Source: Nitrospirota bacterium | Lineage (GTDB): Bacteria; Nitrospirota; 9FT-COMBO-42-15; HDB-SIOI813 | Assembly: GCA_020846775.1 (NCBI GenBank) | Contig: JADLDG010000006.1 | Span: 1-64,000 of the forward strand | Direction of reading: 5' to 3' | Length of the DNA: 64,000 nt | Part shown: one piece after another, positions 1-64,000 of the stretch | Numbering within the stretch: position 1 is the first letter of the stretch | Layout: each line of letters opens with the position of its first letter | The notes under the pieces: model-generated | Told to the model about the DNA's origin: nothing | The model's input: only the letters and a program-made list of their open reading frames with translations | Databases searched by the model: none | Program-made: the position numbers and the translations under genes

Positions 1-1
1 G

Positions 2-892
2 AGTAAGTATGACCTTGTCCATATCCATGCGGTAGGCCCATCGCTCCTCGTACCGTTAGCAAGACTTCTGAGGCTTAATGTTGTTGCCACTAACCATGGG
101 CCGGATTATGACAGGCAGAAATGGGGGCATGTTGCTAAAAGTATGTTGAGGCTTGGAGAAGGCGCAGGGGCAAGGTACAGTCCTGAACTTATTGTAGTCT
201 CAAGGCATATACAGGGACTGATTAGAAAAAAGTATGACAGGGACTCCACGTATATCCCTAATGGCGTTGACTTCCCTGAGAAACTCCCACCTGACAACAT
301 TGTCACTAAATACGGGTTAACTCCATGCCAATATATATTTGCAGTCGGGCGCCTTGTACCTGAAAAGTGATTTCATGATCTGATAGAGGCATTTCAAAGA
401 TTGTCGCCGGATCTATCCGGAGACTGGAAGCTGGTTATCGCCGGGGACGCAGACCATGAAGATAATTATAGCAGGAACCTGAAGGTTAAGGCTTCTAAAG
501 ACCCACGAGTCATAATGACCGGCTTTATAAAGGGTGATGTGTTGAGAGAGCTCTACTCAAATGCCGGGCTCTTTGTTCTACCCTCCTACCATGAGGGGCT
601 GCCAATTGTGTTGCTCGAGGCAATGAGCTATGGGCTTCCAGTAATTGCCAGTTCTATTCCGGCCAATATGGAACTCGTATCAGAAGAGGAGACGTTTAAA
701 CCCGGGGATGTAGCTGGGCTGGCCGGTAAGATGGAGTTATTTATAAAAGCCCCCTGCCCTCTCCCGCGCGGGGAGAAGGTAACAAGTGAGAGGCTGAAGA
801 TGCTGAAAACTGAGTTCAACTGGGACAGCATCGCAGAGAGGACGCTAAGGGTATACCGGAAGGCATTAGGGCTCACGAACGTCTTCATTTAA
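2..892 (+). pseudogene. Glycosyltransferase family 4, interrupted by in-frame TGA (5' end outside window)
   Basis: Reading frame 2 is open from the window edge to a TGA at 368-370 and resumes in the same frame to a TAA at 890-892. The translation has GT4/GT-B features: a donor-domain motif RLVPEK just before the stop, and EGLPIVLLEAMSYGLPVIAS downstream. The stop replaces the glycine normally found in VPEKGF, so GGA to TGA is the simplest change. The enzyme would add a nucleotide-sugar residue to a lipid-linked exopolysaccharide intermediate in the cytoplasm, consistent with the sugar transferase 10 bases downstream. A C-rich/G-rich palindrome at about 750-777 lies in frame inside the C-terminal part and encodes PCPLPRGEK. 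Other genes here end normally in TGA, so genome-wide recoding is unlikely. A sequencing error is possible. Confidence 0.8.
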
Positions 893-901
893 TCATAATC
901 A

Positions 902-2332
902 ATGCTTAAAGAAGAGAAACAACTTGTCCACAAGATAGCAATTGTGGCTGACTCCCTTGTGATAGGAGCCGCATTTTTATTGGCCTATTTCCTGAGGGCC
1001 AATATTCAGGGCTATCCTTCTGCAATATTAGACTCATTACATAAGCTCCCGCTCTTACGGGATTACCTGTGGATAATGATGATAGTCATCCCGATTTGGA
1101 TTGTCTCCCTATCACAAGCCGGGATATACAAGGAAATCAGGGAGAAGAGTTATGGAAATGTATTATGGAGCATCTTTGATGCCTCTCTACTTGCCATACT
1201 TATCTTTACCGCATTTGCCTTCTTACTGAAGTTGGATGTCCAGTCCAGGACATTTATTATAATCCTGTTTATCTGTACTTTCATTATGTTGTCTGCGGAG
1301 AAGATCACTGCACTCGCCACTCTGCGCTACATAAGGCGAAAGGGATATAACTACAGGGTCATCCTCATTGTGGGTACGGGTGAGAGGGCAAAGAATTTTA
1401 TCAGTATCATCAAGGCACATCCGCACTGGGGTTTAAAGATACTCGGCCTTATTGATGAAGAGGACAGGGTCGGGATGACGGTTGAAGACCACAGGGTAAT
1501 AGGTTCATTTAATGATATTTCCCGTATACTCGATGAAAATGTTGTGGATGAAGTTATGTTCATACTGCCGAGAAGGTGGCTGAGCAGTCTCGAGGATTAT
1601 CTTAAGATATGTGAAGAGGTGGGGGTAAAGGCGACCGTGGCCATAGACTTCTTTAACACGGATATTGCGAGACCGGTTGTTACGGAGATGCACGGGTTGC
1701 CATTATTAACTTTTAACGCGGTTCCATTTAATATCTGGCATCTTGCCTTAAAACGTTTAACAGATGTCGTGGTCTCTGCATGCGGACTTATCCTGCTTTC
1801 ACCGCTATTCCTTATACTCTCCCTGATCATAAAGATGACCTCTAAAGGGCCTGTATTCTTCAGGCAGACGAGGTGCGGTCTTAACGGACGGGGTTTTAGA
1901 ATCTACAAGTTCAGGACAATGGCAACAGATGCTGAAGAAAGATTGAATGAGTTGATGAAATTTAATGAACGCAATGGTCCTGTGTTCAAGATGCAGAAAG
2001 ACCCGCGAATAACCAGGATTGGGAGTGTGCTTAGAAAGACCAGTCTGGATGAGCTCCCCCAGCTTTTGAATGTTCTCATGGGAGATATGTCACTCATCGG
2101 GCCAAGACCCCCGCTCCCTGCCGAGGTAAAAAGATATGACCGGTGGCAGCGGAGGCGATTGAGTCTGCGCCCGGGGATAGCATGTATCCACGAGGTGGTT
2201 GCACGAAGTGATACAGACTTTGATGGATGGATGAGGCAGGACCTTGCATATATTGACAACTGGTCTCTCTACCTCGATGCGAGGATATTCACTAAGACAA
2301 TCCTTGCCGTATTCAAGGGGAATGGTTGTTAA
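902..2332 (+). CDS. Exopolysaccharide priming sugar transferase (polyprenyl glycosylphosphotransferase)
   Basis: This 476-residue membrane enzyme should transfer a sugar-1-phosphate from a nucleotide sugar to undecaprenyl phosphate, the first step of exopolysaccharide repeat assembly. Architecture is typical of the EPS_sugtrans/WcaJ family: about four hydrophobic segments in residues 10-125, a cytoplasmic Rossmann-like CoA-binding region near 145-260, then a bacterial sugar transferase domain from about 285. That domain shows KFRTMATDAEER, RKTSLDELPQLLNVLMGDMS and IGPRPPLPAEV. The gene starts 10 bases after the glycosyltransferase frame and overlaps the next gene by 7 bases, so the three form one operon. 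Its first 246 bases including upstream sequence recur at 4490-4735. Confidence 0.92.
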   Translation: MLKEEKQLVHKIAIVADSLVIGAAFLLAYFLRANIQGYPSAILDSLHKLPLLRDYLWIMMIVIPIWIVSLSQAGIYKEIREKSYGNVLWSIFDASLLAILIFTAFAFLLKLDVQSRTFIIILFICTFIMLSAEKITALATLRYIRRKGYNYRVILIVGTGERAKNFISIIKAHPHWGLKILGLIDEEDRVGMTVEDHRVIGSFNDISRILDENVVDEVMFILPRRWLSSLEDYLKICEEVGVKATVAIDFFNTDIARPVVTEMHGLPLLTFNAVPFNIWHLALKRLTDVVVSACGLILLSPLFLILSLIIKMTSKGPVFFRQTRCGLNGRGFRIYKFRTMATDAEERLNELMKFNERNGPVFKMQKDPRITRIGSVLRKTSLDELPQLLNVLMGDMSLIGPRPPLPAEVKRYDRWQRRRLSLRPGIACIHEVVARSDTDFDGWMRQDLAYIDNWSLYLDARIFTKTILAVFKGNGC

Positions 2333-3549
2333 AAAGAATAACCATTTTCCTGTTGACTGCTGTCCTGGCCTCGTTTACTTATTTAGATGGCAGCGCCCTG
2401 GCAGGGCTCCTCGGTGATCGGATCAGACCTTACCTTTCTGTAAGAGAGGTCTATGACAACAATATATTCAGGGTCAGGGATGAAGGGCAGTTGAAGAGCA
2501 GTATTGGGGATGACCAACTCGCTGATCACCTGACGATATATAGCCTCGGGATGGGGCTGGATTACAGATGGAGCAGGCAGGGATTAGGTGTCCTGTTGAG
2601 GAAGGATTTCCTGCGATATGGTCATTACACTAATCAGGATTCCGGGCAGGACGATGTCAGGGGGGACCTTTCCCTGAAGGTTTTTGACCGTATCAGTGCA
2701 AAGATAACCGGAGGCTATAGCAGGTTGGCAGAGCCTAAGGAGAACTACCGGACTCAGGAGAAAAATGAACGGACGACTAAGGCTGCCGGAATATCGCTCG
2801 CCTACAACCTCCCGTCAGGCGTCGGGATCCATACTGCCCTGAACCGGGAGACGGTGGACTTCTCCCTTTCCGGGCTAGATAGCAGGGAGTACACGAGGAG
2901 TGTTTATTCAGGAGGCGTATCATATTCCTCATCTCCTGATACCGGATTTGATATCCATTATGAGAGGAACATCATTGACTATGATATAACTCAGTCCATT
3001 GGGGGGAGTCAGGTTAATAACGATAGTATTGGAGAGAGTGTTAGGGCTGGATTCAAAATGGGGATCAGCCCCGTGACATTATTATCTTTCAACACCGGGT
3101 ATTTATGGAAAGGGCTCAGGGAGAACAGTGGGAGGGACTTTGAAGGCGTCGTTGGTAAAGCCGGGGTCAATTACGGTATGACAGGGAAATTGACCTTATC
3201 TCTTGCTGCGGAGAGGAGTCTGTACGAGGAGATTTTTCTCGATCAGATTTACAGCGTTAATGATTCCATAGGTCTGGGGTTAATGTACAAACCGGCAGCA
3301 AAGATAGATGTGTCCATTTACGGCGGCGCCTCCACAAAAACCTTCAAGGGTGATAGCAATATAGTGACTGATAATAGTGCGCCTGCAAGAAAAGACAGGT
3401 TTAAGGAGTTCAGGACAGGGATAACCTGGTCTCCAGTGAGAAGTCTTGCTGCAGACCTGCGCTACAGTTATACTACAAGAGATTCCAGCTTCGATATTTA
3501 TAACTACAGAGATAATATTTTAGAGGCGGGCATGTCTTATAAGTTTTAG
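2326..3549 (+). CDS. Outer-membrane beta-barrel protein of the exopolysaccharide locus
   Basis: This 407-residue protein has an N-terminal signal peptide (hydrophobic residues 5-25, AxA-type cleavage before GLLGD). The mature part is rich in alternating hydrophobic strands, aromatic residues and Gly/Ser turns, and it ends in YKF, a C-terminal aromatic typical of outer-membrane barrels. It resembles the EpsL/VpsM-like barrels next to priming transferases in exopolysaccharide loci, where they are thought to help polymer reach the surface; that role is inferred from position. Translation must begin at TTG 2326, because no ATG fits the signal peptide; it overlaps the transferase stop by 7 bases, suggesting translational coupling. 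The last 100 bases are duplicated at 5407-5506. Confidence 0.75.
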   Translation: MLKRITIFLLTAVLASFTYLDGSALAGLLGDRIRPYLSVREVYDNNIFRVRDEGQLKSSIGDDQLADHLTIYSLGMGLDYRWSRQGLGVLLRKDFLRYGHYTNQDSGQDDVRGDLSLKVFDRISAKITGGYSRLAEPKENYRTQEKNERTTKAAGISLAYNLPSGVGIHTALNRETVDFSLSGLDSREYTRSVYSGGVSYSSSPDTGFDIHYERNIIDYDITQSIGGSQVNNDSIGESVRAGFKMGISPVTLLSFNTGYLWKGLRENSGRDFEGVVGKAGVNYGMTGKLTLSLAAERSLYEEIFLDQIYSVNDSIGLGLMYKPAAKIDVSIYGGASTKTFKGDSNIVTDNSAPARKDRFKEFRTGITWSPVRSLAADLRYSYTTRDSSFDIYNYRDNILEAGMSYKF

Positions 3550-3679
3550 GCAGGTTTTTAGAACACTACCCTGAGTTATCGCTTCTTTGCCTCCCATACA
3601 AAAATCATAACGCCTTCAAGCCATTCCAATATCCGCTCCGGTGTAAATCTGAGTAATTCCTTCAATTCTTCACTCGAAT
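3450..3679. repeat. Direct repeat, copy A (barrel 3' end and downstream), partner 5407-5636
   Basis: By eye, 230 bases here align without gaps to 5407-5636 with about 19 differences (roughly 92% identity). The block covers the last codons of the barrel gene, its TAG stop and about 130 bases beyond. In this copy the minus-strand small frame found whole in the other copy is cut at its N-terminal side: only the part from YSSEELKELLRFTPE to EAKKR remains, where the sequence runs into a C-rich palindrome at 3681. Confidence 0.9.
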
Positions 3680-3680
3680 A

Positions 3681-3817
3681 TCCCCACCCTCTCCCCTACC
3701 CTCTCCCTGAGGGAGAGGGTAAGGAATGAGAGGTTAAGGCGGCTGGAGACGGAGTTCAACTGGGGCAGGATTGCAAAGAAGACTCTGGAGGTGTATAAGA
3801 GGGTTGTAGCGATATAA
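3681..3817 (+). pseudogene. Palindromic repeat followed by glycosyltransferase C-terminal fragment
   Basis: Positions 3689-3722 hold a palindrome with arms ACCCTCTCCC and GGGAGAGGGT. It is followed by a frame reading NERLRRLETEFNW, then RIAKKTLEVYKRVVAI and a TAA at 3815-3817. This matches the last 35 residues of the glycosyltransferase at 2-892 (SERLKMLKTEFNW, RTLRVYRK), in the same arrangement after the same kind of palindrome. It is more diverged than the 4490-4735 duplicate, so it may derive from a paralogous transferase rather than from the same event. No start codon or upstream domain is present. Confidence 0.7.
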
Positions 3818-3888
3818 ATGAAAGATTTGCAAAATTTTGCTAAAATAGATAACAGGTGCAAAACAAACAAGGCAAGGGGGATATAATT

Positions 3889-4107
3889 ATGATCAAAATA
3901 ACAGCTACAGATACTATTGCATTGTCAATACCAGAGAGAATCCAACTGGTAGAGGATATTTGGGATACTATAGCCACAGAAGCAGAGGCTATTGAATTAA
4001 CAGAAGATGAAAAAAGAATAATTGATGAACGATTGGAGGCATATCATAGAAACCCTGATGTAGGCTCTCCATGGAAGGATGTTTATAAAAGGATAGTGGG
4101 CAGGTAA
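3889..4107 (+). CDS. Putative addiction module component (antitoxin)
   Basis: This 72-residue acidic protein (LSIPERIQLVEDIWDTIA, then LTEDEKRIIDERLEAY and PWKDVYKRI) matches the family of addiction module components paired with RelE/ParE toxins. It should bind and neutralise the toxin encoded by the next gene and probably repress its own promoter. The start at ATG 3889 is chosen because AAGGGGG lies 8 bases upstream; an in-frame start at 3856 lacks such a site. Its TAA overlaps the toxin ATG by one base. The module sits between fragments of the duplicated exopolysaccharide locus. Confidence 0.8.
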   Translation: MIKITATDTIALSIPERIQLVEDIWDTIATEAEAIELTEDEKRIIDERLEAYHRNPDVGSPWKDVYKRIVGR

Positions 4108-4412
4108 TGAAGTATAAGGTCATTGTCAGGCCTGAAGCCGAAGATGATCTAAAGGAAGCCTTTTCCTGGTATGAAGATAAGAGGATAGGGTTAGGCTATG
4201 ACTTCCTTTTGCAGGTTGATGCGGGAATCAACTTCATCAGTAGAAATCCCATAATTAATCCAATAGAATATAAAGAAACAAGAAAACATCTTGTCAAAAG
4301 GTTCCCATACAAAATCATTTATCTTGCAGAGGAGGAAGAGATAATAATCCTTGCTGTAATTCATGGTAAGAGAAGACCTGATTTAATAAAAAAGAGAATA
4401 GACAGCATCTAA
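4107..4412 (+). CDS. RelE/ParE-family toxin
   Basis: This 101-residue protein has the RelE/ParE fold signature: MKYKVIVRPEAEDDLKEAFSWYE at the start, a central region GLGYDFLLQVDAGINFI, and the C-terminal strands FPYKIIYLAEEEEIIILAVIHGKRRP. Family members either cut mRNA at the ribosome or poison gyrase; which applies here cannot be told from sequence. It overlaps the antitoxin stop by one base (TAATG), the usual coupling in such modules. The C-terminal IHGKRRPDLIKKR is typical of ParE-like members. The frame is intact, so the pair may be active. Confidence 0.82.
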   Translation: MKYKVIVRPEAEDDLKEAFSWYEDKRIGLGYDFLLQVDAGINFISRNPIINPIEYKETRKHLVKRFPYKIIYLAEEEEIIILAVIHGKRRPDLIKKRIDSI

Positions 4413-4489
4413 CAAATCATTCCTGCAGATGGCTAAAGCTACCGCAGAATTTGCAGAAAAAGACGCTCCTTTTCCTGTTAATACGTAAT

Positions 4490-4735
4490 TCATAATCAAT
4501 GCTTAAAGAATAGAAACAACTTGTCCACAAGATAGCAATTGTGGCTGACTCCCTTGTGATAGGAGCCGCATTTTTATTGGCCTATTTCCTGAGGGCCAAT
4601 ATTCAGGGCTATCCTTCTGCAATATTAGACTCTTTACATAAGCTCCCGCCCTTACGGGATTACCTGTGGGTAATGATGATAGTCATCCCGATTTGGATTG
4701 TCTCCCTATCACAAGCCGGGATATACAAGGAAATC
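4490..4735 (+). pseudogene. Duplicated 5' fragment of the priming sugar transferase gene
   Basis: This stretch aligns without gaps to 893-1138 with four differences in 246 bases (about 98%). It carries the start codon and the first 78 codons of the sugar transferase. Codon 5 is changed from GAG to TAG at 4513-4515, and homology stops abruptly after the codons for YKEI. Because only the membrane-anchor region remains, the fragment cannot make an active enzyme. The high identity points to a recent duplication or gene conversion. The rest of the second copy reappears only at 5407. Confidence 0.9.
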
Positions 4736-4768
4736 GTGGGTGGGAAGATTATAAAGAATATAAAATAC

Positions 4769-4805
4769 TTGACATTACAAGATAAAGGTAGTATTTTGGT
4801 AGTAT
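4769..4805 (+). promoter_or_regulatory. Promoter and direct-repeat operator of the RHH/MazF-like module
   Basis: A -35 element TTGACA (4769-4774) is followed after 17 bases by TATTTT (4792-4797). Transcription should start close to 4804, the A of the antitoxin ATG, so the mRNA would be leaderless; no Shine-Dalgarno sequence precedes the gene. Two identical octamers GGTAGTAT at 4787-4794 and 4798-4805 lie 11 bases apart and cover the -10 box and start site. That is the layout expected for a ribbon-helix-helix autorepressor. Binding by the antitoxin is inferred. Confidence 0.65.
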
Positions 4806-5034
4806 GAAAGTGAAGACATCCATAACCATTTCAGAAGAACTGATTAAAAGCATTGATGAACTATTTAGCGAACAGAAAAATAGGTCGGAATTCATTGAGG
4901 AGGCGGTAAGGGATTTTATTAAAAGACAAACAGAAAGAAAAAGGGATTTAGAAGACCTCAATATACTTAATAAGAAAGCTGATAAGCTTAACAGGGAGGC
5001 AGAGGATGTCCTGTCTTATCAGGTAAATTTATGA
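4804..5034 (+). CDS. Ribbon-helix-helix antitoxin
   Basis: This 76-residue protein begins with [17 protein letters not shown] and continues [16 protein letters not shown], the classic strand-helix-helix pattern of CopG/Arc/MetJ DNA-binding antitoxins (residues 3-40). A charged C-terminal tail follows, expected to wrap the partner toxin. It overlaps the toxin gene by four bases (ATGA at 5031-5034). Direct repeats over the promoter suggest autoregulation. The gene lies inside a decayed copy of the exopolysaccharide locus. Confidence 0.85.
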
Positions 5035-5354
5035 GGAGAGGGGAACTTTATCGTGTATATAAGGGGACTTCTCATGACCAAAAAAAATATCGTGTATTTG
5101 TTATAGTGAGTCGTCAAGTGCTTATTGATTCGAAGTATTCTACAGTAATTTGTGCACCTATTTATTCGAGTTATGACGGATTATCTACACAGGTAAGGGT
5201 GGGGATTGAAGAAGGGTTAAAGCACGAAAGCAGTATTCACTGTGATGAACTTGTCAGTATTCCAAAGACATTTCTATCTCATTATGTAGGCTTGCTTTCT
5301 GCTGAAAATACTCAGCAATTGGATGATGCAATCAGAGTGGCTCTAAGCCTTTAA
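5031..5354 (+). CDS. PemK/MazF-family toxin
   Basis: This 107-residue protein starts [12 protein letters not shown] and contains [24 protein letters not shown] and [18 protein letters not shown], matching the PemK/MazF endoribonuclease fold. The arginine-containing first strand and the [11 protein letters not shown] segment correspond to conserved regions around the active site. The protein should cleave mRNA in the cytoplasm when released from the upstream RHH antitoxin. The frame is intact and of normal length for the family. Confidence 0.87.
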
Positions 5355-5406
5355 TATTTTTTTAGTTATCTGATAATATAATCGGGGTCGGACCATAATA
5401 ACCTTT

Positions 5407-5636
5407 TGCAGACCTGCGCTATGGTTATACTACAAGAAATTCCAACTTTGATGTTTATAACCACAGAGATAATATTTTAGAGGCGGGCATGTCTTATAAG
5501 TTTTAGGAAGGTTTTTAGAACACTACCCTGAGTTATCACTTCTTTGCCTCCCATACAAAAATCATAACGCCTTCAAGCCATTCTAAAATCTGCTCCAGTG
5601 TAAATCTGAGTAATTCTTTCAACTCCTCATCAGAAT
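5407..5636. repeat. Direct repeat, copy B (barrel 3' end and downstream), partner 3450-3679
   Basis: This is the second copy of the barrel-gene tail, its TAG stop and downstream sequence, about 92% identical to 3450-3679. The barrel reading frame survives here only for about 33 codons, so this part is a gene fragment. Between the transferase fragment ending at 4735 and this block, about 2.3 kb present in copy A is missing and the RHH/MazF-like module is found instead. The junction bases 5355-5406 match neither neighbour clearly. Confidence 0.88.
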
Positions 5637-5676
5637 GTATTCTCTGACAATCATAAGTATTTTCATACCAATCCAT
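5536..5676 (-). CDS. 46-residue protein of unknown function
   Basis: A complete minus-strand frame runs from ATG (5674-5676) to TGA (5536-5538). It encodes a short acidic, tryptophan-containing helix-rich peptide: MDWYENTYDCQRIHSDEEL, then a helical stretch and a hydrophobic end GVMIFVWEAKK. I do not recognise the family. The C-terminal 34 residues are encoded again at 3576-3680, where the N-terminus is lost; differences between the copies include codon third positions, which weakly supports coding. No clear ribosome binding site was identified. Confidence 0.45.
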   Translation of the reverse strand: MDWYENTYDCQRIHSDEELKELLRFTLEQILEWLEGVMIFVWEAKK

Positions 5677-5723
5677 AATAAATTCCTGCGGCTATATCCT
5701 GCCTTTTCAATATAATTATTTTC

Positions 5724-5772
5724 TTGACAATCAAGTAAGACTACATTAGAATGATTATTAGATTGTAATAAT
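5724..5772 (+). promoter_or_regulatory. perR promoter with overlapping Per/Fur-type operator
   Basis: TTGACA at 5724-5729 and TAGAAT at 5747-5752 are separated by 17 bases, a near-consensus sigma-70 promoter with start near 5759. Directly over the start point lies the palindrome ATTATTAGATTGTAATAAT (5754-5772), with perfect 7-base arms, similar to Per and Fur boxes. This placement would let the regulator encoded at 5790 repress its own transcription. Promoter and palindrome are read directly; regulator binding is inferred. Confidence 0.75.
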
Positions 5773-5789
5773 TATATTTTAGATTGCAT

Positions 5790-6212
5790 ATGGAAAAGAT
5801 AATTGCTAAATATAAAGATACCGGAATAAGGCTGACTCCTCAGAGGATTGCGATACTGAAATACCTTGATGGAAATACCAGCCATCCGACGGCAGATGAC
5901 ATTTACAGGGATGTCAGGAGGCATTACCCTACTTTGTCCTTTGCTACCGTATATAATACCCTGCAGACCCTGAAGGACCATGGGGATGTGATGGAGATCA
6001 CGATTGATCCCCTGAGGAGGCATTATGACCCTAATACAGAACAGCATCATCATGTTGTATGCATTAAGTGTAATAAGATTTGGGATGTCTTTGAGGACTA
6101 TTCAGAAATATTGAAGCTCCCTGCAAATGTGTCCCGGGAGATCAGGGCAGTTGGCGCCCATGTGGACTTCCGTGGTGTTTGCAGGAGTTGCCAGAAAGGT
6201 GAAAGGGGGTGA
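5790..6212 (+). CDS. perR: Fur-family peroxide-type regulator (PerR-like)
   Basis: This 140-residue protein has the Fur-family winged helix (GIRLTPQRIAILKYL, then LSFATVYNTLQTL) and a C-terminal dimerisation domain. Cys91, Cys94, Cys131 and Cys134 form two CxxC pairs for the structural zinc. The sensing-site ligands expected in PerR are available (His32, the HHH at 86-88, Asp80). PerR proteins sense H2O2 by iron-catalysed histidine oxidation and repress peroxidase genes; ahpC lies 98 bases downstream and has a Per-box-like site, favouring PerR over Fur. ATG 5790 is preferred over TTG 5784; neither has a Shine-Dalgarno sequence. Confidence 0.88.
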   Translation: MEKIIAKYKDTGIRLTPQRIAILKYLDGNTSHPTADDIYRDVRRHYPTLSFATVYNTLQTLKDHGDVMEITIDPLRRHYDPNTEQHHHVVCIKCNKIWDVFEDYSEILKLPANVSREIRAVGAHVDFRGVCRSCQKGERG

Positions 6213-6222
6213 TTTCATTTTA

Positions 6223-6237
6223 TTATAATTACTTTAA
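6223..6237 (+). promoter_or_regulatory. Per-box-like operator upstream of ahpC
   Basis: TTATAATTACTTTAA matches the Bacillus-type Per box TTATAATTATTATAA at 13 of 15 positions. It lies 73 bases upstream of the ahpC start codon, within the perR-ahpC gap. I could not assign -35 and -10 boxes confidently around it. Control by the adjacent PerR-like protein is inferred. Confidence 0.55.
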
Positions 6238-6310
6238 GTTGATCACCTTGTGATTAAGTTTCAATTAATATTAACAGACAATCAGCACTATTTAAAAGGA
6301 GGAAGTAAAA

Positions 6311-6910
6311 ATGTCAGAATGTTTATCCATAGGACAGGTTGTACCAGGTTTTGAGATGGAGGTTTTCGACCCTAATAAGAGTGACTTTGGAAAGATTACA
6401 CTTGATGAGATCAAGGCAAGGAGGTCATGGACCATACTGTTCTTCTATCCGGCAGATTTTACATTTGTCTGCCCTACTGAGCTGGATGATCTTGCTGATA
6501 AACAAAAGCAGCTCAAAGACCTTGGCTGCGATGTCATCTCTGTAAGCACAGACACCAAGTTCTCCCATATGGCATGGCAGCAGTCAGAAAAGCTTCTTGC
6601 CAATGTCAAATATCTTATGGGCGCTGACCCGACAGGTAAGGTTTCCAGGTTGTTCGGTGTATATGATGAAGGCACCGGTCTCGCACTGAGAGGTACATTT
6701 ATCATCAATCCCGACGGGAAACTGGTTGCATCAGAGGTTAATTTCTATAACGTCGGAAGGAATGCTGATGAGCTTTTAAGGAAGATGCAGGCTAATTTGT
6801 ACCTTTCAGGCCATCCGGATGAAGTATGTCCTGCAAACTGGCACGAAGGGGAAAAGACAATTAAACCTTCTGCAAAGATTGTAGGTAAGGTTTACGAGGC
6901 AATGCAATAA
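6311..6910 (+). CDS. ahpC: Typical 2-Cys peroxiredoxin AhpC
   Basis: This 199-residue enzyme reduces H2O2 and organic hydroperoxides in the cytoplasm. The peroxidatic Cys54 lies in FTFVCPTEL and the resolving Cys173 in EVCPANW, defining the typical 2-Cys AhpC/Prx1 class. The length is usual. AAAAGGAGG lies 7 bases before the ATG. No ahpF follows, so the reductant may be a thioredoxin-type or other disulfide reductase elsewhere. Its position behind perR and the Per-box-like site suggests induction by peroxide. Confidence 0.95.
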   Translation: MSECLSIGQVVPGFEMEVFDPNKSDFGKITLDEIKARRSWTILFFYPADFTFVCPTELDDLADKQKQLKDLGCDVISVSTDTKFSHMAWQQSEKLLANVKYLMGADPTGKVSRLFGVYDEGTGLALRGTFIINPDGKLVASEVNFYNVGRNADELLRKMQANLYLSGHPDEVCPANWHEGEKTIKPSAKIVGKVYEAMQ

Positions 6911-6913
6911 TAA

Positions 6914-7060
6914 CCTTTCAAATCCCCCCTTCCCCCCTTTTCTAAAGGGGGGAACTTTATTTTGCCCTTTGACACGGGGGTACCTTATTCTCCCCATTAA
7001 ATCGGGGCACCTTATTTCCCCCTTTGAAAAAGGGGGATTAAGGGGGATTTTCATGCCCCT
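6914..7060. repeat. Dispersed C-rich/G-rich palindromic repeat, copy 1
   Basis: The stretch begins CCTTTCAAATC and holds a palindrome CCCCCCTTTTCTAAAGGGGGG, interrupted spacer sequence, then CCCCCTTTGAAAAAGGGGG and TTAAGGGGGATTTTCATGCC. The same ordered motifs recur at 29829-29920 and 47945-48040, and one hairpin at 35158-35195. Here it fills the gap between convergent ahpC and ubiD and may also act as a bidirectional transcription stop. It carries no gene. Confidence 0.85.
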
Positions 7061-7086
7061 CGTTTGTGAATCATGAATCATGAGAA

Positions 7087-8547
7087 TTAGCCTGGAATAC
7101 CGTAAGATGACCATTTCCTGTCAACCAGTTCCCTGATCTCTGCTGGCATCTCGATCTTCTTACCCCATGCACGGTTAACCTCTGGATATGACTTCATCGT
7201 GGCATCAATCCCCATCTTTGAGCCCAATTCCGGAAGGGGAGTTGAAAAGTCAAGATAATCAAACGGTGTATTTTCTATCATTACAGTGTCTCGGGCCGGA
7301 TCTACCCGGGTTGAAATTGCCCAGATAACATCATCCCAATTGCGGACATCAATGTCATTATCCACAATGATCACATATTTAGTGTATAAGAACTGTTTCA
7401 GAAAGCCCCACAACCCCATCATTACCCTCTTGGCATGTCCCGGGAATTCCTTCTTGATTGAAACTATTGCAATGCGGTATGATACTGCCTCCATAGGAAG
7501 ATGAAAGTCCACAATCTCCGGAAATTGATTTCTCAATACAGGGAGGAATATCCTTGTCAGTGCGAGTCCGATTATCGCATCCTCTTTAGGTGGACGTCCT
7601 GTTATAGTTGATAAGTAGAGCGGAGAATTCCTGTGAGTTATACATTTAATCCTCATAACCGGGAATTTCTCTTCTGCATTATAATAACCGGTGTGATCTG
7701 CAAATGGTCCCTCGGGCGCCTCTTCTCCGGGAATAATCTCTCCTTCAAGCACTATCTCACTTGAGGCCGGCACCATCAGTTCATTTGTAACGCATTTCAC
7801 AATCTCAACCGCTTCTTTCCGGAGCAGCCCTGCAAAATGAAACTCCCCCATCCTCTCCGGCACAGGGGTCACTGCCGCTATGGTAGTTGCCGGTTCACAC
7901 CCTATCGCAACAGACACAGGCATTGGGACATTTTTCTCCAGCCATTCTCTATGATGATGTGCCCCGCCACGCGTATTGAGCCAGCGCATAATCACCCTGT
8001 CCTTACCAATCACCTGCAGCCTGTATACACCAACATTGAATGGTCCTCCTGATGGCGACTGTGTAATGACCAGTGGCCAGGTAATAAGCGGGCCGGCGTC
8101 TCCAGGCCAGCATGTCATTACAGGGAATTTAGACAGGTCAACATCATTCCCCTGTAAAACGACCTCCTGACACACACCTTTGCTAACCGTCTTTGGAGTA
8201 AGACCCATTACTTTGGCAAAAAATGGAAATTTCTTAATAGCCTCTATCATCCCCTTTGGAGGCTCAGGCTGCTGCAGGTATGCAAGGAATGTCCCTATCT
8301 CATCAAGTCCCGCCTCATCACAGCCGAGTCCGAGGGCCACCCTTCCAACTGTTCCATATAAATTGGCAACAACCGGAATGCTGCAGCCCTCCACATTCTC
8401 AAATATGACTGCAGGCCCGCCTCTGGAGAGCAGTCTCTCCAGAATCTCTGTAATCTCATAATTTGTGTTTACCTCCGTCTTAATCCGGACAAGGTCTCCC
8501 TTTTGTTTCAAAACATCCAGAAAATTTCTTAGATCTTTATATGGCAT
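7087..8547 (-). CDS. ubiD: UbiD-family decarboxylase
   Basis: This 486-residue protein belongs to the UbiD (3-octaprenyl-4-hydroxybenzoate carboxy-lyase) family, which uses prenylated flavin made by UbiX. Recognisable segments are PYKDLRNFLDVLKQKG, YRLQVIGKDRVIMRW, the ERMGEFHFAGLLRKE region, ADHTGYYNAEEKFPVM and SIKKEFPGHAKRVMMGLWG. It should decarboxylate the prenylated 4-hydroxybenzoate made by the product of the overlapping upstream ubiA gene. The start overlaps the ubiA end by 11 bases. No ubiX is visible in the window. Confidence 0.92.
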   Translation of the reverse strand: MPYKDLRNFLDVLKQKGDLVRIKTEVNTNYEITEILERLLSRGGPAVIFENVEGCSIPVVANLYGTVGRVALGLGCDEAGLDEIGTFLAYLQQPEPPKGMIEAIKKFPFFAKVMGLTPKTVSKGVCQEVVLQGNDVDLSKFPVMTCWPGDAGPLITWPLVITQSPSGGPFNVGVYRLQVIGKDRVIMRWLNTRGGAHHHREWLEKNVPMPVSVAIGCEPATTIAAVTPVPERMGEFHFAGLLRKEAVEIVKCVTNELMVPASSEIVLEGEIIPGEEAPEGPFADHTGYYNAEEKFPVMRIKCITHRNSPLYLSTITGRPPKEDAIIGLALTRIFLPVLRNQFPEIVDFHLPMEAVSYRIAIVSIKKEFPGHAKRVMMGLWGFLKQFLYTKYVIIVDNDIDVRNWDDVIWAISTRVDPARDTVMIENTPFDYLDFSTPLPELGSKMGIDATMKSYPEVNRAWGKKIEMPAEIRELVDRKWSSYGIPG

Positions 8548-9409
8548 AATAACTCCTTATCAGAAGATCAGATACGATACCAATAAGAACAATAGTTCCA
8601 ATCCAGACATGGGATTTGAACAGCTGCAACAGTCCTTCCCGCTCAACTCCTCTTTTTATCTGGAACACCTGATACATAAAACCTACAGTTATGAGGAACA
8701 GGGAAAACAGGTAAATATTTCCAAGTCTTGATATCCTCCCAACAACAAACAGGGTGAATATTGTAAGCAGGAAGATTATGGCAAGGGCAAACCACGTATT
8801 TCCACCAAAAAGGATCGCAGTAGACTTGACTCCAATCCTTATGTCATCATCAATATCTATAAGGGCATAGATCGTATCATAGCCTGTTGCCCAGAAAATA
8901 GTTGCAAGAAAAATCAGAATTGAAGGCAGTGCCACTTCATTACGAACAGCGCCCCATGCAACAATGGCTCCCCAGCCGAAGGCCATGCCCAGAAAAAGCT
9001 GAGGGGTATTAACAAGCCTTTTCGTGAAGGGGTAAACGCCTGTCAGTAAAAGGGCAACCAGGGACAGCGCAATGCTGAGCCTGTTAAGGCTCAGGACAAG
9101 GGTAAGTGCAATCAGCAGTAGAATGAATAAAACTGCCGCGGCCTCAGACATCCTTAATCTTCCTGAAGCAAGAGGGCGGTCTTTAGTCCTCTCTACAAAT
9201 CTGTCAAACTTCCTGTCAGCCATGTCATTTATCACACACCCGGCACTGCGCATTATAAAAGAGCCGAAAACAAATATAAAGATATGTTTAAGCGACGGCC
9301 TCCCCTCGGAGGCAAGGACGAGCGACCATAGGACCGGCATCATGAGGAGTAATGTACCATACTGTTTGTCAAGGCGTATCAGGTCAGCGACTGCCTTCAG
9401 TTTTTCCAT
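8537..9409 (-). CDS. ubiA: UbiA-family 4-hydroxybenzoate polyprenyltransferase
   Basis: This 290-residue integral membrane protein has about eight hydrophobic segments. The first aspartate-rich motif is NDMADRKFDR (residues 61-70), followed by RTKDRPLASG; the second is the YALIDIDDDIRIG segment near residue 180. These bind the Mg-diphosphate of the polyprenyl donor. It should attach the isoprenoid tail to 4-hydroxybenzoate from chorismate lyase. It overlaps ubiD by 11 bases downstream and the chorismate lyase gene by 13 bases upstream, making one tight operon. Confidence 0.93.
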   Translation of the reverse strand: MEKLKAVADLIRLDKQYGTLLLMMPVLWSLVLASEGRPSLKHIFIFVFGSFIMRSAGCVINDMADRKFDRFVERTKDRPLASGRLRMSEAAAVLFILLLIALTLVLSLNRLSIALSLVALLLTGVYPFTKRLVNTPQLFLGMAFGWGAIVAWGAVRNEVALPSILIFLATIFWATGYDTIYALIDIDDDIRIGVKSTAILFGGNTWFALAIIFLLTIFTLFVVGRISRLGNIYLFSLFLITVGFMYQVFQIKRGVEREGLLQLFKSHVWIGTIVLIGIVSDLLIRSYYAI

Positions 9410-9987
9410 GTATCCGGTGAGAATACTTCCATAATCGCTGCATTGAATCCATCAGAAACCCTTAGGCGGTAACACCTTGCCCAGAGGGTATCTTCAATAG
9501 TTGAAAAATGCCCCGCTAAATAATCACTTTTTATCCGGCTGATAAATAACTGGTCCCGCAGGATCGGCATATTGTAATCACTGAGCAATACGCCTAGCGG
9601 TTTATTTTTCCTGTTTATATCGCGTTTTAAAGAATCAGAAATAGATGAAATATCAATCACTGAATGTGCATATACCAGGTTCTGCTCGTCTTTCTTCAGC
9701 CACGCATCTCTCACGATAGACGTGGTCCCTTCCTTTACGTCAAGGAATTTAGCCATTTCAAGACCCATGCCTGCACCATTCTGTCCTGTAACATCTACCG
9801 AAATATCAGACAAGAATAACGCACGGAAAAATTTGACAAGCGAGCCGTCATACAATAAAGTCAAACGCAAAAGCCTGGAAACGTCAAACTTAGAAGAACT
9901 GGAGATAAATTCCTCAGGGTCCATCCATGAACAAACAGGTATATAGGAAAACGGAAGATGGGTCAGATAATATTTTTCTATCAGCAT
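9397..9987 (-). CDS. ubiC: Chorismate lyase-like protein (UbiC/DUF98 superfamily)
   Basis: This 196-residue protein resembles the chorismate pyruvate-lyase superfamily. RLLRLTLLYDGSLV matches the region before the substrate site, IVRDAWL supplies the conserved arginine, NKPLGVLL matches the PLG motif, and MEVFSP near the C-terminus supplies the catalytic glutamate. It should convert chorismate to 4-hydroxybenzoate plus pyruvate, the first step towards a benzoquinone. Identity to E. coli UbiC looks low, so context with ubiA and ubiD carries much of the call. The ATG at 9987 lies at the predicted transcription start. Confidence 0.75.
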   Translation of the reverse strand: MLIEKYYLTHLPFSYIPVCSWMDPEEFISSSSKFDVSRLLRLTLLYDGSLVKFFRALFLSDISVDVTGQNGAGMGLEMAKFLDVKEGTTSIVRDAWLKKDEQNLVYAHSVIDISSISDSLKRDINRKNKPLGVLLSDYNMPILRDQLFISRIKSDYLAGHFSTIEDTLWARCYRLRVSDGFNAAIMEVFSPDTWKN

Positions 9988-9994
9988 AGCCCAT

Positions 9995-10024
9995 AGAATA
10001 AAACAAAGGGTTTTAAGAAGTCAA
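9995..10024 (-). promoter_or_regulatory. Promoter of ubiC-ubiA-ubiD
   Basis: On the minus strand TTGACT (10024 down to 10019) is followed after 18 bases by TATTCT (10000 to 9995). Transcription should begin near 9988, next to the ubiC ATG at 9987, giving a leaderless mRNA; no Shine-Dalgarno sequence is visible. Boxes were located by eye. Confidence 0.5.
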
Positions 10025-10145
10025 CTTTTATATTGACATGTTTGTCTTGACAAGCGAATCTTGACCATGTATGGTTAAAATACGGTCATACTCACAAGAT
10101 AAACTGAGCAATATTTGGCTAATCCGACATATATGAAGGGAGATT

Positions 10146-10535
10146 GTGACTGAAATATTACATATCCTGGTAATAGATGATGATCCCGTAATGAGGTCCT
10201 TACTAAAGAGTTTCCTCTCTCTGCATAAATTCAGAGTTGACTGTGTTATGACAGAATCGGATGCTATAAAGGTGTTACACAATAACAATGTCAATGTTGT
10301 AATAACTGACCTTAAAATACCTGGAATGAATTGCGTTCAACTCATGAGATCAATTACCCGGACAAAGGCCGGCGTTAAGATAATTGCTATGGGTGGAGAT
10401 ACAAGCTTTGAAAGACTCCCCCAGGATATAAAGACAACCACACCCTTCATCCAGAAACCATTTAAGCTGCAGGAAATAGAGAAGCTAATCAATAAATTAA
10501 CCGGATTTAAACCCAAACCTCTCGATATCTATTAA
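10146..10535 (+). CDS. Single-domain response regulator (CheY-like receiver)
   Basis: This 129-residue protein is a stand-alone receiver domain. The acidic pair lies in VIDDDPVM, phospho-acceptor Asp55 in VVITDLKIPG, and the conserved lysine in FIQKPFKL near residue 105. It lacks an output domain and presumably signals by protein contact. The GTG start at 10146 is preceded by GAAGGGAG. No kinase is adjacent. Its 3' end overlaps the convergent recO gene by 39 bases. Confidence 0.88.
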   Translation: MTEILHILVIDDDPVMRSLLKSFLSLHKFRVDCVMTESDAIKVLHNNNVNVVITDLKIPGMNCVQLMRSITRTKAGVKIIAMGGDTSFERLPQDIKTTTPFIQKPFKLQEIEKLINKLTGFKPKPLDIY

Positions 10536-11252
10536 TTTCTTCCCTGTTACATGCCCTATGTGCAGGGCAAGTATGCCCCTGATCTCATTTTTTATATTAT
10601 CCGCCAGCCTGAATCTGTTAATGTGACTACTGACCATAGTCTGCCATCTCCGCATAACTGCAATGGTTCCACCGCTTGCCAGTATCCCTCCGCCACCCGT
10701 CATATTGACACATACAGGACAAAGTAGTCCTCCTTCAGCCACAGAAATAATCCCTTTCAAATTGCTGACCATCCTGTTACACTTCGCACATCCGTCGAAG
10801 CGAAGCCCAAGTCCGGATAAGTGGAGTATCTGAATCTGATAAAAAAAGAGGACATTATCAACATGCTCTCCGGCAGATATCCTGTCAAGAGACCTTAGCA
10901 GGAGGTTAAATATGGCCTTACTGGGATCTTCAAGCGGAGTTAACTTCCTCAGCACATCCACCATACTTGATGAATGAAGAATCAGATCAAGATCTTCCCT
11001 TACCTGACTGAATGAATTGACGATGTCAGCAGTTTCAATACGATATAAGGATCCCTGCCGTTTCCTGAACAAGCCCAGTCTGCAATGAGTAAATGGCTCA
11101 AGTGAGCCGCCAAACCTGTTTTTAAAGCTCCTCGCCCCTTTTGCTATGCCGTCAATCCTTCCCAGGTCTTCAGTAAATATACCGACAATCCTGTCATACT
11201 CACCCATAGGCCGGCTGTTGAGTATAATACCTGATGATTTTATCAATGGCAT
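10497..11252 (-). CDS. recO: DNA repair protein RecO
   Basis: This 251-residue protein acts with RecF and RecR to load RecA on SSB-coated gaps. The N-terminal OB fold is recognisable (SSGIILNSRPMGEYDRIVGIF, then GAKGARSFKNRFGGSLEPF-like sequence). A zinc site follows with CAKC near residue 160 and CPVC near 180. Size is typical. It lies head-to-tail after mgtE and era, with an 8-base gap to mgtE, and overlaps the convergent response regulator by 39 bases. Confidence 0.9.
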   Translation of the reverse strand: MPLIKSSGIILNSRPMGEYDRIVGIFTEDLGRIDGIAKGARSFKNRFGGSLEPFTHCRLGLFRKRQGSLYRIETADIVNSFSQVREDLDLILHSSSMVDVLRKLTPLEDPSKAIFNLLLRSLDRISAGEHVDNVLFFYQIQILHLSGLGLRFDGCAKCNRMVSNLKGIISVAEGGLLCPVCVNMTGGGGILASGGTIAVMRRWQTMVSSHINRFRLADNIKNEIRGILALHIGHVTGKKLIDIERFGFKSG

Positions 11253-11260
11253 AACTTTAC

Positions 11261-12616
11261 CTATAAATACTCGATCATCACCGTTGCTACAGATAGATAT
11301 ATGGTAAATCCTACTATATCTGTCAGCGTTGTCACAACAGGTCCCGATGCTATGGCAGGGTCTACCTTCAACATCTTGAATATAACAGGCATCATGGTAC
11401 CAAGCGCTGATGCAACAAGTATAGATGTAATCATTGCATTACCGACTACAAGACCAAGCATGGCCTGCCCATGCCATAAATATACTACTATCCCCAGGAG
11501 TATGCCGCAAACAGCACTGATCAGGAGGGCCACCCTTAATTCCTTTAACCATACCCGCATGGCATTGGTAACCTCGATCCGGCCGGTAGCAAGGCCACGT
11601 GTAACAACAGTAGAAGACTGCACGCCTACATTACCGGATACGGCGCTGATTATAGGTGCGAACGAGACAAGGGCTATAATCTGTTCAAGGGTTGCCTTAA
11701 AATGCCACAGGACAGCGCCAACAACAACCTCACCGAATATTGTTACGATCAGCCACGGAAGACGGTATCGTGCCACTCTTAAAGGGGAGCTGGTAAATAT
11801 ATACTCATCATCCTCTGTACCGGCCATCTTCAACATATCTTCAGTTGCTTCTTCACGGATAACATCAATTACGTCATCTACCGTGATGATGCCGGCAAGT
11901 TTATCTTCTTTATCAACAACCGGAATAGCAAGGATGTTATACCTTGCTACAAGACGTGCCACCTCTTCCTGATCAACATCTGTATTTACACGAATGACCT
12001 CAGTTTCCATAATTTCACTAAGCCTTGTAACCGGAGGGACAAGGAGGAGTTTACGCAGAGAGACCACACCAACCAACCTACCTGACTCATTAACAACATA
12101 GACATAGAAGACCATTTCAACTTCTCCTGCCTCCTGAAGTTTCTTTATCGCATCCTGAACACTCAAATCCTCTGTGAGTGAAAACACCTTTGTGTTCATG
12201 ATACCGCCGGCAGTCTCGGCAGGATACTGAAGCAGCTCTTTTACGGCCTCATACTCCTTGACCCCCATCAGGGTCAGGACTTCATGACCTTTTTCATCAG
12301 GCAGATCTGCAAATATATCTGCCACATCATCGGATGGGATGTGTCTTAAAAGCTGGACAATCTCATATGGCGGGATCATCTCCAGGACGGCGCGCCTGCT
12401 CCCTTCGTCCATCTCACTTATGAGCTGCCCCCTTGTCGTGCTCTCTTTAAGGAGGCCGAATATGGTTTTTATCTCTTTCGCATCAAGGCTTCTGAATAAC
12501 CGTGCGAGGTCGGCATGATGCATACGGTTGGCCATGTTGGCTAAATTGGCAATAGCCCCGCGATGAAGGAATTTCCTTACTGTCCAGATAAGCTGATCAA
12601 ATTTTACGACTGCCAT
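11261..12616 (-). CDS. mgtE: MgtE magnesium transporter
   Basis: This 451-residue protein has the MgtE layout: an N-terminal helical domain (about residues 25-130, with ADLARLFRSLD and HIPSDDVADIFADLP), two CBS domains (about 135-255), a plug helix, and five membrane helices from about 285. The Mg gating sites are expected at the N/CBS interface. The membrane part shows VGVQSSTVVTRGLATG and a final SVATVMIEYL. It forms a Mg2+ channel in the inner membrane gated by cytoplasmic Mg2+. Era lies 23 bases upstream and recO 8 bases downstream. Confidence 0.93.
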   Translation of the reverse strand: MAVVKFDQLIWTVRKFLHRGAIANLANMANRMHHADLARLFRSLDAKEIKTIFGLLKESTTRGQLISEMDEGSRRAVLEMIPPYEIVQLLRHIPSDDVADIFADLPDEKGHEVLTLMGVKEYEAVKELLQYPAETAGGIMNTKVFSLTEDLSVQDAIKKLQEAGEVEMVFYVYVVNESGRLVGVVSLRKLLLVPPVTRLSEIMETEVIRVNTDVDQEEVARLVARYNILAIPVVDKEDKLAGIITVDDVIDVIREEATEDMLKMAGTEDDEYIFTSSPLRVARYRLPWLIVTIFGEVVVGAVLWHFKATLEQIIALVSFAPIISAVSGNVGVQSSTVVTRGLATGRIEVTNAMRVWLKELRVALLISAVCGILLGIVVYLWHGQAMLGLVVGNAMITSILVASALGTMMPVIFKMLKVDPAIASGPVVTTLTDIVGFTIYLSVATVMIEYL

Positions 12617-12639
12617 AAGTTAATTTCTCATTGGTAATT

Positions 12640-13539
12640 CTATATTTTATATCCAAGCATCCTAAGAATCATATCATCACCGCGCCAGCCTGATTTAACC
12701 TTGACCCATAACTCAAGAAAGACCTTTATACCCATAATAGCCTCAAGCTCTTCCCTCGCAAGCTGCCCGACTTTCTTTAACTTTGTTCCGCCCTTTCCTA
12801 TAACGATCCCCTTCTGTGAATCTTTATCTACAAAAATGACCGCCCTGATAAACACCATGTTTTTTTCCTTATCCTCCCCGAATTCCTCAATACCAACGGC
12901 GATGGAATATGGTATCTCCTCATAAGTAAGCTGAAATATTTTCTCCCTCACAAGCTCTGCGGCAATGAACCTCATTGGCTGGTCTGTCACAGCATCATCT
13001 GGAAAGTACTGCGGACCTTCCGGCAGACGACTCACAATTGATTCATATAGAACGGACACATTATCTCCCCGCAGGGCGGAAACAGGAAAGATCTCAACGA
13101 AATTATACAAACGGCTGAATTCATCTATAAGCGGAAGGAGTAAGCCCTTTTGAACCAGGTCAATCTTGTTTATAAGAAGGAGTACAGGTTTCTTAACATC
13201 CTGCAGTCTTTCGATGATGTATCTGTCGCCGCCGCCGATTGACTCTCCGGCCTCAGTCATATAAAGAACGATATCTACTTCATCAAGGGTGTGCAGTGCT
13301 GTCTTTACCATGTATTCATTTAATTTATGCTTTGGTTTATGAATGCCCGGGGTGTCAATAAAGATAACCTGAGTTCCTGGATGCGTACTGATCCCAAGTA
13401 TCCTGTTTCTTGTAGTCTGTGGTTTGTCAGAGACTATAGAGACCTTCTCTCCCAGGATAGCGTTTAAAAGAGTGGATTTTCCAACATTCGGTCTGCCTAT
13501 AATCGAGACGAACCCTGATTTAAAGGTATTTTCAGGCAT
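12640..13539 (-). CDS. era: GTPase Era
   Basis: This 299-residue ribosome-assembly GTPase binds the 3' end of 16S rRNA. The G motifs are clear: GRPNVGKST (15-23), DTPGIHKPKHKLNEY, and NKID (G4). The C-terminal KH domain is recognisable by AELVREKIFQLTYEEIPYS and the GKGGTKLKKVGQLAREELE turn. Length is standard. It is the first gene of an apparent era-mgtE-recO operon; era-recO proximity is common in bacteria, whereas mgtE insertion between them is less so. Confidence 0.96.
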   Translation of the reverse strand: MPENTFKSGFVSIIGRPNVGKSTLLNAILGEKVSIVSDKPQTTRNRILGISTHPGTQVIFIDTPGIHKPKHKLNEYMVKTALHTLDEVDIVLYMTEAGESIGGGDRYIIERLQDVKKPVLLLINKIDLVQKGLLLPLIDEFSRLYNFVEIFPVSALRGDNVSVLYESIVSRLPEGPQYFPDDAVTDQPMRFIAAELVREKIFQLTYEEIPYSIAVGIEEFGEDKEKNMVFIRAVIFVDKDSQKGIVIGKGGTKLKKVGQLAREELEAIMGIKVFLELWVKVKSGWRGDDMILRMLGYKI

Positions 13540-13633
13540 CTAAACAATTTAACATACTTTGGAAATAAGAGGCAAGGGAAACTGATGACTTCAAAAAAAC
13601 GAAACCTATTCAGGAGGTTGCAAAGGCAGGTGG

Positions 13634-14911
13634 TTATGCGGCGGCTCCGGCAACGACACATTTATTTCTACCACTATTTTTGGCAATATAGAGACTGGCA
13701 TCAGCATCTTCAATTATATGTTCTGCGGTCCTCTTACCTGCAGAATCTGCGATGCCAATACTGATGGTCAACGAATGGTCTAAGCCTGAGAATTTATATC
13801 CTTCAACAACCCCTCTTAATCTTTCTACCAGCGTTAACACACCGGATTTCGGAGTGTACGGAGATAACACTGCAAACTCCTCTCCTCCATAACGGGTGAC
13901 AATGTCTGTTTCCCTCACATTGTTCCTGATTACTGCAACCATCTCCCTAAGGACTAAATCACCAGCCTGATGGCCTAATGTATCATTAATTTTCTTAAAG
14001 AAATCAATGTCAATAATAGAAAGTGAAAATATTGTTCCATGTCGTGAATACCTGCTCATCTCTTCACTAATCCTCATATCAAAATATCTCCTGTTGTAGG
14101 CGCCTGTCAGGGGGTCAAGGATTGACAATGCCGAAGAAGACTTCTCAGAATCATTGATCCTTGAAATGACTGCTTTAAGAGTTGATTCTATTTCATTCTC
14201 ACACCGTGTATTGTCTAACTCAGGTTTAAAGTCATATTCACCATTTCTAATAGCGCTCAAATACGGTAATAACCTGAAAAGAGGCTTGCATGAATAAAAA
14301 TATACTATGGATAATATAACTATAGCGCCCCATAAAAAAATGCCCGAAACATTCCTTATAAACCTCATTTTATCAGTTATTGTTGGTAGAAACGCACTGA
14401 TTTCTGTATGTTGTACGTCCATATAATTGTCAAGTTCCCGGATAAAATACCCCATTCTCTCGCCGATCTCAGCCACTTCCTCTATTTGCTTCTGTCTCAG
14501 TTTAACATCGTCTTCTGCCAATACTGCATTTACATGGGTTATATATTTTGGATAGAGGTTTTTTATAGCCTCTGTATTTTGAGCATATTGTCTGAACTCC
14601 TCATCATCCATCCCGTTAAGGTATATAAAGCTTATCCCCTCTGACAGTCCTTCAATGCCCCGCTCTAATTCCTTAAGATGTGATTTAATTTGGTCAGCAT
14701 CTTTAAATGAACCATATTCGAGACTGTAGACACCTCCCTGGATAGCTGTAATGTGGTAAATTATCTTGTGAGCATTAAAAAATATGGAAACATGATGATT
14801 AAATATTTCAACTTCTTCATCTACCGTTTTAGCAAGATGCTCGGAGGTAATATGAATTGCTATAAAGAGAATGGACACAATAACCAGATAAATCTTTAAT
14901 CTGTCTTTCAC
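13634..14911 (-). CDS. Membrane-bound diguanylate cyclase (GGDEF)
   Basis: This 425-residue protein has an N-terminal membrane helix (about residues 5-22), a periplasmic helical sensor region of about 160 residues, a second membrane helix (about 185-208) and a HAMP-like linker. A C-terminal GGDEF domain begins near LDPLTGAYNRRYFD. The active site is RYGGEEF, and the product-inhibition site RETD lies five residues before GGEEF. It should make cyclic di-GMP. A PilZ protein at 44 kb is a possible receptor, but nothing links them directly. Confidence 0.93.
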   Translation of the reverse strand: MKDRLKIYLVIVSILFIAIHITSEHLAKTVDEEVEIFNHHVSIFFNAHKIIYHITAIQGGVYSLEYGSFKDADQIKSHLKELERGIEGLSEGISFIYLNGMDDEEFRQYAQNTEAIKNLYPKYITHVNAVLAEDDVKLRQKQIEEVAEIGERMGYFIRELDNYMDVQHTEISAFLPTITDKMRFIRNVSGIFLWGAIVILSIVYFYSCKPLFRLLPYLSAIRNGEYDFKPELDNTRCENEIESTLKAVISRINDSEKSSSALSILDPLTGAYNRRYFDMRISEEMSRYSRHGTIFSLSIIDIDFFKKINDTLGHQAGDLVLREMVAVIRNNVRETDIVTRYGGEEFAVLSPYTPKSGVLTLVERLRGVVEGYKFSGLDHSLTISIGIADSAGKRTAEHIIEDADASLYIAKNSGRNKCVVAGAAA

Positions 14912-14959
14912 GTTTGTTATTATCGGCGCAAAATAATTATTCTGTAGGAATGAAACCTA

Positions 14960-14989
14960 TTGATTTTATTGGAATTCATATACTATAAT
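14960..14989 (+). promoter_or_regulatory. nadA promoter
   Basis: TTGATT (14960-14965) and TATAAT (14984-14989) are separated by 18 bases. The start point would fall near 14996, which is the A of the nadA ATG, so a leaderless transcript is predicted. No Shine-Dalgarno motif precedes that ATG. Confidence 0.6.
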
Positions 14990-14995
14990 ATTAAC

Positions 14996-16084
14996 ATGAA
15001 TGCAGGCACTCCTTACTTAATCGAAGATTACCTGAACTTATCCATTACTGAGCTGGACGAACGGATAATAAAGGCGCGAAAACACCTTAACGGACGCCTT
15101 CTCATATTGGGTCATCACTATCAGCAGGATGATATAATAAGATATGCGGATTTCCGGGGTGATTCTCTGAAGCTGTCTCAGCAGGCAGCTAAAAGCATCA
15201 GCGAATTTATAGTATTTTGCGGGGTGCACTTCATGGCAGAAACGGCAGACATTGTCACCGCGGAGTGGCAAAAGGTGATTCTGCCGGACCTTACAGCAGG
15301 CTGCTCCATGGCTGATATGGCAGACCTTTACAGGGTAGAAAAGGCATGGAAAGAGATCACCAATATTGCAGGAGAGGAAAATGTCCTGCCCGTTACATAT
15401 ATTAATTCCTCGGCTGATTTAAAGGCATTCTGCGGAAAAAAAGGGGGGGCCATATGCACATCATCCTCTGCAGAAAAGATAGTCAGGTGGGCGCTGGGAG
15501 CAAGAAGGAAGGTCTTATTCTTTCCTGACGAGCATCTTGGAAGGAATAGTGCAGCAAGGGCCGGCATACCCGAAGATGAGATTATTGTATGGCACAGGGA
15601 TGAGCATCTCGGAGGGAATCATGAGGCCGGAATCAACAAGGCAAGGGTTGTTCTTTGGGATGGATTCTGCAATGTCCATATGCTGTTTCTGCCAAAACAC
15701 ATTGAATACTTCAGGGAAAAGCATCCCGGCATAAACATCATTGTCCACCCTGAATGCCGCAGTGAGGTGGTGGACCGGTCTGATCTGTGCGGTTCTACAG
15801 AATACATTATCAATACAGTAAAATCTGCGCTGCCGGGTACAGCATGGGCCATAGGGACAGAGATTAATCTCGTAAACCGCCTTAGAAAGGAAGAACCTGA
15901 TAAGACGATATTCTTCCTCTCTCCTACAGTATGTCTATGTTCAACCATGTACAGGATTGACCCTCAGCACTTGTGCTGGGCACTGGAGAACCTGGTTAAT
16001 GGCAATGTTGTTAATCAGATTATTGTGCCCGAGGAAGAAAAGAAGTGGGCAAGAATAGCTCTGGATAGGATGATGGCGTTATAA
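14996..16084 (+). CDS. nadA: Quinolinate synthase NadA
   Basis: This 362-residue [4Fe-4S] enzyme condenses iminoaspartate with dihydroxyacetone phosphate to quinolinate in NAD synthesis. Family landmarks include LILGHHYQQDDI, DLTAGCSMADMAD, TYINSSADLKAFCG, TSSSAEKIVRWAL, and HPECRSEVVD with the late PTVCLCSTMYRID. Conserved cysteines in GFCNVH, ECRSE and LCSTMYR-type segments are candidates for cluster ligands. ATG 14996 is chosen over an upstream TTG in frame because the promoter -10 box occupies that extension. nadB is not in the window. Confidence 0.95.
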   Translation: MNAGTPYLIEDYLNLSITELDERIIKARKHLNGRLLILGHHYQQDDIIRYADFRGDSLKLSQQAAKSISEFIVFCGVHFMAETADIVTAEWQKVILPDLTAGCSMADMADLYRVEKAWKEITNIAGEENVLPVTYINSSADLKAFCGKKGGAICTSSSAEKIVRWALGARRKVLFFPDEHLGRNSAARAGIPEDEIIVWHRDEHLGGNHEAGINKARVVLWDGFCNVHMLFLPKHIEYFREKHPGINIIVHPECRSEVVDRSDLCGSTEYIINTVKSALPGTAWAIGTEINLVNRLRKEEPDKTIFFLSPTVCLCSTMYRIDPQHLCWALENLVNGNVVNQIIVPEEEKKWARIALDRMMAL

Positions 16085-16133
16085 GAAGCAATGAGTATGA
16101 AGCAGATAGTGCTAAAGGAGGTTCTATCTTCGC

Positions 16134-16325
16134 ATGAAACAATTTGAGCAATTCAAGGCATCTATGCTCTTCTGTGCGGAATGTAAGCAGGCAGTACCTG
16201 TAAGGGAACGGCTCCTGCTTGTCCTTGCAGACGGCGACTTATATGACTATATGTGTGTATACTGCGCCAGTTCAGTGGGATCCAGGAAGGAATCACAGAC
16301 TAAGGAAGTAAAGATACTCCCCTGA
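16134..16325 (+). CDS. Small CxxC/CxxC zinc-ribbon protein, unknown function
   Basis: This 63-residue protein has CAEC near residue 14 and CVYC near residue 41, the arrangement of a zinc ribbon. AAAGGAGG lies about 9 bases before the ATG, and the gene follows nadA by 49 bases on the same strand. I do not recognise the family. The spacing of cysteines suggests metal binding; a role in NAD synthesis or elsewhere cannot be inferred. Confidence 0.6.
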   Translation: MKQFEQFKASMLFCAECKQAVPVRERLLLVLADGDLYDYMCVYCASSVGSRKESQTKEVKILP

Positions 16326-16331
16326 TACAGT

Positions 16332-17102
16332 TTACATGCCTGCTATGTTATAGCCCCCGTCTACATGAATCAGCTCGCCGGTCACTCCACTGCCAAGATC
16401 GCTGCATAGGTACAGGGCTGTCTTGCCGACTTCTTCAGCGGTTATGTTCCTTTTTACAGGGGACTTGGCTGCGACATGTTGAAGCATTTCCCTGAACCCT
16501 CCAATACCTGATGCTGCAAGGGTCTTTATAGGACCAGGGGAAATGGTATTGATCCTGATCCCTTTAGGCCCAAGGTCCATAGCAAGATAACGCACACTCG
16601 CCTCAAGTGCAGCCTTGGCAACACCCATTACATTGTAATTTGGGACTACCTTTTCCGATCCGTAATACGAAAGCGTTATTATACTGCCGGGACGTCCTTC
16701 CATTAGTGGTGCGGCATATCTCACTATAGCAGCGAGAGAGTAGACGCTTACATCCATTGCCAACCTGAAACCCTCCCTGGATGTATTGAGATAGAGTCCC
16801 TTTAACTCATCCTTGTTTGCGAAGGCTATGGCATGAACAACTATATCAATCCCGCCGAAATTTTCCCTGACCTTATTAAAGACATTCTCAATATCACTAT
16901 CACGGGTAACATCACAGGGTTCTATTATCTTAGCGCCCATACCCTCTGCAAGAGGTCTAACACGCTTCTCCAGCACCTCACCGGCATAGGTAAAGGCAAG
17001 CTCAGCCCCTTCCCTGTGGAGCGCCTCTGCAATGCCCCACGCTATGCTGCGCTCATTTGCAACACCAAATATGATACCTTTCTTTCCGGAAAGAAGCCCC
17101 AT
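16332..17102 (-). CDS. fabI: Enoyl-ACP reductase FabI
   Basis: This 256-residue NADH-dependent reductase completes each fatty acid elongation cycle. The glycine-rich [16 protein letters not shown] near the N-terminus binds the cofactor, and Tyr146, Tyr156 and Lys163 match the FabI catalytic residues ([19 protein letters not shown]). The start at 17102 is selected by GGAGG 8-9 bases upstream; a start five codons further out is not needed. It is convergent with the nadA-side small gene, only 6 bases apart. Confidence 0.95.
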
Positions 17103-17242
17103 ACTAAAACCCTCCAATGTTCATTCAAAATTTCAGTATTTTACCACAGAGGATTGCGGGATTACAATAATTACGATGCGGAACATCCCGACTGTCATCC
17201 CTTTGGATTCCCCTGCTCATGTCACAGGTCACACAGATAACC

Positions 17243-17986
17243 TTACAACACGTTTACGACCAGCGAAAGCGCCAGGACCCTGTCAGTATACTTCGCCCCG
17301 CCTACAGGTTCATTGTCATACTTTACCTTGTAGCTGGTCTTCAGTGAGAGCATACTGTTAAGCGCTGCTGAGAGGGACGTATCTGAATTTACATTAAAGT
17401 TTTCGCTGTTATCAAAATCATGCAGGTACTCAACGGCCTGTTCAAACTTGTTCGTTGGTGTAATGTTATAGGTATACTTCCCGAAAATTCTGCCTCCCAT
17501 ATAATCGCTGTCCGTATGGTTTGTATATGTATCCATTGTGTAGTTAATACCTGCTTCTGTGTTAAGCATGTGTTTCGGGCCTGCAAGTATTTTGTAGCCA
17601 ATACCTGCGCCGAAATAGTATCTGTGATCAATCTTCGCAAATTCGTCCTGAAGCCAGGATACATCAGCAAATGAGTACATCCTGCTTCTGATCAGGTAAT
17701 CAAGACGGAGCAATGTTGTGTAACGTTCCGCGGTTGACTCGCCTTCAGATGATGCCTTCAGCGCCTCGATGTTCCATGTTGCTATAAGGTAGTCTACAGG
17801 GGTATATTTCAGCGTATTCACAATCAGCAGCGACGACAGCCTTGTATTTCCCTGCGAGTCGACATATGACAGTTGAGCCTCATCTGTAATCCTCTTTGGT
17901 TCCGTAGTCTCCGCAGCTGCAAAGAACGGATACAAGACTGCCAGCATTAAAACGAACGTATGAACAATGATAAATTTTAGTTTCAA
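17243..17986 (-). CDS. DUF481-type outer-membrane barrel protein
   Basis: This 247-residue protein has a signal peptide (hydrophobic residues 6-24, ending AAAE) and a mature region with LSYVDSQGNTRLSSL, YFGAGIGYKIL and repeated amphipathic strands typical of the DUF481/YdiY family of predicted outer-membrane barrels. The strand after GGAKYTDRVLALSLVVNVL ends the protein, as expected for a barrel. Function of the family is unknown (salt-induced in some enterobacteria). mscL lies 20 bases upstream, which may group two envelope genes. Confidence 0.78.
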   Translation of the reverse strand: MKLKFIIVHTFVLMLAVLYPFFAAAETTEPKRITDEAQLSYVDSQGNTRLSSLLIVNTLKYTPVDYLIATWNIEALKASSEGESTAERYTTLLRLDYLIRSRMYSFADVSWLQDEFAKIDHRYYFGAGIGYKILAGPKHMLNTEAGINYTMDTYTNHTDSDYMGGRIFGKYTYNITPTNKFEQAVEYLHDFDNSENFNVNSDTSLSAALNSMLSLKTSYKVKYDNEPVGGAKYTDRVLALSLVVNVL

Positions 17987-18006
17987 GGCAGACCCTCCTT
18001 ACTATT

Positions 18007-18408
18007 TTATTTTGATTTCAAAATGTCCCTGATCTCTGAGAGCAGGACCTCTTCTCTAGTTGGACCTGCCAGAACGGCAGGTGAAGCCTCCTCTTTCCTT
18101 TTGAGGGCGCTCAAAACCTTGACAAGTATAAATATTGAAAATGCAATTATAGTAAAATTAAGCACCGTCTGGACAAACTTGCCGTATTTAAACATCACAG
18201 CAGGAACGCTGCCTGATGCAGCCTGCATCGTAATAGCAAGGTCTGAAAAGTCTACCCCTCCTATAAGCAAACCTACAGGCGGCATTATTATGTCTTCAAC
18301 CAGAGATGACACTATCTTGCCAAATGCAGCGCCGATAATAATACCAACTGCCATGTCGACAACATTCCCTTTTACTGCAAATGATTTAAATTCCTGTATC
18401 AGGCTCAT
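18007..18408 (-). CDS. mscL: Large-conductance mechanosensitive channel MscL
   Basis: This 133-residue protein shows the MscL hallmarks: an N-terminal amphipathic start ([29 protein letters not shown]), TM1 with the glycine-rich gate, a periplasmic loop, TM2 ([16 protein letters not shown]), and a charged C-terminal bundle ending [14 protein letters not shown]. It opens under hypo-osmotic shock to release solutes. It lies between an OmpA-like gene (20 bases upstream) and the DUF481 gene, all on the minus strand. Confidence 0.95.
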
Positions 18409-18428
18409 ATACCCTCCTGCAAATATCG

Positions 18429-19925
18429 TTACTGTCTGTGGACCACTGTATCAATGACTGCCTCAACCCTGCGGTTCTGCTGGCGGCCTGTGGCAGTTGA
18501 ATTATCCGCTACAGGTTTAGAAGAACCGTATCCCTTCGCACTAATCCTTGAAGCGCTAATCCCAAACTCCTCAACAAGGTAATTCTTCACCGCATCCGCC
18601 CTTCTCTGTGACAATTCAATATTCGTCGCTTCTCTTCCAACATTATCAGTATGTCCGCCGATCTCAACAGTTGTAGTCTTATATTTGCTCATAACGTCAG
18701 CAAGATTTTTAATCTCATCGTGGTATTTCGAGTGAATGTCTGCTTTTGCTGTCTCAAACTCGATATTAAGTGTTATTGACACCTTTTCCGGAAGCGCACA
18801 CCCTTTATCATCTACCACGGTGTCAGGCTTTGTGTCAGGACATTTGTCAATATAGTCTGCAACTCCATCACTGTCAGTATCAAGCGGACAACCTCTTGCA
18901 TCAACCTTCGCAACTGGAGGGGTATTCGGACACAAATCCTGAGAGTCTGCAACTCCATCATTATCTGAATCTTCAGAACAGCCATCTGCATCAACTTTTT
19001 CCCCGGCAGGGGTTCCGGGACACTTGTCCATATAATCAGCAACACCATCCTTGTCGCTGTCAATCGGACACCCTTTTGTGTCTACCTTGATACCCACAGG
19101 GGTCTTTGGACATTGATCCATCGAGTCTGCTACACCGTCATTGTCCGAATCTTCAGAACATCCATTCGAATCAACTTTTAAGCCGGCAGGAGTATCGGGA
19201 CACTTGTCCATATAATCAGCAACACCATCCTTATCAGAATCTATCGGGCAGCCTGTGGGGTCAACACCTACGCCAGCTGGAGTACCAGGACAGCGGTCAA
19301 TTTCATTTCTGACACCATCTCCGTCATCGTCCTTAGGGACATGAGCGGCTGTCTTTTGAGGCTTTTCCCGCTCTGCCATCTTCCCAAGTGGTAAAGTCAG
19401 AGTCAAACCTGTAAGCCAGTCATTGAATTGATCCTCAGTAGAAAGGCTGGAACTATCATCATCATAACGGTGGCGTGCCTCAAGCCTCAATGCCCAGCTC
19501 TCTCTTATTGAAAGTCTCAGGCCAATTCCAGGTTCAGCCATTAAATTAGTACTTTTCTCTCCCGAATGGCTGGTGCGGAGCGCACCTATTCCCAGGACAC
19601 CATAAGGAGATATTTGCGATTCCGGAGTCAGGAAATACAGCGCATTAAGACTTAACCCCCTTTGTTCATAATCATCATTAGCGCCTTTACCCGACAGATT
19701 GTCTATCATAATATTAAGCTCAAGGTTCCATGACCTGCTGACTGCCTTACCTATACCTATCCTGAATTCCGGGTCATCATCGGACAGCCGATCACTGTCG
19801 GCAAAGATGTAATTGACTCCGGGTGAAATGTACCATCTCTTGTCAATGGGTTCCTCACCCCTGACAACTGTTGACGCAACAAGTACCGTACATACAACAA
19901 CTATAAGTATCATGTTAATTTTCAT
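18429..19925 (-). CDS. OmpA-family protein with thrombospondin type 3 repeats
   Basis: This 498-residue outer-membrane protein has a signal peptide, an N-terminal eight-strand barrel (about residues 25-185), six calcium-binding TSP3 repeats of 30 residues (DSDxDGVxDxxDxCPxTPxG...VDxxGC, about 200-380), and a C-terminal OmpA peptidoglycan-binding domain ([26 protein letters not shown]). It should tie the outer membrane to peptidoglycan. ATG 19925 follows GGGAGG by 6 bases; a start 7 codons upstream lacks a site. The middle repeats alternate between two types with a 180-base period. Confidence 0.9.
18840..19320. repeat. In-gene tandem repeats encoding TSP3 units (about 90 bp; 180 bp higher order)
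   Basis: Six units of about 90 bases encode the TSP3 repeats of the OmpA-like protein. Bases 19021-19050 and 19201-19230 are almost the same, and the ends CPID and CSED alternate, so a two-unit block of 180 bases was probably duplicated. Such repeats can expand or contract by recombination and are prone to assembly collapse. Confidence 0.85.
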
Positions 19926-20168
19926 TACACGCCTCCCTTTGAACATTTGCAGTTATAGGATCTTAATCAAAAATGCTGTAATTTACTGCTTCATATATGA
20001 TTTACAGATGATGTGAGACGATAAATATTTAGCCTGTAAAATTTATATTATCAGGATAAATTGCTGATGTCAATCTGTAAGTAGGCAACTGTCTAACCCA
20101 TTTATATCTATCCGATTATGTCAATATTGTCATAGACAGAAGTCAGAAAGGCATAACAAAAAAAACCT

Positions 20169-20197
20169 TGACATTAACAGGGCGTATCTGTATATTT
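20169..20197 (+). promoter_or_regulatory. Promoter for the cytochrome c gene with long leader
   Basis: TTGACA (20169-20174) and TATATT (20192-20197) are 17 bases apart. A start near 20204 would give a leader of about 184 bases before the ATG at 20388. In the leader I see a weak hairpin with arms GCGCC (20318 region) and GGCGC (20331 region), and a G-rich patch near 20265-20290, but no riboswitch class I recognise. The region 19926-20168 between the divergent genes shows nothing else. Confidence 0.5.
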
Positions 20198-20387
20198 TTT
20201 ATTGTATTTTACAAATATAGCATTCAAGTTAAACATAAAATTATAGTCATCTGCTATTCTTACATGGAGGGGAGGTGGGAAACGGCAGCAGCCACTTAAT
20301 AGCCATCAAAGTAATGCGCCATAAATTAGCGGCGCTGAGTGATTCAGTAGTATAACTTAACCACACTTAATCAGGAGGTTTCAAGAA

Positions 20388-20744
20388 ATGTCAAGATTAG
20401 CCAAAATTGCAGTTGCATCAATCGCTGTTGCAGCATTCGGCCTTACCATGTATACTGCCCAGGGTTTCGCAGCAGATCCGGCAAATGGGAAAAAAGTATT
20501 TACAGCAAACTGTGTAGTATGCCACGGAGATAAGGGTGATGGTATGGGACCGGCAGCAGCTACCATGAATCCAAAGCCAAGGAATTTCACAAGCGCAACA
20601 GAGATGAAGGGTATTGATGATGCAAGACTTCATAAGAGTATTACTGAAGGAAGACCCGGCACCGCAATGGTAGGTTTTGCCAAGACACTGAAGGCAGGCG
20701 ACATTGATGATGTTATCGCATATATAAAAAGCTTGAAGAAATAA
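20388..20744 (+). CDS. Small periplasmic c-type cytochrome
   Basis: This 118-residue protein has a signal peptide (about residues 1-28, ending GFAA) and a single heme-binding CVVCH (Cys42, Cys45, His46). The C-terminal GTAMVGF supplies a likely methionine axial ligand and DIDDVIAYIKSL is the closing helix of class I cytochromes. It should carry electrons in the periplasm. AGGAGG lies 9 bases before the ATG. A hairpin terminator follows, then a gene for a small heme-copper-oxidase-like membrane protein. Confidence 0.92.
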   Translation: MSRLAKIAVASIAVAAFGLTMYTAQGFAADPANGKKVFTANCVVCHGDKGDGMGPAAATMNPKPRNFTSATEMKGIDDARLHKSITEGRPGTAMVGFAKTLKAGDIDDVIAYIKSLKK

Positions 20745-20772
20745 CCAAGTAGTAACATGATTAATCAAATAG

Positions 20773-20807
20773 AGGCCCTGGGCGTTATCTCAGGGCCTTT
20801 ATATTTT
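20773..20807 (+). terminator. Intrinsic terminator after the cytochrome c gene
   Basis: Arms AGGCCCTG (20773-20780) and CAGGGCCT (20791-20798) form a perfect 8-base stem with a 10-base loop, followed by TTATATTTT. This fits a rho-independent terminator. Some read-through must be possible if the next gene, which starts 14 bases later, has no promoter of its own. Confidence 0.8.
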
Positions 20808-20820
20808 AGGAGGTATGCCC

Positions 20821-21225
20821 TTGGGAAAAGCGACACAAATATTTCTTGTAGCCAGTCTTATTTATCTGGTCATTGGAGTCACGATTGGCGTAAGTCTCAC
20901 CATTCACCCGGGTGCCATCGGGGGATTCATGGCTGTGCATGCCCATATTAACCTTTTGGGCTGGCTTTCGATGATGGTATTTGCTGTCGCTTATCACGTA
21001 CTTCCACGCTTCACCGGGAAGGTGCTGTTCAGCGAACGGCTTGCTAATACACACGTTGTACTTGCCAACGCCGGTCTCATCGGCCTCATGATTGCATGGC
21101 CGCTGTCACGTTTCCACCTGACACCTGCTGTACGCACACTTTTTATCGCAGCAGCCTTATGTTATGCGGCAGGGGCTTATTTATTTGTTTATAATATCCT
21201 CAGAACTATCTTTGGGAAAGACTGA
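20821..21225 (+). CDS. Four-helix membrane protein resembling part of heme-copper oxidase subunit I
   Basis: This 134-residue protein has four hydrophobic segments (about 6-28, 44-62, 78-98 and 105-127). HAHINLLGW (His40, His42) followed by YHVLP (His59) resembles the low-spin-heme helix of cbb3/NorB-type subunit I. The helices carrying the CuB and high-spin heme ligands of full oxidases are absent, so it cannot reduce oxygen alone. AGGAGG at 20808-20813 is one base from ATG 20815 but 7 bases from TTG 20821, so TTG is taken as the start. It lies just behind a c-type cytochrome and may be its membrane partner; that is inference. Confidence 0.7.
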   Translation: MGKATQIFLVASLIYLVIGVTIGVSLTIHPGAIGGFMAVHAHINLLGWLSMMVFAVAYHVLPRFTGKVLFSERLANTHVVLANAGLIGLMIAWPLSRFHLTPAVRTLFIAAALCYAAGAYLFVYNILRTIFGKD

Positions 21226-21253
21226 CAGAGGTGGAAATCAGGAGAAGGCGCAT

Positions 21254-23239
21254 TTAAATCCGACCCACTGAGCCAACCCCCTTTAGATTCAGAAGCACAC
21301 TGTATTGCTCTTCATCAGGCCTGTATTTGTATGAAAATGATACTCCCCAGCACTGACCGATATACTTAAGTGTATAATTCGTTTCTCTCATAACATGGTC
21401 GTTATTATCATACCATAGAGCTATTGAATTGCTGATACTGTCCATCACTATGCCGGCCTCTGCCGTTATAAAATCTATTGAATAATCTCTGGAATATCTA
21501 TACCCTGCATTTAAATAACTACTGCCTCCGGTTATTTTCAAGTCTGTGTTAAAAGAGCTGAAATCTCCCTTATCATGGTTATACATAGTATCGGCATCCA
21601 CAGAGACGGATTCATACGGCCTTAAGACAGCCTCAATCCTTGTATCAGAGAACCTCTTTCCCGAATTTTCAGGACCATCCGGGTTAATATAATATAGTTG
21701 AGTCAATCGTAAGTTAAATGGCTCATACTTCCTGACACTGTGTAAGGATACCACCCTGTTAATAATAGTAAATGATACTGCATTTTTTTTACCACTTTCT
21801 TCCACCAGATCAAGCTTCTTACCACCTGCCTCCGGTTTGTCCCCATCTGCATATTCATAAGATAAAACCGGCTCTATAAAGTGCAGCAACTCACCATTAC
21901 CTGTGCTGAATGACCTGAAGAACTTGGTAGAAAGAGATGCGCCAAGTTCATATAGATTTGAATGTACAGGGTCAGTATCACCGTCATAGTAGTAAGACAC
22001 CTGCTCTATCCCTGCCTTGGGTATGAAGACAACTCCTTTGTGGGCAAATCGTGCTGACAAGGCAGGCGCTATAAACAATCTTGTAAGCCCCGTATCTTCT
22101 TCCTCCCACCTCGAGGCAGATGATGTCAGATTATAAAAAACCGGCAGTCCTCCAACCCTCGTATCAATAACATTTACACTGACCTCTGGCAGCCTTTGAT
22201 ATATACCTGTACTATTACCCGCCGGATCAAGATTCTGTGTATACTGTGCCCACAGGTGCGAGGAAAGATGATCCCACCTCCTGCTTACATAAAGGTCTGA
22301 ATCCTGAGTCCTCTGAAGGCGCTCACCAATATCTTCACTTATGTCCTTGTAAAGTGTCTTATCATTGAGGTGATTTACACGTAGCTTTGCAGTAAAATTA
22401 TCAGCAATTACCTGCCGGTGCTGATATTTAATATCCCATCGGTCTCTATTCAACTGGTTATCATTCAGATAATAACCGTTAAACTGGCCGCCTGTATCTT
22501 TACTATAAAGATAACGGTATTCCAGTCCTCCCCCCCAACCTTTCTTACTGTAATAATCTGAGTATATCGTGGCATCCTTACTCTCGGATATGGCCCAGTA
22601 GAATGCATTGTTTAACTTCAGTCCCTCGCCTGTATTATAGCCAATCCTGGGTATTAACAATCCCGTCTGCCTCTCCTGAACAATAGGAAGTACAATATAC
22701 GGGATATACAGGACAGGGAAATTCTTCACAGACATTAAGACATTCCGGGCAGTAAAAAAGTGATTCAAACGTATATTTATATTATTTCCTTCAAACCTCC
22801 AGCAGGGGTTATCACCATCACATGTGGTAAATTTTGCCTTCCTGATCCTGAACCTGTCTTGAGACAACCTTTCTATCTTGTCTCCTTCTATATGGTAATT
22901 GTCCTCTTTAATGAACAGCTTGCCATTTTCAATGCTTGTGTATGATGTTCTCATATTAATGTAAAGATTCTCAGATGATAACCGGTTATCCCCATCCTCA
23001 AGCTCTACATTACCCGATGCACTTAACTCACCACTGTTATTATCCAGAATAACCTTAGAAGATCTGAGAACCCTGTTTGCATAGTGTATAACCACATTAC
23101 CTTCAGCCGTATAAATACCATCGGCATATGTCAGTGTGTCAGCTGTTATCCTTGTTTCCGGAACCTCCGCATGCGAATGTGACACTGCCAGACAAATAAA
23201 ACAAATGAATATGAAAAGGGCGGGAGTCCACTTTTTCAT
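21254..23239 (-). CDS. lptD: LPS-assembly protein LptD
   Basis: This 661-residue outer-membrane protein inserts lipopolysaccharide into the outer leaflet with LptE. After a signal peptide it has an OstA/LptA-type domain (ITADTLTYADGIYTAEGNV... to about residue 120), then a large barrel domain with FPVLYIPYIVLPIVQERQTGLLIPRIGYN. ATG 23239 is chosen because it begins the signal peptide and sits 4 bases after the folC stop; the longer frame only adds 16 residues overlapping folC. Its presence shows a diderm cell with LPS or a related glycolipid. Confidence 0.92.
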   Translation of the reverse strand: MKKWTPALFIFICFICLAVSHSHAEVPETRITADTLTYADGIYTAEGNVVIHYANRVLRSSKVILDNNSGELSASGNVELEDGDNRLSSENLYINMRTSYTSIENGKLFIKEDNYHIEGDKIERLSQDRFRIRKAKFTTCDGDNPCWRFEGNNINIRLNHFFTARNVLMSVKNFPVLYIPYIVLPIVQERQTGLLIPRIGYNTGEGLKLNNAFYWAISESKDATIYSDYYSKKGWGGGLEYRYLYSKDTGGQFNGYYLNDNQLNRDRWDIKYQHRQVIADNFTAKLRVNHLNDKTLYKDISEDIGERLQRTQDSDLYVSRRWDHLSSHLWAQYTQNLDPAGNSTGIYQRLPEVSVNVIDTRVGGLPVFYNLTSSASRWEEEDTGLTRLFIAPALSARFAHKGVVFIPKAGIEQVSYYYDGDTDPVHSNLYELGASLSTKFFRSFSTGNGELLHFIEPVLSYEYADGDKPEAGGKKLDLVEESGKKNAVSFTIINRVVSLHSVRKYEPFNLRLTQLYYINPDGPENSGKRFSDTRIEAVLRPYESVSVDADTMYNHDKGDFSSFNTDLKITGGSSYLNAGYRYSRDYSIDFITAEAGIVMDSISNSIALWYDNNDHVMRETNYTLKYIGQCWGVSFSYKYRPDEEQYSVLLNLKGVGSVGRI

Positions 23240-23243
23240 CTTG

Positions 23244-24539
23244 TCATCTACTAACCAATCTGCCCGAAAGAAGAGTGCGAGCCTCACCTACAAGATATAA
23301 GGATCCTGTAATGAGTACAATATCAGAGTCAGATGTAATGCCCCTGGCAGCAGATATGGCATCAGATAGTGTACTGAAGGCACGGAAGTTCCTTCCTGAC
23401 TCAGCTGCAATCTCCATGAGTTCGTCCACCGGTAGACCCCTGTCTGTATCAGGCATTGTTAATATTATGTCTGTTACACAGGGTATCAACTCCTGCAACA
23501 TAGAACTAACATCCTTATCCCTCAGGGCGCCGAATATCATGACTACCTTGTTTATATGTCTGTCACCCTTTAAGACATCCTCAATAAACGCCCGCAGGAC
23601 AATGGAAGCAGAATGATTGTGGGCGCCATCAAGCAGAAATCCAGGGCGGCCTGCCAATGTCTCAAGCCTTCCGGGCCACACAACATCACGAACACCAGCC
23701 GTTAAATTCTCTACCGTCAAATTAAATCCCATCTCAGATAATAGTTCTGCAGCATACAGGGCTGTCCCCATATTTAACATCTGGTGTCGTCCGAGGAGTG
23801 CCGTTTCAAGAAATAAACGCTTATATTTACGGCCGCTATAGAAGAATTTGCTCTGATTCCGGCCGATTTCAACCGGTTCAGCAACAAAATCCCTGCAATA
23901 TAGATATGCCTGACTTCCTGCTCCCAAAGCAATTTCTTCTATGACAGAAGCAATGCCCGGCCGTCTTTCTGACGAAATCAGTGAAACACCCTGCTTTATT
24001 ATTCCGCATTTCTCTGCAGCGATCTCTTCCAGAGTCTTGCCAAGATATTCAGTATGATCATATTCAATATTCGTGATAACCGATAGCAGCGGGACGATTA
24101 TATTTGTTGCGTCCAGCCTCCCGCCCATACCAACCTCCATTATTGCAATGTCCACACCCTCCTCTGCAAAATACTGAAGTGCCATGGCTGTCGTAAACTC
24201 AAAAAATGTAGGGGCAATTTCCATTTCACTTATACATTCCTTTATATGCCGGATGAGGGCGGATGTCCGTTCCCCTGGTATAGGAACATTATTGATCCTT
24301 ATCCGTTCAGAAAATGCAGTCAAATGAGGTGAGGTGTAAAGACCCGTTTTGTATCCGGCCTTCTGCAGGATAGTTGAAATGATTGCAGCCGTGGATCCTT
24401 TTCCGTTAGTCCCGCCTATATGTATAGTCTTAATTTTATCCTGCGGATTATCCAGGATGTCACATAACGCTTTGATATTTGAGAGGCCTAATTTTATTCC
24501 AAACTGCTGGAGAGAATATAAATAAGATAACTCGTTCAT
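23244..24539 (-). CDS. folC: Folylpolyglutamate synthase / dihydrofolate synthase FolC
   Basis: This 431-residue Mur-ligase-family enzyme adds glutamate to dihydropteroate and folates. The ATP-binding GGTNGKGSTAA lies near residue 42; TSPHLTAFSERIRIN and EVGMGGRLDATN are further family signatures, as is LDGAHNHSAS in the C-terminal domain. It follows accD by 9 bases and precedes lptD by 4. accD-folC adjacency is common in many bacteria. Confidence 0.95.
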   Translation of the reverse strand: MNELSYLYSLQQFGIKLGLSNIKALCDILDNPQDKIKTIHIGGTNGKGSTAAIISTILQKAGYKTGLYTSPHLTAFSERIRINNVPIPGERTSALIRHIKECISEMEIAPTFFEFTTAMALQYFAEEGVDIAIMEVGMGGRLDATNIIVPLLSVITNIEYDHTEYLGKTLEEIAAEKCGIIKQGVSLISSERRPGIASVIEEIALGAGSQAYLYCRDFVAEPVEIGRNQSKFFYSGRKYKRLFLETALLGRHQMLNMGTALYAAELLSEMGFNLTVENLTAGVRDVVWPGRLETLAGRPGFLLDGAHNHSASIVLRAFIEDVLKGDRHINKVVMIFGALRDKDVSSMLQELIPCVTDIILTMPDTDRGLPVDELMEIAAESGRNFRAFSTLSDAISAARGITSDSDIVLITGSLYLVGEARTLLSGRLVSR

Positions 24540-24548
24540 CTCTCACTT

Positions 24549-25373
24549 TTAAGACGGGCTGAAGAAGGTTATAACCTTTGATAAAGTATCTTTAAGTTTT
24601 TTCCTCTCTACTATCATATCTATCATTCCATGCTCAAGCAGGAATTCTGCACGCTGGAAACCATCAGGCAGCTGCTGTTTTATAGTTTGTTCAACAACCC
24701 TGGGTCCGGCAAAGCCGATAAGGGCCTTAGGCTCAGCAATTATTATATCTCCCAGCATGGCAAAGCTTGCGGTAACCCCTCCGAAAGTCGGATCAGTCAA
24801 TATCGAGATATACGGTATCCCCATTTCAGAGAGGCGCGATAAGGCCGCGCTGGTCTTCGCCATCTGCATTAGCGAGAGTATTCCCTCCTGCATCCTCGCC
24901 CCGCCGGAGGCAGAGACTATTATGAGGGGAAACTTTGTATTCATAGAAGTCTCTGCTGCACGCAATATCTTTTCTCCAACAACAGAACCCATGCTCCCGC
25001 CCATAAACTTGAAATTAAATATCCCAACTATTACAGGCAGTTCATTTATCTTACCCTCTCCATAGATAAATGCATCAGCATAACCTGTAGACTTCTGATA
25101 GTTCTTAATCCTGTCTTTATATTTCACTGAATCTTTAAATTCCAATGGGTCCAGGGAGTAGATAGATCCGTCCATCTCTTTGAAGCTGCCATCATCAATT
25201 ATCAGGGCTATACGATCTTCAACTGATATGTAAAAGTGATACTTACACTTGGGACAGACCATGGAGCTTTTTTCTACTTCTTTCCTGTAGATGATCTCCC
25301 GGCAATAGTTACACTTTATCCAGAGCCCTTCCGGTATCTTGATCTTCTTATCTTCTTTCTTAAACCAGGCCAT
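24549..25373 (-). CDS. accD: Acetyl-CoA carboxylase carboxyltransferase subunit beta
   Basis: This 274-residue subunit pairs with AccA to transfer CO2 from biotin to acetyl-CoA. A zinc ribbon occupies residues 23-47 (CNYC then CPKC), followed by the crotonase-fold carboxyltransferase domain with FNFKFMGGSMGSVVGEK, SGGARMQEGILSLMQMAKT and DPTFGGVTASFAMLGD. It overlaps the trpA end by 14 bases. The trpA-accD-folC order recurs in many Gram-negative genomes. Confidence 0.96.
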   Translation of the reverse strand: MAWFKKEDKKIKIPEGLWIKCNYCREIIYRKEVEKSSMVCPKCKYHFYISVEDRIALIIDDGSFKEMDGSIYSLDPLEFKDSVKYKDRIKNYQKSTGYADAFIYGEGKINELPVIVGIFNFKFMGGSMGSVVGEKILRAAETSMNTKFPLIIVSASGGARMQEGILSLMQMAKTSAALSRLSEMGIPYISILTDPTFGGVTASFAMLGDIIIAEPKALIGFAGPRVVEQTIKQQLPDGFQRAEFLLEHGMIDMIVERKKLKDTLSKVITFFSPS

Positions 25374-26163
25374 TTATCCCCTTTTTTAAGGACTTTACGA
25401 AACTACCTGTCCTGGACAATAATTGCTTCTTCCCAATATTTTCCTCAATAAGCCTGACAACAGCACTCCCCACTATTACGCCGTCTGCCCAGCGGGAAAT
25501 CTTCCTCGCCTCCTCAGGACGGGAGATGCCAAAACCTACTGCCACAGGCAGGCCGGTGTGCCTTTGTATCTCTGAAACCTTATCCTTAATCTCGTTAAAA
25601 TTAGCGAGTTTCCCTCCTGTAATACCTGTCATGGACACATAATATACAAAACCGGAAGAGACCGATGTAACCTTCTTTATCCTCTCTTCAGTACTTGTTG
25701 GCGCAAGAAGGAACACAGTGTCAAGACCTGCTTCTCTCGCATACCTGATAAACTCTTCTGCCTCCTCAGGAGGAAGATCCGGTATTATAACTCCATCTAT
25801 GCCGGCAGAGACAGCTTCTGCCGGAAATCTTTCTATCCCGTATTGCAATATGATATTGTAATACGTCATAACAATAATTGGAACAGTAACCTTTTTCCTT
25901 GTCTTTTTGACAAGAGAGATGACCTTTTTAAGCGTAGTCCCGGACTTGAGGGCACGATCAGACGCCCGCTGGATCGTTGGACCGTCTGCAACCGGATCTG
26001 AAAATGGGACTCCAAGCTCCAGTATATCGGCACCTGCCCTCTCAATGGTCTCGATCAGGGCCCCTGTTGTGTCAAGGTCCGGATCACCAGCCATGATATA
26101 GGTAATGAGGGCCTTCTCATTTCCTGATTTCAGTCTTGTAAATGTATCTTCTATTCTGCCCAT
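25360..26163 (-). CDS. trpA: Tryptophan synthase alpha subunit
   Basis: This 267-residue TIM-barrel subunit cleaves indole-3-glycerol phosphate to indole. Catalytic Glu and Asp lie in LELGVPFSDPVADGPTIQ and IPDLPPEE; phosphate-binding VGFGISRPEEA and GVIVGSAVVRLIEE are conserved. It follows trpB by 6 bases and overlaps accD by 14 bases. Confidence 0.96.
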   Translation of the reverse strand: MGRIEDTFTRLKSGNEKALITYIMAGDPDLDTTGALIETIERAGADILELGVPFSDPVADGPTIQRASDRALKSGTTLKKVISLVKKTRKKVTVPIIVMTYYNIILQYGIERFPAEAVSAGIDGVIIPDLPPEEAEEFIRYAREAGLDTVFLLAPTSTEERIKKVTSVSSGFVYYVSMTGITGGKLANFNEIKDKVSEIQRHTGLPVAVGFGISRPEEARKISRWADGVIVGSAVVRLIEENIGKKQLLSRTGSFVKSLKKGINGLV

Positions 26164-26169
26164 CTTGCC

Positions 26170-27354
26170 TTACCTGCTGCCCAGAATTTCCGCCACCTGT
26201 TGAACGTCCTTATCACCACGGCCGGACAGATTCACTATAATAATGTTATCTTCAGACAGCGTTGGTGCAAGCTTTGTCACATATGAAATTGCGTGTGAAC
26301 TCTCCAACGCCGGCATTATCCCCTCTATCTCACTCAGCAGAGAAAATGCACTGAGGGCCTCCTTATCCGTGGCATATGTATATTTGATCCTTTCTGCATC
26401 TCTGTAATAACTGTGTTCAGGTCCGACCGCTGAATAATCAAGTCCTGCAGAGACTGAATGGGTAACCTTGATCTGGCCATCCTTATCCTGCAGGAGATAA
26501 GTCATCGTACCCTGAAACGCGCCGACTGATCCAGTTGCAAATCTCGCCGCATGCTTTCCGGTCTTAATGCCAAGCCCCCCTGCCTCAACGCCAATCATTT
26601 TCACGGATGGGTCGTCAATGAACCGGTAGAAGAGACCTATCGCATTGCTTCCCCCGCCAACACAGGCCACAAGATAGTCAGGCAGTCTTCCTTCAGCAGC
26701 GATGATCTGATCCCTTGCCTCCGTCCCTATAACAGACTGGAAATCCCTTATCATCATTGGGAATGGATGTGCCCCAAGTACAGAACCAAGTATATAATGC
26801 GTTGTCCTCACGTTAGTAGTCCAGTCCCTCATCGCCTCACTTATCGCATCTTTAAGAGTCTTGCTCCCGTTATCAACAGGTATCACCTTTGCCCCCAGGA
26901 GCCTCATCCTGAAGACATTGAGCGACTGCCGTTCCATATCTTCAGTCCCCATGTATATCTCGCACTCGAGCCCGAACATTGCAGCAACAGTAGCAGTTGC
27001 AACGCCATGCTGACCTGCGCCTGTCTCAGCAATTATACGGCCCTTTCCCATACGTCTGGTTAATAAAGCCTGTCCGATCGTATTGTTAATCTTATGAGCT
27101 CCTGTATGGCAGAGGTCTTCACGCTTAAGGTATATCTTAGCCCCCTTTAGCTGTTTGGTCAGCCTCTCTGCAAAAAACAGAGGTGTCGGGCGGCCTACAA
27201 ACTTCTTAAAATAATAGTCGAGCTCGTCCTTAAATGCAGGATCATCCTTGGCCGTTAGATATACCTCTTCCAGCTCCTGCAATGCCGGCATGAGTGTCTC
27301 AGGAACAAACTTCCCGCCATATATTCCAAAGTGACCGTTATTATCCGGAAGCAT
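26170..27354 (-). CDS. trpB: Tryptophan synthase beta subunit
   Basis: This 394-residue PLP enzyme joins indole and serine. The Schiff-base lysine lies in [16 protein letters not shown] (HK pair), the phosphate-binding loop in [13 protein letters not shown], and [12 protein letters not shown] is conserved. It is the TrpB1 type that works with TrpA. Its start overlaps the trpF end by 14 bases. Confidence 0.97.
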
Positions 27355-27973
27355 ATAGTTTTTTTGCCTCTCTCACAAACTCAATTATCTTGTGATGGTC
27401 TTTCTCCCCCGGGCGAATCTCTACACCGCTTGAGACATCAACACCATAAGGTTGTATCAACCTGACAGCATCTCCAACATTAGAGGCATTAAGTCCACCT
27501 GACAGGATAATCCTGCCATATTCTTTAGCCATCTCAGCATATTTCCAGTTGAAGGTCTTTCCTGTCCCCCCCATGGTCCCATCTACCTTGGTATCAAGAA
27601 GAAAGGTATTAACATCATACATCTGCATTTCTTTGATGCTCTCTTCATCCTTGATCCTGATTGCCTTTATAACCTTCTCCCTGAACCTTGTACATAGTAT
27701 TGGTGATTCTGATCCGTGGAACTGCAATACCTGGATACCACCTTCTCGAATGACACGTCTTATAAGTTCCTCGCTCTCATCTACAAAGATTCCTACCGTT
27801 GTAATAAATACCGGCAGTCTGGCTATTATAGCACGGGCCTTTCCGGGGTCAATAAATCTCGGGCTTTCAGGATAGAAGACAAAACCGATTGCATCAGCCC
27901 CTGCATCAGCCGCTGCCAGAGCATCTTCTAAATTAGTTATCCCGCATATTTTTACTTTGACCATATTTTCCAT
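27341..27973 (-). CDS. trpF: Phosphoribosylanthranilate isomerase
   Basis: This 210-residue TIM-barrel enzyme performs the Amadori rearrangement in tryptophan synthesis. [26 protein letters not shown] contains the catalytic cysteine; the aspartate lies in [17 protein letters not shown]. The start may be the ATG at 27973 or the internal Met four codons later. It abuts trpC with no gap. Confidence 0.95.
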
Positions 27974-28762
27974 TTAACTCCCTAAAAGTTCCTTAATCTT
28001 TTCACCAACATCCTTTGCGGTTACTATTGATTCTCCCACAAGGACTGCATGAACCCCCGCATCTCCCAATACCCTGATATCATCGTTAGAGTAAATCCCG
28101 CTCTCGCTTACGATCACCTTATCACGAGGTATCTCTTTAATTATCCTCAGTGTAGTATTAATATCAACATTAAATGTTTTAAGGTCTCTGTTATTTATTC
28201 CCACTATCTGAGCCTCTGCCCTGAGTGCCTTCTCAAGCTCCCGCTCGTCGTGGACCTCTACAAGTGCAGGCATACCCAGTTCTGATGACATGGAGATAAA
28301 TTCAGTAAGGGAAGACGGTTCCAATATCGCTGCAATAAGAAGCAAGGCATCCGCTCCAAGATACCTTGCCTCATATATATGATACTCATCAAATAAAAAA
28401 TCCTTCCTCAACACAGGGATCTGTGCAGCCTTTTTAGCAGCTGCAATATACTCAGGGTTCCCTGAAAAAAAGTCTTCCTCTGTAATGACTGAAATTGCGG
28501 ACGCCCCGGCCTCTTCATATTGTTTAGCAATGTCATCCACCTTCAGGTCTTCTATGAGCACACCCTTTACAGGAGATTTCTTTTTAATCTCTGCTATCAG
28601 ATTTACGCAGCTATTGCTTCTATTTAAAACCGCATTAAAAAAATCACGCGGCGCCTCTAAATCACGAAGCCTCGGAATTAACTCCCTTAGAGGCAGCCTG
28701 GCCTTAACCTGTGACAAGCCTTCCTTCTTACGCTCAACTATCTTTGCTAACAAGCCTTCCAT
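27974..28762 (-). CDS. trpC: Indole-3-glycerol phosphate synthase
   Basis: This 262-residue TIM-barrel enzyme closes the indole ring. IAEIKKKSPVKGVL carries the catalytic lysine, and VLRKDFLFDEYHIYEA, LVEVHDERELEKAL and IVSESGIYSNDDI are conserved. It is a separate gene rather than fused to trpF, lying between trpD (25 bases upstream) and trpF. Confidence 0.96.
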   Translation of the reverse strand: MEGLLAKIVERKKEGLSQVKARLPLRELIPRLRDLEAPRDFFNAVLNRSNSCVNLIAEIKKKSPVKGVLIEDLKVDDIAKQYEEAGASAISVITEEDFFSGNPEYIAAAKKAAQIPVLRKDFLFDEYHIYEARYLGADALLLIAAILEPSSLTEFISMSSELGMPALVEVHDERELEKALRAEAQIVGINNRDLKTFNVDINTTLRIIKEIPRDKVIVSESGIYSNDDIRVLGDAGVHAVLVGESIVTAKDVGEKIKELLGS

Positions 28763-28787
28763 AATTACATACTGCCATATAACCGGG

Positions 28788-29804
28788 CTAAATACCCTGG
28801 TTCGTCATCTTCTTCAATGTTTCAAGTTTAGCCAATGCAGCACCTGCTACAATAGACTTCTCAGCCTCAATAATGGCATGATTGAAATCAGCCGCCTTTC
28901 CGGACACAAGTATACCTGCCGCGGCATTCAAAAGCACCACATCCCTCTTTGGCCCTTTCTCACCCTCTAATATCTGGAGAACAATGCGGGCATTTTCCTC
29001 TGCACTGCCGCCTCTTAGGTCTTCTACTGATGCTGTACTCATTCCAAAATCAGAAGGCCGGATGGTATATGTCCGCACCTCCCCTGCCTTGCCTTCACTT
29101 ACGATCGTTTCGCCTGTTATTGTAATCTCATCAAGGCCGTCACTGCCATGAACTACAAGACAGTGTCTGGCGCCAAGATTAATTAATACGTGTGCCAGGA
29201 TCTCGGTGAGATGCGGTGAATACACACCAATCAACTGACGTGCAGCGCCTGCAGGATTGGTGAGTGGACCAAGTATATTGAACATAGTCCTGATGCCAAT
29301 CTCCTGTCTCGGGGCCACTGCATGCTTCATTGCCGGGTGATAAAGGGGTGCAAATAAAAAACCGACCCCTATTTCATTTATGCAGGCATCAACCCTCGCC
29401 GGCGATATGTCTATATTAACGCCAAGCGCCCTCAACACATCTGCACTCCCGCACATGCTTGAGACAGAACGGTTCCCATGCTTTGCCACTGTTATCCCTG
29501 CCCCTGCTACAATAAACGCCGCTGTAGTTGAAATATTAAATGTATGCAGCCGGTCTCCGCCGGTGCCGCATGTATCTACAGCATCAGGATCGCTAACCCT
29601 GATCCTTGCAGCCTTGTTGCGCATCACTATTGCAGCGCCAGTGATCTCTTCTACAGTCTCACCCTTCATCCTGAGGGCGGTCAGATATGAGGCAATCTGA
29701 GAAGGAGATGCCTGCCCTGTCATGATCTCTTCCATGACAGCCTCAGACTCCGACTCACTCAAATTTGCTCCATCTACGAGTCTTGTAATAGCTTCCTTAA
29801 TCAT
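28788..29804 (-). CDS. trpD: Anthranilate phosphoribosyltransferase
   Basis: This 338-residue enzyme transfers phosphoribose from PRPP to anthranilate. The PRPP-binding DTCGTGGDRLHTFNIST, KHGNRSVSSMCGSADVL and the later GSDGLDEIT are all present. It is monofunctional, not fused to trpG. A 164-base gap holding a dispersed repeat separates it from trpG inside the trp run. Confidence 0.96.
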   Translation of the reverse strand: MIKEAITRLVDGANLSESESEAVMEEIMTGQASPSQIASYLTALRMKGETVEEITGAAIVMRNKAARIRVSDPDAVDTCGTGGDRLHTFNISTTAAFIVAGAGITVAKHGNRSVSSMCGSADVLRALGVNIDISPARVDACINEIGVGFLFAPLYHPAMKHAVAPRQEIGIRTMFNILGPLTNPAGAARQLIGVYSPHLTEILAHVLINLGARHCLVVHGSDGLDEITITGETIVSEGKAGEVRTYTIRPSDFGMSTASVEDLRGGSAEENARIVLQILEGEKGPKRDVVLLNAAAGILVSGKAADFNHAIIEAEKSIVAGAALAKLETLKKMTNQGI

Positions 29805-29828
29805 AATAATAAAGATTCACTCGAAATA

Positions 29829-29920
29829 GCCTTTCAAATCCTCCCTGCCCCCCTTTTCTAAAGTGGGGTAACTGCTTTCCCCCTTTGAAAAAGGGGGATT
29901 AAGGGGGATTATTTGCATGT
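29829..29920. repeat. Dispersed C-rich/G-rich palindromic repeat, copy 2
   Basis: It has the same order of motifs as 6914-7060: CCTTTCAAATC, a C-run/G-run hairpin around TTTTCTAAAG, then CCCCCTTTGAAAAAGGGGG and TTAAGGGGGATTAT. It sits between trpG and trpD inside the trp operon, where it could reduce or process the transcript. No gene lies in it. Confidence 0.85.
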
Positions 29921-29968
29921 ACCTTTGTGAGCCCGCGGCTCATGACGGTTCGTGACTGAACTTTGCTC

Positions 29969-30532
29969 CTATAATTTAATAAAATTCCTCAACAAATCCT
30001 TTCCTACAGTCGTCAGTATAGACTCCGGATGGAACTGCACCCCTTCTACCTTAAACTCCTTATGCCTGATCCCCATAATCTCGCCTTCGTCAGTCTCAGC
30101 GCTTATTTCAAGACAGGCCGGAAGCGTATCCCTTTTAACTATGAGGGAATGATACCTTGTAGCCTCAAATGGATTAGGTAATCCTGAAAATATAGTCTTC
30201 CCATCGTGGCGTATCAAGGATGTCTTGCCATGCATCAGCCTGTAATTCCTTACCACATCACCGCCAAATGCCTCTGCAATTGATTGATGACCGAGGCAGA
30301 CACCGAGTATGGGTATCTTGCCTGCAAGTGTCTGAATCAATTCTACAGATATCCCGGCCTCTTTAGGAGTACAGGGACCCGGTGAAATCACGATCCTCTC
30401 AGGAGACATGTATTCTATCTCTTCAATACCTATCTTGTCATTCCGGAAGACCTCCATCTCCTGCCCCATCTCGCCAAGATACTGTACCAGATTATATGTG
30501 AATGAGTCGTAATTATCTATTATGAGAAGCAT
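29969..30532 (-). CDS. trpG: Anthranilate synthase glutamine amidotransferase component
   Basis: This 187-residue class I amidotransferase supplies ammonia to TrpE. The nucleophile is in [15 protein letters not shown] and the His/Glu pair in FHPESILT; the N-terminal [19 protein letters not shown] is diagnostic of TrpG/PabA. It may also serve 4-aminobenzoate synthesis. It overlaps the trpE stop by one base. Confidence 0.95.
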
Positions 30533-32013
30533 TACTCCAGCCCCTTCTCCGCCATCTCAATCGCCTTTACCATAGCCTTCATCTTATTCGTTGTCTCAAG
30601 ATATTCCTTATCAGGCTCCGAATCAGCCACAATACCCGCCGCGGCCTGGAGGTATGCCTTATTCCCTTTTATGACGATAGTCCTTATTGTAATACATGTG
30701 TCCATGTTCCCCTGAAAACTGAAATAGCCTACCGAACCTGCATAAAGCCCCCTGTTGGATGATTCAAGCTCTTCTATAATCTCCATTGAGCGGATCTTTG
30801 GGGCCCCGCTGACAGTACCGGCCGGAAAGCATGCCTCCAGCACATCAAAGCCATCATACTCGGGATCAATCTCTCCAATCACATTCGAAACCAGATGAAT
30901 CACATGAGAATATCTCTCAATGACCATCAGTTCATTTACCGAAACACTCCCCTTCTTACAAACCCTCCCGATGTCGTTACGTCCAAGATCAACAAGCATT
31001 ATATGTTCTGCACGCTCCTTCGGATCAGACAACAGCTCATTCTCCATTCGTATATCATCCTCAGGACTCCTGCCCCGCCTTCTCGTACCGGCTATAGGTC
31101 TTGTCTCAACACGAGTCCCCTCTAACCTGACCAGTACTTCAGGCGAGCTGCCTACCACATGCAGATCACCATACTTGAGGTAAAACATATATGGAGACGG
31201 ATTGACCCTGCGCAGCGCCCTGTAAATATCAAAAGGGTTAGAGCTTGTATCAAGGCTGAACCTCTGAGATATCTGTACCTGGAAGATGTCTCCTGCAGCG
31301 ATATATTCCTTAGCTTTTTCCACCTTCCCGATGAATTCCTCTTTGGTTACATTTGAAGACCACTTAAGATTTACTTGGTCACCACCCTTCTTATAGTGAC
31401 TATGCTTTAGCGGTCCCCATAGATCTTCTACGACACCATCAATCTTTTGTATCGCCTTTTCATATGTCCCTTTCAGGTCATCATCCTTTATGTGGGCATT
31501 GTGAACTACCTTTATCGTATGAAGGTGATTATCAAATATCAGCATGGTATCTGTAAGCACAAAAAAGAGGTCAGGGATATGAGTAAACTCACCCCTCTTT
31601 TCTATATCAACCTCTTCAAAATACCGGATCATGTCATAGGTCATGTAACCCACAGCACCCCCAAAAAACCTGGGGAGGTTCTCATCCAAAACAGGTTTGT
31701 AATGTGACATCTCCTCCTTCACGGCATCGAGCGGGTTTTCGTAGGCCTTAGTCGTTACAACCCCGTCCCTGACCCTTGTTACCCCCCTGTGGTCTGCCCT
31801 GATTATAACCCTGGGGTTACTGCCAAGGAAACTGAACCGGGCCCATTTCTCCCTACCCTCGACACTCTCAAGGAGGAATGAGTAATCACCCTTATCTATT
31901 TTCATGAATGCAGAGACAGGTGTTTCAAGGTCGGCAAGTATCTCTTTATAAACAGGGATAAGATTCCCCTGCTCCGCCTTTTTACAGAATTCTTCGAAGG
32001 TTGGATGGTACAT
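30532..32013 (-). CDS. trpE: Anthranilate synthase component I
   Basis: This 493-residue chorismate-using enzyme makes anthranilate. The allosteric tryptophan-site motif LLES (SFLLESVEG) and SAF are present, so feedback inhibition is expected. The C-terminal catalytic domain shows [48 protein letters not shown] and [19 protein letters not shown]. It is the first gene of the trp run, with an ATG about 8 bases from the predicted transcription start. Confidence 0.96.
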
Positions 32014-32027
32014 GATAGACCTGTAAA

Positions 32028-32055
32028 ATTATCATAGATAGGCCTTGATAGTCAA
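32028..32055 (-). promoter_or_regulatory. trp operon promoter
   Basis: On the minus strand TTGACT (32055 to 32050) and GATAAT (32033 to 32028) are 16 bases apart. The predicted start near 32021 leaves only about 8 bases before the trpE ATG, so there is no room for a leader peptide, T-box or TRAP-type attenuator. Control must come from TrpE feedback or a repressor. Confidence 0.6.
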
Positions 32056-32231
32056 GGAATTCAACGCGATATAAACACATCCTTGCTTTTTATCGGGTTT
32101 GCTATAATAATTAGCTGCTAATCTGATTATTCGAACTCAATCAGGATCTGATCCTGTCTGGTTTCCGGTTTATAAACATATGCTGCCGAACCAGGCAACG
32201 TCATTACATTTTTTTAGGGAAAATAACCATC

Positions 32232-33566
32232 GTGAATTCATCCCCGGAACCCACGGCCCGGCTGAACTACTTCAAATTTGTTTTGCGGGCCTTGCGCTAT
32301 CGGAACTACCGGCTTTTCTTTCTCGGGCAAATCGTCTCGCTTACCGGGACCTGGATGACACACATCGCAACGAGCTGGCTGGTGTACCGGCTGACAGGTT
32401 CTGCGCTGCTTTTGGGTGTCGTAGGGTTCTCGGGTCAGATGCCGGCGTTTTTGCTATCGCCGCTTGCCGGTCTAATCGTTGACCGGCACAGCCGCCATCG
32501 AATGCTTATCATGACACAGGGCCTGGCCATGGTTCAATCGTTTGCACTGGCGTTCCTGACTCTGTCTGACAGGATCACGATTCCATGGCTTTTGGTATTG
32601 TGTGTTTTTCAGGGATTGATCAATGCGTTTGACATGCCCTGCCGCCAGGCTTTTGTAGTAGAACTGGTCGAAGATAAAAAAGATCTGGGCAACGCTATCG
32701 CGCTCAATTCCTCAATGTTCAATCTCGCCCGATTGATTGGTCCTGCCGTCGGCGGGATATTGATAGCGGCGGTGGGTGAGGGGTGGTGTTTTCTCCTCGA
32801 CGCCGTGAGCTACAGCGCGGTGATTACTGCGCTTTTAGCGATGACAATCAAGGCCCATTCCCCGGCGCGCCGCATTGACTCCGCGATCAGCCAGTTGAAA
32901 GAGGGAGTCGCATACGTGGTACAGTCTAAGCCGATACGATCTATTATCGGACTCCTCGCTCTAGTGAGCCTTATGGGTCTGCCCTACACGGTGCTCATGC
33001 CAATTTTCGCGGGAAAGATTTTAGGCGGAGGTCCACACACACTCGGTTTTCTCATGGCGGCTATCGGTACCGGAGCCTTGATCGGCGCATTCTGGCTGAT
33101 GGGCCGAAAAACCGTATTGGGACTCGACCGGGTGATTACTGCAGGGTCCGCGCTTTTCGCCGCCGGCCTCATCGCCTTTTCTTTTTCACATACGCTGTTG
33201 TTGTCCCTCGCGCTTTTGGTCGTCTCCTCCTGCGGTTTCATGGTTCTTATGGCCTCAAGCAACACCATCCTTCAAACGATCGTGGATGATGACAAGCGCG
33301 GCCGCGTCATGAGTTTGTTTATCATGGCCTTCATGGGCCCGGCACCTTTCGGGAGTCTCCTGGCGGGATTTCTATCTCATGCGATCGGCGTACCGGCAAC
33401 CCTGCTGTTCGGAGGTATCTGCTGTGCTGGCGGGGCGGTTTGGTTCTACCGGCAGCTTCCCGGGATCCGAAAAGCTACCCGTCCTATTTATCTCCGTCTC
33501 GGGATTATCCAGGAAATCGCTTCCGGTCTCGAGACTGCCGCGGAACTCTCTCTGCCCGAGGATTAA
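32232..33566 (+). CDS. MFS exporter (EntS/2A0121-like), probably acquired
   Basis: This 444-residue protein has about 12 membrane helices and the MFS pattern seen in EntS-like exporters: LRALRYRNYRLFFLGQIVSLTGTWM at the start, LAGLIVDRHSRHRML (motif A) and FDMPCRQAFVVELV. Substrate is unknown; relatives export siderophores or drugs. The start is GTG 32232 with only a weak AGGGAAA upstream. Base composition differs from the neighbourhood: a sampled line at 32461-32520 is 57% G+C against 43% in trpE, suggesting horizontal transfer. It stands alone between unrelated genes. Confidence 0.85.
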   Translation: MNSSPEPTARLNYFKFVLRALRYRNYRLFFLGQIVSLTGTWMTHIATSWLVYRLTGSALLLGVVGFSGQMPAFLLSPLAGLIVDRHSRHRMLIMTQGLAMVQSFALAFLTLSDRITIPWLLVLCVFQGLINAFDMPCRQAFVVELVEDKKDLGNAIALNSSMFNLARLIGPAVGGILIAAVGEGWCFLLDAVSYSAVITALLAMTIKAHSPARRIDSAISQLKEGVAYVVQSKPIRSIIGLLALVSLMGLPYTVLMPIFAGKILGGGPHTLGFLMAAIGTGALIGAFWLMGRKTVLGLDRVITAGSALFAAGLIAFSFSHTLLLSLALLVVSSCGFMVLMASSNTILQTIVDDDKRGRVMSLFIMAFMGPAPFGSLLAGFLSHAIGVPATLLFGGICCAGGAVWFYRQLPGIRKATRPIYLRLGIIQEIASGLETAAELSLPED

Positions 33567-33726
33567 CCGGTTCCGGATCGCGCTTAAGAAAGCGTCGAGT
33601 TCCTCACATATGTATATTATAATAATTTCATGTGTTATTATGTACTGTATTGAAATGCGAATGCCTTATCTGTTAAACAGGTTGGAGCAAATTAATTAAT
33701 TAATTATTCTTCAAGGGGGTAACAAC

Positions 33727-34218
33727 ATGAAGCATATCGTTAAACGATTAACATCATGCATGGCCATCTTAACATTGCTGATCGCTATTACCGGAAGTCA
33801 GTCTATAGGAGAGGTAAATGTCAATGTCAACATTGGTGTCCCTGTGCCGCCGGCTGTAGTCGTTCAGGCCCCGCCGGAAATGATTTTCCTGTCTCAGCCT
33901 GGGGTCTATGTGGCTATAGGCGTTCCATATTCTATCTTCTTTATCAGCGGCCGCTATTATTATTACCATAATGACCGCTGGTTCTGGTCGCCTGGGTATG
34001 GTGGACCATGGGTTCATGTCAAATATAAATCTCTGCCACGAGGGTTACAAAAGTACAGGATACACGAGCTTCACACTTTCCGGGACCGCGAATTTAAAGC
34101 CTACAGGGAAAATGGCCCTAAATACAGAGGGAAACATTTTATTGCTGAAAAAGACCATAAACAAAAATCCAGAGGATATTCTGAAAAAGGGCAAAAGAGG
34201 CATCACAAAGGGAAATGA
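33727..34218 (+). CDS. Secreted aromatic/basic protein of unknown function
   Basis: This 163-residue protein has a signal peptide (about residues 1-28), then a valine/proline-rich stretch (VNVNIGVPVPPAVVV), a tyrosine/tryptophan-rich part (YYYYHNDRWFWSPGYGGPWVHVKY) and a very basic, His-rich C-terminus. Similar aromatic-rich periplasmic proteins are seen in Geobacter and Nitrospira relatives, without known function. AAGGGGG precedes the ATG. Composition is compatible with nucleic-acid, metal or polysaccharide binding, but none is shown. Confidence 0.65.
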   Translation: MKHIVKRLTSCMAILTLLIAITGSQSIGEVNVNVNIGVPVPPAVVVQAPPEMIFLSQPGVYVAIGVPYSIFFISGRYYYYHNDRWFWSPGYGGPWVHVKYKSLPRGLQKYRIHELHTFRDREFKAYRENGPKYRGKHFIAEKDHKQKSRGYSEKGQKRHHKGK

Positions 34219-34276
34219 TGAGGGAGTAAACTCACAATGATGACTTGAAGATACAGCAACTATGATTGTGCATTGC

Positions 34277-34474
34277 TCAGATTCTGACGAAGTATGGAAG
34301 AACTATAAGAACTACCCCGATTGCCACAAGAATAATAGTGTTGGAAATGAAATACGGAAATATCATGAGGAACACCCCGCAGAATAGAGGGACAATAGCC
34401 TTCTGCTTCTTGCCATAGATAAAGAAGGCAAGTCCTACTGATCCAAATAGCAGACCCCAAATAAGCGTCGACAT
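34277..34474 (-). CDS. Small two-helix membrane protein
   Basis: This 65-residue protein has two hydrophobic helices (MSTLIWGLLFGSVGLAFFIYG and IISNTIILVAIGVVLI-type) separated by a short basic KKQK loop. Related small proteins are often labelled amino acid transport protein without experimental basis. ATG 34474 is preferred to TTG 34480. Function is unknown. Confidence 0.6.
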   Translation of the reverse strand: MSTLIWGLLFGSVGLAFFIYGKKQKAIVPLFCGVFLMIFPYFISNTIILVAIGVVLIVLPYFVRI

Positions 34475-34589
34475 GCTCAATGCCGTCTCATGTATCGCGT
34501 GACTATAAATAGATTAATCATCATAAAATGAGGAACACCCTTTACTGACTATATAATATTCCGATTATAAGGGGAATACAAGTCTCGAC

Positions 34590-34616
34590 AATAAATAGTC
34601 GCTGTCCCTATTTATT
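34590..34616. repeat. REP-like inverted repeat
   Basis: Perfect 9-base arms AATAAATAG (34590-34598) and CTATTTATT (34608-34616) flank TCGCTGTCC. Similar short elements with GACAGNGACTATTTA-type sequence accompany REP-associated transposases in many genomes; that link is from memory. No transposase is nearby. The rest of 34475-34752 shows no gene. Confidence 0.45.
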
Positions 34617-34752
34617 TAGTCTACCTCACCAAGGGAAGTCCTTTGAAGTGACTTGAAACTGGTCAACTTTGTCAATTTTAATATTGATGGTCTCGTAATA
34701 TCAGGGTTACAAAGAAGCCTTTTTTCAAGGTCATCAATATCGGCACGATACT

Positions 34753-35073
34753 CTACTTTTTCCGTTTAGATAAAACATCATCAGCCCAGCTCAGGGCAGC
34801 AGATACCGTTGGAAACCCAATTGTGCTCGTTAGTAATATCAGCGAATGATATATCTCTTCACGACTTGCCCCTGCATCCAGTGCCCTCTTAACATGAGAA
34901 TGTACAGCTCCCTCTGATCTTATAGCAGCGGATGCTGCAAGCTGCAGAAGCTGTGATGTCCTTTCATCAAGCGGTCCCATCTCCTTTGTAGACTTACCGA
35001 GATTGTCAATTGCATCGGAATATTCCCTGAACCTCTTTTTTATACTTACATACTGCGAAGGTAGTTTAGCCAT
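34753..35073 (-). CDS. Carboxymuconolactone decarboxylase-family protein without the CxxC site
   Basis: This 106-residue protein has the CMD/AhpD-like core helix and turn (LDERTSQLLQLAASAAIRSEGAVHSH and ALDAGASREEIYHSLILL). AhpD-type members carry a CxxC in the segment that reads SEGAVHSHV here; both cysteines are missing, so a thiol peroxidase-reductase role is unlikely. A His remains. AGGAGG precedes the ATG. Its substrate is unknown. Confidence 0.8.
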   Translation of the reverse strand: MAKLPSQYVSIKKRFREYSDAIDNLGKSTKEMGPLDERTSQLLQLAASAAIRSEGAVHSHVKRALDAGASREEIYHSLILLTSTIGFPTVSAALSWADDVLSKRKK

Positions 35074-35157
35074 TGTATCCTCCTTTTAGTTTAGTAGTTA
35101 CAGTTAAATAACTATCACTTCTCATGGAGAATTGCAAGGGAAGAGTCCCTACATATT

Positions 35158-35195
35158 ACCCCCCCTTTTGTAAAGGGGGGTAAGGGGGGATTTGA
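35158..35195. repeat. Dispersed C-rich/G-rich palindrome, short copy
   Basis: CCCCCCCTTTTGTAAAGGGGGG followed by TAAGGGGGGATTTGAAA lies between rhlE and the CMD gene. It is one hairpin of the larger repeat seen at 6914, 29829 and 47945, in inverted order relative to the AAATC end. It may terminate rhlE transcription. Confidence 0.75.
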
Positions 35196-35199
35196 AACG

Positions 35200-36432
35200 T
35201 TAACCTTTAGGGTAACCACTATATGATGGACGTCTTGATTGGCCTGGTCGTCTGACCCTTGCCTTAAAAGAAGACGGCTCAGCCTTGGAAGCTATCTTCT
35301 GCCCTAAATCACTGCTGGCGAAACCATCCACTACAACCTGGCGAATTTTTGATCCGATATACCTTTCGATGTTGCGAAGGCTTTCACGTTCGCACGAGGC
35401 CACCAGAGAAATGGCATCTCCTGTCTTCTCTGCACGGGCCGTCCTGCCGATCCTGTGGACATAATCCTCAGGGATATCAGGCATTTCATAATTTACCACA
35501 TGAGAGATTTCCTTTACATCAAGTCCGCGGGCAGCAACATTAGTTGCAACCAGAACCTGTACACGGCCATTCTTAAAATCCTGCAATGCCTGAGTACGTT
35601 CCCTCTGGCTCTTGTCGCCATGGATCGCCTCTGCCATACTGCCTTTGCGGTTAAGGTGTGTCGCAAGCTTTTCTGCGCGATTTTTAGTCCTTGTGAAAAC
35701 AAGAACCCTCGACATCTGCTCCTTTTCAATGAGATGAACCAACAAGTCATTCTTGCGTGTTACATCCACTGGATAAACAACCTGTCTGACGCCTGATGCA
35801 GGAGTACCCTGACGTGCAACTTCAACAACCTCAGGCTGCTTAAGGATCTCGTTAGCAAGCCTCTGTATCTCTGCGGGCATAGTGGCAGAAAACAGGAGTG
35901 TCTGGCGCTGCTGCGGTATGCTCTTAATGATTGTCCGTATATCGGCAATGAATCCCATGTCAAGCATACGGTCTGCCTCATCTATAATGAGTACCTCAAG
36001 ATTCTTGAATGAAACTGTTCTCTGGCGCATGTGGTCCATCAATCTTCCAGGTGTTGCTATAAGAATGTCCACCCCGCGTCTCAGTGCTTCTTTCTGAGGA
36101 TATATACCGACACCTCCATAAACAAGGGCTGTACGTAGACGAAGGTTACTGCCGTAGGTCTTGACACTTTCATGAACCTGCATAGCCAGTTCACGTGTTG
36201 GGACAAGGACCAATGCCCTGAGAGACGGCGACTTTCCCTTCTGAAGCCTGTTGAGTACAGGGAGTGTGAAGCCGGCTGTCTTTCCGGTACCGGTCTGTGC
36301 GCAGCCGATCAGGTCTTTTCCCTGCATAATGATAGGGATGGCCTTGGCTTGTATGGGTGTTGGGTCCACATATTTCTTGGTCTGTAATGCTTTGAGGATT
36401 TCGGGGCTGAGCCCCATTTTTTCAAACGACAT
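35200..36432 (-). CDS. rhlE: DEAD-box RNA helicase (RhlE-like)
   Basis: This 410-residue ATP-dependent RNA helicase has all motifs: Q motif (PTPIQAKAIPI), I (AQTGTGKT), Ia (VPTRELAMQV), Ib (TPGRLMD), II (DEAD), III (SAT), IV-V (TNVAARGLDVKEI) and VI (HRIGRTARAEK). The C-terminal tail after about residue 365 is short and basic (RVRRPGQSRRPSYSGYPKG), fitting RhlE-type proteins. It should remodel rRNA or mRNA structure. AGGAG precedes the ATG; the promoter found far upstream implies a leader of about 300 bases. Confidence 0.93.
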   Translation of the reverse strand: MSFEKMGLSPEILKALQTKKYVDPTPIQAKAIPIIMQGKDLIGCAQTGTGKTAGFTLPVLNRLQKGKSPSLRALVLVPTRELAMQVHESVKTYGSNLRLRTALVYGGVGIYPQKEALRRGVDILIATPGRLMDHMRQRTVSFKNLEVLIIDEADRMLDMGFIADIRTIIKSIPQQRQTLLFSATMPAEIQRLANEILKQPEVVEVARQGTPASGVRQVVYPVDVTRKNDLLVHLIEKEQMSRVLVFTRTKNRAEKLATHLNRKGSMAEAIHGDKSQRERTQALQDFKNGRVQVLVATNVAARGLDVKEISHVVNYEMPDIPEDYVHRIGRTARAEKTGDAISLVASCERESLRNIERYIGSKIRQVVVDGFASSDLGQKIASKAEPSSFKARVRRPGQSRRPSYSGYPKG

Positions 36433-36743
36433 ATTCTTTTTCTCCTGATTAAATTCCGGGACTAATGTCCCACATTGTTAAAAACGGAAAGATACCACGG
36501 CCTTAAACTCACGTATCCCCAATGGACACGGTGTCCGTAAACCATATTAGCATTAGTCTTTCCACATAGTTTGAAGAACCTGTCAGAAGGGTAATCCTGA
36601 ATCAGTCACACTGATAAACTGCTGAAGAAGTTTCCCTGCCCAAAACTCTTTCTTTAGTTTGTGATGGCCCTGCTTTTGAGGAGTGATGTTATGGTAACGA
36701 TAGGTAAGCTACATCGCGCCTCGCGATTCATCAATTGAACGAC

Positions 36744-36772
36744 ATCCTAACACAGTAGAATGGCGAATGCAA
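36744..36772 (-). promoter_or_regulatory. rhlE promoter with long 5' leader (to 36433)
   Basis: On the minus strand TTGCAT (36772 to 36767) and TAGGAT (36749 to 36744) are 17 bases apart, with a start near 36737. A perfect hairpin, ATCGCG/CGCGAT with a 3-base loop (36713-36727), would sit at the 5' end of the RNA. The remaining leader down to 36433 has no gene I can support. Long structured leaders are common for cold-induced helicases; that is inference here. Confidence 0.5.
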
Positions 36773-36902
36773 GGGAAATATATTAACCCTAAATATTCTA
36801 ACCCTTTATTACAGTCGCAACACGTTGTGCGTCACCAAATCCCAAATTTAATGACATCTGTATACACAATCTGGTAATATCTCAGATTATGGAGGGATTA
36901 CA

Positions 36903-37553
36903 GTGACAGACTTAAAGCTTACTAAAGAAGATGTTCGTGTCATAGGGTGCCTTATTGAAAAGGAGATGACCACTCCTGATTATTATCCCCTCTCGTTAAA
37001 TGCCCTTGTTAATGCATGCAACCAGAAATCCAACAGGGACCCTGTAGTTTCCTATAGTGAAGAAACTGTATTAAGAACCTTAGACAGCCTTAAGAGCAAA
37101 GAACTGGCATGGCAGAGCGATTTAAGCCGGGTTGCTAAATACTCTCACAATTTTCTTAAGGCACGCAATCTTGTAAATAAGGAGGCAGCTATACTTTGCA
37201 TCCTGTTTCTGCGGGGACACCAGACCGCAGGTGAGATACGGGAACGGACGGAACGTCTTTACAAGTTTAATACAATAGAAGAGTCTAAGGAGGTTCTGAA
37301 TAACCTTGAAGAGATGGGATATGTTAAACTTCTCCCCCGTCAGCATGGCATGAAGGAACAACGCTACACTCACCTTTTCTCTGACATAGAAGAACTTCCC
37401 GGCACTGATACAGCTTCATACCCTGTATCGTATACTAACGATACTAACGCTGAAGATGAGCGGATCGAAAAACTCCGGGAGGAATTAACAAGACTGCGTC
37501 AGGAACTGGAAACATTGAGACAGGAGTTCCAGGAATTCAAACAACAATTCTAA
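36903..37553 (+). CDS. yceH: YceH/DUF480 family protein
   Basis: This 216-residue protein has two winged-helix repeats typical of YceH: LTKEDVRVIGCLIEKEMTTPDYYPLSLNAL near the start and AAILCILFLRGHQTAGEIRERT in the middle, followed by YVKLLPRQHGMKEQRYTHLF. A C-terminal coiled coil (about residues 180-216) ends the protein. Function is not established. GTG 36903 follows GGAGGGATTACA. Confidence 0.9.
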   Translation: MTDLKLTKEDVRVIGCLIEKEMTTPDYYPLSLNALVNACNQKSNRDPVVSYSEETVLRTLDSLKSKELAWQSDLSRVAKYSHNFLKARNLVNKEAAILCILFLRGHQTAGEIRERTERLYKFNTIEESKEVLNNLEEMGYVKLLPRQHGMKEQRYTHLFSDIEELPGTDTASYPVSYTNDTNAEDERIEKLREELTRLRQELETLRQEFQEFKQQF

Positions 37554-37560
37554 TTGAAAA

Positions 37561-38037
37561 CTATAGTACCTTAAGAACCTCTTCAAGATGTTTATCTACC
37601 TTCACCTTCGGGAAGATACGACTAATCCTGCCCTCTTCATCTATAATAAACGTAGTACGTTCAATACCCATGAACTTACGACCATAAAGAGATTTCTCTT
37701 TCCACACACCGTAGGCCTGGACCACATCTTTATTCGCATCACTCAGCAGGGGGAAATTGAGATCGTATTTATCCCTGAATTTTATATGAGAACCGACTGA
37801 ATCAGCGCTGACTCCAATTACAACGGCACCACGTTTTTTAATCTCTGTATTACTATCACGAAACGAGCACGCCTCCTTTGTACATCCCGGTGTACTATCC
37901 TTAGGGTAGAAATACAGTACAACCTTTTTACCCCTGAAACCGGAGAGTGCGACCTCTTTGCCATCATGATCAGGAATCTTGAAGTCAGGCGCCTTATCTC
38001 CTACATTTAATCCACTATCAGATTTCTTACCGCTCAT
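37561..38037 (-). CDS. bcp: Thioredoxin-dependent peroxiredoxin (Bcp/PrxQ)
   Basis: This 158-residue peroxiredoxin reduces hydroperoxides with thioredoxin. The active segment FYPKDSTPGCTKEACSFRD contains peroxidatic and resolving cysteines five residues apart, the PrxQ pattern. AGGAGGGG precedes the ATG. It converges with yceH, 7 bases away. It adds a second peroxidase to ahpC in this window. Confidence 0.94.
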   Translation of the reverse strand: MSGKKSDSGLNVGDKAPDFKIPDHDGKEVALSGFRGKKVVLYFYPKDSTPGCTKEACSFRDSNTEIKKRGAVVIGVSADSVGSHIKFRDKYDLNFPLLSDANKDVVQAYGVWKEKSLYGRKFMGIERTTFIIDEEGRISRIFPKVKVDKHLEEVLKVL

Positions 38038-38199
38038 AGGATACCCCTCCTTATTTTTTTAAGCTGACTTCTATTGTCCAGATAGAAGCTTTAACTCCTC
38101 TACAGACCTTGAGACCGGCGTAGAGTATTGATCATAATTACGGATAATTTTCATGATCCCGGGGACTACAACAGAAAATGGTGCAAAAGTAAAGGCATT

Positions 38200-38832
38200 C
38201 TAATATTTTTTTCTTATCTCACTCACCCGGAGGATTCGAACACCAGGCCTTCTTACATCTTCTTTCTTCAATATATGCGGGGGAGACTCTTTAGTCAATG
38301 GGAGCAGGATTGTCATTCTGGGATAGCAATATATTCTGCCTAATGTTGTCAGCTCATGTGACAGAAAGAGGACAAGTTCGCTATCCCTGTAATGTGTGTT
38401 TGGTTCAATCAAAAGGAGGTCTCCTTCATTAACCACAGGAGAGCTGATCAAACCGGCAGATGCTATCAGGAAAAAGGCATTCTGATCGCTTGAAAGTGAT
38501 GGTTCAGTGGAATCTGCGTTTTCCTTTAATATAGGCCATCTTTTAGACTTCAGGTCTTTGAACTTACTCCACTTTATTACAGGAAGCATCTTTGGAGTTA
38601 CATAAGAAGTTAATTCTTCTTTTATAATTGATGGTTCTTCGATGAGGCGCGATACAGATACCCCAAGACTCTCCGCCAATTTCCTTATTGTCTCTGCCTT
38701 AAGATTTCTCTGCAGATCTGACTCTATCCTCGCAATACTTGCCTGAGAAATACCACTCCTGTGGGATAACTCAAGCTGCGATATCCCCATCTGCTCCCTG
38801 AAATTCTTCAAACGCCGACCTATTCCCTTCAT
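38200..38832 (-). CDS. XRE-type regulator with degenerate S24/LexA-like C-terminal domain
   Basis: This 210-residue protein has an N-terminal HTH (GIGRRLKNFREQMGISQLELSHRSGISQASIARIE), then a linker and a C-terminal region SAGLISSPVVNEGDLLLIEPNTHYRDSELVLFL. That region resembles the S24/LexA fold (SM.P.I..GD.VLV), but the nucleophile and lysine do not align clearly, so self-cleavage is doubtful. ATG 38832 is chosen over TTG 38853. It is divergent from a Cys/Trp-rich small gene whose promoter lies between them, and may control it. Confidence 0.75.
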   Translation of the reverse strand: MKGIGRRLKNFREQMGISQLELSHRSGISQASIARIESDLQRNLKAETIRKLAESLGVSVSRLIEEPSIIKEELTSYVTPKMLPVIKWSKFKDLKSKRWPILKENADSTEPSLSSDQNAFFLIASAGLISSPVVNEGDLLLIEPNTHYRDSELVLFLSHELTTLGRIYCYPRMTILLPLTKESPPHILKKEDVRRPGVRILRVSEIRKKY

Positions 38833-38890
38833 TGGTATTTGTTTTACACGCAATAGGCCACATTTACAATATCACACATGTATATTTCGC

Positions 38891-38919
38891 TTGACATTAA
38901 ATATTCTCTCATGTATTAT
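38891..38919 (+). promoter_or_regulatory. Promoter between the XRE regulator and the Cys/Trp-rich gene
   Basis: TTGACA (38891-38896) and TATTAT (38914-38919) are exactly 17 bases apart, with a start near 38926. The heptamer ATTTCGC occurs just before the -35 box (38884-38890) and again after the start (38935-38941), a possible repressor site pair. The motif CATGTAT also occurs twice (38876 region and 38910 region). Confidence 0.6.
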
Positions 38920-38969
38920 TTATAATAATTTCTTATTTCGCGGAATTGATTAAAAGGAAATAACGAGAG

Positions 38970-39242
38970 ATGGGTTTCTGTGACTACTTTGTTAGAGTAT
39001 TACCAACCGACTATAAGGAATATGGTGGAGGCATAACACGGTGGACAACAGATGAAGCTTTTCCTGACTGCTCATTGGGATGTAAATGGTGGCGCCCTTT
39101 ATATAAAGGCAACTATAAAAATGAACACCACTGGGATATGGATTGGGGGGTATGTATAAACCCTGGAGGTCCAAGGAGAGGGCTGCTGACATGGGAACAC
39201 CAGGCAGGATATGGATGCTTCGAGGAAGGCTTTCTTAGGTGA
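38970..39242 (+). CDS. Cys/Trp-rich 90-residue protein, unknown function
   Basis: This protein contains four to five cysteines and seven or more tryptophans (FPDCSLGCKWWRPLY, HHWDMDWGVCINPGG, GYGCFEEGF). There is no signal peptide, so it is probably cytoplasmic; it may bind metal. I do not recognise the family. It has a near-consensus promoter and lies divergently from an XRE regulator, as accessory regulator-effector pairs do. Start ATG 38970 follows a weak GAGAG. Confidence 0.6.
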   Translation: MGFCDYFVRVLPTDYKEYGGGITRWTTDEAFPDCSLGCKWWRPLYKGNYKNEHHWDMDWGVCINPGGPRRGLLTWEHQAGYGCFEEGFLR

Positions 39243-39275
39243 TAACAAGGTAATACCAATTGGGGCTAACGCTAC

Positions 39276-39719
39276 TTAGTCCTGGCCGATAAGTCTTAAG
39301 AATTTTGCAACAGAAAGAACCGATATACCTGATCCTGACAAAAACTCTGTAACCTCCATATCCATCTTTACATCATCGTCCCTGCTAACAAGATATTTTG
39401 CTTTACCTTTTATCGCTGTTTCTATAATAAGATCATCATCCATGTCCCGGCAGATATTGATGTCACCGGAAACCAGGACATGATCTGATCGTTCCTCTAT
39501 CAGTATTAAGAGTTCCCTTATGTCAGTTTCAGTAACACCATATTTATTTTTTATCTTAGGACGACTAAGGACATCCGCTATCTCTTCCAGTATTGGTTCT
39601 GAAATGATAACTTCTATGAGTCCTTCCTCAAAGGCCTTTCTGAGTTTGGCAGGATAACCATGTGGATTCAGCAGGGATGATACCCAGATATTGGTGTCAA
39701 TAACAGCCTTAACGGCCAC
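39276..39719 (-). CDS. PIN-domain toxin
   Basis: This 147-residue protein has PIN-domain acidic residues: Asp in [12 protein letters not shown], Glu in [16 protein letters not shown], Asp pair in [27 protein letters not shown]. It matches the PIN-family putative toxin group (COG1569 type) and should be an endoribonuclease. GTG 39719 overlaps the antitoxin stop by 11 bases, a normal TA arrangement. Confidence 0.88.
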
Positions 39720-39948
39720 GCTTCCCTTCCCTGACTTCTTTGATAGACTGGGATATATCGGCTTCTATTTCCTCAGGAGGATATTGAGCGGACTTTTTAT
39801 GTATCTTATTAATCAGACGGTTAAACCCTTTTCCCCATTCCCCTTTTGGAATAACCCTTATCTCAACTTGTTCATGTTCCTTTATATCCACTTTCTGGAG
39901 GGGTTTAAAAACACCGTTTTCAAAGATAGCCTCTATGGTCTTGGACAT
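39709..39948 (-). CDS. DUF104/AF2212-like antitoxin
   Basis: This 79-residue protein begins [31 protein letters not shown], the DUF104 small barrel of AF2212-like antitoxins paired with PIN toxins. ATG 39948 follows AGGAGG by 9 bases; TTG 39954 is too close to that site. The C-terminal acidic tail should bind the PIN toxin encoded just downstream. Confidence 0.87.
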
Positions 39949-40132
39949 ATTCAATCACCTCCTTAAGTGCAAGAATAAAAGAATATGTATTTTAAGTCAA
40001 GGATAGACATAATAAGTTAACTCAGGTGGAGGATGCATTTTGAATACAATGTCATGCCTGTATTATTTACTTGACTTTACTTATACGCAGGTGTATCATA
40101 ATCAACAATTTAAAAAGGAGGTGACAGGAATT

Positions 40133-40174
40133 ATGAAGCTGGCAGAATTGCTGAATGAGAGAAAGGCTGTATAG
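40133..40174 (+). pseudogene. N-terminal stub of a small protein gene
   Basis: A strong AAAGGAGGTGA at 40115-40125 precedes ATG 40133, but the frame (MKLAELLNERKAV) stops after 13 codons. The start resembles DIP1984-type proteins (MKLAEALIERA). Strong translation signals before a stop this early suggest a truncated gene rather than a real peptide. Confidence 0.35.
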
Positions 40175-40203
40175 GTGAGGGTGGGATTGGGGATAATTGA
40201 AGA

Positions 40204-40461
40204 ATGTTGGAACATTTATTAAGGGGTAGCCAGATAATACGCGGGGAAAGTCCGGACATCCTCGCACGAAAAATTGCAAGACTTACAGATGAAATATCAG
40301 GGGCAGAAATGAAAGAGTTTTTTACAACGGCACTGAAACTGGCTGTAGAAAATAAGTGTATAGATGAAAATGACAGGGTTATTCTCTCTTACGAAATATT
40401 TAAAAAGACCCGGGAGAAAATGGGGGCAGGCCAAAGAAGATTGGCCGGTTTCGGAAGATAA
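40204..40461 (+). CDS. Hypothetical 85-residue protein
   Basis: The translated sequence is charged and helix-prone (LRGSQIIRGESPDILARKIARL, then EMKEFFTTALKLAVENKCIDENDRVILSYEIFKKT). It has no membrane segment. I do not recognise the family and the ribosome site is weak. The segment coding for RGESPDILARK shares a 28-base block with 40992-41019. Confidence 0.4.
   Translation: MLEHLLRGSQIIRGESPDILARKIARLTDEISGAEMKEFFTTALKLAVENKCIDENDRVILSYEIFKKTREKMGAGQRRLAGFGR
40236..40263. repeat. 28-base direct repeat, copy 1 (partner 40992-41019)
   Basis: AATAC then CGGGGAAAGTCCGGACATCCTC; 26 of 28 bases match 40992-41019. In both copies one forward frame reads GESPDIL. It may be a piece of shared coding sequence or a short mobile repeat. 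Confidence 0.6.
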
Positions 40462-40530
40462 CTATACATCAATGGCAACATAAACAGGTGCGCAAATGAC
40501 TGTTGAAAACTTTGAATCAAGAAGTACTTC

Positions 40531-40761
40531 TTAGATTGCTACTTTTAATGCTTCTTGTGCCTCGCAGGGCAACTGTATAAGGACGAAATAGGATTGGGGA
40601 TAGAGATAATCATCACCGGATTCATCTATTACCCTGAGGTATCCATCCTTTTCTGCTCCCTTGTCTGGCAGAACGGAGTATATCTTACGCTTTTCCAAGT
40701 CCTCACAATCCTTGTTCTCAACACAAAGTGAAAACACCTCTTCTTTCTTTTCTTTTTTCAT
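40531..40761 (-). CDS. Hypothetical 76-residue protein (second gene of a small operon)
   Basis: This acidic protein begins with a Lys/Glu-rich helix (MKKEKKEEVFSLCVENKDCEDLEKRKIYSVL-type) and continues KDGYLRVIDESGDDYLYPQSYFVLIQLP, which looks like a small SH3-like beta barrel ending in a short helix. I have a general memory of similar short proteins in environmental genomes but no function. It starts 4 bases after the TAA that ends the restored frame of the upstream gene, so the two form an operon. Confidence 0.6.
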   Translation of the reverse strand: MKKEKKEEVFSLCVENKDCEDLEKRKIYSVLPDKGAEKDGYLRVIDESGDDYLYPQSYFVLIQLPCEAQEALKVAI

Positions 40762-40765
40762 GGCC

Positions 40766-40998
40766 TTACTCCAGTATCCTTTTTATTTTCATATTTTTCT
40801 TGCCAATGCCGTGGGCTTCATACCAGTGCATTTCAGCCCTGCATACCTTTCCACCCTCATACGAATTTTCGCTAGCCCTTTGAGCTTTCGCCATCGGCCG
40901 GAACCATGCTGTTTCTGAATCCGCATTATATCCCGGATCTTTCCGCCTATAGCAATTGTTTCAATTTCCCCGATTTCTCCAATTATCTCAAAATACAC
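40766..40998 (-). pseudogene. Small conserved protein gene with a one-base frameshift
   Basis: From GTG 40998 the frame reads YFEIIGEIGEIETIAIGGKIRDI and later GRWRKLKGLAKIR, then goes out of frame. Shifting frame after the codons for IR restores EGGKVCRAEMHWYEAHGIG and KKNMKIKRILE ending in TAA at 40766-40768, immediately before the next gene. The RWRKLKG...VRL...AE.HWYEAHGIG pattern belongs to a small family I recall from many genomes without a function. The loss of one base near 40847-40852 is either a real mutation or a read error. Confidence 0.7.
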
Positions 40999-41155
40999 GG
41001 GGAAAGTCCAGACATCCTCACCAAATCCGCACCACCCTCCCCTCCTCCCCTTCCAAACCTTCTATCTTTATTCTCAAGTCCATTAACTGTTCCACAGTCC
41101 GGACATTCGTCAGAAGGTGTCTTGTGATCTTTGTTGTCGTGAAAGAAGACATCCC
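40983..41155 (-). pseudogene. Degenerate YgiT-type zinc-finger debris
   Basis: The minus strand contains sequence reading TTK (frame-shifted) DHKTPSDECPDCGTVNGLENK, resembling the start of the intact zinc-finger gene at 41845-42090 (MTTKSVPNKCPLCGSTK). Matching pieces include ACAACAAA, TGTCCG and CTGTGGAA in the same order. No intact frame with a start is present. It adjoins the rtcA fragment. Confidence 0.35.
40992..41019. repeat. 28-base direct repeat, copy 2 (partner 40236-40263)
   Basis: AATAC then CGGGGAAAGTCCAGACATCCTC, lying across the GTG start of the frameshifted small gene on the other strand. It differs from copy 1 at two positions. Confidence 0.6.
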
Positions 41156-41208
41156 TTTTGCATGGACATACTTGAATGGATGCGAAACAATTCCCATCCG
41201 GACAGGAT

Positions 41209-41391
41209 CTATCTTCGTATGGGGGTTTGGAGGACAAGGGCGGTAGAACCGGCGCTCCCCCTCTTCTCGGCCACATCGATGGTAAAATCCCCGCCCTTCA
41301 GTTTTCCTGGATAGAAACGCAGTAACGAAGAGCCTATTTCATTTCCTTCGATGTGGGCATTACTGATCTCTCCCCTCGCCATAGCTACCAT
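41209..41391 (-). pseudogene. Fragment of RNA 3'-terminal phosphate cyclase (rtcA)
   Basis: A 60-codon frame reads AMARGEISNAHIEGNEIGSS, RFYPGKLKGGDFTIDV and AGSTALVLQT. This matches the internal RtcA stretch with EISNAHVEGAEIGS, PGKIKGG and GTAGSTTLVLQT. Nothing before or after belongs to RtcA: the catalytic His region and the C-terminal half are missing. The fragment runs directly into unrelated sequence at about 41225, so it is a remnant. Confidence 0.65.
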
Positions 41392-41512
41392 TCTATAGTA
41401 AGGCCGTTGAGTCCATCAAGCATTAGCCTAACATAGCAAACATGTCTGATGTTTTATATTGATTCAGAAACTTTTTAGTACAAAATTAGCACATTTTTAG
41501 CACAGTTATTAA

Positions 41513-41607
41513 GGGTCTCATAATAGAATGTACATTAGGTTGTATACTCTACCGCTTCGTTGTTAGGCTATGAACGTATACGATAAAGCAATACTATTAT
41601 GAGACCG
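41513..41607. mobile_element. MITE-like element with 13-base inverted termini
   Basis: Perfect inverted repeats GGTCTCATAATAG (41514-41526) and CTATTATGAGACC (41594-41606) bound about 95 bases with no gene. TTAA flanks both ends (41509-41512 and 41608-41611), a possible target duplication of TTAA or TA. TA duplication would fit an IS630/mariner-type passenger. Two GTATAC sites lie inside. The right flank contains the stop codon of the hicB-like gene. Confidence 0.5.
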
Positions 41608-41820
41608 TTAATATGAAAACATTAACCGCACCTTAGGTTCAGGAATAGGGCGTCCCAGTTCCTTTGCTGTTTCTATCCACTCCTTAATGATGACTTCAAC
41701 ATTGGCAAGAGCCTCCTGATAGGTTGCCCCATCTGCTGCACATCCGGGCAACTCAGGTGCCTCAGCAATAAAAGCCTCATCTTCTTTACTCCAATAAATT
41801 ATGACTTTATACCTATTCAT
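41608..41820 (-). CDS. HicB-like antitoxin without visible HicA
   Basis: This 70-residue protein has the HicB N-terminal fold: YKVIIYWSKEDEAFIAEAPELPGCAADGATYQEALANVEVIIKEWIETA. No DNA-binding domain follows, as in the short HicB type, and no hicA is adjacent. The TAA stop is inside the TTAA flanking the MITE-like element, so the element landed exactly at the gene end. Confidence 0.82.
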   Translation of the reverse strand: MNRYKVIIYWSKEDEAFIAEAPELPGCAADGATYQEALANVEVIIKEWIETAKELGRPIPEPKVRLMFSY

Positions 41821-41844
41821 CTGTTTCTCTAAACTTTTTACGGA

Positions 41845-42090
41845 TTATGTAGGACTCAAAGTAGTAATCTCTACCATGAGATGTCTCTGACGAGCCTCAT
41901 TCACAATTTCCTCTAATTTCGCCACAATAGAATCTTCAATCCAATCTGCCCCACACTGCGCACATACGGTAGCCGGTACATCCCTTACCACTACAACACC
42001 AAATCCAAGATCAACGGTAAATGTGGTTTTTCCCGGTTTCTTAGTGCTTCCACAGAGCGGACATTTGTTAGGAACTGATTTTGTTGTCAT
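41845..42090 (-). CDS. YgiT-type zinc-finger (MqsA-like) protein
   Basis: This 81-residue protein has CPLC near residue 11 and CAQC near 44, the zinc site of YgiT/MqsA N-terminal domains, followed by GADWIEDSIVAKLEEIVNEARQRH. It lacks the HTH of full MqsA. AGGAGG lies 4-5 bases before ATG 42090. It overlaps the DUF4258 gene by 23 bases; such pairs are predicted TA modules. Confidence 0.82.
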   Translation of the reverse strand: MTTKSVPNKCPLCGSTKKPGKTTFTVDLGFGVVVVRDVPATVCAQCGADWIEDSIVAKLEEIVNEARQRHLMVEITTLSPT

Positions 42091-42400
42091 CTTTCCTCCT
42101 GGTCTTATAATCTGATTCAAAATGTTCTAAATCAGGTTTATAGGAAGTTATAATAAAACAGCAGCCATTCTCAGAGTCAAGAGCTGACACTACATGAAAT
42201 GGCTCATCTTCATGCCACCCTAAAAACAAGGCACTCGGATAAGGTTTATCATCAGGATAATCTTCAATAACTTCCCCTGTTAACAGTACTCCTTTTACAA
42301 TTTCCCTTGAAATACCCCTCTCCATCATCCTTTCAAGCGCGTGCCTCTGCCATTCGATAAGGCTATTCTCAACGGCTATTTTTAGCGTTGTTCTATCCAT
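42068..42400 (-). CDS. DUF4258 protein, probable toxin of a TA pair
   Basis: This 110-residue protein has the DUF4258 pattern: WQRHALERMMERGISREIVKGVLLTGEVIEDYPDDKPYPSALFLG, then PFHVVSALD and CFIITSYKPD. The domain is RelE-like by prediction and often lies upstream of a YgiT zinc-finger gene, as here with a 23-base overlap. Toxic activity is inferred from the pairing. Confidence 0.82.
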   Translation of the reverse strand: MDRTTLKIAVENSLIEWQRHALERMMERGISREIVKGVLLTGEVIEDYPDDKPYPSALFLGWHEDEPFHVVSALDSENGCCFIITSYKPDLEHFESDYKTRRKDDNKISS

Positions 42401-42464
42401 TTATTATATCAGATATATTGTAGTAAATAGGTTTCTTTCTTAAGATAAGCACATTTTTAGCACA

Positions 42465-42680
42465 CTATAAAACAGCAACTTCTAATGGTAGTGACTGGAC
42501 ATCCTCAGGCTTCTCTTTCTTCAGATAGTTTATCTTTTCAAATCCAATTACCTCTCCCTTTTCATCTTTTTTCAGAATAATCCCATGCCCAATCTCTTCA
42601 TTGATGCAGGGTCTTGGTTTTGAGAACCAGACATCCAGGGTATTGCCCGCCTTATCATAGGTTATCGTTATCTTTTCCAT
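42465..42680 (-). CDS. DUF2283 protein
   Basis: This 71-residue protein shows ITYDKAGNTLDVWFS and GIILKKDEKGEVIGFEKINYL, typical of DUF2283 small beta proteins. They often lie beside DUF4258 genes and are suspected antitoxins. A DUF4258 gene is present 65 bases downstream, in the same orientation. Function is not known. The gap 42681-42911 contains only a 21-codon frame without support. Confidence 0.8.
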   Translation of the reverse strand: MEKITITYDKAGNTLDVWFSKPRPCINEEIGHGIILKKDEKGEVIGFEKINYLKKEKPEDVQSLPLEVAVL

Positions 42681-42911
42681 ACGAACTCTGCCTTATTAGG
42701 CCTGACAGATTTATCCTGCCTTCTCCTGCAACCATTTCTTTATCAAAGTATCTTCATCAGTATGGTGTCGAACCATATTATATCATTAATTATGATTGAC
42801 AGATAAGGCTCCGTTCAGGATAAATATTTGTATAAAGTAACAAAATGAATATGCCCCCAACTTATTCGTAACCACTATGCCCGGTTCCCTACATGCAGCC
42901 GGTAGACCTTC

Positions 42912-43820
42912 TTATTCTTCAATAAAGTAATCGGAGTCAATCCGCTTAATTTCATAATTTGCCATAGAACTGACACCAAGATTGTTATCAATCATCAATT
43001 GAGCTAGGCTCTCTCCATCAATCAAAATGATTTTACTTTCAATCCGCGATGCGTAATCATGTGCTTCCTGCGAAAATGCAGATGTAGTAATCAAGATTCC
43101 TTTTTTGGCGCGTTGTCCCTGTAATGCCCCAGCAAATTTCTGTACCTCTGGACGTCCAACTATGCCTGTCCAACGCTTGGCCTGTATGTAGATAATGTCA
43201 AGTCCAAGGCGATCTTCTTTTATTATTCCATCAATCCCTTCATCCCCAGACTTCCCGATAGCTTTACCGGCATCTTGACGACTTCCTCCATAACCCATCT
43301 TGACAAGAAGTTCTACTACAATCTTTTCAAACAGACTGGGAGAGATTACCGTAATTTGCTGGAGCAATTCACATGCAAGATCATCTCGCAGTCTCTGATA
43401 GGCTCTTTCTAAAGCCTCTTCTGGAGTAGTCTCATAATTTAATTCACTTTCTTTTTCTGCTTGCTCTTTTGTATGCCTCAAGGCGCGAAATTCTTTGAAC
43501 TCTTTATATTGGTCCAGAAACTGGGTGTCTATTTTATGTGGATTACGTCGCAGGACATCATAACCTCTTTCTGTTATCTTAAAATAACCGCGGCGGGTAC
43601 TGTCTAGAAGACCAGCTTTTTTCAAGTAGGTGCGTGCCCATGCAACCCGATTATGAAATATCTCCTGTTGACCACTCTGCAACATTTCTTTTCGCTCATA
43701 TTCTGTCAAAAGAAATTCCTGAGCAAGAATATCAGTTGCTTCACGGAGAGAGTGTTCATCTTTGTCTCCAGCAAATTTTAAAAGAGGTAACATTATTGTC
43801 TGATAATCAGGAATTGCCAT
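42912..43820 (-). CDS. mrr: Mrr-type restriction endonuclease
   Basis: This 302-residue protein has the Mrr N-terminal winged-helix region (PDYQTIMLPLLKFAGDKDEHSLREATDIL...) and a C-terminal PD-(D/E)xK nuclease: FEKIVVELLVKMGYGG, GDEGIDGIIKEDRLGLDIIYIQAKRW (D...QAK) and GRPEVQKFAGALQGQRAKKGILITTSAFS. Mrr cuts DNA carrying foreign methylation. No methyltransferase is adjacent, in line with a type IV enzyme. It is the last gene of the island before tRNA-Ala. Confidence 0.93.
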   Translation of the reverse strand: MAIPDYQTIMLPLLKFAGDKDEHSLREATDILAQEFLLTEYERKEMLQSGQQEIFHNRVAWARTYLKKAGLLDSTRRGYFKITERGYDVLRRNPHKIDTQFLDQYKEFKEFRALRHTKEQAEKESELNYETTPEEALERAYQRLRDDLACELLQQITVISPSLFEKIVVELLVKMGYGGSRQDAGKAIGKSGDEGIDGIIKEDRLGLDIIYIQAKRWTGIVGRPEVQKFAGALQGQRAKKGILITTSAFSQEAHDYASRIESKIILIDGESLAQLMIDNNLGVSSMANYEIKRIDSDYFIEE

Positions 43821-43966
43821 GAGAAATAAACCTCTGCACAGACCAAGATCTATTATTATCTTTATTCTATAATAGGTGACACTTTAGCTAAAGCTATCAG
43901 GCATGTCAAGCAAGAATAACGGAATGATACTGGAAATCAGAGACGACCTTCCTTTAATGATAAGCT

Positions 43967-44042
43967 TGGTGGAGGGTACCGGGATCGAACCGGCGACCTT
44001 GGCATTGCGAACGCCACGCTCTCCCAACTGAGCTAACCCCCC
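43967..44042 (-). tRNA. tRNA-Ala (anticodon CGC)
   Basis: The minus strand folds into a full cloverleaf of 76 bases with CCA encoded (43967-43969). The acceptor stem pairs GGGGGGT with ACCCTCC, the D arm has GCTCAGTTGGGAGAGC, the anticodon loop is TTCGCAA with anticodon CGC at 44007-44009, and the T loop TTCGATC is in place. It reads GCG alanine codons. It borders the accessory region at 38-44 kb; no duplicated 3' end was found as an attachment site. Confidence 0.95.
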
Positions 44043-44076
44043 GATAGTCCGCTTACCCTGCTGTAGCAGATAAAGG

Positions 44077-44412
44077 TTACGGTTCCATATGAGGAATGTG
44101 TTTTGCAAGGACGGGATAATCTTTAAGGTCCGAGGAAAGGAACTGGGCGCCTGCTTCGTATATGCGGCTTATCTGCTTTACCCATTGTATCCTGCAGGGT
44201 ATGTTTTCCATAATCTTATGATCGCCTGAATTCTCAAAATACATCTTGATCTCAACTTCCTGATTTGCCTTGATCTCTTTGCCTGTGCAGAATCCAACCC
44301 CGTTTCTGCTCAGGTTTGTAGAGAATGCGTTGACGTGCGTTCCATTACCCTTGAATGTTATTTCGAGATGCGAAACCATTCTGACCCTTCTGTTAATTCT
44401 CCTGTCTTCCAT
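44077..44412 (-). CDS. PilZ-domain protein
   Basis: This 111-residue protein is a lone PilZ domain: RRINRRVRMVSHLEITF carries the RxxxR-type binding motif near residues 4-9, and AFSTNLSRNGVGFCTG matches the D/NxSxxG motif. It should bind cyclic di-GMP and alter a partner. The window also encodes a diguanylate cyclase at 13.6 kb. It lies 10 bases after purN. Confidence 0.85.
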   Translation of the reverse strand: MEDRRINRRVRMVSHLEITFKGNGTHVNAFSTNLSRNGVGFCTGKEIKANQEVEIKMYFENSGDHKIMENIPCRIQWVKQISRIYEAGAQFLSSDLKDYPVLAKHIPHMEP

Positions 44413-44422
44413 AACACACCCC

Positions 44423-45046
44423 CTATTGAATTATGCACACCCTTTTTCCTGATCTCTTTAATCTTCCTTCTGCAAATAATTGGACTGCTTCCGGATAGAT
44501 CATATGCTCCTTCTCAAGGATGCGCGCTGATAATGTCTCTTCAGTATCATTATCAAAGACAGGAACCACTGCCTGTAAGATTACAGGTCCTCCATCAACG
44601 TCTATTGTAACAAAATGGACTGAACAACCTGAGTATCTCACCCCGTATTCTAACGCTTGTTGCTGCGCATGTAAACCTTTAAATGATGGAAGAAGTGCAG
44701 GATGTATGTTCATTATGTTTCCATCGAATGCGGCGATCAGGACATTTGTCACAAGCCTCATATATCCTGCCAATAGTACAAGTCCTGTATTATGTTCTCT
44801 TAACTTTTCTACTATTGCTTCTTCATATTCTTTTTTGTTTTTGAAATCTTTAGGGCTGATGTGGATGCCAGGTATACCATGCTTTCCTGCTCGTTCAAGG
44901 GCAAAGGCATCAGATATGTCGCTGATTACGACGACTACTTCTGCATCGAGTTTACCCTGCTCTGATGCATCTATGATTGCCTGGAGGTTCGAGCCCCTGC
45001 CGGAGGCCAGGACACCGAGCCTGAGTTTAGGCTGTTTCATCTGCAA
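44423..45046 (-). CDS. purN: Phosphoribosylglycinamide formyltransferase PurN
   Basis: This 207-residue enzyme transfers formyl from 10-formyl-THF to GAR. GVLASGRGSNLQAIID binds substrate phosphate; AGYMRLV, NIHPALLPSFKGLHAQQQAL (catalytic Asn-His) and CSVHFVTIDVDGGPVILQ are conserved. It follows purM with a 50-base gap holding a GGGGAGGG palindrome. Confidence 0.96.
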   Translation of the reverse strand: MQMKQPKLRLGVLASGRGSNLQAIIDASEQGKLDAEVVVVISDISDAFALERAGKHGIPGIHISPKDFKNKKEYEEAIVEKLREHNTGLVLLAGYMRLVTNVLIAAFDGNIMNIHPALLPSFKGLHAQQQALEYGVRYSGCSVHFVTIDVDGGPVILQAVVPVFDNDTEETLSARILEKEHMIYPEAVQLFAEGRLKRSGKRVCIIQ

Positions 45047-45064
45047 GAACCCATCCCACCCCTG

Positions 45065-45085
45065 CCCTCCCCTTGAAGGGGAGGG
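45065..45085. repeat. Short C-rich/G-rich palindrome between purM and purN
   Basis: Arms CCCTCCCCT and AGGGGAGGG around a TGA centre form a strong hairpin. It resembles the palindrome at 3689-3722 in type and may be a member of the same REP-like class. Confidence 0.6.
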
Positions 45086-45096
45086 AGATTCGTTTC

Positions 45097-46137
45097 TTAT
45101 CCCTTCTCATACACTACTTTTCGGCTGCCTTCAGTAATCTCGCCAATAATGTACGGTTCTTCTCCGCATCTTTCCAATTCTTTCAATGAATCTTCAACCT
45201 GTTCATCCGGCAGAATCATCACCATACCTATACCCATATTGAAATCTCTGTACATCTCATCTCTTTCTATGTTGCCCCACTTTTCGATAAGATAGAATAT
45301 GGCTTGTGCATTCCACCTGCCGGGATAAAGGACTGCTTCTGCCCCCTCCGGCAATACCCTCGGTATATTTTCGGTCAATCCGCCACCGGTAATGTGAGCT
45401 ACCCCCTTAACATCAAAATTATTTATTATATGAAGGACTGTCTTTACATAGATTCTTGTAGGTGTTAGAAGCTCTTCACCTATTGTCTTGCTCAATATGT
45501 CCATCGTGTCGGTAACCTTGAAACCCATTTTATCAAAAACCACCTTCCTCGCCAGTGAATAACCGTTGCTGTGAAGTCCTGATGAAGCGAGCCCGATAAT
45601 CTTATCACCGGGCCTTACTCTGCTTCCATCAATGATACGGTCCCTTTCCACAACTCCGACAGAAAACCCGGCGAGGTCATACTCTGAATCCTGATACATT
45701 GCAGGCATCTCAGCAGTCTCTCCTCCTATAAGTGCACATCCCGCACTCCTGCAGCCTTCACTGATTCCCTTCATTACATCCACCATCATCGCCGGCACAA
45801 GTTTGCCTGTGGCAAGATAATCGAGGAAGAATAAGGGTTCTGCACCGCAAACTACGATGTCGTTTACGCACATGGCTACCAGGTCTATACCAATGGTATC
45901 ATGTTTGTTCATCATGAACGCAAGTTTCAGTTTGGTGCCGACGCCATCTGTACCGGAAACAAGGACAGGGTCTTTATACTTTTTTGTGTCAAGCTGAAAT
46001 AGTCCGCCAAAACCTCCGATGCTGCCGAGGACACCTTGTCTCTTCGTAGCCTCTGTGAGAGGCTTTATGAGCCGGACAAATTCGTTGCCGGCATCAATGT
46101 CTACTCCGGCTTGTTTGTATGTCAGGTGGTCTGTCAT
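45097..46137 (-). CDS. purM: Phosphoribosylformylglycinamidine cyclo-ligase PurM
   Basis: This 346-residue ATP-dependent enzyme forms AIR. YKQAGVDIDAGNEFVRLIK, SGTDGVGTKLKLAFMM, CVNDIVVCGAEPLFFLDYLATGKL, GGETAEMP and HITGGGLTENIPRVLP are family signatures. It lies downstream of aspS with a 42-base gap. Confidence 0.97.
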   Translation of the reverse strand: MTDHLTYKQAGVDIDAGNEFVRLIKPLTEATKRQGVLGSIGGFGGLFQLDTKKYKDPVLVSGTDGVGTKLKLAFMMNKHDTIGIDLVAMCVNDIVVCGAEPLFFLDYLATGKLVPAMMVDVMKGISEGCRSAGCALIGGETAEMPAMYQDSEYDLAGFSVGVVERDRIIDGSRVRPGDKIIGLASSGLHSNGYSLARKVVFDKMGFKVTDTMDILSKTIGEELLTPTRIYVKTVLHIINNFDVKGVAHITGGGLTENIPRVLPEGAEAVLYPGRWNAQAIFYLIEKWGNIERDEMYRDFNMGIGMVMILPDEQVEDSLKELERCGEEPYIIGEITEGSRKVVYEKG

Positions 46138-46179
46138 ATTAACCTTTCATACCCCATCCCCACCGTCCCTCCACTTGAT

Positions 46180-47934
46180 CTAGTCAAACTTGATGTGAAG
46201 CTCCTTCAACTGTTTCTGTTCAACCTGCGATGGGGCATCTGTCATAGGGCATATCCCCTTCTGTGTCTTTGGAAATGCGATAACGTCACGGATTGACTCT
46301 GCGCCTGTAAGGAGCATTATAATCCTGTCAACACCGAAGGCAATCCCGCCATGGGGAGGTGCCCCATACTCAAGCGCCTCAAGGAGAAATCCAAACTTTG
46401 CCTCTGCCTCCTCCTCGTTGATGCCAAGCAGTTCAAACATCTTCTTCTGTAATTCCCTCGTATGAATACGAATACTGCCGCCGCCGATCTCTGAACCGTT
46501 CATCACTATATCATAAGCCCTTGCCCTTACTGACAGCGGATCACTATCAAGATTCGGGATATCCTCAATCATCGGTGACGTAAACGGGTGGTGCATCGCC
46601 ACATACCTTTTCTCCTCATCATCATATTCAAGGAGCGGGAAATCCATTACCCAGAGGAAGCTGTATTCATCCTTGTTTATCAGATTGAGGTGATTTGCCA
46701 TGTGCAGCCTTATCTGGGCCAATGTAGCATTGACGACCTTTGTCTTATCAGCTACAAAGACCATGAGATCACCCTTCACAGCGCCCAGTCTATCCGCAAC
46801 ATCTTTTAACTGATCCTGTGTAAAGAACTTTGTTATCGGCGCTTCAAATCCATTCTCTGTAACCTTTATCCATGCAAGTCCTTTTGCACCATACCCTTTG
46901 GCAAACTCCGTCAGGTCATCAAGCTCCTTTCGTGAGGAGCCGGCAAGACCGGGCAATGCAATACCTTTCACAATGCCCTTCTGCTCGATCGTCTGTTTGA
47001 AGACTTTAAAATCAACACCGGATGCAATGTCTGAGATGTCCTTTAATTCAAGGCCAAAGCGCAGGTCAGGTTTGTCTATCCCATACCTGTCCATCACCTC
47101 TTTATACGGCATCCTCGGGAATGGGGTCTTCACATCAATACCCTTTGTTTCCTTTATCACATTAACAAGCATCTCTTCCATCAGTGAAAGAACATCCTCA
47201 CGGTCAACAAACGACATCTCCAGATCAATCTGTGTAAACTCCGGCTGCCTGTCGGCCCTGAGGTCTTCATCCCTGAAACACTTTACAACCTGATAGTAGC
47301 GGTCAAATCCTGCCACCATGAGAAGCTGTTTGAATAGCTGAGGTGACTGCGGCAGTGCATAAAAATTTCTCGGGTTGAGCCTGCTCGGGACTAAGTAGTC
47401 CCTTGCACCTTCAGGGGTGCTCTTCGTCAGAAACGGCGTCTCTACATCAATGAAACCCTTTGTATGCAGGAAATCTCTGACTGAATTGATAAATTTGTAA
47501 CGGAACAACAGATTGTTTCTGAGTGTCTCACGCCTCAAATCGAGATACCTGTATTTGAGCCTCAGATTTTCTGCAATCTCTGTCTCTTCGTCAATAGGAA
47601 ATGGAACTGTCTTTGAGGTGTTCAGTATCGTAAGGCTGTCAGCCAAAATCTCTATTTCACCTGTGGGCAGCTTACTGTTTTCCGTACCCTGAGGTCTTGC
47701 AGAAACCTCACCATCTACAGCTATAACGAATTCACTCCTCAATTCATGGGCAATCTTATGCACTTTGCTGTCCCGTTCCGGATTAAACACAACCTGGACA
47801 AGCCCCTCACGGTCACGCAAATCAATGAAGATAAGCCCTCCATGGTCTCTTCTCCTGTTTACCCAGCCGGTTAGCGATACCTTATTGCCAATGTCGCTTT
47901 TTCCTGGTTCGCCACAGTAATGTGTACGTTTCAC
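46180..47934 (-). CDS. aspS: Aspartyl-tRNA synthetase
   Basis: This 584-residue class II synthetase has an N-terminal OB fold (KVSLTGWVNRRRDHGGLIFIDLRDREGLVQVVF), motif 2 (FRDEDLRADRQPEFTQID), an inserted GAD domain and motif 3 (GGIAFGVDRIIMLL). The window's genes cannot show if it is the non-discriminating Asp/Asn type. GTG 47934, 10 bases after AAAGGT, is preferred; the longer frame starts at TTG 47952 within the repeat. Confidence 0.96.
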   Translation of the reverse strand: MKRTHYCGEPGKSDIGNKVSLTGWVNRRRDHGGLIFIDLRDREGLVQVVFNPERDSKVHKIAHELRSEFVIAVDGEVSARPQGTENSKLPTGEIEILADSLTILNTSKTVPFPIDEETEIAENLRLKYRYLDLRRETLRNNLLFRYKFINSVRDFLHTKGFIDVETPFLTKSTPEGARDYLVPSRLNPRNFYALPQSPQLFKQLLMVAGFDRYYQVVKCFRDEDLRADRQPEFTQIDLEMSFVDREDVLSLMEEMLVNVIKETKGIDVKTPFPRMPYKEVMDRYGIDKPDLRFGLELKDISDIASGVDFKVFKQTIEQKGIVKGIALPGLAGSSRKELDDLTEFAKGYGAKGLAWIKVTENGFEAPITKFFTQDQLKDVADRLGAVKGDLMVFVADKTKVVNATLAQIRLHMANHLNLINKDEYSFLWVMDFPLLEYDDEEKRYVAMHHPFTSPMIEDIPNLDSDPLSVRARAYDIVMNGSEIGGGSIRIHTRELQKKMFELLGINEEEAEAKFGFLLEALEYGAPPHGGIAFGVDRIIMLLTGAESIRDVIAFPKTQKGICPMTDAPSQVEQKQLKELHIKFD

Positions 47935-47944
47935 TATAAAATTA

Positions 47945-48040
47945 CCTTTCAAATCCCCCCTTACCCCCCTTTTCTAAAGGGGGGAATCTGATTTCCTCCT
48001 TTGAAAAAGGGGGAGTAAGGGGGATTATTTTCATGCCCAT
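47945..48040. repeat. Dispersed C-rich/G-rich palindromic repeat, copy 3
   Basis: It has the same motifs in the same order and orientation as 6914-7060 and 29829-29920. It lies between the pseudouridine synthase gene and aspS; its CCTTTCAAATC end touches the aspS start region. A weaker C/G-rich hairpin follows at 48081-48110. Confidence 0.85.
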
Positions 48041-48122
48041 TTGTAAGCACTGGCTCATAACGGTTTATCAGTATATAACCCCACCCCTATCATTGATGGG
48101 GAGGGTATTTTCAAGATCGGCG

Positions 48123-48881
48123 CTATCTGCCAGCCGATGTCTTTTTTTTACTTTTAACAATACCTGCTGCTTCCCTTTTAAGTCTTTTTATCTCATCCGG
48201 CGTCATATGCCTGTATTTTCCCAATGGGACATTCCCTAATGCTAAAGACCCGTACGTTACTCGTATAAGCTTTATCACAGGGTAGCCCACCCCCTCCAGC
48301 ATCCTTCTGACCTGACGGTATCTTCCTTCATGCACAGTTATCTCGACCCATGAGTTGGCATCACTCTTTTTCAACTTTTCGACTTTAGCCGGAGCAGTAA
48401 CACCCTCCCTGAGTTTAACCCCGCTCCTTAGTTTATCAATCGCCTTATCTTCAATAATCCCTTTGACCTTTGCCAAATATAACTTTGGCATCTCATGAGA
48501 CGGATGCATAAGTGCATGAGCAAGGTCTCCATCGTTTGTCATAATAAGCAGGCCTTCCGTTTCATAGTCAAGACGCCCGACCGGGACGACCCTCGCCTTA
48601 ACACCCTTCAGGAGTTCAGTCACAACGGGTCTTCCCTCAGGGTCCTTCATAGACGTAATGAACCCCCTCGGTTTGTTAAGAACAATGTACGTCTTGCTTT
48701 GAGGAAGATGGATAAGCTTCCCGCTGACTTTTATCGCATCCTTTTCAGGATCAGCCTTGGTTCCGAGTTCTGTGACAACCTGGCCATTGACGGTAACGCT
48801 CCCTTCCAGAATAAGCTGTTCAGCCTTGCGTCTAGATGCAGCGCCTGCGGCTGATATAATCTTCTGTAATCTTTCCTGCAT
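48123..48881 (-). CDS. RluB/RsuA-family 23S rRNA pseudouridine synthase
   Basis: This 252-residue enzyme has an S4 RNA-binding domain (QERLQKIISAAGAASRRKAEQLILEGSVTVNGQVV) and the RsuA-type catalytic domain. VGRLDYETEGLLIMTNDGDLAHALMHP contains the catalytic aspartate. The C-terminus is basic. Length and S4 type favour RluB. ATG 48881 follows GGGAG; it lies two bases after the guaA stop. Confidence 0.92.
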   Translation of the reverse strand: MQERLQKIISAAGAASRRKAEQLILEGSVTVNGQVVTELGTKADPEKDAIKVSGKLIHLPQSKTYIVLNKPRGFITSMKDPEGRPVVTELLKGVKARVVPVGRLDYETEGLLIMTNDGDLAHALMHPSHEMPKLYLAKVKGIIEDKAIDKLRSGVKLREGVTAPAKVEKLKKSDANSWVEITVHEGRYRQVRRMLEGVGYPVIKLIRVTYGSLALGNVPLGKYRHMTPDEIKRLKREAAGIVKSKKKTSAGR

Positions 48882-48883
48882 AA

Positions 48884-50434
48884 TTACTCCCATTCAATAG
48901 TGCTGGGAGGTTTGGAACTGATATCATATACCACCCTGTTCACTCCCTTAACCTCATTAATTATCCTGTTCGATATCCGGCCAAGGAGATCATACGGGAG
49001 TTTTACCCAGTCTGCCGTCATCCCGTCCATACTCGTAACGGCCCTGAGCGCGATGACATTTTCATACGTCCTCTCATCACCCATAACCCCAACAGTCTTA
49101 ACAGGAAGAAGCACTGCAAAGGACTGCCATATTTCTTTATAAAGCCCCTCCTTCTTTATCTCCTCCAGTACAATTGCGTCTGCCTCCCGCAACATGCTCA
49201 ATCTCTCTTCTGTTACTTCTCCCAGCACCCTTATTGCGAGACCAGGGCCTGGAAAAGGCTGCCTCCAGAGGATATCATCAGGTATGTCAAGTTCTTTACC
49301 AAGGACACGAACCTCATCTTTGAACAACTCTCTCAAAGGCTCAATGAGATCAAGTTCCATCCTGTCAGGAAGACCGCCAACATTGTGATGAGTCTTGATA
49401 GTCGCTGACGGTCCCTTGAAGGAAACACTCTCTATAACGTCCGGATACAGAGTCCCCTGTGCAAGGAATTCCGCCTTTCCAGTCTTCTTAGCCTCTTTCT
49501 CAAATATCCTTATAAACTCTCTCCCTATAATCTTCCGCTTTTTTTCAGGGTCGGTAACACCCTCCAGTTTTCTCAGAAACGAATCTGAGGCATCAATATA
49601 CTTCAGGTTTAAGTGTAGTGTCTCACTGAACATCTTTTGAACCTTCTCTGCCTCACCCTTGCGAAGCAGTCCATTGTCAACAAAGATACTGGTCAGCTGT
49701 CCCCCAACTGCACGGCTGACAAGCGTAGCAACTACAGTGGAATCAACTCCTCCGCTGAGTGCGCATATAACATGTTTACGGCCTACTTTCTTCTTGATCT
49801 GTTCTGTGGAATAGTCCAGGAACGACTTCATCGTCCATGTGGCTGAACATCCGCATATATTGTATACAAAATTCTGGACTATTTTGGTGCCGTTCTGGGT
49901 ATGCACTACCTCCGGATGAAATTGCAGGCCGTACAACCTTCTCAGGTCATCACCCATTGCAGCAATTGGAGAATTTGCCGTATGTCCTATTGCGGAAAAT
50001 CCTTCCGGCAGCTCATCTATCTTGTCCCCATGACTCATCCAAACAACCGAGCCATTACCTACCCCCTCAAGGACATTAGTATCATCATCAATGTACAGCT
50101 CTGCCTTACCATACTCCCTCTTATGGGCCTTTTCAACTTTCCCTTCAAAGAGGTGTGTCATAAGCTGCATGCCATAACATATCCCGAGTACAGGCACATT
50201 CAGATTAAATATCTTGTCTGTACATATAGGAGCGCCCTTCTCGTAGACGCTTGAGGGACCGCCGGAAAGGATGATACCTTTAGGGTTAAACTTTTTAATC
50301 TTCGCTAATGGCACATTGTACGGCATTATCTCGGAATAGACCCTGGCCTCTCGCACACGCCTCGCAATAAGCTGAGTGTACTGGGAACCAAAATCAAGAA
50401 CAATAATCTTTTCTGAATGAATATCTTTCATCAT
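48884..50434 (-). CDS. guaA: GMP synthase (glutamine-hydrolysing)
   Basis: This 516-residue enzyme converts XMP to GMP. The amidotransferase nucleophile Cys86 lies in GICYGMQLM, with [10 protein letters not shown] near residue 172. The ATP-pyrophosphatase loop is SGGVDSTV and the C-terminal dimer domain ends [11 protein letters not shown], the usual ending. It follows guaB by 6 bases. Confidence 0.97.
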
Positions 50435-50440
50435 TCTATC

Positions 50441-51997
<1,557 letters not shown>

Positions 51998-52187
51998 GTT
52001 ACTTTATTGAAGTTGAGCAATTGAATATACATTACGGGGGGATGCTATTAATGAGTAATCTCATAGCACATTCTCATGAATGGTCAGTATGTTATGGGTA
52101 ATTATTTAAAAAGTACAGTTCCAATCTGACTTTGATGAGGCGAATCACTATATATAGTATCTACAGCACCTCACTTATGCAAGATAG

Positions 52188-52215
52188 ATGCCCCGGGGTC
52201 AGTAAGCCGGGGCAT
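52188..52215. terminator. GC-rich hairpin, possible terminator
   Basis: Arms ATGCCCCGG (52188-52196) and CCGGGGCAT (52207-52215) make a perfect 9-base stem with a 10-base loop. No T-run follows on either strand, so it may be a pausing or rho-assisted site. It lies downstream of the 56-residue membrane protein gene. Confidence 0.5.
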
Positions 52216-52237
52216 TCCATCCCTGCCTGAGACTATC

Positions 52238-52408
52238 TCAGGCCGCCTTGCGATACTCTTCATGCTCCTCAAATACATCTATATCTTTTCTGCTTACTCT
52301 ACCCCTCTTATCTGCATTGAAAGAACTCCTGCCAAGAATATATAGAACTGATAAGGTCACGAAGAAGTATCCGATGGTTATATACGCAATTATTTCTGGT
52401 ATATTCAT
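52238..52408 (-). CDS. 56-residue single-helix membrane protein, likely iron-regulated
   Basis: ATG 52408 follows GGGAGGTG by 7 bases. The protein has one membrane helix (about residues 5-26, IIAYITIGYFFVTLSVLYIL) and a charged cytoplasmic tail (SSFNADKRGRVSRKDIDVFEEHEEYRKAA). I do not recognise it. Two overlapping Fur-type palindromes lie 27-58 bases upstream, so it should be expressed under iron limitation. A longer frame upstream is not supported. Confidence 0.7.
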   Translation of the reverse strand: MNIPEIIAYITIGYFFVTLSVLYILGRSSFNADKRGRVSRKDIDVFEEHEEYRKAA

Positions 52409-52434
52409 CTGAATCACCTCCCGATAGTTGCACT

Positions 52435-52466
52435 GATAATGGGTCTCATTATCATTTTTATGATAA
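52435..52466 (-). promoter_or_regulatory. Overlapping Fur-box-like operators
   Basis: GATAATGGGTCTCATTATC (52435-52453) matches 15 of 19 positions of the Fur consensus with perfect 7-base arms. TTATCATTTTTATGATAA (52449-52466) is a second palindrome sharing five bases with the first. Together they cover the expected promoter of the 56-residue membrane protein gene. Fur binding is inferred. Confidence 0.65.
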
Positions 52467-52550
52467 CACTTTAAAACATCAGCGTAAATCACCTGAACAG
52501 TGTATTTATTTGGTTTGTCAGAAGTAATGCCTGAGTGATGGAAGCTAATG

Positions 52551-52803
52551 TTATACCTTAATAGCCTGTCTGATAATTGTCTTCCATTTTTCCGGCGCAG
52601 CTTTCCTTGTATCACTCAGGTATATCTCATGGTGTTTGCCAGAGAGTTTAAAGCCATGCTCATTGATATATTGATGTATCTTCACAATGGCAGGACCTTC
52701 CTCTGAAAATGGACCATGTGCGTGGAACTTCTACGATTTCCAGTTTTTTTGCAGATGCACTGTATAAGTGTTTAAGTTCTTTCTTGTAGTCTATCTTATT
52801 CAT
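52551..52803 (-). pseudogene. GyrI-like domain protein, internally deleted
   Basis: From ATG 52803 the frame reads MNKIDYKKELKHLYSASAKK, the usual start of GyrI-like proteins, then goes wrong after EIVEVP. In another frame HGPFSEEGPAIVKIHQYINE, HGFKLSGKHHEIYLSD and RKAAPEKWKTIIRQAIKV give the usual C-terminus, ending TAA at 52551-52553. The whole is about 250 bases against 600 or more in intact genes, so the middle has been lost with a frame change. Confidence 0.75.
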
Positions 52804-52967
52804 CTTTCCTTCTGCAATCCCCGTTAATTACTTTGGTGTCTGCGGAATGGGCATTACCTCACTACCTTTTCGAACATCTCGGAATTATTCATAGCATATT
52901 TCTACACCTAACAACTTGATCAGCTAGTACCGGATTTATCGGTGATTGGCTGCATCCAATGGTTACC

Positions 52968-53723
52968 TCATTGAAACAGTTCCTTTTCAATCAACTTCAT
53001 GTACTTATTCACGTAATACATATCAGGGTCGTGCTTAATGGCTCTTACACGTATACCAAATCCGGGATTCTCGATATCTGTCGGGTTGAAAAGTATAAAC
53101 CCGATACCAAATACCATGCAGAGGGAATCGAGTCTCGCAATGTCATCTTGTGGAGAATTCTTTGGTATGACGAGGTATGCCTTGTGGCTGAATAGCCGAT
53201 AGGAGCAGGTTTGGCCAAATGCGGTGATAAGTTGATTAACGTCTGTTTTTATTTCGGCAGAAACGATTTCAATAGAAGACTGGATTATGTCACTTCGTTT
53301 TGACTCATTTTTTCCTACGACATCGGGTGTTCCCCATTTGTCCTTGAATTTGTTTCCACCGAGGGCAATTGCTTTGGTGCAGTCTTCGAGTTCGTTAACA
53401 AGCCAGTCCGCAAAAGGTCCATAGAAATCCTCTTCCTTAACGGCCATGGCCTGCTTCGATTTGGGCACCACAAGCTCCGGCGGGAGGGGCGTGGCGTCAT
53501 CTGGTTTGAACCTTGTGAGCCTGAACAAACCACGAGACGGTTTATATATTTTCGGAGATTGCTGAACATCGAGATCCCATACCGTGCCGCGAATAGTGTT
53601 AACCGGTACGTCCGGCATAGTTTTCGATATTTTTTTCACAAATTCAGAATAGCGCAATCCGTCAGGATTGCTGTCCAGTAGCTCTAAAGCCTTTTCTACA
53701 ATCATCTCTCTTCGCGTTGCCAT
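52968..53723 (-). CDS. Winged-HTH protein with predicted PD-(D/E)xK nuclease domain
   Basis: This 251-residue protein has an N-terminal helix-turn-helix region (ATRREMIVEKALELLDSNPDGLRYSEFVKKI, then VPVNTIRGTVWDL) like HARE-HTH/COG2958 proteins. From about residue 105 it shows FADWLVNELEDC, WGTPDVVG, EIVSAEIKTD and ITAFGQTCSYRLFSHKAYLVI, matching the D...ExK core of restriction-type nucleases. A role in DNA defence or repair is likely but unproven. GAGGACTGAA precedes ATG 53723. No methyltransferase is adjacent. Confidence 0.7.
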   Translation of the reverse strand: MATRREMIVEKALELLDSNPDGLRYSEFVKKISKTMPDVPVNTIRGTVWDLDVQQSPKIYKPSRGLFRLTRFKPDDATPLPPELVVPKSKQAMAVKEEDFYGPFADWLVNELEDCTKAIALGGNKFKDKWGTPDVVGKNESKRSDIIQSSIEIVSAEIKTDVNQLITAFGQTCSYRLFSHKAYLVIPKNSPQDDIARLDSLCMVFGIGFILFNPTDIENPGFGIRVRAIKHDPDMYYVNKYMKLIEKELFQ

Positions 53724-54199
53724 TTCAGTCCTCAATTTTGGAGATAACTATGTTTATATAGATCCGTATAACACCCTAATAATCTTTCATGTGCCGTATC
53801 AGACACCCGCAAAAAAAGACCTCATTTCATTATTATCCATGCGATATCTCTCTGTTGCACCGCGGCGGTGTTTTTATCACAGTGTCTTAAGCGGATAGGC
53901 AAATATTCTCCATAACAACCTCAACATGCATTAAAGTCAACGGGACTTCGAACGAAGCGAGACCGCATGGTCGGACCACCTTCCCCACAAACTGTCTATG
54001 ATCCGTGATCACGCCTCGCAATGATTATCATAATACAAGATGCTTGATTTATGTCAAGAAAAACAGAACCTATACGCGATAAAAAACACACACTGCTAAA
54101 CTGTGAAATAGATACAATCAAATTCTATATCTGTTTTAGGTCTAAACCTTTACATTGATTTTAAAAGATAATATACTCGCTACAAAGTAGGGTGTAGAC
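53724..54199. other. Intergenic stretch without a supported gene
   Basis: I find no convincing gene in these 476 bases. A palindrome CACCGCGGCGGTG (53858-53870) followed by TTTTT could be a plus-strand terminator for something now lost. The sequence around 53930-54010 is G+C richer than its surroundings but matches no RNA I recognise. Confidence 0.5.
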
Positions 54200-54389
54200 A
54201 TGATAAAAAATAAGGCATTAGGTTTTGATGAGATTATAAACCTCTATGACGAGTTGTTCCCTGATAAAAAAAGCCGTAGAGATAATCAGGATTCTTGAAC
54301 ATGCCGGAGACGTAAAGGCTTATGCCCTTATAGGTGGTCTGGCTGTCGGCGGATGGATCACGCCGAGGGCTATTCGGGATATAGGCTGA
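54200..54389 (+). pseudogene. Nucleotidyltransferase (AbiEii-like) N-terminal remnant
   Basis: ATG 54200 begins FDEIINLYDELFPDKK, then a frameshift near 54275 leads into KAYALIGGLAVGGWITPRAIRDIG before a TGA at 54387-54389. GGLAVGGW..PR.TRDID is the active-site region of MNT/AbiEii-like nucleotidyltransferases; the final catalytic aspartate is lost. Only this N-terminal part survives before the DUF748 gene. Confidence 0.6.
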
Positions 54390-54439
54390 CTTATCTGTTA
54401 TGAACCGATCCTCAATCGAATCTGGCAATTGATTTATCA

Positions 54440-57400
54440 ATGGAGACAATCAAAACGGTTGACATCTTCAAGAGCAATAAGAAGATTTTCATCTGGATAC
54501 TTGCGGCCTTTGTCCTTTTCACGGTAGCGGGGTTCTTTATCGTACCTCCCGTCCTCAAGTTTTTTCTCATTAAGAAACTCTCTGAAGGTCTTAACAGGAA
54601 GGTCACTATAGGAAAGATACAGTTTAATCCATACGCCCTCTCGCTGAAGATAACAGGTTTTAAGGTCCTCGAGCGCACGAGCGCGGATACATTCGCATCA
54701 TTTGATGAACTTTACATAAACATTCAGGCCGTTTCCATCGTCAAACGGGGGATTGTGATCCGGGAAGCCCGCCTGAAGGCACCCTATGTAAGAATACAAT
54801 ATAATGAAGACCGTTCCTACAATTTATCTGATCTTCTGGTAAATAACCCGACTGGGCCTGATGTAAAGAAAGATCCGTTCCGGTTCTCCATTAATAATAT
54901 CAGAATAATTGACGGTAGTCTCGACTTCTCGGACAACCCTAAAAAGAAACTCCATACTGTCAGAGACATCCTGATAAAAATTCCCTTTATCTCTAATCTT
55001 CCCTATTATGTTGATACATTTGTAGAACCTGCATTTGAGGCACGGTTCAATGATAAACCTGTAACCCTGAGCGGCACAAGCAAGCCGTTTGCGGATTCAC
55101 TTCACACCAGGGTTGAGATCAGTTTAAAAGATTTTGATATACCTTATTATCTCGCATATCTACCTTTTGATCTGAACTTCTCTCTGCCTTCTGCAAAAAT
55201 GGATGCCGCTTTAGAAATATCCTTTACCCAGGATAAGAACATAAAGCAGACTATCGGGGTCAACGGGCCGATCACCTTCAAAGAGGTCAGTACCGAGGGA
55301 AGGGATGGAAGCCCCCTAATAAACCTCCCCCTGCTGAATATCGTAATAGCCACCCCCGATGTAATGAGCTCTGAATTCCACTTCGCAAAAGTACTTTTAG
55401 ATTCACCGGAGATCTACGCCGTACGCTTTAAAAACGGGACGCTGAATTTGCACTCATTCATTCCTGATGCCAAAGGCAATACATCCGTAGAAAAGACGGC
55501 TTACCGGGACAATCCAGTACAAATCAGCATTGACGACATTCAGATTAAAGAAGGCATGATCTTGTTTGAAGACCGTTTGCCTGAAAATAAATTCAGTGCC
55601 AGGCTTAATCACATTAACATTCATTCAACTGGTTTCAGCACGGAGAAGGATCATTCGACATTGATTGATGCGTCACTGCAGACCGAATCACGAGAGTCTC
55701 TGAAGTTAACCTCCAAAGTAATCCTTGATCCGTTTTCATCAGAAGGGAAAGCAGATGTTTCCGGCATAATCCTCAGCAAATATTCACCATACTACTCAAG
55801 GCAAATACTCTTCGATATCAGGGAGGGATCCCTTGACCTGTCTACGGGTTATTCATTTAAGAAACAAGGACCTGCCCCTCAGATACACCTTTCAGACATG
55901 ACAGCACGACTGAAATCGCTGAAATTAAGAACGGGGGATGAAAAAGATGACTTTCTTCAAGTCCCCTCACTTTCAATAGAGGGCGCCGGCGTTGAGATTC
56001 CCGATAATAAAATCACCATTGGTAAATTTACAACAAGTAATGGAATGATTAAAGCGAAACGACGTCAGGACGGTAACATCAATCTTTTCCGGCTGATTCC
56101 CGACACGCCGGTTAGGGGTACGGCTGTTAAGACCGAACCATCCCATGAGAAAGGCAATAAATGGGATATTATCATGAAAGACCTCCTTGCTGAAAATTAC
56201 ACTGTTATGTTTGAGGATCTCGCAGTTTCACAACCTGTTTCCCTGACCGCTGACAAAATCAGGCTGAAGGGACGCAATATCTCAACGATTGGAAATTCAA
56301 AAGGGCGACTGTCTCTTGCGCTTAATTTTCAGGGAAAAGGTTCTCTCAACGCAGGCGGGACAGTCGGTATCCATCCCCTGACAGCTGATTTTAAAGTCAA
56401 TTTAAAGGATATTTCCATAAATCCTCTGCAGGCATATTTCACTGATAGAGTAAGAATTCTGGTGACTGACGGCATAGTACTGGCTGACGGAGATCTTTTA
56501 CTGAAAGAAACAGATAAAAATAATATCGTGGCAGGATATAAAGGTTCAGCCTCTGTTGTCAGGTTCGCGTCCGTTGACAAAGAGAACGCAGAGGATTTCC
56601 TGAAGTGGAATTCTCTTTACGTAGGAGGAATGGATATTATTAGTAATCCTGTATCTGTAGATATAGACGAAATATCGCTAAGCGAATTCTATTCACGGCT
56701 AATCGTTAATCCTGATGGTATCTTGAACGTTCAGAAGATATTCGCCGTGATGGAAGCTACTGATGAAAAACCCCCGGGGCAGAGGGATGCCGGAAAGCCT
56801 GCAGTGCCGCAGGAAGATAAGAGCAGTAAGGTCGTAAAAATAGGAAGGATTACACTGCAGGGAGGAACAATCAATTTCACTGACAATTATATTAAACCGA
56901 GCTATTCGGCTGATTTGCTTGACATAGGCGGAAGCGTTTCAGGGCTGTCTTCGGACAAAGATCAATATGCTGATGTCGAGTTGCGGGGCACCCTTAACAA
57001 TTATGCCCCGCTTGAGATCAGAGGCAAGATTAATCCTCTTATCAAAGACCTGTTTGTAGATCTTAAGGCAGACTTCAAAAACATTGACCTCAGCCCTGTG
57101 ACCCCCTATTCAGGAAGGCACTTAGGATACACAGTTGAGAAGGGAAAACTTACACTAAGTATGAAATATCTAATAGCAGACAATAAACTCGATGCAGACA
57201 ACAAGATATTCCTGGATCAGTTTACCCTTGGAGAAAAGGTTGACAGCCCGGTTGCCGCAAAGCTGCCGGTAAAGTTCGCTATAGCTTTGCTGAAAGACAG
57301 GAGCGGGGTAATTGACCTCGATCTCCCGGTAACAGGAAAGCTGGATGACCCCGACTTTAAAATCGGCCGGATAATCATCAAGGTATTGCTGAACATCATC

Positions 57401-58021
57401 GTCAAGGCAACGACCTCCCCTTTTGCGCTTATAGGTTCCCTTGCAGGGGGTGGAGAAGAACTCAGTTTTCTGGAGTTTGACTACGGTCGGACGGCTGTAA
57501 GCGACGACGGCATAAAAAAACTCGATACCCTTACCAAGGCCCTGTTTGACAGACCTTCACTGAATCTTGAGATTGCCGGATATACAGACTCAGAAAAAGA
57601 CCGGGCCCAGTTAAAACAGAATCGCTTTGAGCAGAAGATAAAGGCTCAGAAGCTTAAGGAGGTAATAAAAAAAGGGGGGCAGGCTGTAACAGTTAACGAT
57701 ATAAAGATTGAAGACGAGGAGTATGAGAAATATCTGAAGATGGCATACATAGAGGAAAATTTTCCGAAACCACGTAATTTCATCGGCATGCTCAGGAATC
57801 TGCCTGCAGATGAGATGGAAAAACTTATGCTTACTAACATAAAAATAACAGACGACGATCTCAGGAGGCTTGCCGCTCAAAGGGCATCTCAGGTGAGGGA
57901 TCATATATTGAAAACAGGGCAGGTTGAACCAGAAAGAATATTTCTCATCGAACCCCGTACCCTCCAACCGGAGAAAAAAGAAAATCAAAAGGCCAGCAGG
58001 GTTGAATTCAATTTAAATTAG
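54440..58021 (+). CDS. DUF748 (AsmA-like) envelope protein with OmpA-like C-terminal segment
   Basis: This 1193-residue protein has one N-terminal membrane helix (about residues 14-34). Repeats typical of DUF748/AsmA-like proteins follow: LNRKVTIGKIQFNPYALSLKITGFKV, SINNIRIIDGSLDFSD, ISIDDIQIKEGMILFEDR, and IGRITLQGGTINFTDNYI. Near residue 1015-1060 FDYGRTAVSDDGIKKLDTL...LEIAGYTD resembles a degenerate OmpA-type domain. Related AsmA-like proteins bridge the periplasm and move lipids; that role is inferred. No ribosome site is clear before the ATG. Confidence 0.85.
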   Translation: METIKTVDIFKSNKKIFIWILAAFVLFTVAGFFIVPPVLKFFLIKKLSEGLNRKVTIGKIQFNPYALSLKITGFKVLERTSADTFASFDELYINIQAVSIVKRGIVIREARLKAPYVRIQYNEDRSYNLSDLLVNNPTGPDVKKDPFRFSINNIRIIDGSLDFSDNPKKKLHTVRDILIKIPFISNLPYYVDTFVEPAFEARFNDKPVTLSGTSKPFADSLHTRVEISLKDFDIPYYLAYLPFDLNFSLPSAKMDAALEISFTQDKNIKQTIGVNGPITFKEVSTEGRDGSPLINLPLLNIVIATPDVMSSEFHFAKVLLDSPEIYAVRFKNGTLNLHSFIPDAKGNTSVEKTAYRDNPVQISIDDIQIKEGMILFEDRLPENKFSARLNHINIHSTGFSTEKDHSTLIDASLQTESRESLKLTSKVILDPFSSEGKADVSGIILSKYSPYYSRQILFDIREGSLDLSTGYSFKKQGPAPQIHLSDMTARLKSLKLRTGDEKDDFLQVPSLSIEGAGVEIPDNKITIGKFTTSNGMIKAKRRQDGNINLFRLIPDTPVRGTAVKTEPSHEKGNKWDIIMKDLLAENYTVMFEDLAVSQPVSLTADKIRLKGRNISTIGNSKGRLSLALNFQGKGSLNAGGTVGIHPLTADFKVNLKDISINPLQAYFTDRVRILVTDGIVLADGDLLLKETDKNNIVAGYKGSASVVRFASVDKENAEDFLKWNSLYVGGMDIISNPVSVDIDEISLSEFYSRLIVNPDGILNVQKIFAVMEATDEKPPGQRDAGKPAVPQEDKSSKVVKIGRITLQGGTINFTDNYIKPSYSADLLDIGGSVSGLSSDKDQYADVELRGTLNNYAPLEIRGKINPLIKDLFVDLKADFKNIDLSPVTPYSGRHLGYTVEKGKLTLSMKYLIADNKLDADNKIFLDQFTLGEKVDSPVAAKLPVKFAIALLKDRSGVIDLDLPVTGKLDDPDFKIGRIIIKVLLNIIVKATTSPFALIGSLAGGGEELSFLEFDYGRTAVSDDGIKKLDTLTKALFDRPSLNLEIAGYTDSEKDRAQLKQNRFEQKIKAQKLKEVIKKGGQAVTVNDIKIEDEEYEKYLKMAYIEENFPKPRNFIGMLRNLPADEMEKLMLTNIKITDDDLRRLAAQRASQVRDHILKTGQVEPERIFLIEPRTLQPEKKENQKASRVEFNLN

Positions 58022-58067
58022 ACATTATACAAAACGGGTATCTGCTGCAAACTTATCACTGGTGTAA

Positions 58068-58862
58068 TCACTTGCTCGTTTCTTCCTGCTTCATGGGTAC
58101 TTCGCCAGTATCTACCGGAGTATGGTCAGGAGTTGGATTTTCAATAATTACCTCCTCCTGTATTTCCTCATATACAGGTATCACGATACCACGCCTCACC
58201 ATGACATTATATATTACATTAGAGCGGTTAACGACATAGCGCTGGCCGCCTGAAGGATTGTATTTGATTGGATTTGGAAGTACTGAGGCCAGTCTTGCTG
58301 CCTCAAGCGGGTCGAGGTCAGCTGCGCTTTTGCCAAAATAATGCCTCGCTGCGGACTCCGCACCAAAAATCCCGTCACCCCATTCCACTACATTCAGGTA
58401 GATCTCCAGTATCCTTCTTTTTGACAAGGCCCGTTCTATCCTCCATGTTATTATGGCCTCTCTGATTTTTCTGATTATAGACTTTTCAGGTGTAAGATAA
58501 AGATTCTTGGCAAGCTGCTGGCTTATCGTTGAACCGCCTGCCTTAAATCTCCCTGCCTTAATATTCTTCTCAACTGCCTTTTGTATGGCCTCGTAGTCAA
58601 AGCCATCATGGCTCCAGAACTTATCATCTTCAGCAATCAGTACAGCCTTTATCAGGTACGGTGATATCCTTGAAACGGGGACCCATGCCTGGGATATTCT
58701 TTTCTTATTTCCTGTTTTCTTCCACTGCGCAATTCTGTATTCCATCATAGAGGATATCTTAGGGTTTTTCTTTTTTAACCCGGACACATTGGGGATGAAG
58801 AAAATGTAGACTAAAGAGATAGAAATAAAAGATATGAGAATGATGTATAAGATCTTTTTCAT
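58068..58862 (-). CDS. mtgA: Monofunctional peptidoglycan glycosyltransferase MtgA
   Basis: This 264-residue GT51 enzyme polymerises lipid II. After an N-terminal membrane anchor, it has the catalytic EDDKFWSHDGFD, GGSTISQQLAKNLYL and KRRILEIYLNVVEWGDGIFGAESAARHYFGK motifs. There is no transpeptidase domain; a 35-residue acidic tail follows. ATG 58862 starts the membrane anchor; a TTG 13 codons upstream is less likely. Confidence 0.93.
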   Translation of the reverse strand: MKKILYIILISFISISLVYIFFIPNVSGLKKKNPKISSMMEYRIAQWKKTGNKKRISQAWVPVSRISPYLIKAVLIAEDDKFWSHDGFDYEAIQKAVEKNIKAGRFKAGGSTISQQLAKNLYLTPEKSIIRKIREAIITWRIERALSKRRILEIYLNVVEWGDGIFGAESAARHYFGKSAADLDPLEAARLASVLPNPIKYNPSGGQRYVVNRSNVIYNVMVRRGIVIPVYEEIQEEVIIENPTPDHTPVDTGEVPMKQEETSK

Positions 58863-58952
58863 TATCGCGCCTATTTTGTCATGTTTTTTGCTGATTGACA
58901 AATGCCCTGGGATTGTTTAAAAATTACATAGGATTAACAACAAGGAGAGCGC

Positions 58953-59987
58953 ATGGTACCTACTATAGAATGGAAGAATGGCATTGTAAGTATGCTCGAT
59001 CAGACTAAACTGCCTGTTGAGGTAGTATACTTCGAGTGCAAGACCTATCAGGACGTTGCCAGAGGGATAAAAGAGCTTATCATAAGGGGTGCACCGGCTA
59101 TCGGCGTTGCTGCTGCAATGGGGATTGCCCTTGGAGTCAGGGATATAAAGGCGAATGATTTTGCAGGTTTTTACAGTGAGATGGAAAAGATATGCAGTCA
59201 TATAGGATCAACAAGACCCACTGCAGTCAATCTGTTCTGGGCGATTGAACGGATGAAGAAGATTGCGGCCGTAAATAAGGAAAAGCCAATCAATACAATA
59301 AAGGATATCCTGTTAGAGGAGTCTGGCAGGGTCTTGACAGAAGATATAGAGGCAAATATGGCAATGGGCAGACATGGCTCCAGCTTCATTAAAACCGGCG
59401 ATACTATCCTGACACACTGTAATGCAGGGGCGCTTGCAACCGCCGGATATGGGACAGCGCTTGGAGTAATAAGGGCAGCTAAAGAGGAAGGCAAGGATAT
59501 AAAAGTATTTGCAGATGAGACAAGACCAGTACTTCAGGGGGCCAGGCTTACTGCCTGGGAACTTATGGAAGATGGAATTAATGTCACACTGATCACCGAT
59601 AATATGGCCGGTTATTTTATGAAAAAAGGGATGATAAATCTATGCATCGTGGGTGCGGACCGCATAGCAAGAAACGGGGATGCGGCCAACAAGATCGGGA
59701 CTTATAGTGTTGCAGTGCTGGCCCGAGAGCATGGCATACCATTCTATGTAGCAGCGCCCGTGTCAACCATAGACTTTAATATCCCGTCAGGGGATCATAT
59801 CCCTATCGAGGAAAGAAACCCTGAAGAGGTCAGCCATGTATTTGGCAAGGTTCAGATTGCCCCTGCAAAGGTTAACATTGCAAACCCTGCGTTTGATGTC
59901 ACCCCTGCTAAATACATAACAGCAATTATTACAGAGAAGGGGGCATTTAAGCCTCAGGATATTTGTAAGCTGGCGCCGAAGCAATAA
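58953..59987 (+). CDS. mtnA: S-methyl-5-thioribose-1-phosphate isomerase
   Basis: This 344-residue enzyme of methionine salvage isomerises MTR-1-P to MTRu-1-[34 protein letters not shown] (catalytic cysteine), [17 protein letters not shown] and [18 protein letters not shown] (catalytic aspartate) are present. AAGGAG precedes ATG 58953. No other mtn gene is adjacent. Confidence 0.96.
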
Positions 59988-60061
59988 GGCACGGGAAATC
60001 CCAACCTACACCTCACCCTCGCTCCTTCGACTCCTCTCAGGAGGGTATTTTGCACAGCTAC

Positions 60062-60091
60062 CTTGACTATACCACACTCAAGTCTTATTAT
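60062..60091 (+). promoter_or_regulatory. dnaJ-hspR-clpB promoter with HAIR operator
   Basis: CTTGACT (60062-60068), seven bases, and ACTCAAG (60076-60082) match the HspR HAIR consensus CTTGAGT-N7-ACTCAAG at 13 of 14 arm positions. The left arm contains the -35 box TTGACT (60063-60068), and TATTAT (60086-60091) follows after 17 bases. Bound HspR would block RNA polymerase directly. This predicts autoregulation of the downstream hspR. Confidence 0.85.
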
Positions 60092-60128
60092 ATTACTATT
60101 ACTATATAGATTGAAAAGGATGGTATAA

Positions 60129-61244
60129 ATGGCTAAGAGAGATTACTATGATGTTCTGGGTGTCAGCAGGGATGCTGATGAAAAACAGTTGAAAAAGGCA
60201 TTCAGAAAGTTTGCCCGAAAACACCATCCTGACCTCAACCCTAACGATAAAGGGGCTGAGCAGCGTTTCAAAGAGGTAAATGAGGCGTATGAGATTTTAA
60301 GTGACCCTGCAAAGCGTAAACAGTATGACGCCTATGGTCATGCTGCCTTCGATGCCGGATTCCAGGGAAGTGAAGGGTTCCGGACACAAACGAGCGGTTT
60401 TGATCCCAGGGCTGCTCAGGACAGGGGTTTTGGCTCAATCTTCGAGGATATCTTTGGAGACGTATTCAGCGGGCGCAGGGGGGCACAGCCTGCCCCTGAA
60501 ACCGGAAGGGATTTACAATATAACCTGGAGATTGACCTGAGAGATGCATATCACGGCACATCTACGTATGTAAATATTCAGAAAGAGAGCCCGTGTGATC
60601 GCTGCTCCGGTACCGGCGATGAACCGGGAGCAGCCAGGACCACCTGTAAGAATTGTAAGGGAAAAGGAACAATAGACATCGGCACGGGATCTATGCGGTA
60701 CCCATCCACATGTCCTCAATGCAATGGCCGGGGCCGAACCATTACTCCCTGTTCTTCTTGTGGTGGAAGAGGGACTAAACTGAAAACAGAACAAATAATG
60801 GTGAAGATACCCCCGGGGGTTGATAACGGGACAAAGGTGCGTGTTACGGGAAAAGGAGGCGCTGGCTTAAGAGGAGGCAGGAGCGGAGACCTTTTCATAG
60901 TAACATCAATACGCCCGGACAGGTTCTATGAGCGCAAGGGAGATGACCTCTACTGCGATGTGCCGGTTACAGTTAGTGAAGCCGCACTAGGGGCTAAGAT
61001 TGAGGTCCCAACAATGGATGGCACGGCCTCAATGACCATACCCTCCGGCACACAGGGAGGCCAGTTGTTCAGGCTGAAAGGGAAAGGGATGCCGCACCTG
61101 AAAGGAGGAGGCAGCGGGGACCAGTATGTGAAGGTCACAATGTCTATCCCAAAGAATTTAACGGATGAGGACAAGGGGCTTTTCAAAAAAATCTCCGAAC
61201 TTTATAAGGAAAACCCCAGAGATAAAATACTTAGGAGCAGATAA
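60129..61244 (+). CDS. dnaJ: Chaperone DnaJ
   Basis: This 371-residue Hsp40 stimulates DnaK. It has a J domain with HPD at 33-35, a G/F-rich linker, four CxxCxGxG-type zinc repeats (about residues 158-220: CDRCSGTG, CKNCKGKG, CPQCNGRG, CSSCGGRG) and the C-terminal substrate domain. dnaK and grpE are not adjacent; instead it heads an operon with hspR and clpB. hspR starts two bases after its stop. Confidence 0.96.
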   Translation: MAKRDYYDVLGVSRDADEKQLKKAFRKFARKHHPDLNPNDKGAEQRFKEVNEAYEILSDPAKRKQYDAYGHAAFDAGFQGSEGFRTQTSGFDPRAAQDRGFGSIFEDIFGDVFSGRRGAQPAPETGRDLQYNLEIDLRDAYHGTSTYVNIQKESPCDRCSGTGDEPGAARTTCKNCKGKGTIDIGTGSMRYPSTCPQCNGRGRTITPCSSCGGRGTKLKTEQIMVKIPPGVDNGTKVRVTGKGGAGLRGGRSGDLFIVTSIRPDRFYERKGDDLYCDVPVTVSEAALGAKIEVPTMDGTASMTIPSGTQGGQLFRLKGKGMPHLKGGGSGDQYVKVTMSIPKNLTDEDKGLFKKISELYKENPRDKILRSR

Positions 61245-61245
61245 G

Positions 61246-61695
61246 GTGCTTAGAGATGACATAGATACGCCGCTTTATATGATAGGGATCGTTGCTCAGA
61301 TGTTATCCATACATCCGCAGACCCTTCGACTTTACGAAAAGGAGGGCCTTGTTGTACCGGAAAGGACAGAGGGCAATACCAGGCTGTATTCAGAAAGGGA
61401 CGTGGAACGTCTAAGGTCTATTCTTCTCCTTACACGGGACATGGGGGTAAATTTAGCAGGGATTGAGATTATACTCAGGATGAGAGATCAGGTGGAAAAG
61501 ATGCAGCGTGAGATGGGAGACTTGATGTTATACATAAAGGAGGAACTACGAAAAGAGTTATTCGAAAAACTAAATGCAAACTCATCGTCAGGGCCGATAA
61601 AGCTTAACGAGAAATATAGTTCAGGAAAGCAGAATAAGAAGATAATAAGAGTTAAGGTGGAAAAAGTCAGGAGAAAGTCAGATGCAGATAAATAA
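61246..61695 (+). CDS. hspR: Heat-shock repressor HspR (MerR family)
   Basis: This 149-residue protein has a MerR-type winged helix: [46 protein letters not shown], then a helical linker ([27 protein letters not shown]) and a basic tail. It should bind HAIR sites together with DnaK and repress this operon. GTG 61246 follows GGAG by 8 bases; the frame extends upstream into dnaJ but has no site there. Its end overlaps clpB by 14 bases. Confidence 0.92.
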
Positions 61696-64000
61696 ATTAA
61701 CTTACAAGGCACAGGAAGCTTTAACTGAAGCGCAAAAGACAGCCGAGGGCTATAATCACCAGCAGGTTGACACAGTGCATCTGCTGCTGTCACTGATAAA
61801 ACAAAAGGACGGGATAGTCCCTCAAATTATTAAGAGACTGGGAGCTGACGTAACAAATATTGAAAAGGAATTAAACAGAGAACTGGAGAGGGCGCCGAGG
61901 ATTTCCGGTCCGGGACAAATAGGACAGATATACATAACCCAGCAGCTTAATGACACCTTTAGTACGGCAGAAAAAGAGGCTGAACAGCTTCGTGATGAAT
62001 ATGTAAGTACAGAACACATACTAATGGCCCTGTCTGAGATTAATAGTTCCGTATCCCGTATTTTAAAGTATGCCGGAATATCAAAGGATAAGATCCTCAA
62101 AGTACTGGTTGAGATAAGGGGCGCTCAAACTGTTACAGACCAGAACCCGGAAGACAAATATGAGGCACTCAAAAGATACAGCAGGGACCTCACGGAACTG
62201 GCAAGAAAAGGCAAGCTCGACCCGGTTATAGGAAGAGATGAAGAAATCAGGCGAGTCATACAGGTGTTGTCAAGAAGGACCAAGAACAACCCCGTACTTA
62301 TAGGAGAACCTGGAGTTGGCAAGACTGCAATTGCAGAAGGTCTTGCACAGCGCGTAATCGCCGGTGATGTCCCGGAAGGCCTGAAAAACAAGCGTGTTGT
62401 ATCACTTGATATGGGGGCGCTTATTGCAGGCGCTAAATTCCGCGGAGAGTTTGAAGATCGCCTGAAGGCGGTTATAAAAGAGATTGAACAGTCCGAGGGT
62501 CAGATAATACTTTTCATAGATGAGCTTCATACACTTGTCGGCGCCGGTTCAGCAGAGGGGGCAATTGACGCATCAAATATGCTGAAGCCGGCTCTCGCCA
62601 GGGGTGAACTCAGATGTGTCGGCGCTACTACGATTGACGAATACAGAAAACATATAGAAAAAGATGCGGCCCTGGAGAGGCGTTTTCAGCCTATAACTGT
62701 TACGGAACCGTCAGTGGAAGACACCATCTCCATACTTAGAGGACTTAAAGAACGCTACGAGGTGCATCACGGAGTAAGGATAAAGGACTCTGCGATTGTG
62801 GCCGCTGCAGTACTGTCCAACAGATACATTACCGACAGATTCCTTCCTGATAAGGCGATTGACCTGATTGATGAGTCAGCGTCACGTCTTCGCATAGAGA
62901 TAGACAGCTTGCCTTCAGAACTCGACGAGATTGAGCGAAGGATAAGACAGCTTGAGATAGAGCGCCAGGCAGTAAAGAAAGAGCATGATGCTGTCTCCAT
63001 TGAGCGTCTCGACAAAATTGAAAGAGAACTTGCTGATCTGAAGGAGAGCGGCGCTACATTGAGGGCACAGTGGCAGGAGGAGAAGGGGGTTATTGGAAAG
63101 ATCCGGAACCTTAAGGAACAGATTGAGACCACGCGCATTCAGTCTGAGCAGGCCGAAAGGAGCGGAGATCTTGGTAAGGCGGCTGAATTGAGATACGGGA
63201 GTTTGCCAGGTCTGCAGAAACAGGTTGAGGAGGAGAACAGACGTCTGTCAGAATCTCAGGGTTCTGTAAAGCTCCTTAAAGAAGAAGTAGACGAGGAAGA
63301 TATAGCAGAGATTATAGCCAAGTGGACAGGCATACCTGTTTCAAAAATGCTCGAAGGAGAGGTTCAGAAGCTTTTGCACATAGAAGAAAATTTAGAGCGG
63401 CGTGTCGTAGGACAGGATGAGGCCATTTCTGCTGTAGCCAATGCAGTACGCAGGGCGCGTGCAGGTATCCAGGATCCTAACAGACCACTCGGCTCTTTCA
63501 TATTCATGGGGCCAACCGGAGTTGGAAAGACCGAACTCGCTAAGGCGCTTGCAGAATTTCTGTTTGATAACGAGCAGGCAATGACACGCATAGACATGTC
63601 CGAGTTCATGGAAAAACACTCAGTGGCAAAGTTAATCGGCGCACCTCCCGGCTATGTAGGATATGAAGAGGGTGGACATCTTACAGAGGCAGTAAGGAGA
63701 AAACCTTACTCAGTATTACTATTTGACGAGATTGAAAAGGCGCATCCTGATGTGTTCAATATCCTGCTTCAATTATTAGATGACGGAAGACTCACAGACA
63801 GTCATGGACGGACGGTTGATTTCAAAAATACCGTTGTAATTATGACCTCCAACATAGGTAGTCAGATTATTCAGGAACTGGGCGGCCGCGATGAGGCAGA
63901 GATGAGAAGAAGGATAACGGAGACGATGCGTTCATACTTCAGACCTGAGTTCTTGAACAGGGTTGATGATGTCATTATATTCCACTCACTGGATATGGAG
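61682..64000 (+). CDS. clpB: ATP-dependent disaggregase ClpB (3' end outside window)
   Basis: The frame from ATG 61682 is open for 773 codons to the window edge. It has the Clp N-domain ([15 protein letters not shown]...), AAA module 1 with Walker A GEPGVGKT (208-215), the coiled-coil middle domain (about 400-520) that separates ClpB from ClpA/ClpC, and AAA module 2 with Walker A GPTGVGKT (610-617). The last visible residues are [21 protein letters not shown]. With DnaK/DnaJ it dissolves protein aggregates. The start overlaps hspR by 14 bases. Confidence 0.96.

Follow-up and report, generated by a model that had tools for sequence, protein, structure and literature searches.

Quinones of high potential are as a rule linked with oxygen, and Elling et al. 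2025 is reportedly the primary paper on one pathway that leads to such a compound, the methyl-plastoquinone (mPQ) pathway of Nitrospira. This pathway is described by Bale et al. (PMC12324825), and its genes carry the names MpqA to MpqE (PMC13386864). An O2-independent pathway to ubiquinone is known from Desulfobacterota GWC2-55-46 and from Pseudomonadota (PMC13386864, PMC11707229); outside Pseudomonadota, the accessible text of Chobert et al. 2026 describes UbiUV for one Desulfobacterota class only (PMC13386864). The literature that we searched, to which Elling et al. 2025 did not belong, contained no report of UbiU/UbiV in Nitrospirota, and part of what follows may already be published.

The DNA analysed here, a stretch of 64,000 nucleotides that we call the window, comes from contig C6 of the host assembly, which has 2.73 Mb and is 99.6% complete. 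An earlier reading of these letters without database searches (the sequence-only reading) had guessed that the host was not a proteobacterium and possibly belonged to Nitrospirota, and it was right: the uncultured host and its relatives form an isolated family (f1) inside this phylum, as shown by f1 genomes that appeared in a sample of the phylum to which a Nitrospira sp. genome belongs. Six genera were seen in f1, the search for relatives having returned no genome of the host's order or class outside f1. By inference, we take f1 to be the GTDB family HDB-SIOI813 in the class 9FT-COMBO-42-15, a lineage which has been reported, with six genera, from groundwater low in oxygen and as sister to Nitrospiria (PMC11033732). 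The three genes at issue are the following:

9397..9987, minus strand: ubiC/mpqC, a divergent chorismate lyase (PF01947, PF04345, catalytic residues, predicted fold)
8537..9409, minus strand: ubiA/mpqA, 4-hydroxybenzoate polyprenyltransferase (TIGR01474, tree placement)
7087..8547, minus strand: ubiD/mpqD, 3-polyprenyl-4-hydroxybenzoate decarboxylase (PRK10922, TIGR00148, structure-sequence match 2idb)

They are transcribed in the order C-A-D, encode products of 196 (UbiC), 290 (UbiA) and 486 (UbiD) amino acids, and overlap by 13 bp (ubiC/ubiA) and 11 bp (ubiA/ubiD); the start codon of ubiC is at 9987, and the interval under study ends 37 bases further upstream, at 10024. The same order is present in six f1 relatives, whose proteins are 53-74% (UbiC), 68-79% (UbiA) and 81-92% (UbiD) identical to those of the host, so that the arrangement is not a matter of chance and the tightly overlapping lyase-prenyltransferase-decarboxylase operon recognised by the sequence-only reading is confirmed. 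A promoter scan around ubiC gave a number of matches near the chance level. Next to the operon lie a Fur/PerR-like regulator and an AhpC-type peroxiredoxin (window 5784-6910), which are retained there in four f1 genomes (G001, G003, G004 and G008). Elsewhere in the window, at 25360-32013, there is a tryptophan biosynthesis cluster (trpA, trpB-like, trpD and trpE-like), which also consumes chorismate.

The family scores of all three proteins agree with the proposal, made from the letters and open reading frames, that they carry out the first three steps of ubiquinone- or plastoquinone-type synthesis. UbiC is indeed divergent, as had been noticed, being ~20% identical to E. coli chorismate lyase in a structural match, yet it scores over the cut-offs of the two chorismate-lyase families in Pfam (PF01947, 53 bits, 4e-14; PF04345, 35 bits, 1e-8) and keeps, in alignment, the catalytic Arg77 and Glu156 (E. 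coli gene numbering). The fold predicted for it by AlphaFold (mean pLDDT 88.5) matches that of AF1396 (2nwi), with TM 0.73/0.88, and that of E. coli chorismate lyase (1g1b), with TM about 0.58/0.67; since this fold is common to GntR effector domains, the assignment is carried by the active-site residues and the operon context. UbiA, with 304 bits, is over the cut-off (275) of TIGR01474, the model for 4-hydroxybenzoate octaprenyltransferase. For UbiD, the best match is PRK10922, that is E. coli UbiD, with 651 bits, which is below the model cut-off of 788, and TIGR00148 gives 536 bits; among solved structures its score is 612 bits with E. coli UbiD (2idb) and no more than 201 with decarboxylases of aromatic acids. 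Neither UbiD nor UbiA, then, sides with aromatic-acid catabolism, the grouping that had been named beforehand as telling against a quinone role.

The host genome contains two UbiA-family genes, the present ubiA and a heme O synthase gene adjoining a CtaA-like gene; the prenyltransferase MqnP is not found among them, and neither is MenA, the one gene of the classical Men pathway that was searched for. MqnA and MqnD, of the futalosine menaquinone pathway, were found in none of the seven f1 genomes searched, the same search having detected them in other genomes of the phylum (G011-G014 and G016). No respiratory quinone pathway was found in the host besides the one to which the ubiCAD operon belongs. 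UbiG was over its cut-off in none of the seven f1 genomes (best f1 match 72 bits, cut-off 103), against 240-250 bits in the same search for G016 and for the three deltaproteobacterial genomes G121, G122 and G123; the 72-bit candidate, at host contig C87, was rejected because it lies under the cut-off and covers the profile only in part. A UbiB-like ABC1 protein on host contig C58 is over the Pfam cut-off and scores 430.7 bits to TIGR01982 (cut-off 487.55). A second UbiB-like gene shares host contig C113 (L234) with a UbiE-like methyltransferase gene, as a second locus or a contaminant. In another family of Nitrospirota, the genome G016 brings together ubiE-rSAM-ubiC-ubiA, UbiG, UbiU, a partial UbiV and MqnA, a mix which, at 6% contamination, may be a binning artefact.

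A search of the genome for linked hydroxylases and for methyltransferases of UbiE/UbiG type had been proposed as a check, and it turned up an MpqE-type UbiE in the host and UbiU/UbiV in five relatives, but no UbiG in f1. The host UbiE, on contig C38, scores 370.3 bits to the NCBIfam MpqE model NF052510 (cut-off 335), which is also passed by the proteins of Nitrospira sp. (372.6 bits), Manganitrophus (381.1), G016 (340.9) and G166 (339.4), and failed by E. coli UbiE (277.9) and by a ubiquinone-type deltaproteobacterial UbiE (285.5). The UbiE tree joins f1 to Nitrospiria proteins (98/97), and a grouping of f1 with the deltaproteobacterium is rejected (AU p 0.016). A second UbiE-like methyltransferase common to f1 (L238:6665-7528) was left out of the pathway, its best scores being to arsenite methyltransferases.

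MpqE alone would not supply all the ring methyls of methyl-plastoquinone. Directly after mpqE in f1 stands a B12-type radical SAM gene, and the same pair occurs in Manganitrophus; the CxxxCxxC motif of the protein is present in 10 of 10 aligned homologues. Operons of the form ubiE-rSAM-ubiC-ubiA exist elsewhere in the phylum (G016, G133, G151, G166, G188 and G204), and among 345 Nitrospirota genomes 146 have both the radical SAM gene and UbiA, 8 the radical SAM gene alone, 16 UbiA alone and 175 neither, which places the gene in 146 of the 162 UbiA-bearing genomes; because shared ancestry inflates this co-occurrence, the operon linkage is the stronger argument. Nothing close to the f1 gene turned up in the ubiquinone-producing genomes tested. 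Of the curated families, cyanobacterial Slr0320 is the nearest to the f1 protein (439 bits, below the cut-off of 775); the authors of a paper on Slr0320 mention, as an unproven idea, that it might methylate plastoquinone (PMC8065906). We think that the radical SAM protein is probably a ring C-methylase and a candidate for a further methylation step.

UbiU and UbiV are encoded in five f1 relatives, and UbiT in four, the contig of G008 stopping before UbiT. In this locus, which lies downstream of tig-clpP-clpX and two cytochrome-like genes, ubiV comes after ubiU; the four Fe-S cysteines of UbiU and the four of UbiV are all conserved in alignment, and the f1 UbiV and UbiT that were scored are over the curated cut-offs, UbiU reaching 389-412 bits, below its cut-off of 440. 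The pair is retained in all five f1 assemblies in which the locus was examined. Directly upstream of ubiU, f1 genomes have genes for a CBS + cytochrome b C-terminal protein and a FixO-like cytochrome c (L154:7970-9492; counterparts L155-L158). In the host, contig C50 stops (C50:1) inside the matching cluster and ubiUVT is absent from the assembly; two U32 peptidase matches, considered as UbiU, were rejected as halves of TrhP split across contigs C2 and C117. Since the locus falls in an assembly gap and the U32 matches are TrhP halves, it is by comparison with its relatives, one of them in the same genus, that the host itself is predicted to carry ubiUVT. Between ubiU and ubiV in G001 there is a 70-base palindromic repeat (L154:10580-10649), related copies of which occur elsewhere in the host genome, and such repeats may explain the host assembly gap at this locus.

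The three Nitrospiria genomes tested have no U32 genes, hence no UbiU/UbiV, and a UbiH-like FAD monooxygenase that scores far above the f1 matches is present in two of them at least. No UbiH-type monooxygenase was recognised in f1, where there are only weak FAD_binding_3 matches; two of these proteins were examined as possible ring hydroxylases and turned out to be of the geranylgeranyl-reductase type.

The phylogeny of UbiA, which the sequence-only reading had proposed as a check, answers one half of the question: f1 falls in the high-potential-quinone clade of Nitrospirota and deltaproteobacteria, separate from Pseudomonadota (98/95), and whether it is nearer to Nitrospiria or to deltaproteobacteria is undecided by UbiA alone (71/43; two rows of this tree, L340 and L341, are probably mistranslated and were given no weight). 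In the UbiD tree f1 joins the deltaproteobacterial ubiquinone genomes (97/94), not Nitrospira, a grouping of f1 with mPQ genomes being rejected (AU p 0.035), and the tree of the A-D-E-C concatenation leans to the same deltaproteobacterial ubiquinone side (93/94). The core quinone genes thus look mosaic between the mPQ and ubiquinone branches, which is a reason for caution against reading the product from any single gene.

We think it probable, if well short of certain, that the operon starts an mPQ-type quinone pathway with O2-independent hydroxylation, whose most likely product, as judged from the gene content, would be methyl-plastoquinone or a close C-methylated benzoquinone. In the scheme that we propose, which builds on directly observed gene sets and their linkage, on scores to curated families and on the conservation of residues for catalysis and cluster binding, and in which the substrates and products are predicted ones, UbiC would convert chorismate to 4-hydroxybenzoate and pyruvate, UbiA would add the polyprenyl tail to 4-hydroxybenzoate, and UbiD would remove the carboxylate to give a polyprenylphenol. 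The ring would then be hydroxylated by the 4Fe-4S proteins UbiU-UbiV, as in ubiquinone synthesis without O2, assisted by UbiT and UbiB, and C-methylated by MpqE and probably also by the adjoining B12-dependent radical SAM methylase, no methoxy groups being added because UbiG is missing. The stronger claim, that the f1 lineage makes an mPQ-type quinone entirely without O2 by means of UbiUV and the B12 radical SAM methylase, is put forward tentatively, with rather less than even confidence. The guess that this operon might be the Nitrospira mPQ pathway therefore stands as regards the Nitrospirota host, the MpqE-type UbiE and the absence of UbiG and of the menaquinone genes searched for, but has to be amended in that the pathway is not simply that of Nitrospira, given UbiU/UbiV in the relatives and a UbiD that groups elsewhere.

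That the product is another C-methylated benzoquinone (plastoquinone, or one with an undescribed head group) and not methyl-plastoquinone is unlikely but deserves real weight: the hydroxylase system of f1 is unlike that of the Nitrospiria genomes tested, UbiUV could hydroxylate the ring more than once, the radical SAM family reaches as far as cyanobacterial Slr0320, and the mosaic nature of the core genes points the same way, whereas f1 and Nitrospiria, the latter being the known makers of methyl-plastoquinone, have matching MpqE and radical SAM genes. We regard as improbable a ubiquinone pathway like that of the Desulfobacterota class GWC2-55-46 (ubiCADG + ubiVKBET), with an unrecognised O-methyltransferase replacing UbiG. 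Such a pathway would fit the UbiUVT of f1, the clustering of UbiD with deltaproteobacterial ubiquinone genomes and the resemblance of C-A-D to the order ubiCADG published for GWC2-55-46 (PMC13386864), but the same search that finds UbiG in G121-G123 finds it over the cut-off in no f1 genome, the host UbiE is of MpqE type, and the radical SAM gene linked to mpqE is without close match in the ubiquinone genomes tested. It is very improbable that the host has a standard, O2-dependent mPQ pathway and that UbiUVT in its relatives has a different substrate or stays unexpressed: the missing ubiUVT of the host assembly would agree with this, as would the heme O/A synthesis genes of the host, which indicate that oxygen is probably used at times, but f1 has no recognised UbiH-type monooxygenase, and UbiU-UbiV is there in every one of the five f1 assemblies examined at the locus. 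Finally, the UbiD and UbiA superfamilies are generally known to include enzymes of aromatic-acid catabolism and of other prenylations, but the idea that the operon serves such catabolism, or another prenylated compound, in place of a respiratory quinone is close to refuted by the preference of UbiD for the quinone enzyme (612 against at most 201 bits), by the TIGR01474 score of UbiA and by the lack of any other quinone prenyltransferase in the host genome.

If the stronger claim, an mPQ-type quinone made entirely without O2, is true, O2-independent ring hydroxylation would be carried beyond ubiquinone, suggesting an early origin in the evolution of high-potential quinones. The occurrence of an mPQ-type pathway with O2-independent hydroxylases in a groundwater lineage would bear on the question of whether these quinones existed before abundant oxygen. 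The co-occurring, operon-linked radical SAM gene is a testable candidate for the missing mPQ ring methylation and, via its Slr0320 relative, also for plastoquinone synthesis.

With the Mpq pathway of Nitrospira, f1 shares the C, A, D and E homologues, a UbiE over the MpqE model, the absence of UbiG and of MqnA/D, and the same radical SAM gene (about 50-57% identity); it differs in having UbiU/V (with UbiT), which the three Nitrospiria genomes lack, in a UbiD that groups elsewhere, and in the layout of the operon, since the C-A-D operon of Nitrospiria has FGE-sulfatase-domain genes at one or both of two places, between ubiC and ubiA and after ubiD, and that of f1 is without them (L022, L023, L024, L028 and L030). 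With the O2-independent ubiquinone pathway it has in common UbiCAD and UbiU-UbiV-UbiT, the four Fe-S cysteines in each of UbiU and UbiV, and the position of ubiV after ubiU, but it is set apart by the absence of UbiG, by a UbiE of MpqE type and by a radical SAM gene without close match in the ubiquinone genomes tested. As for the cyanobacterial plastoquinone pathway (PMC8065906), compared here by the radical SAM protein alone, the f1 protein is closest to the Slr0320 family, yet below its cut-off. What is new in f1 is thus best read as an O2-independent variant of a known, mPQ-type pathway.
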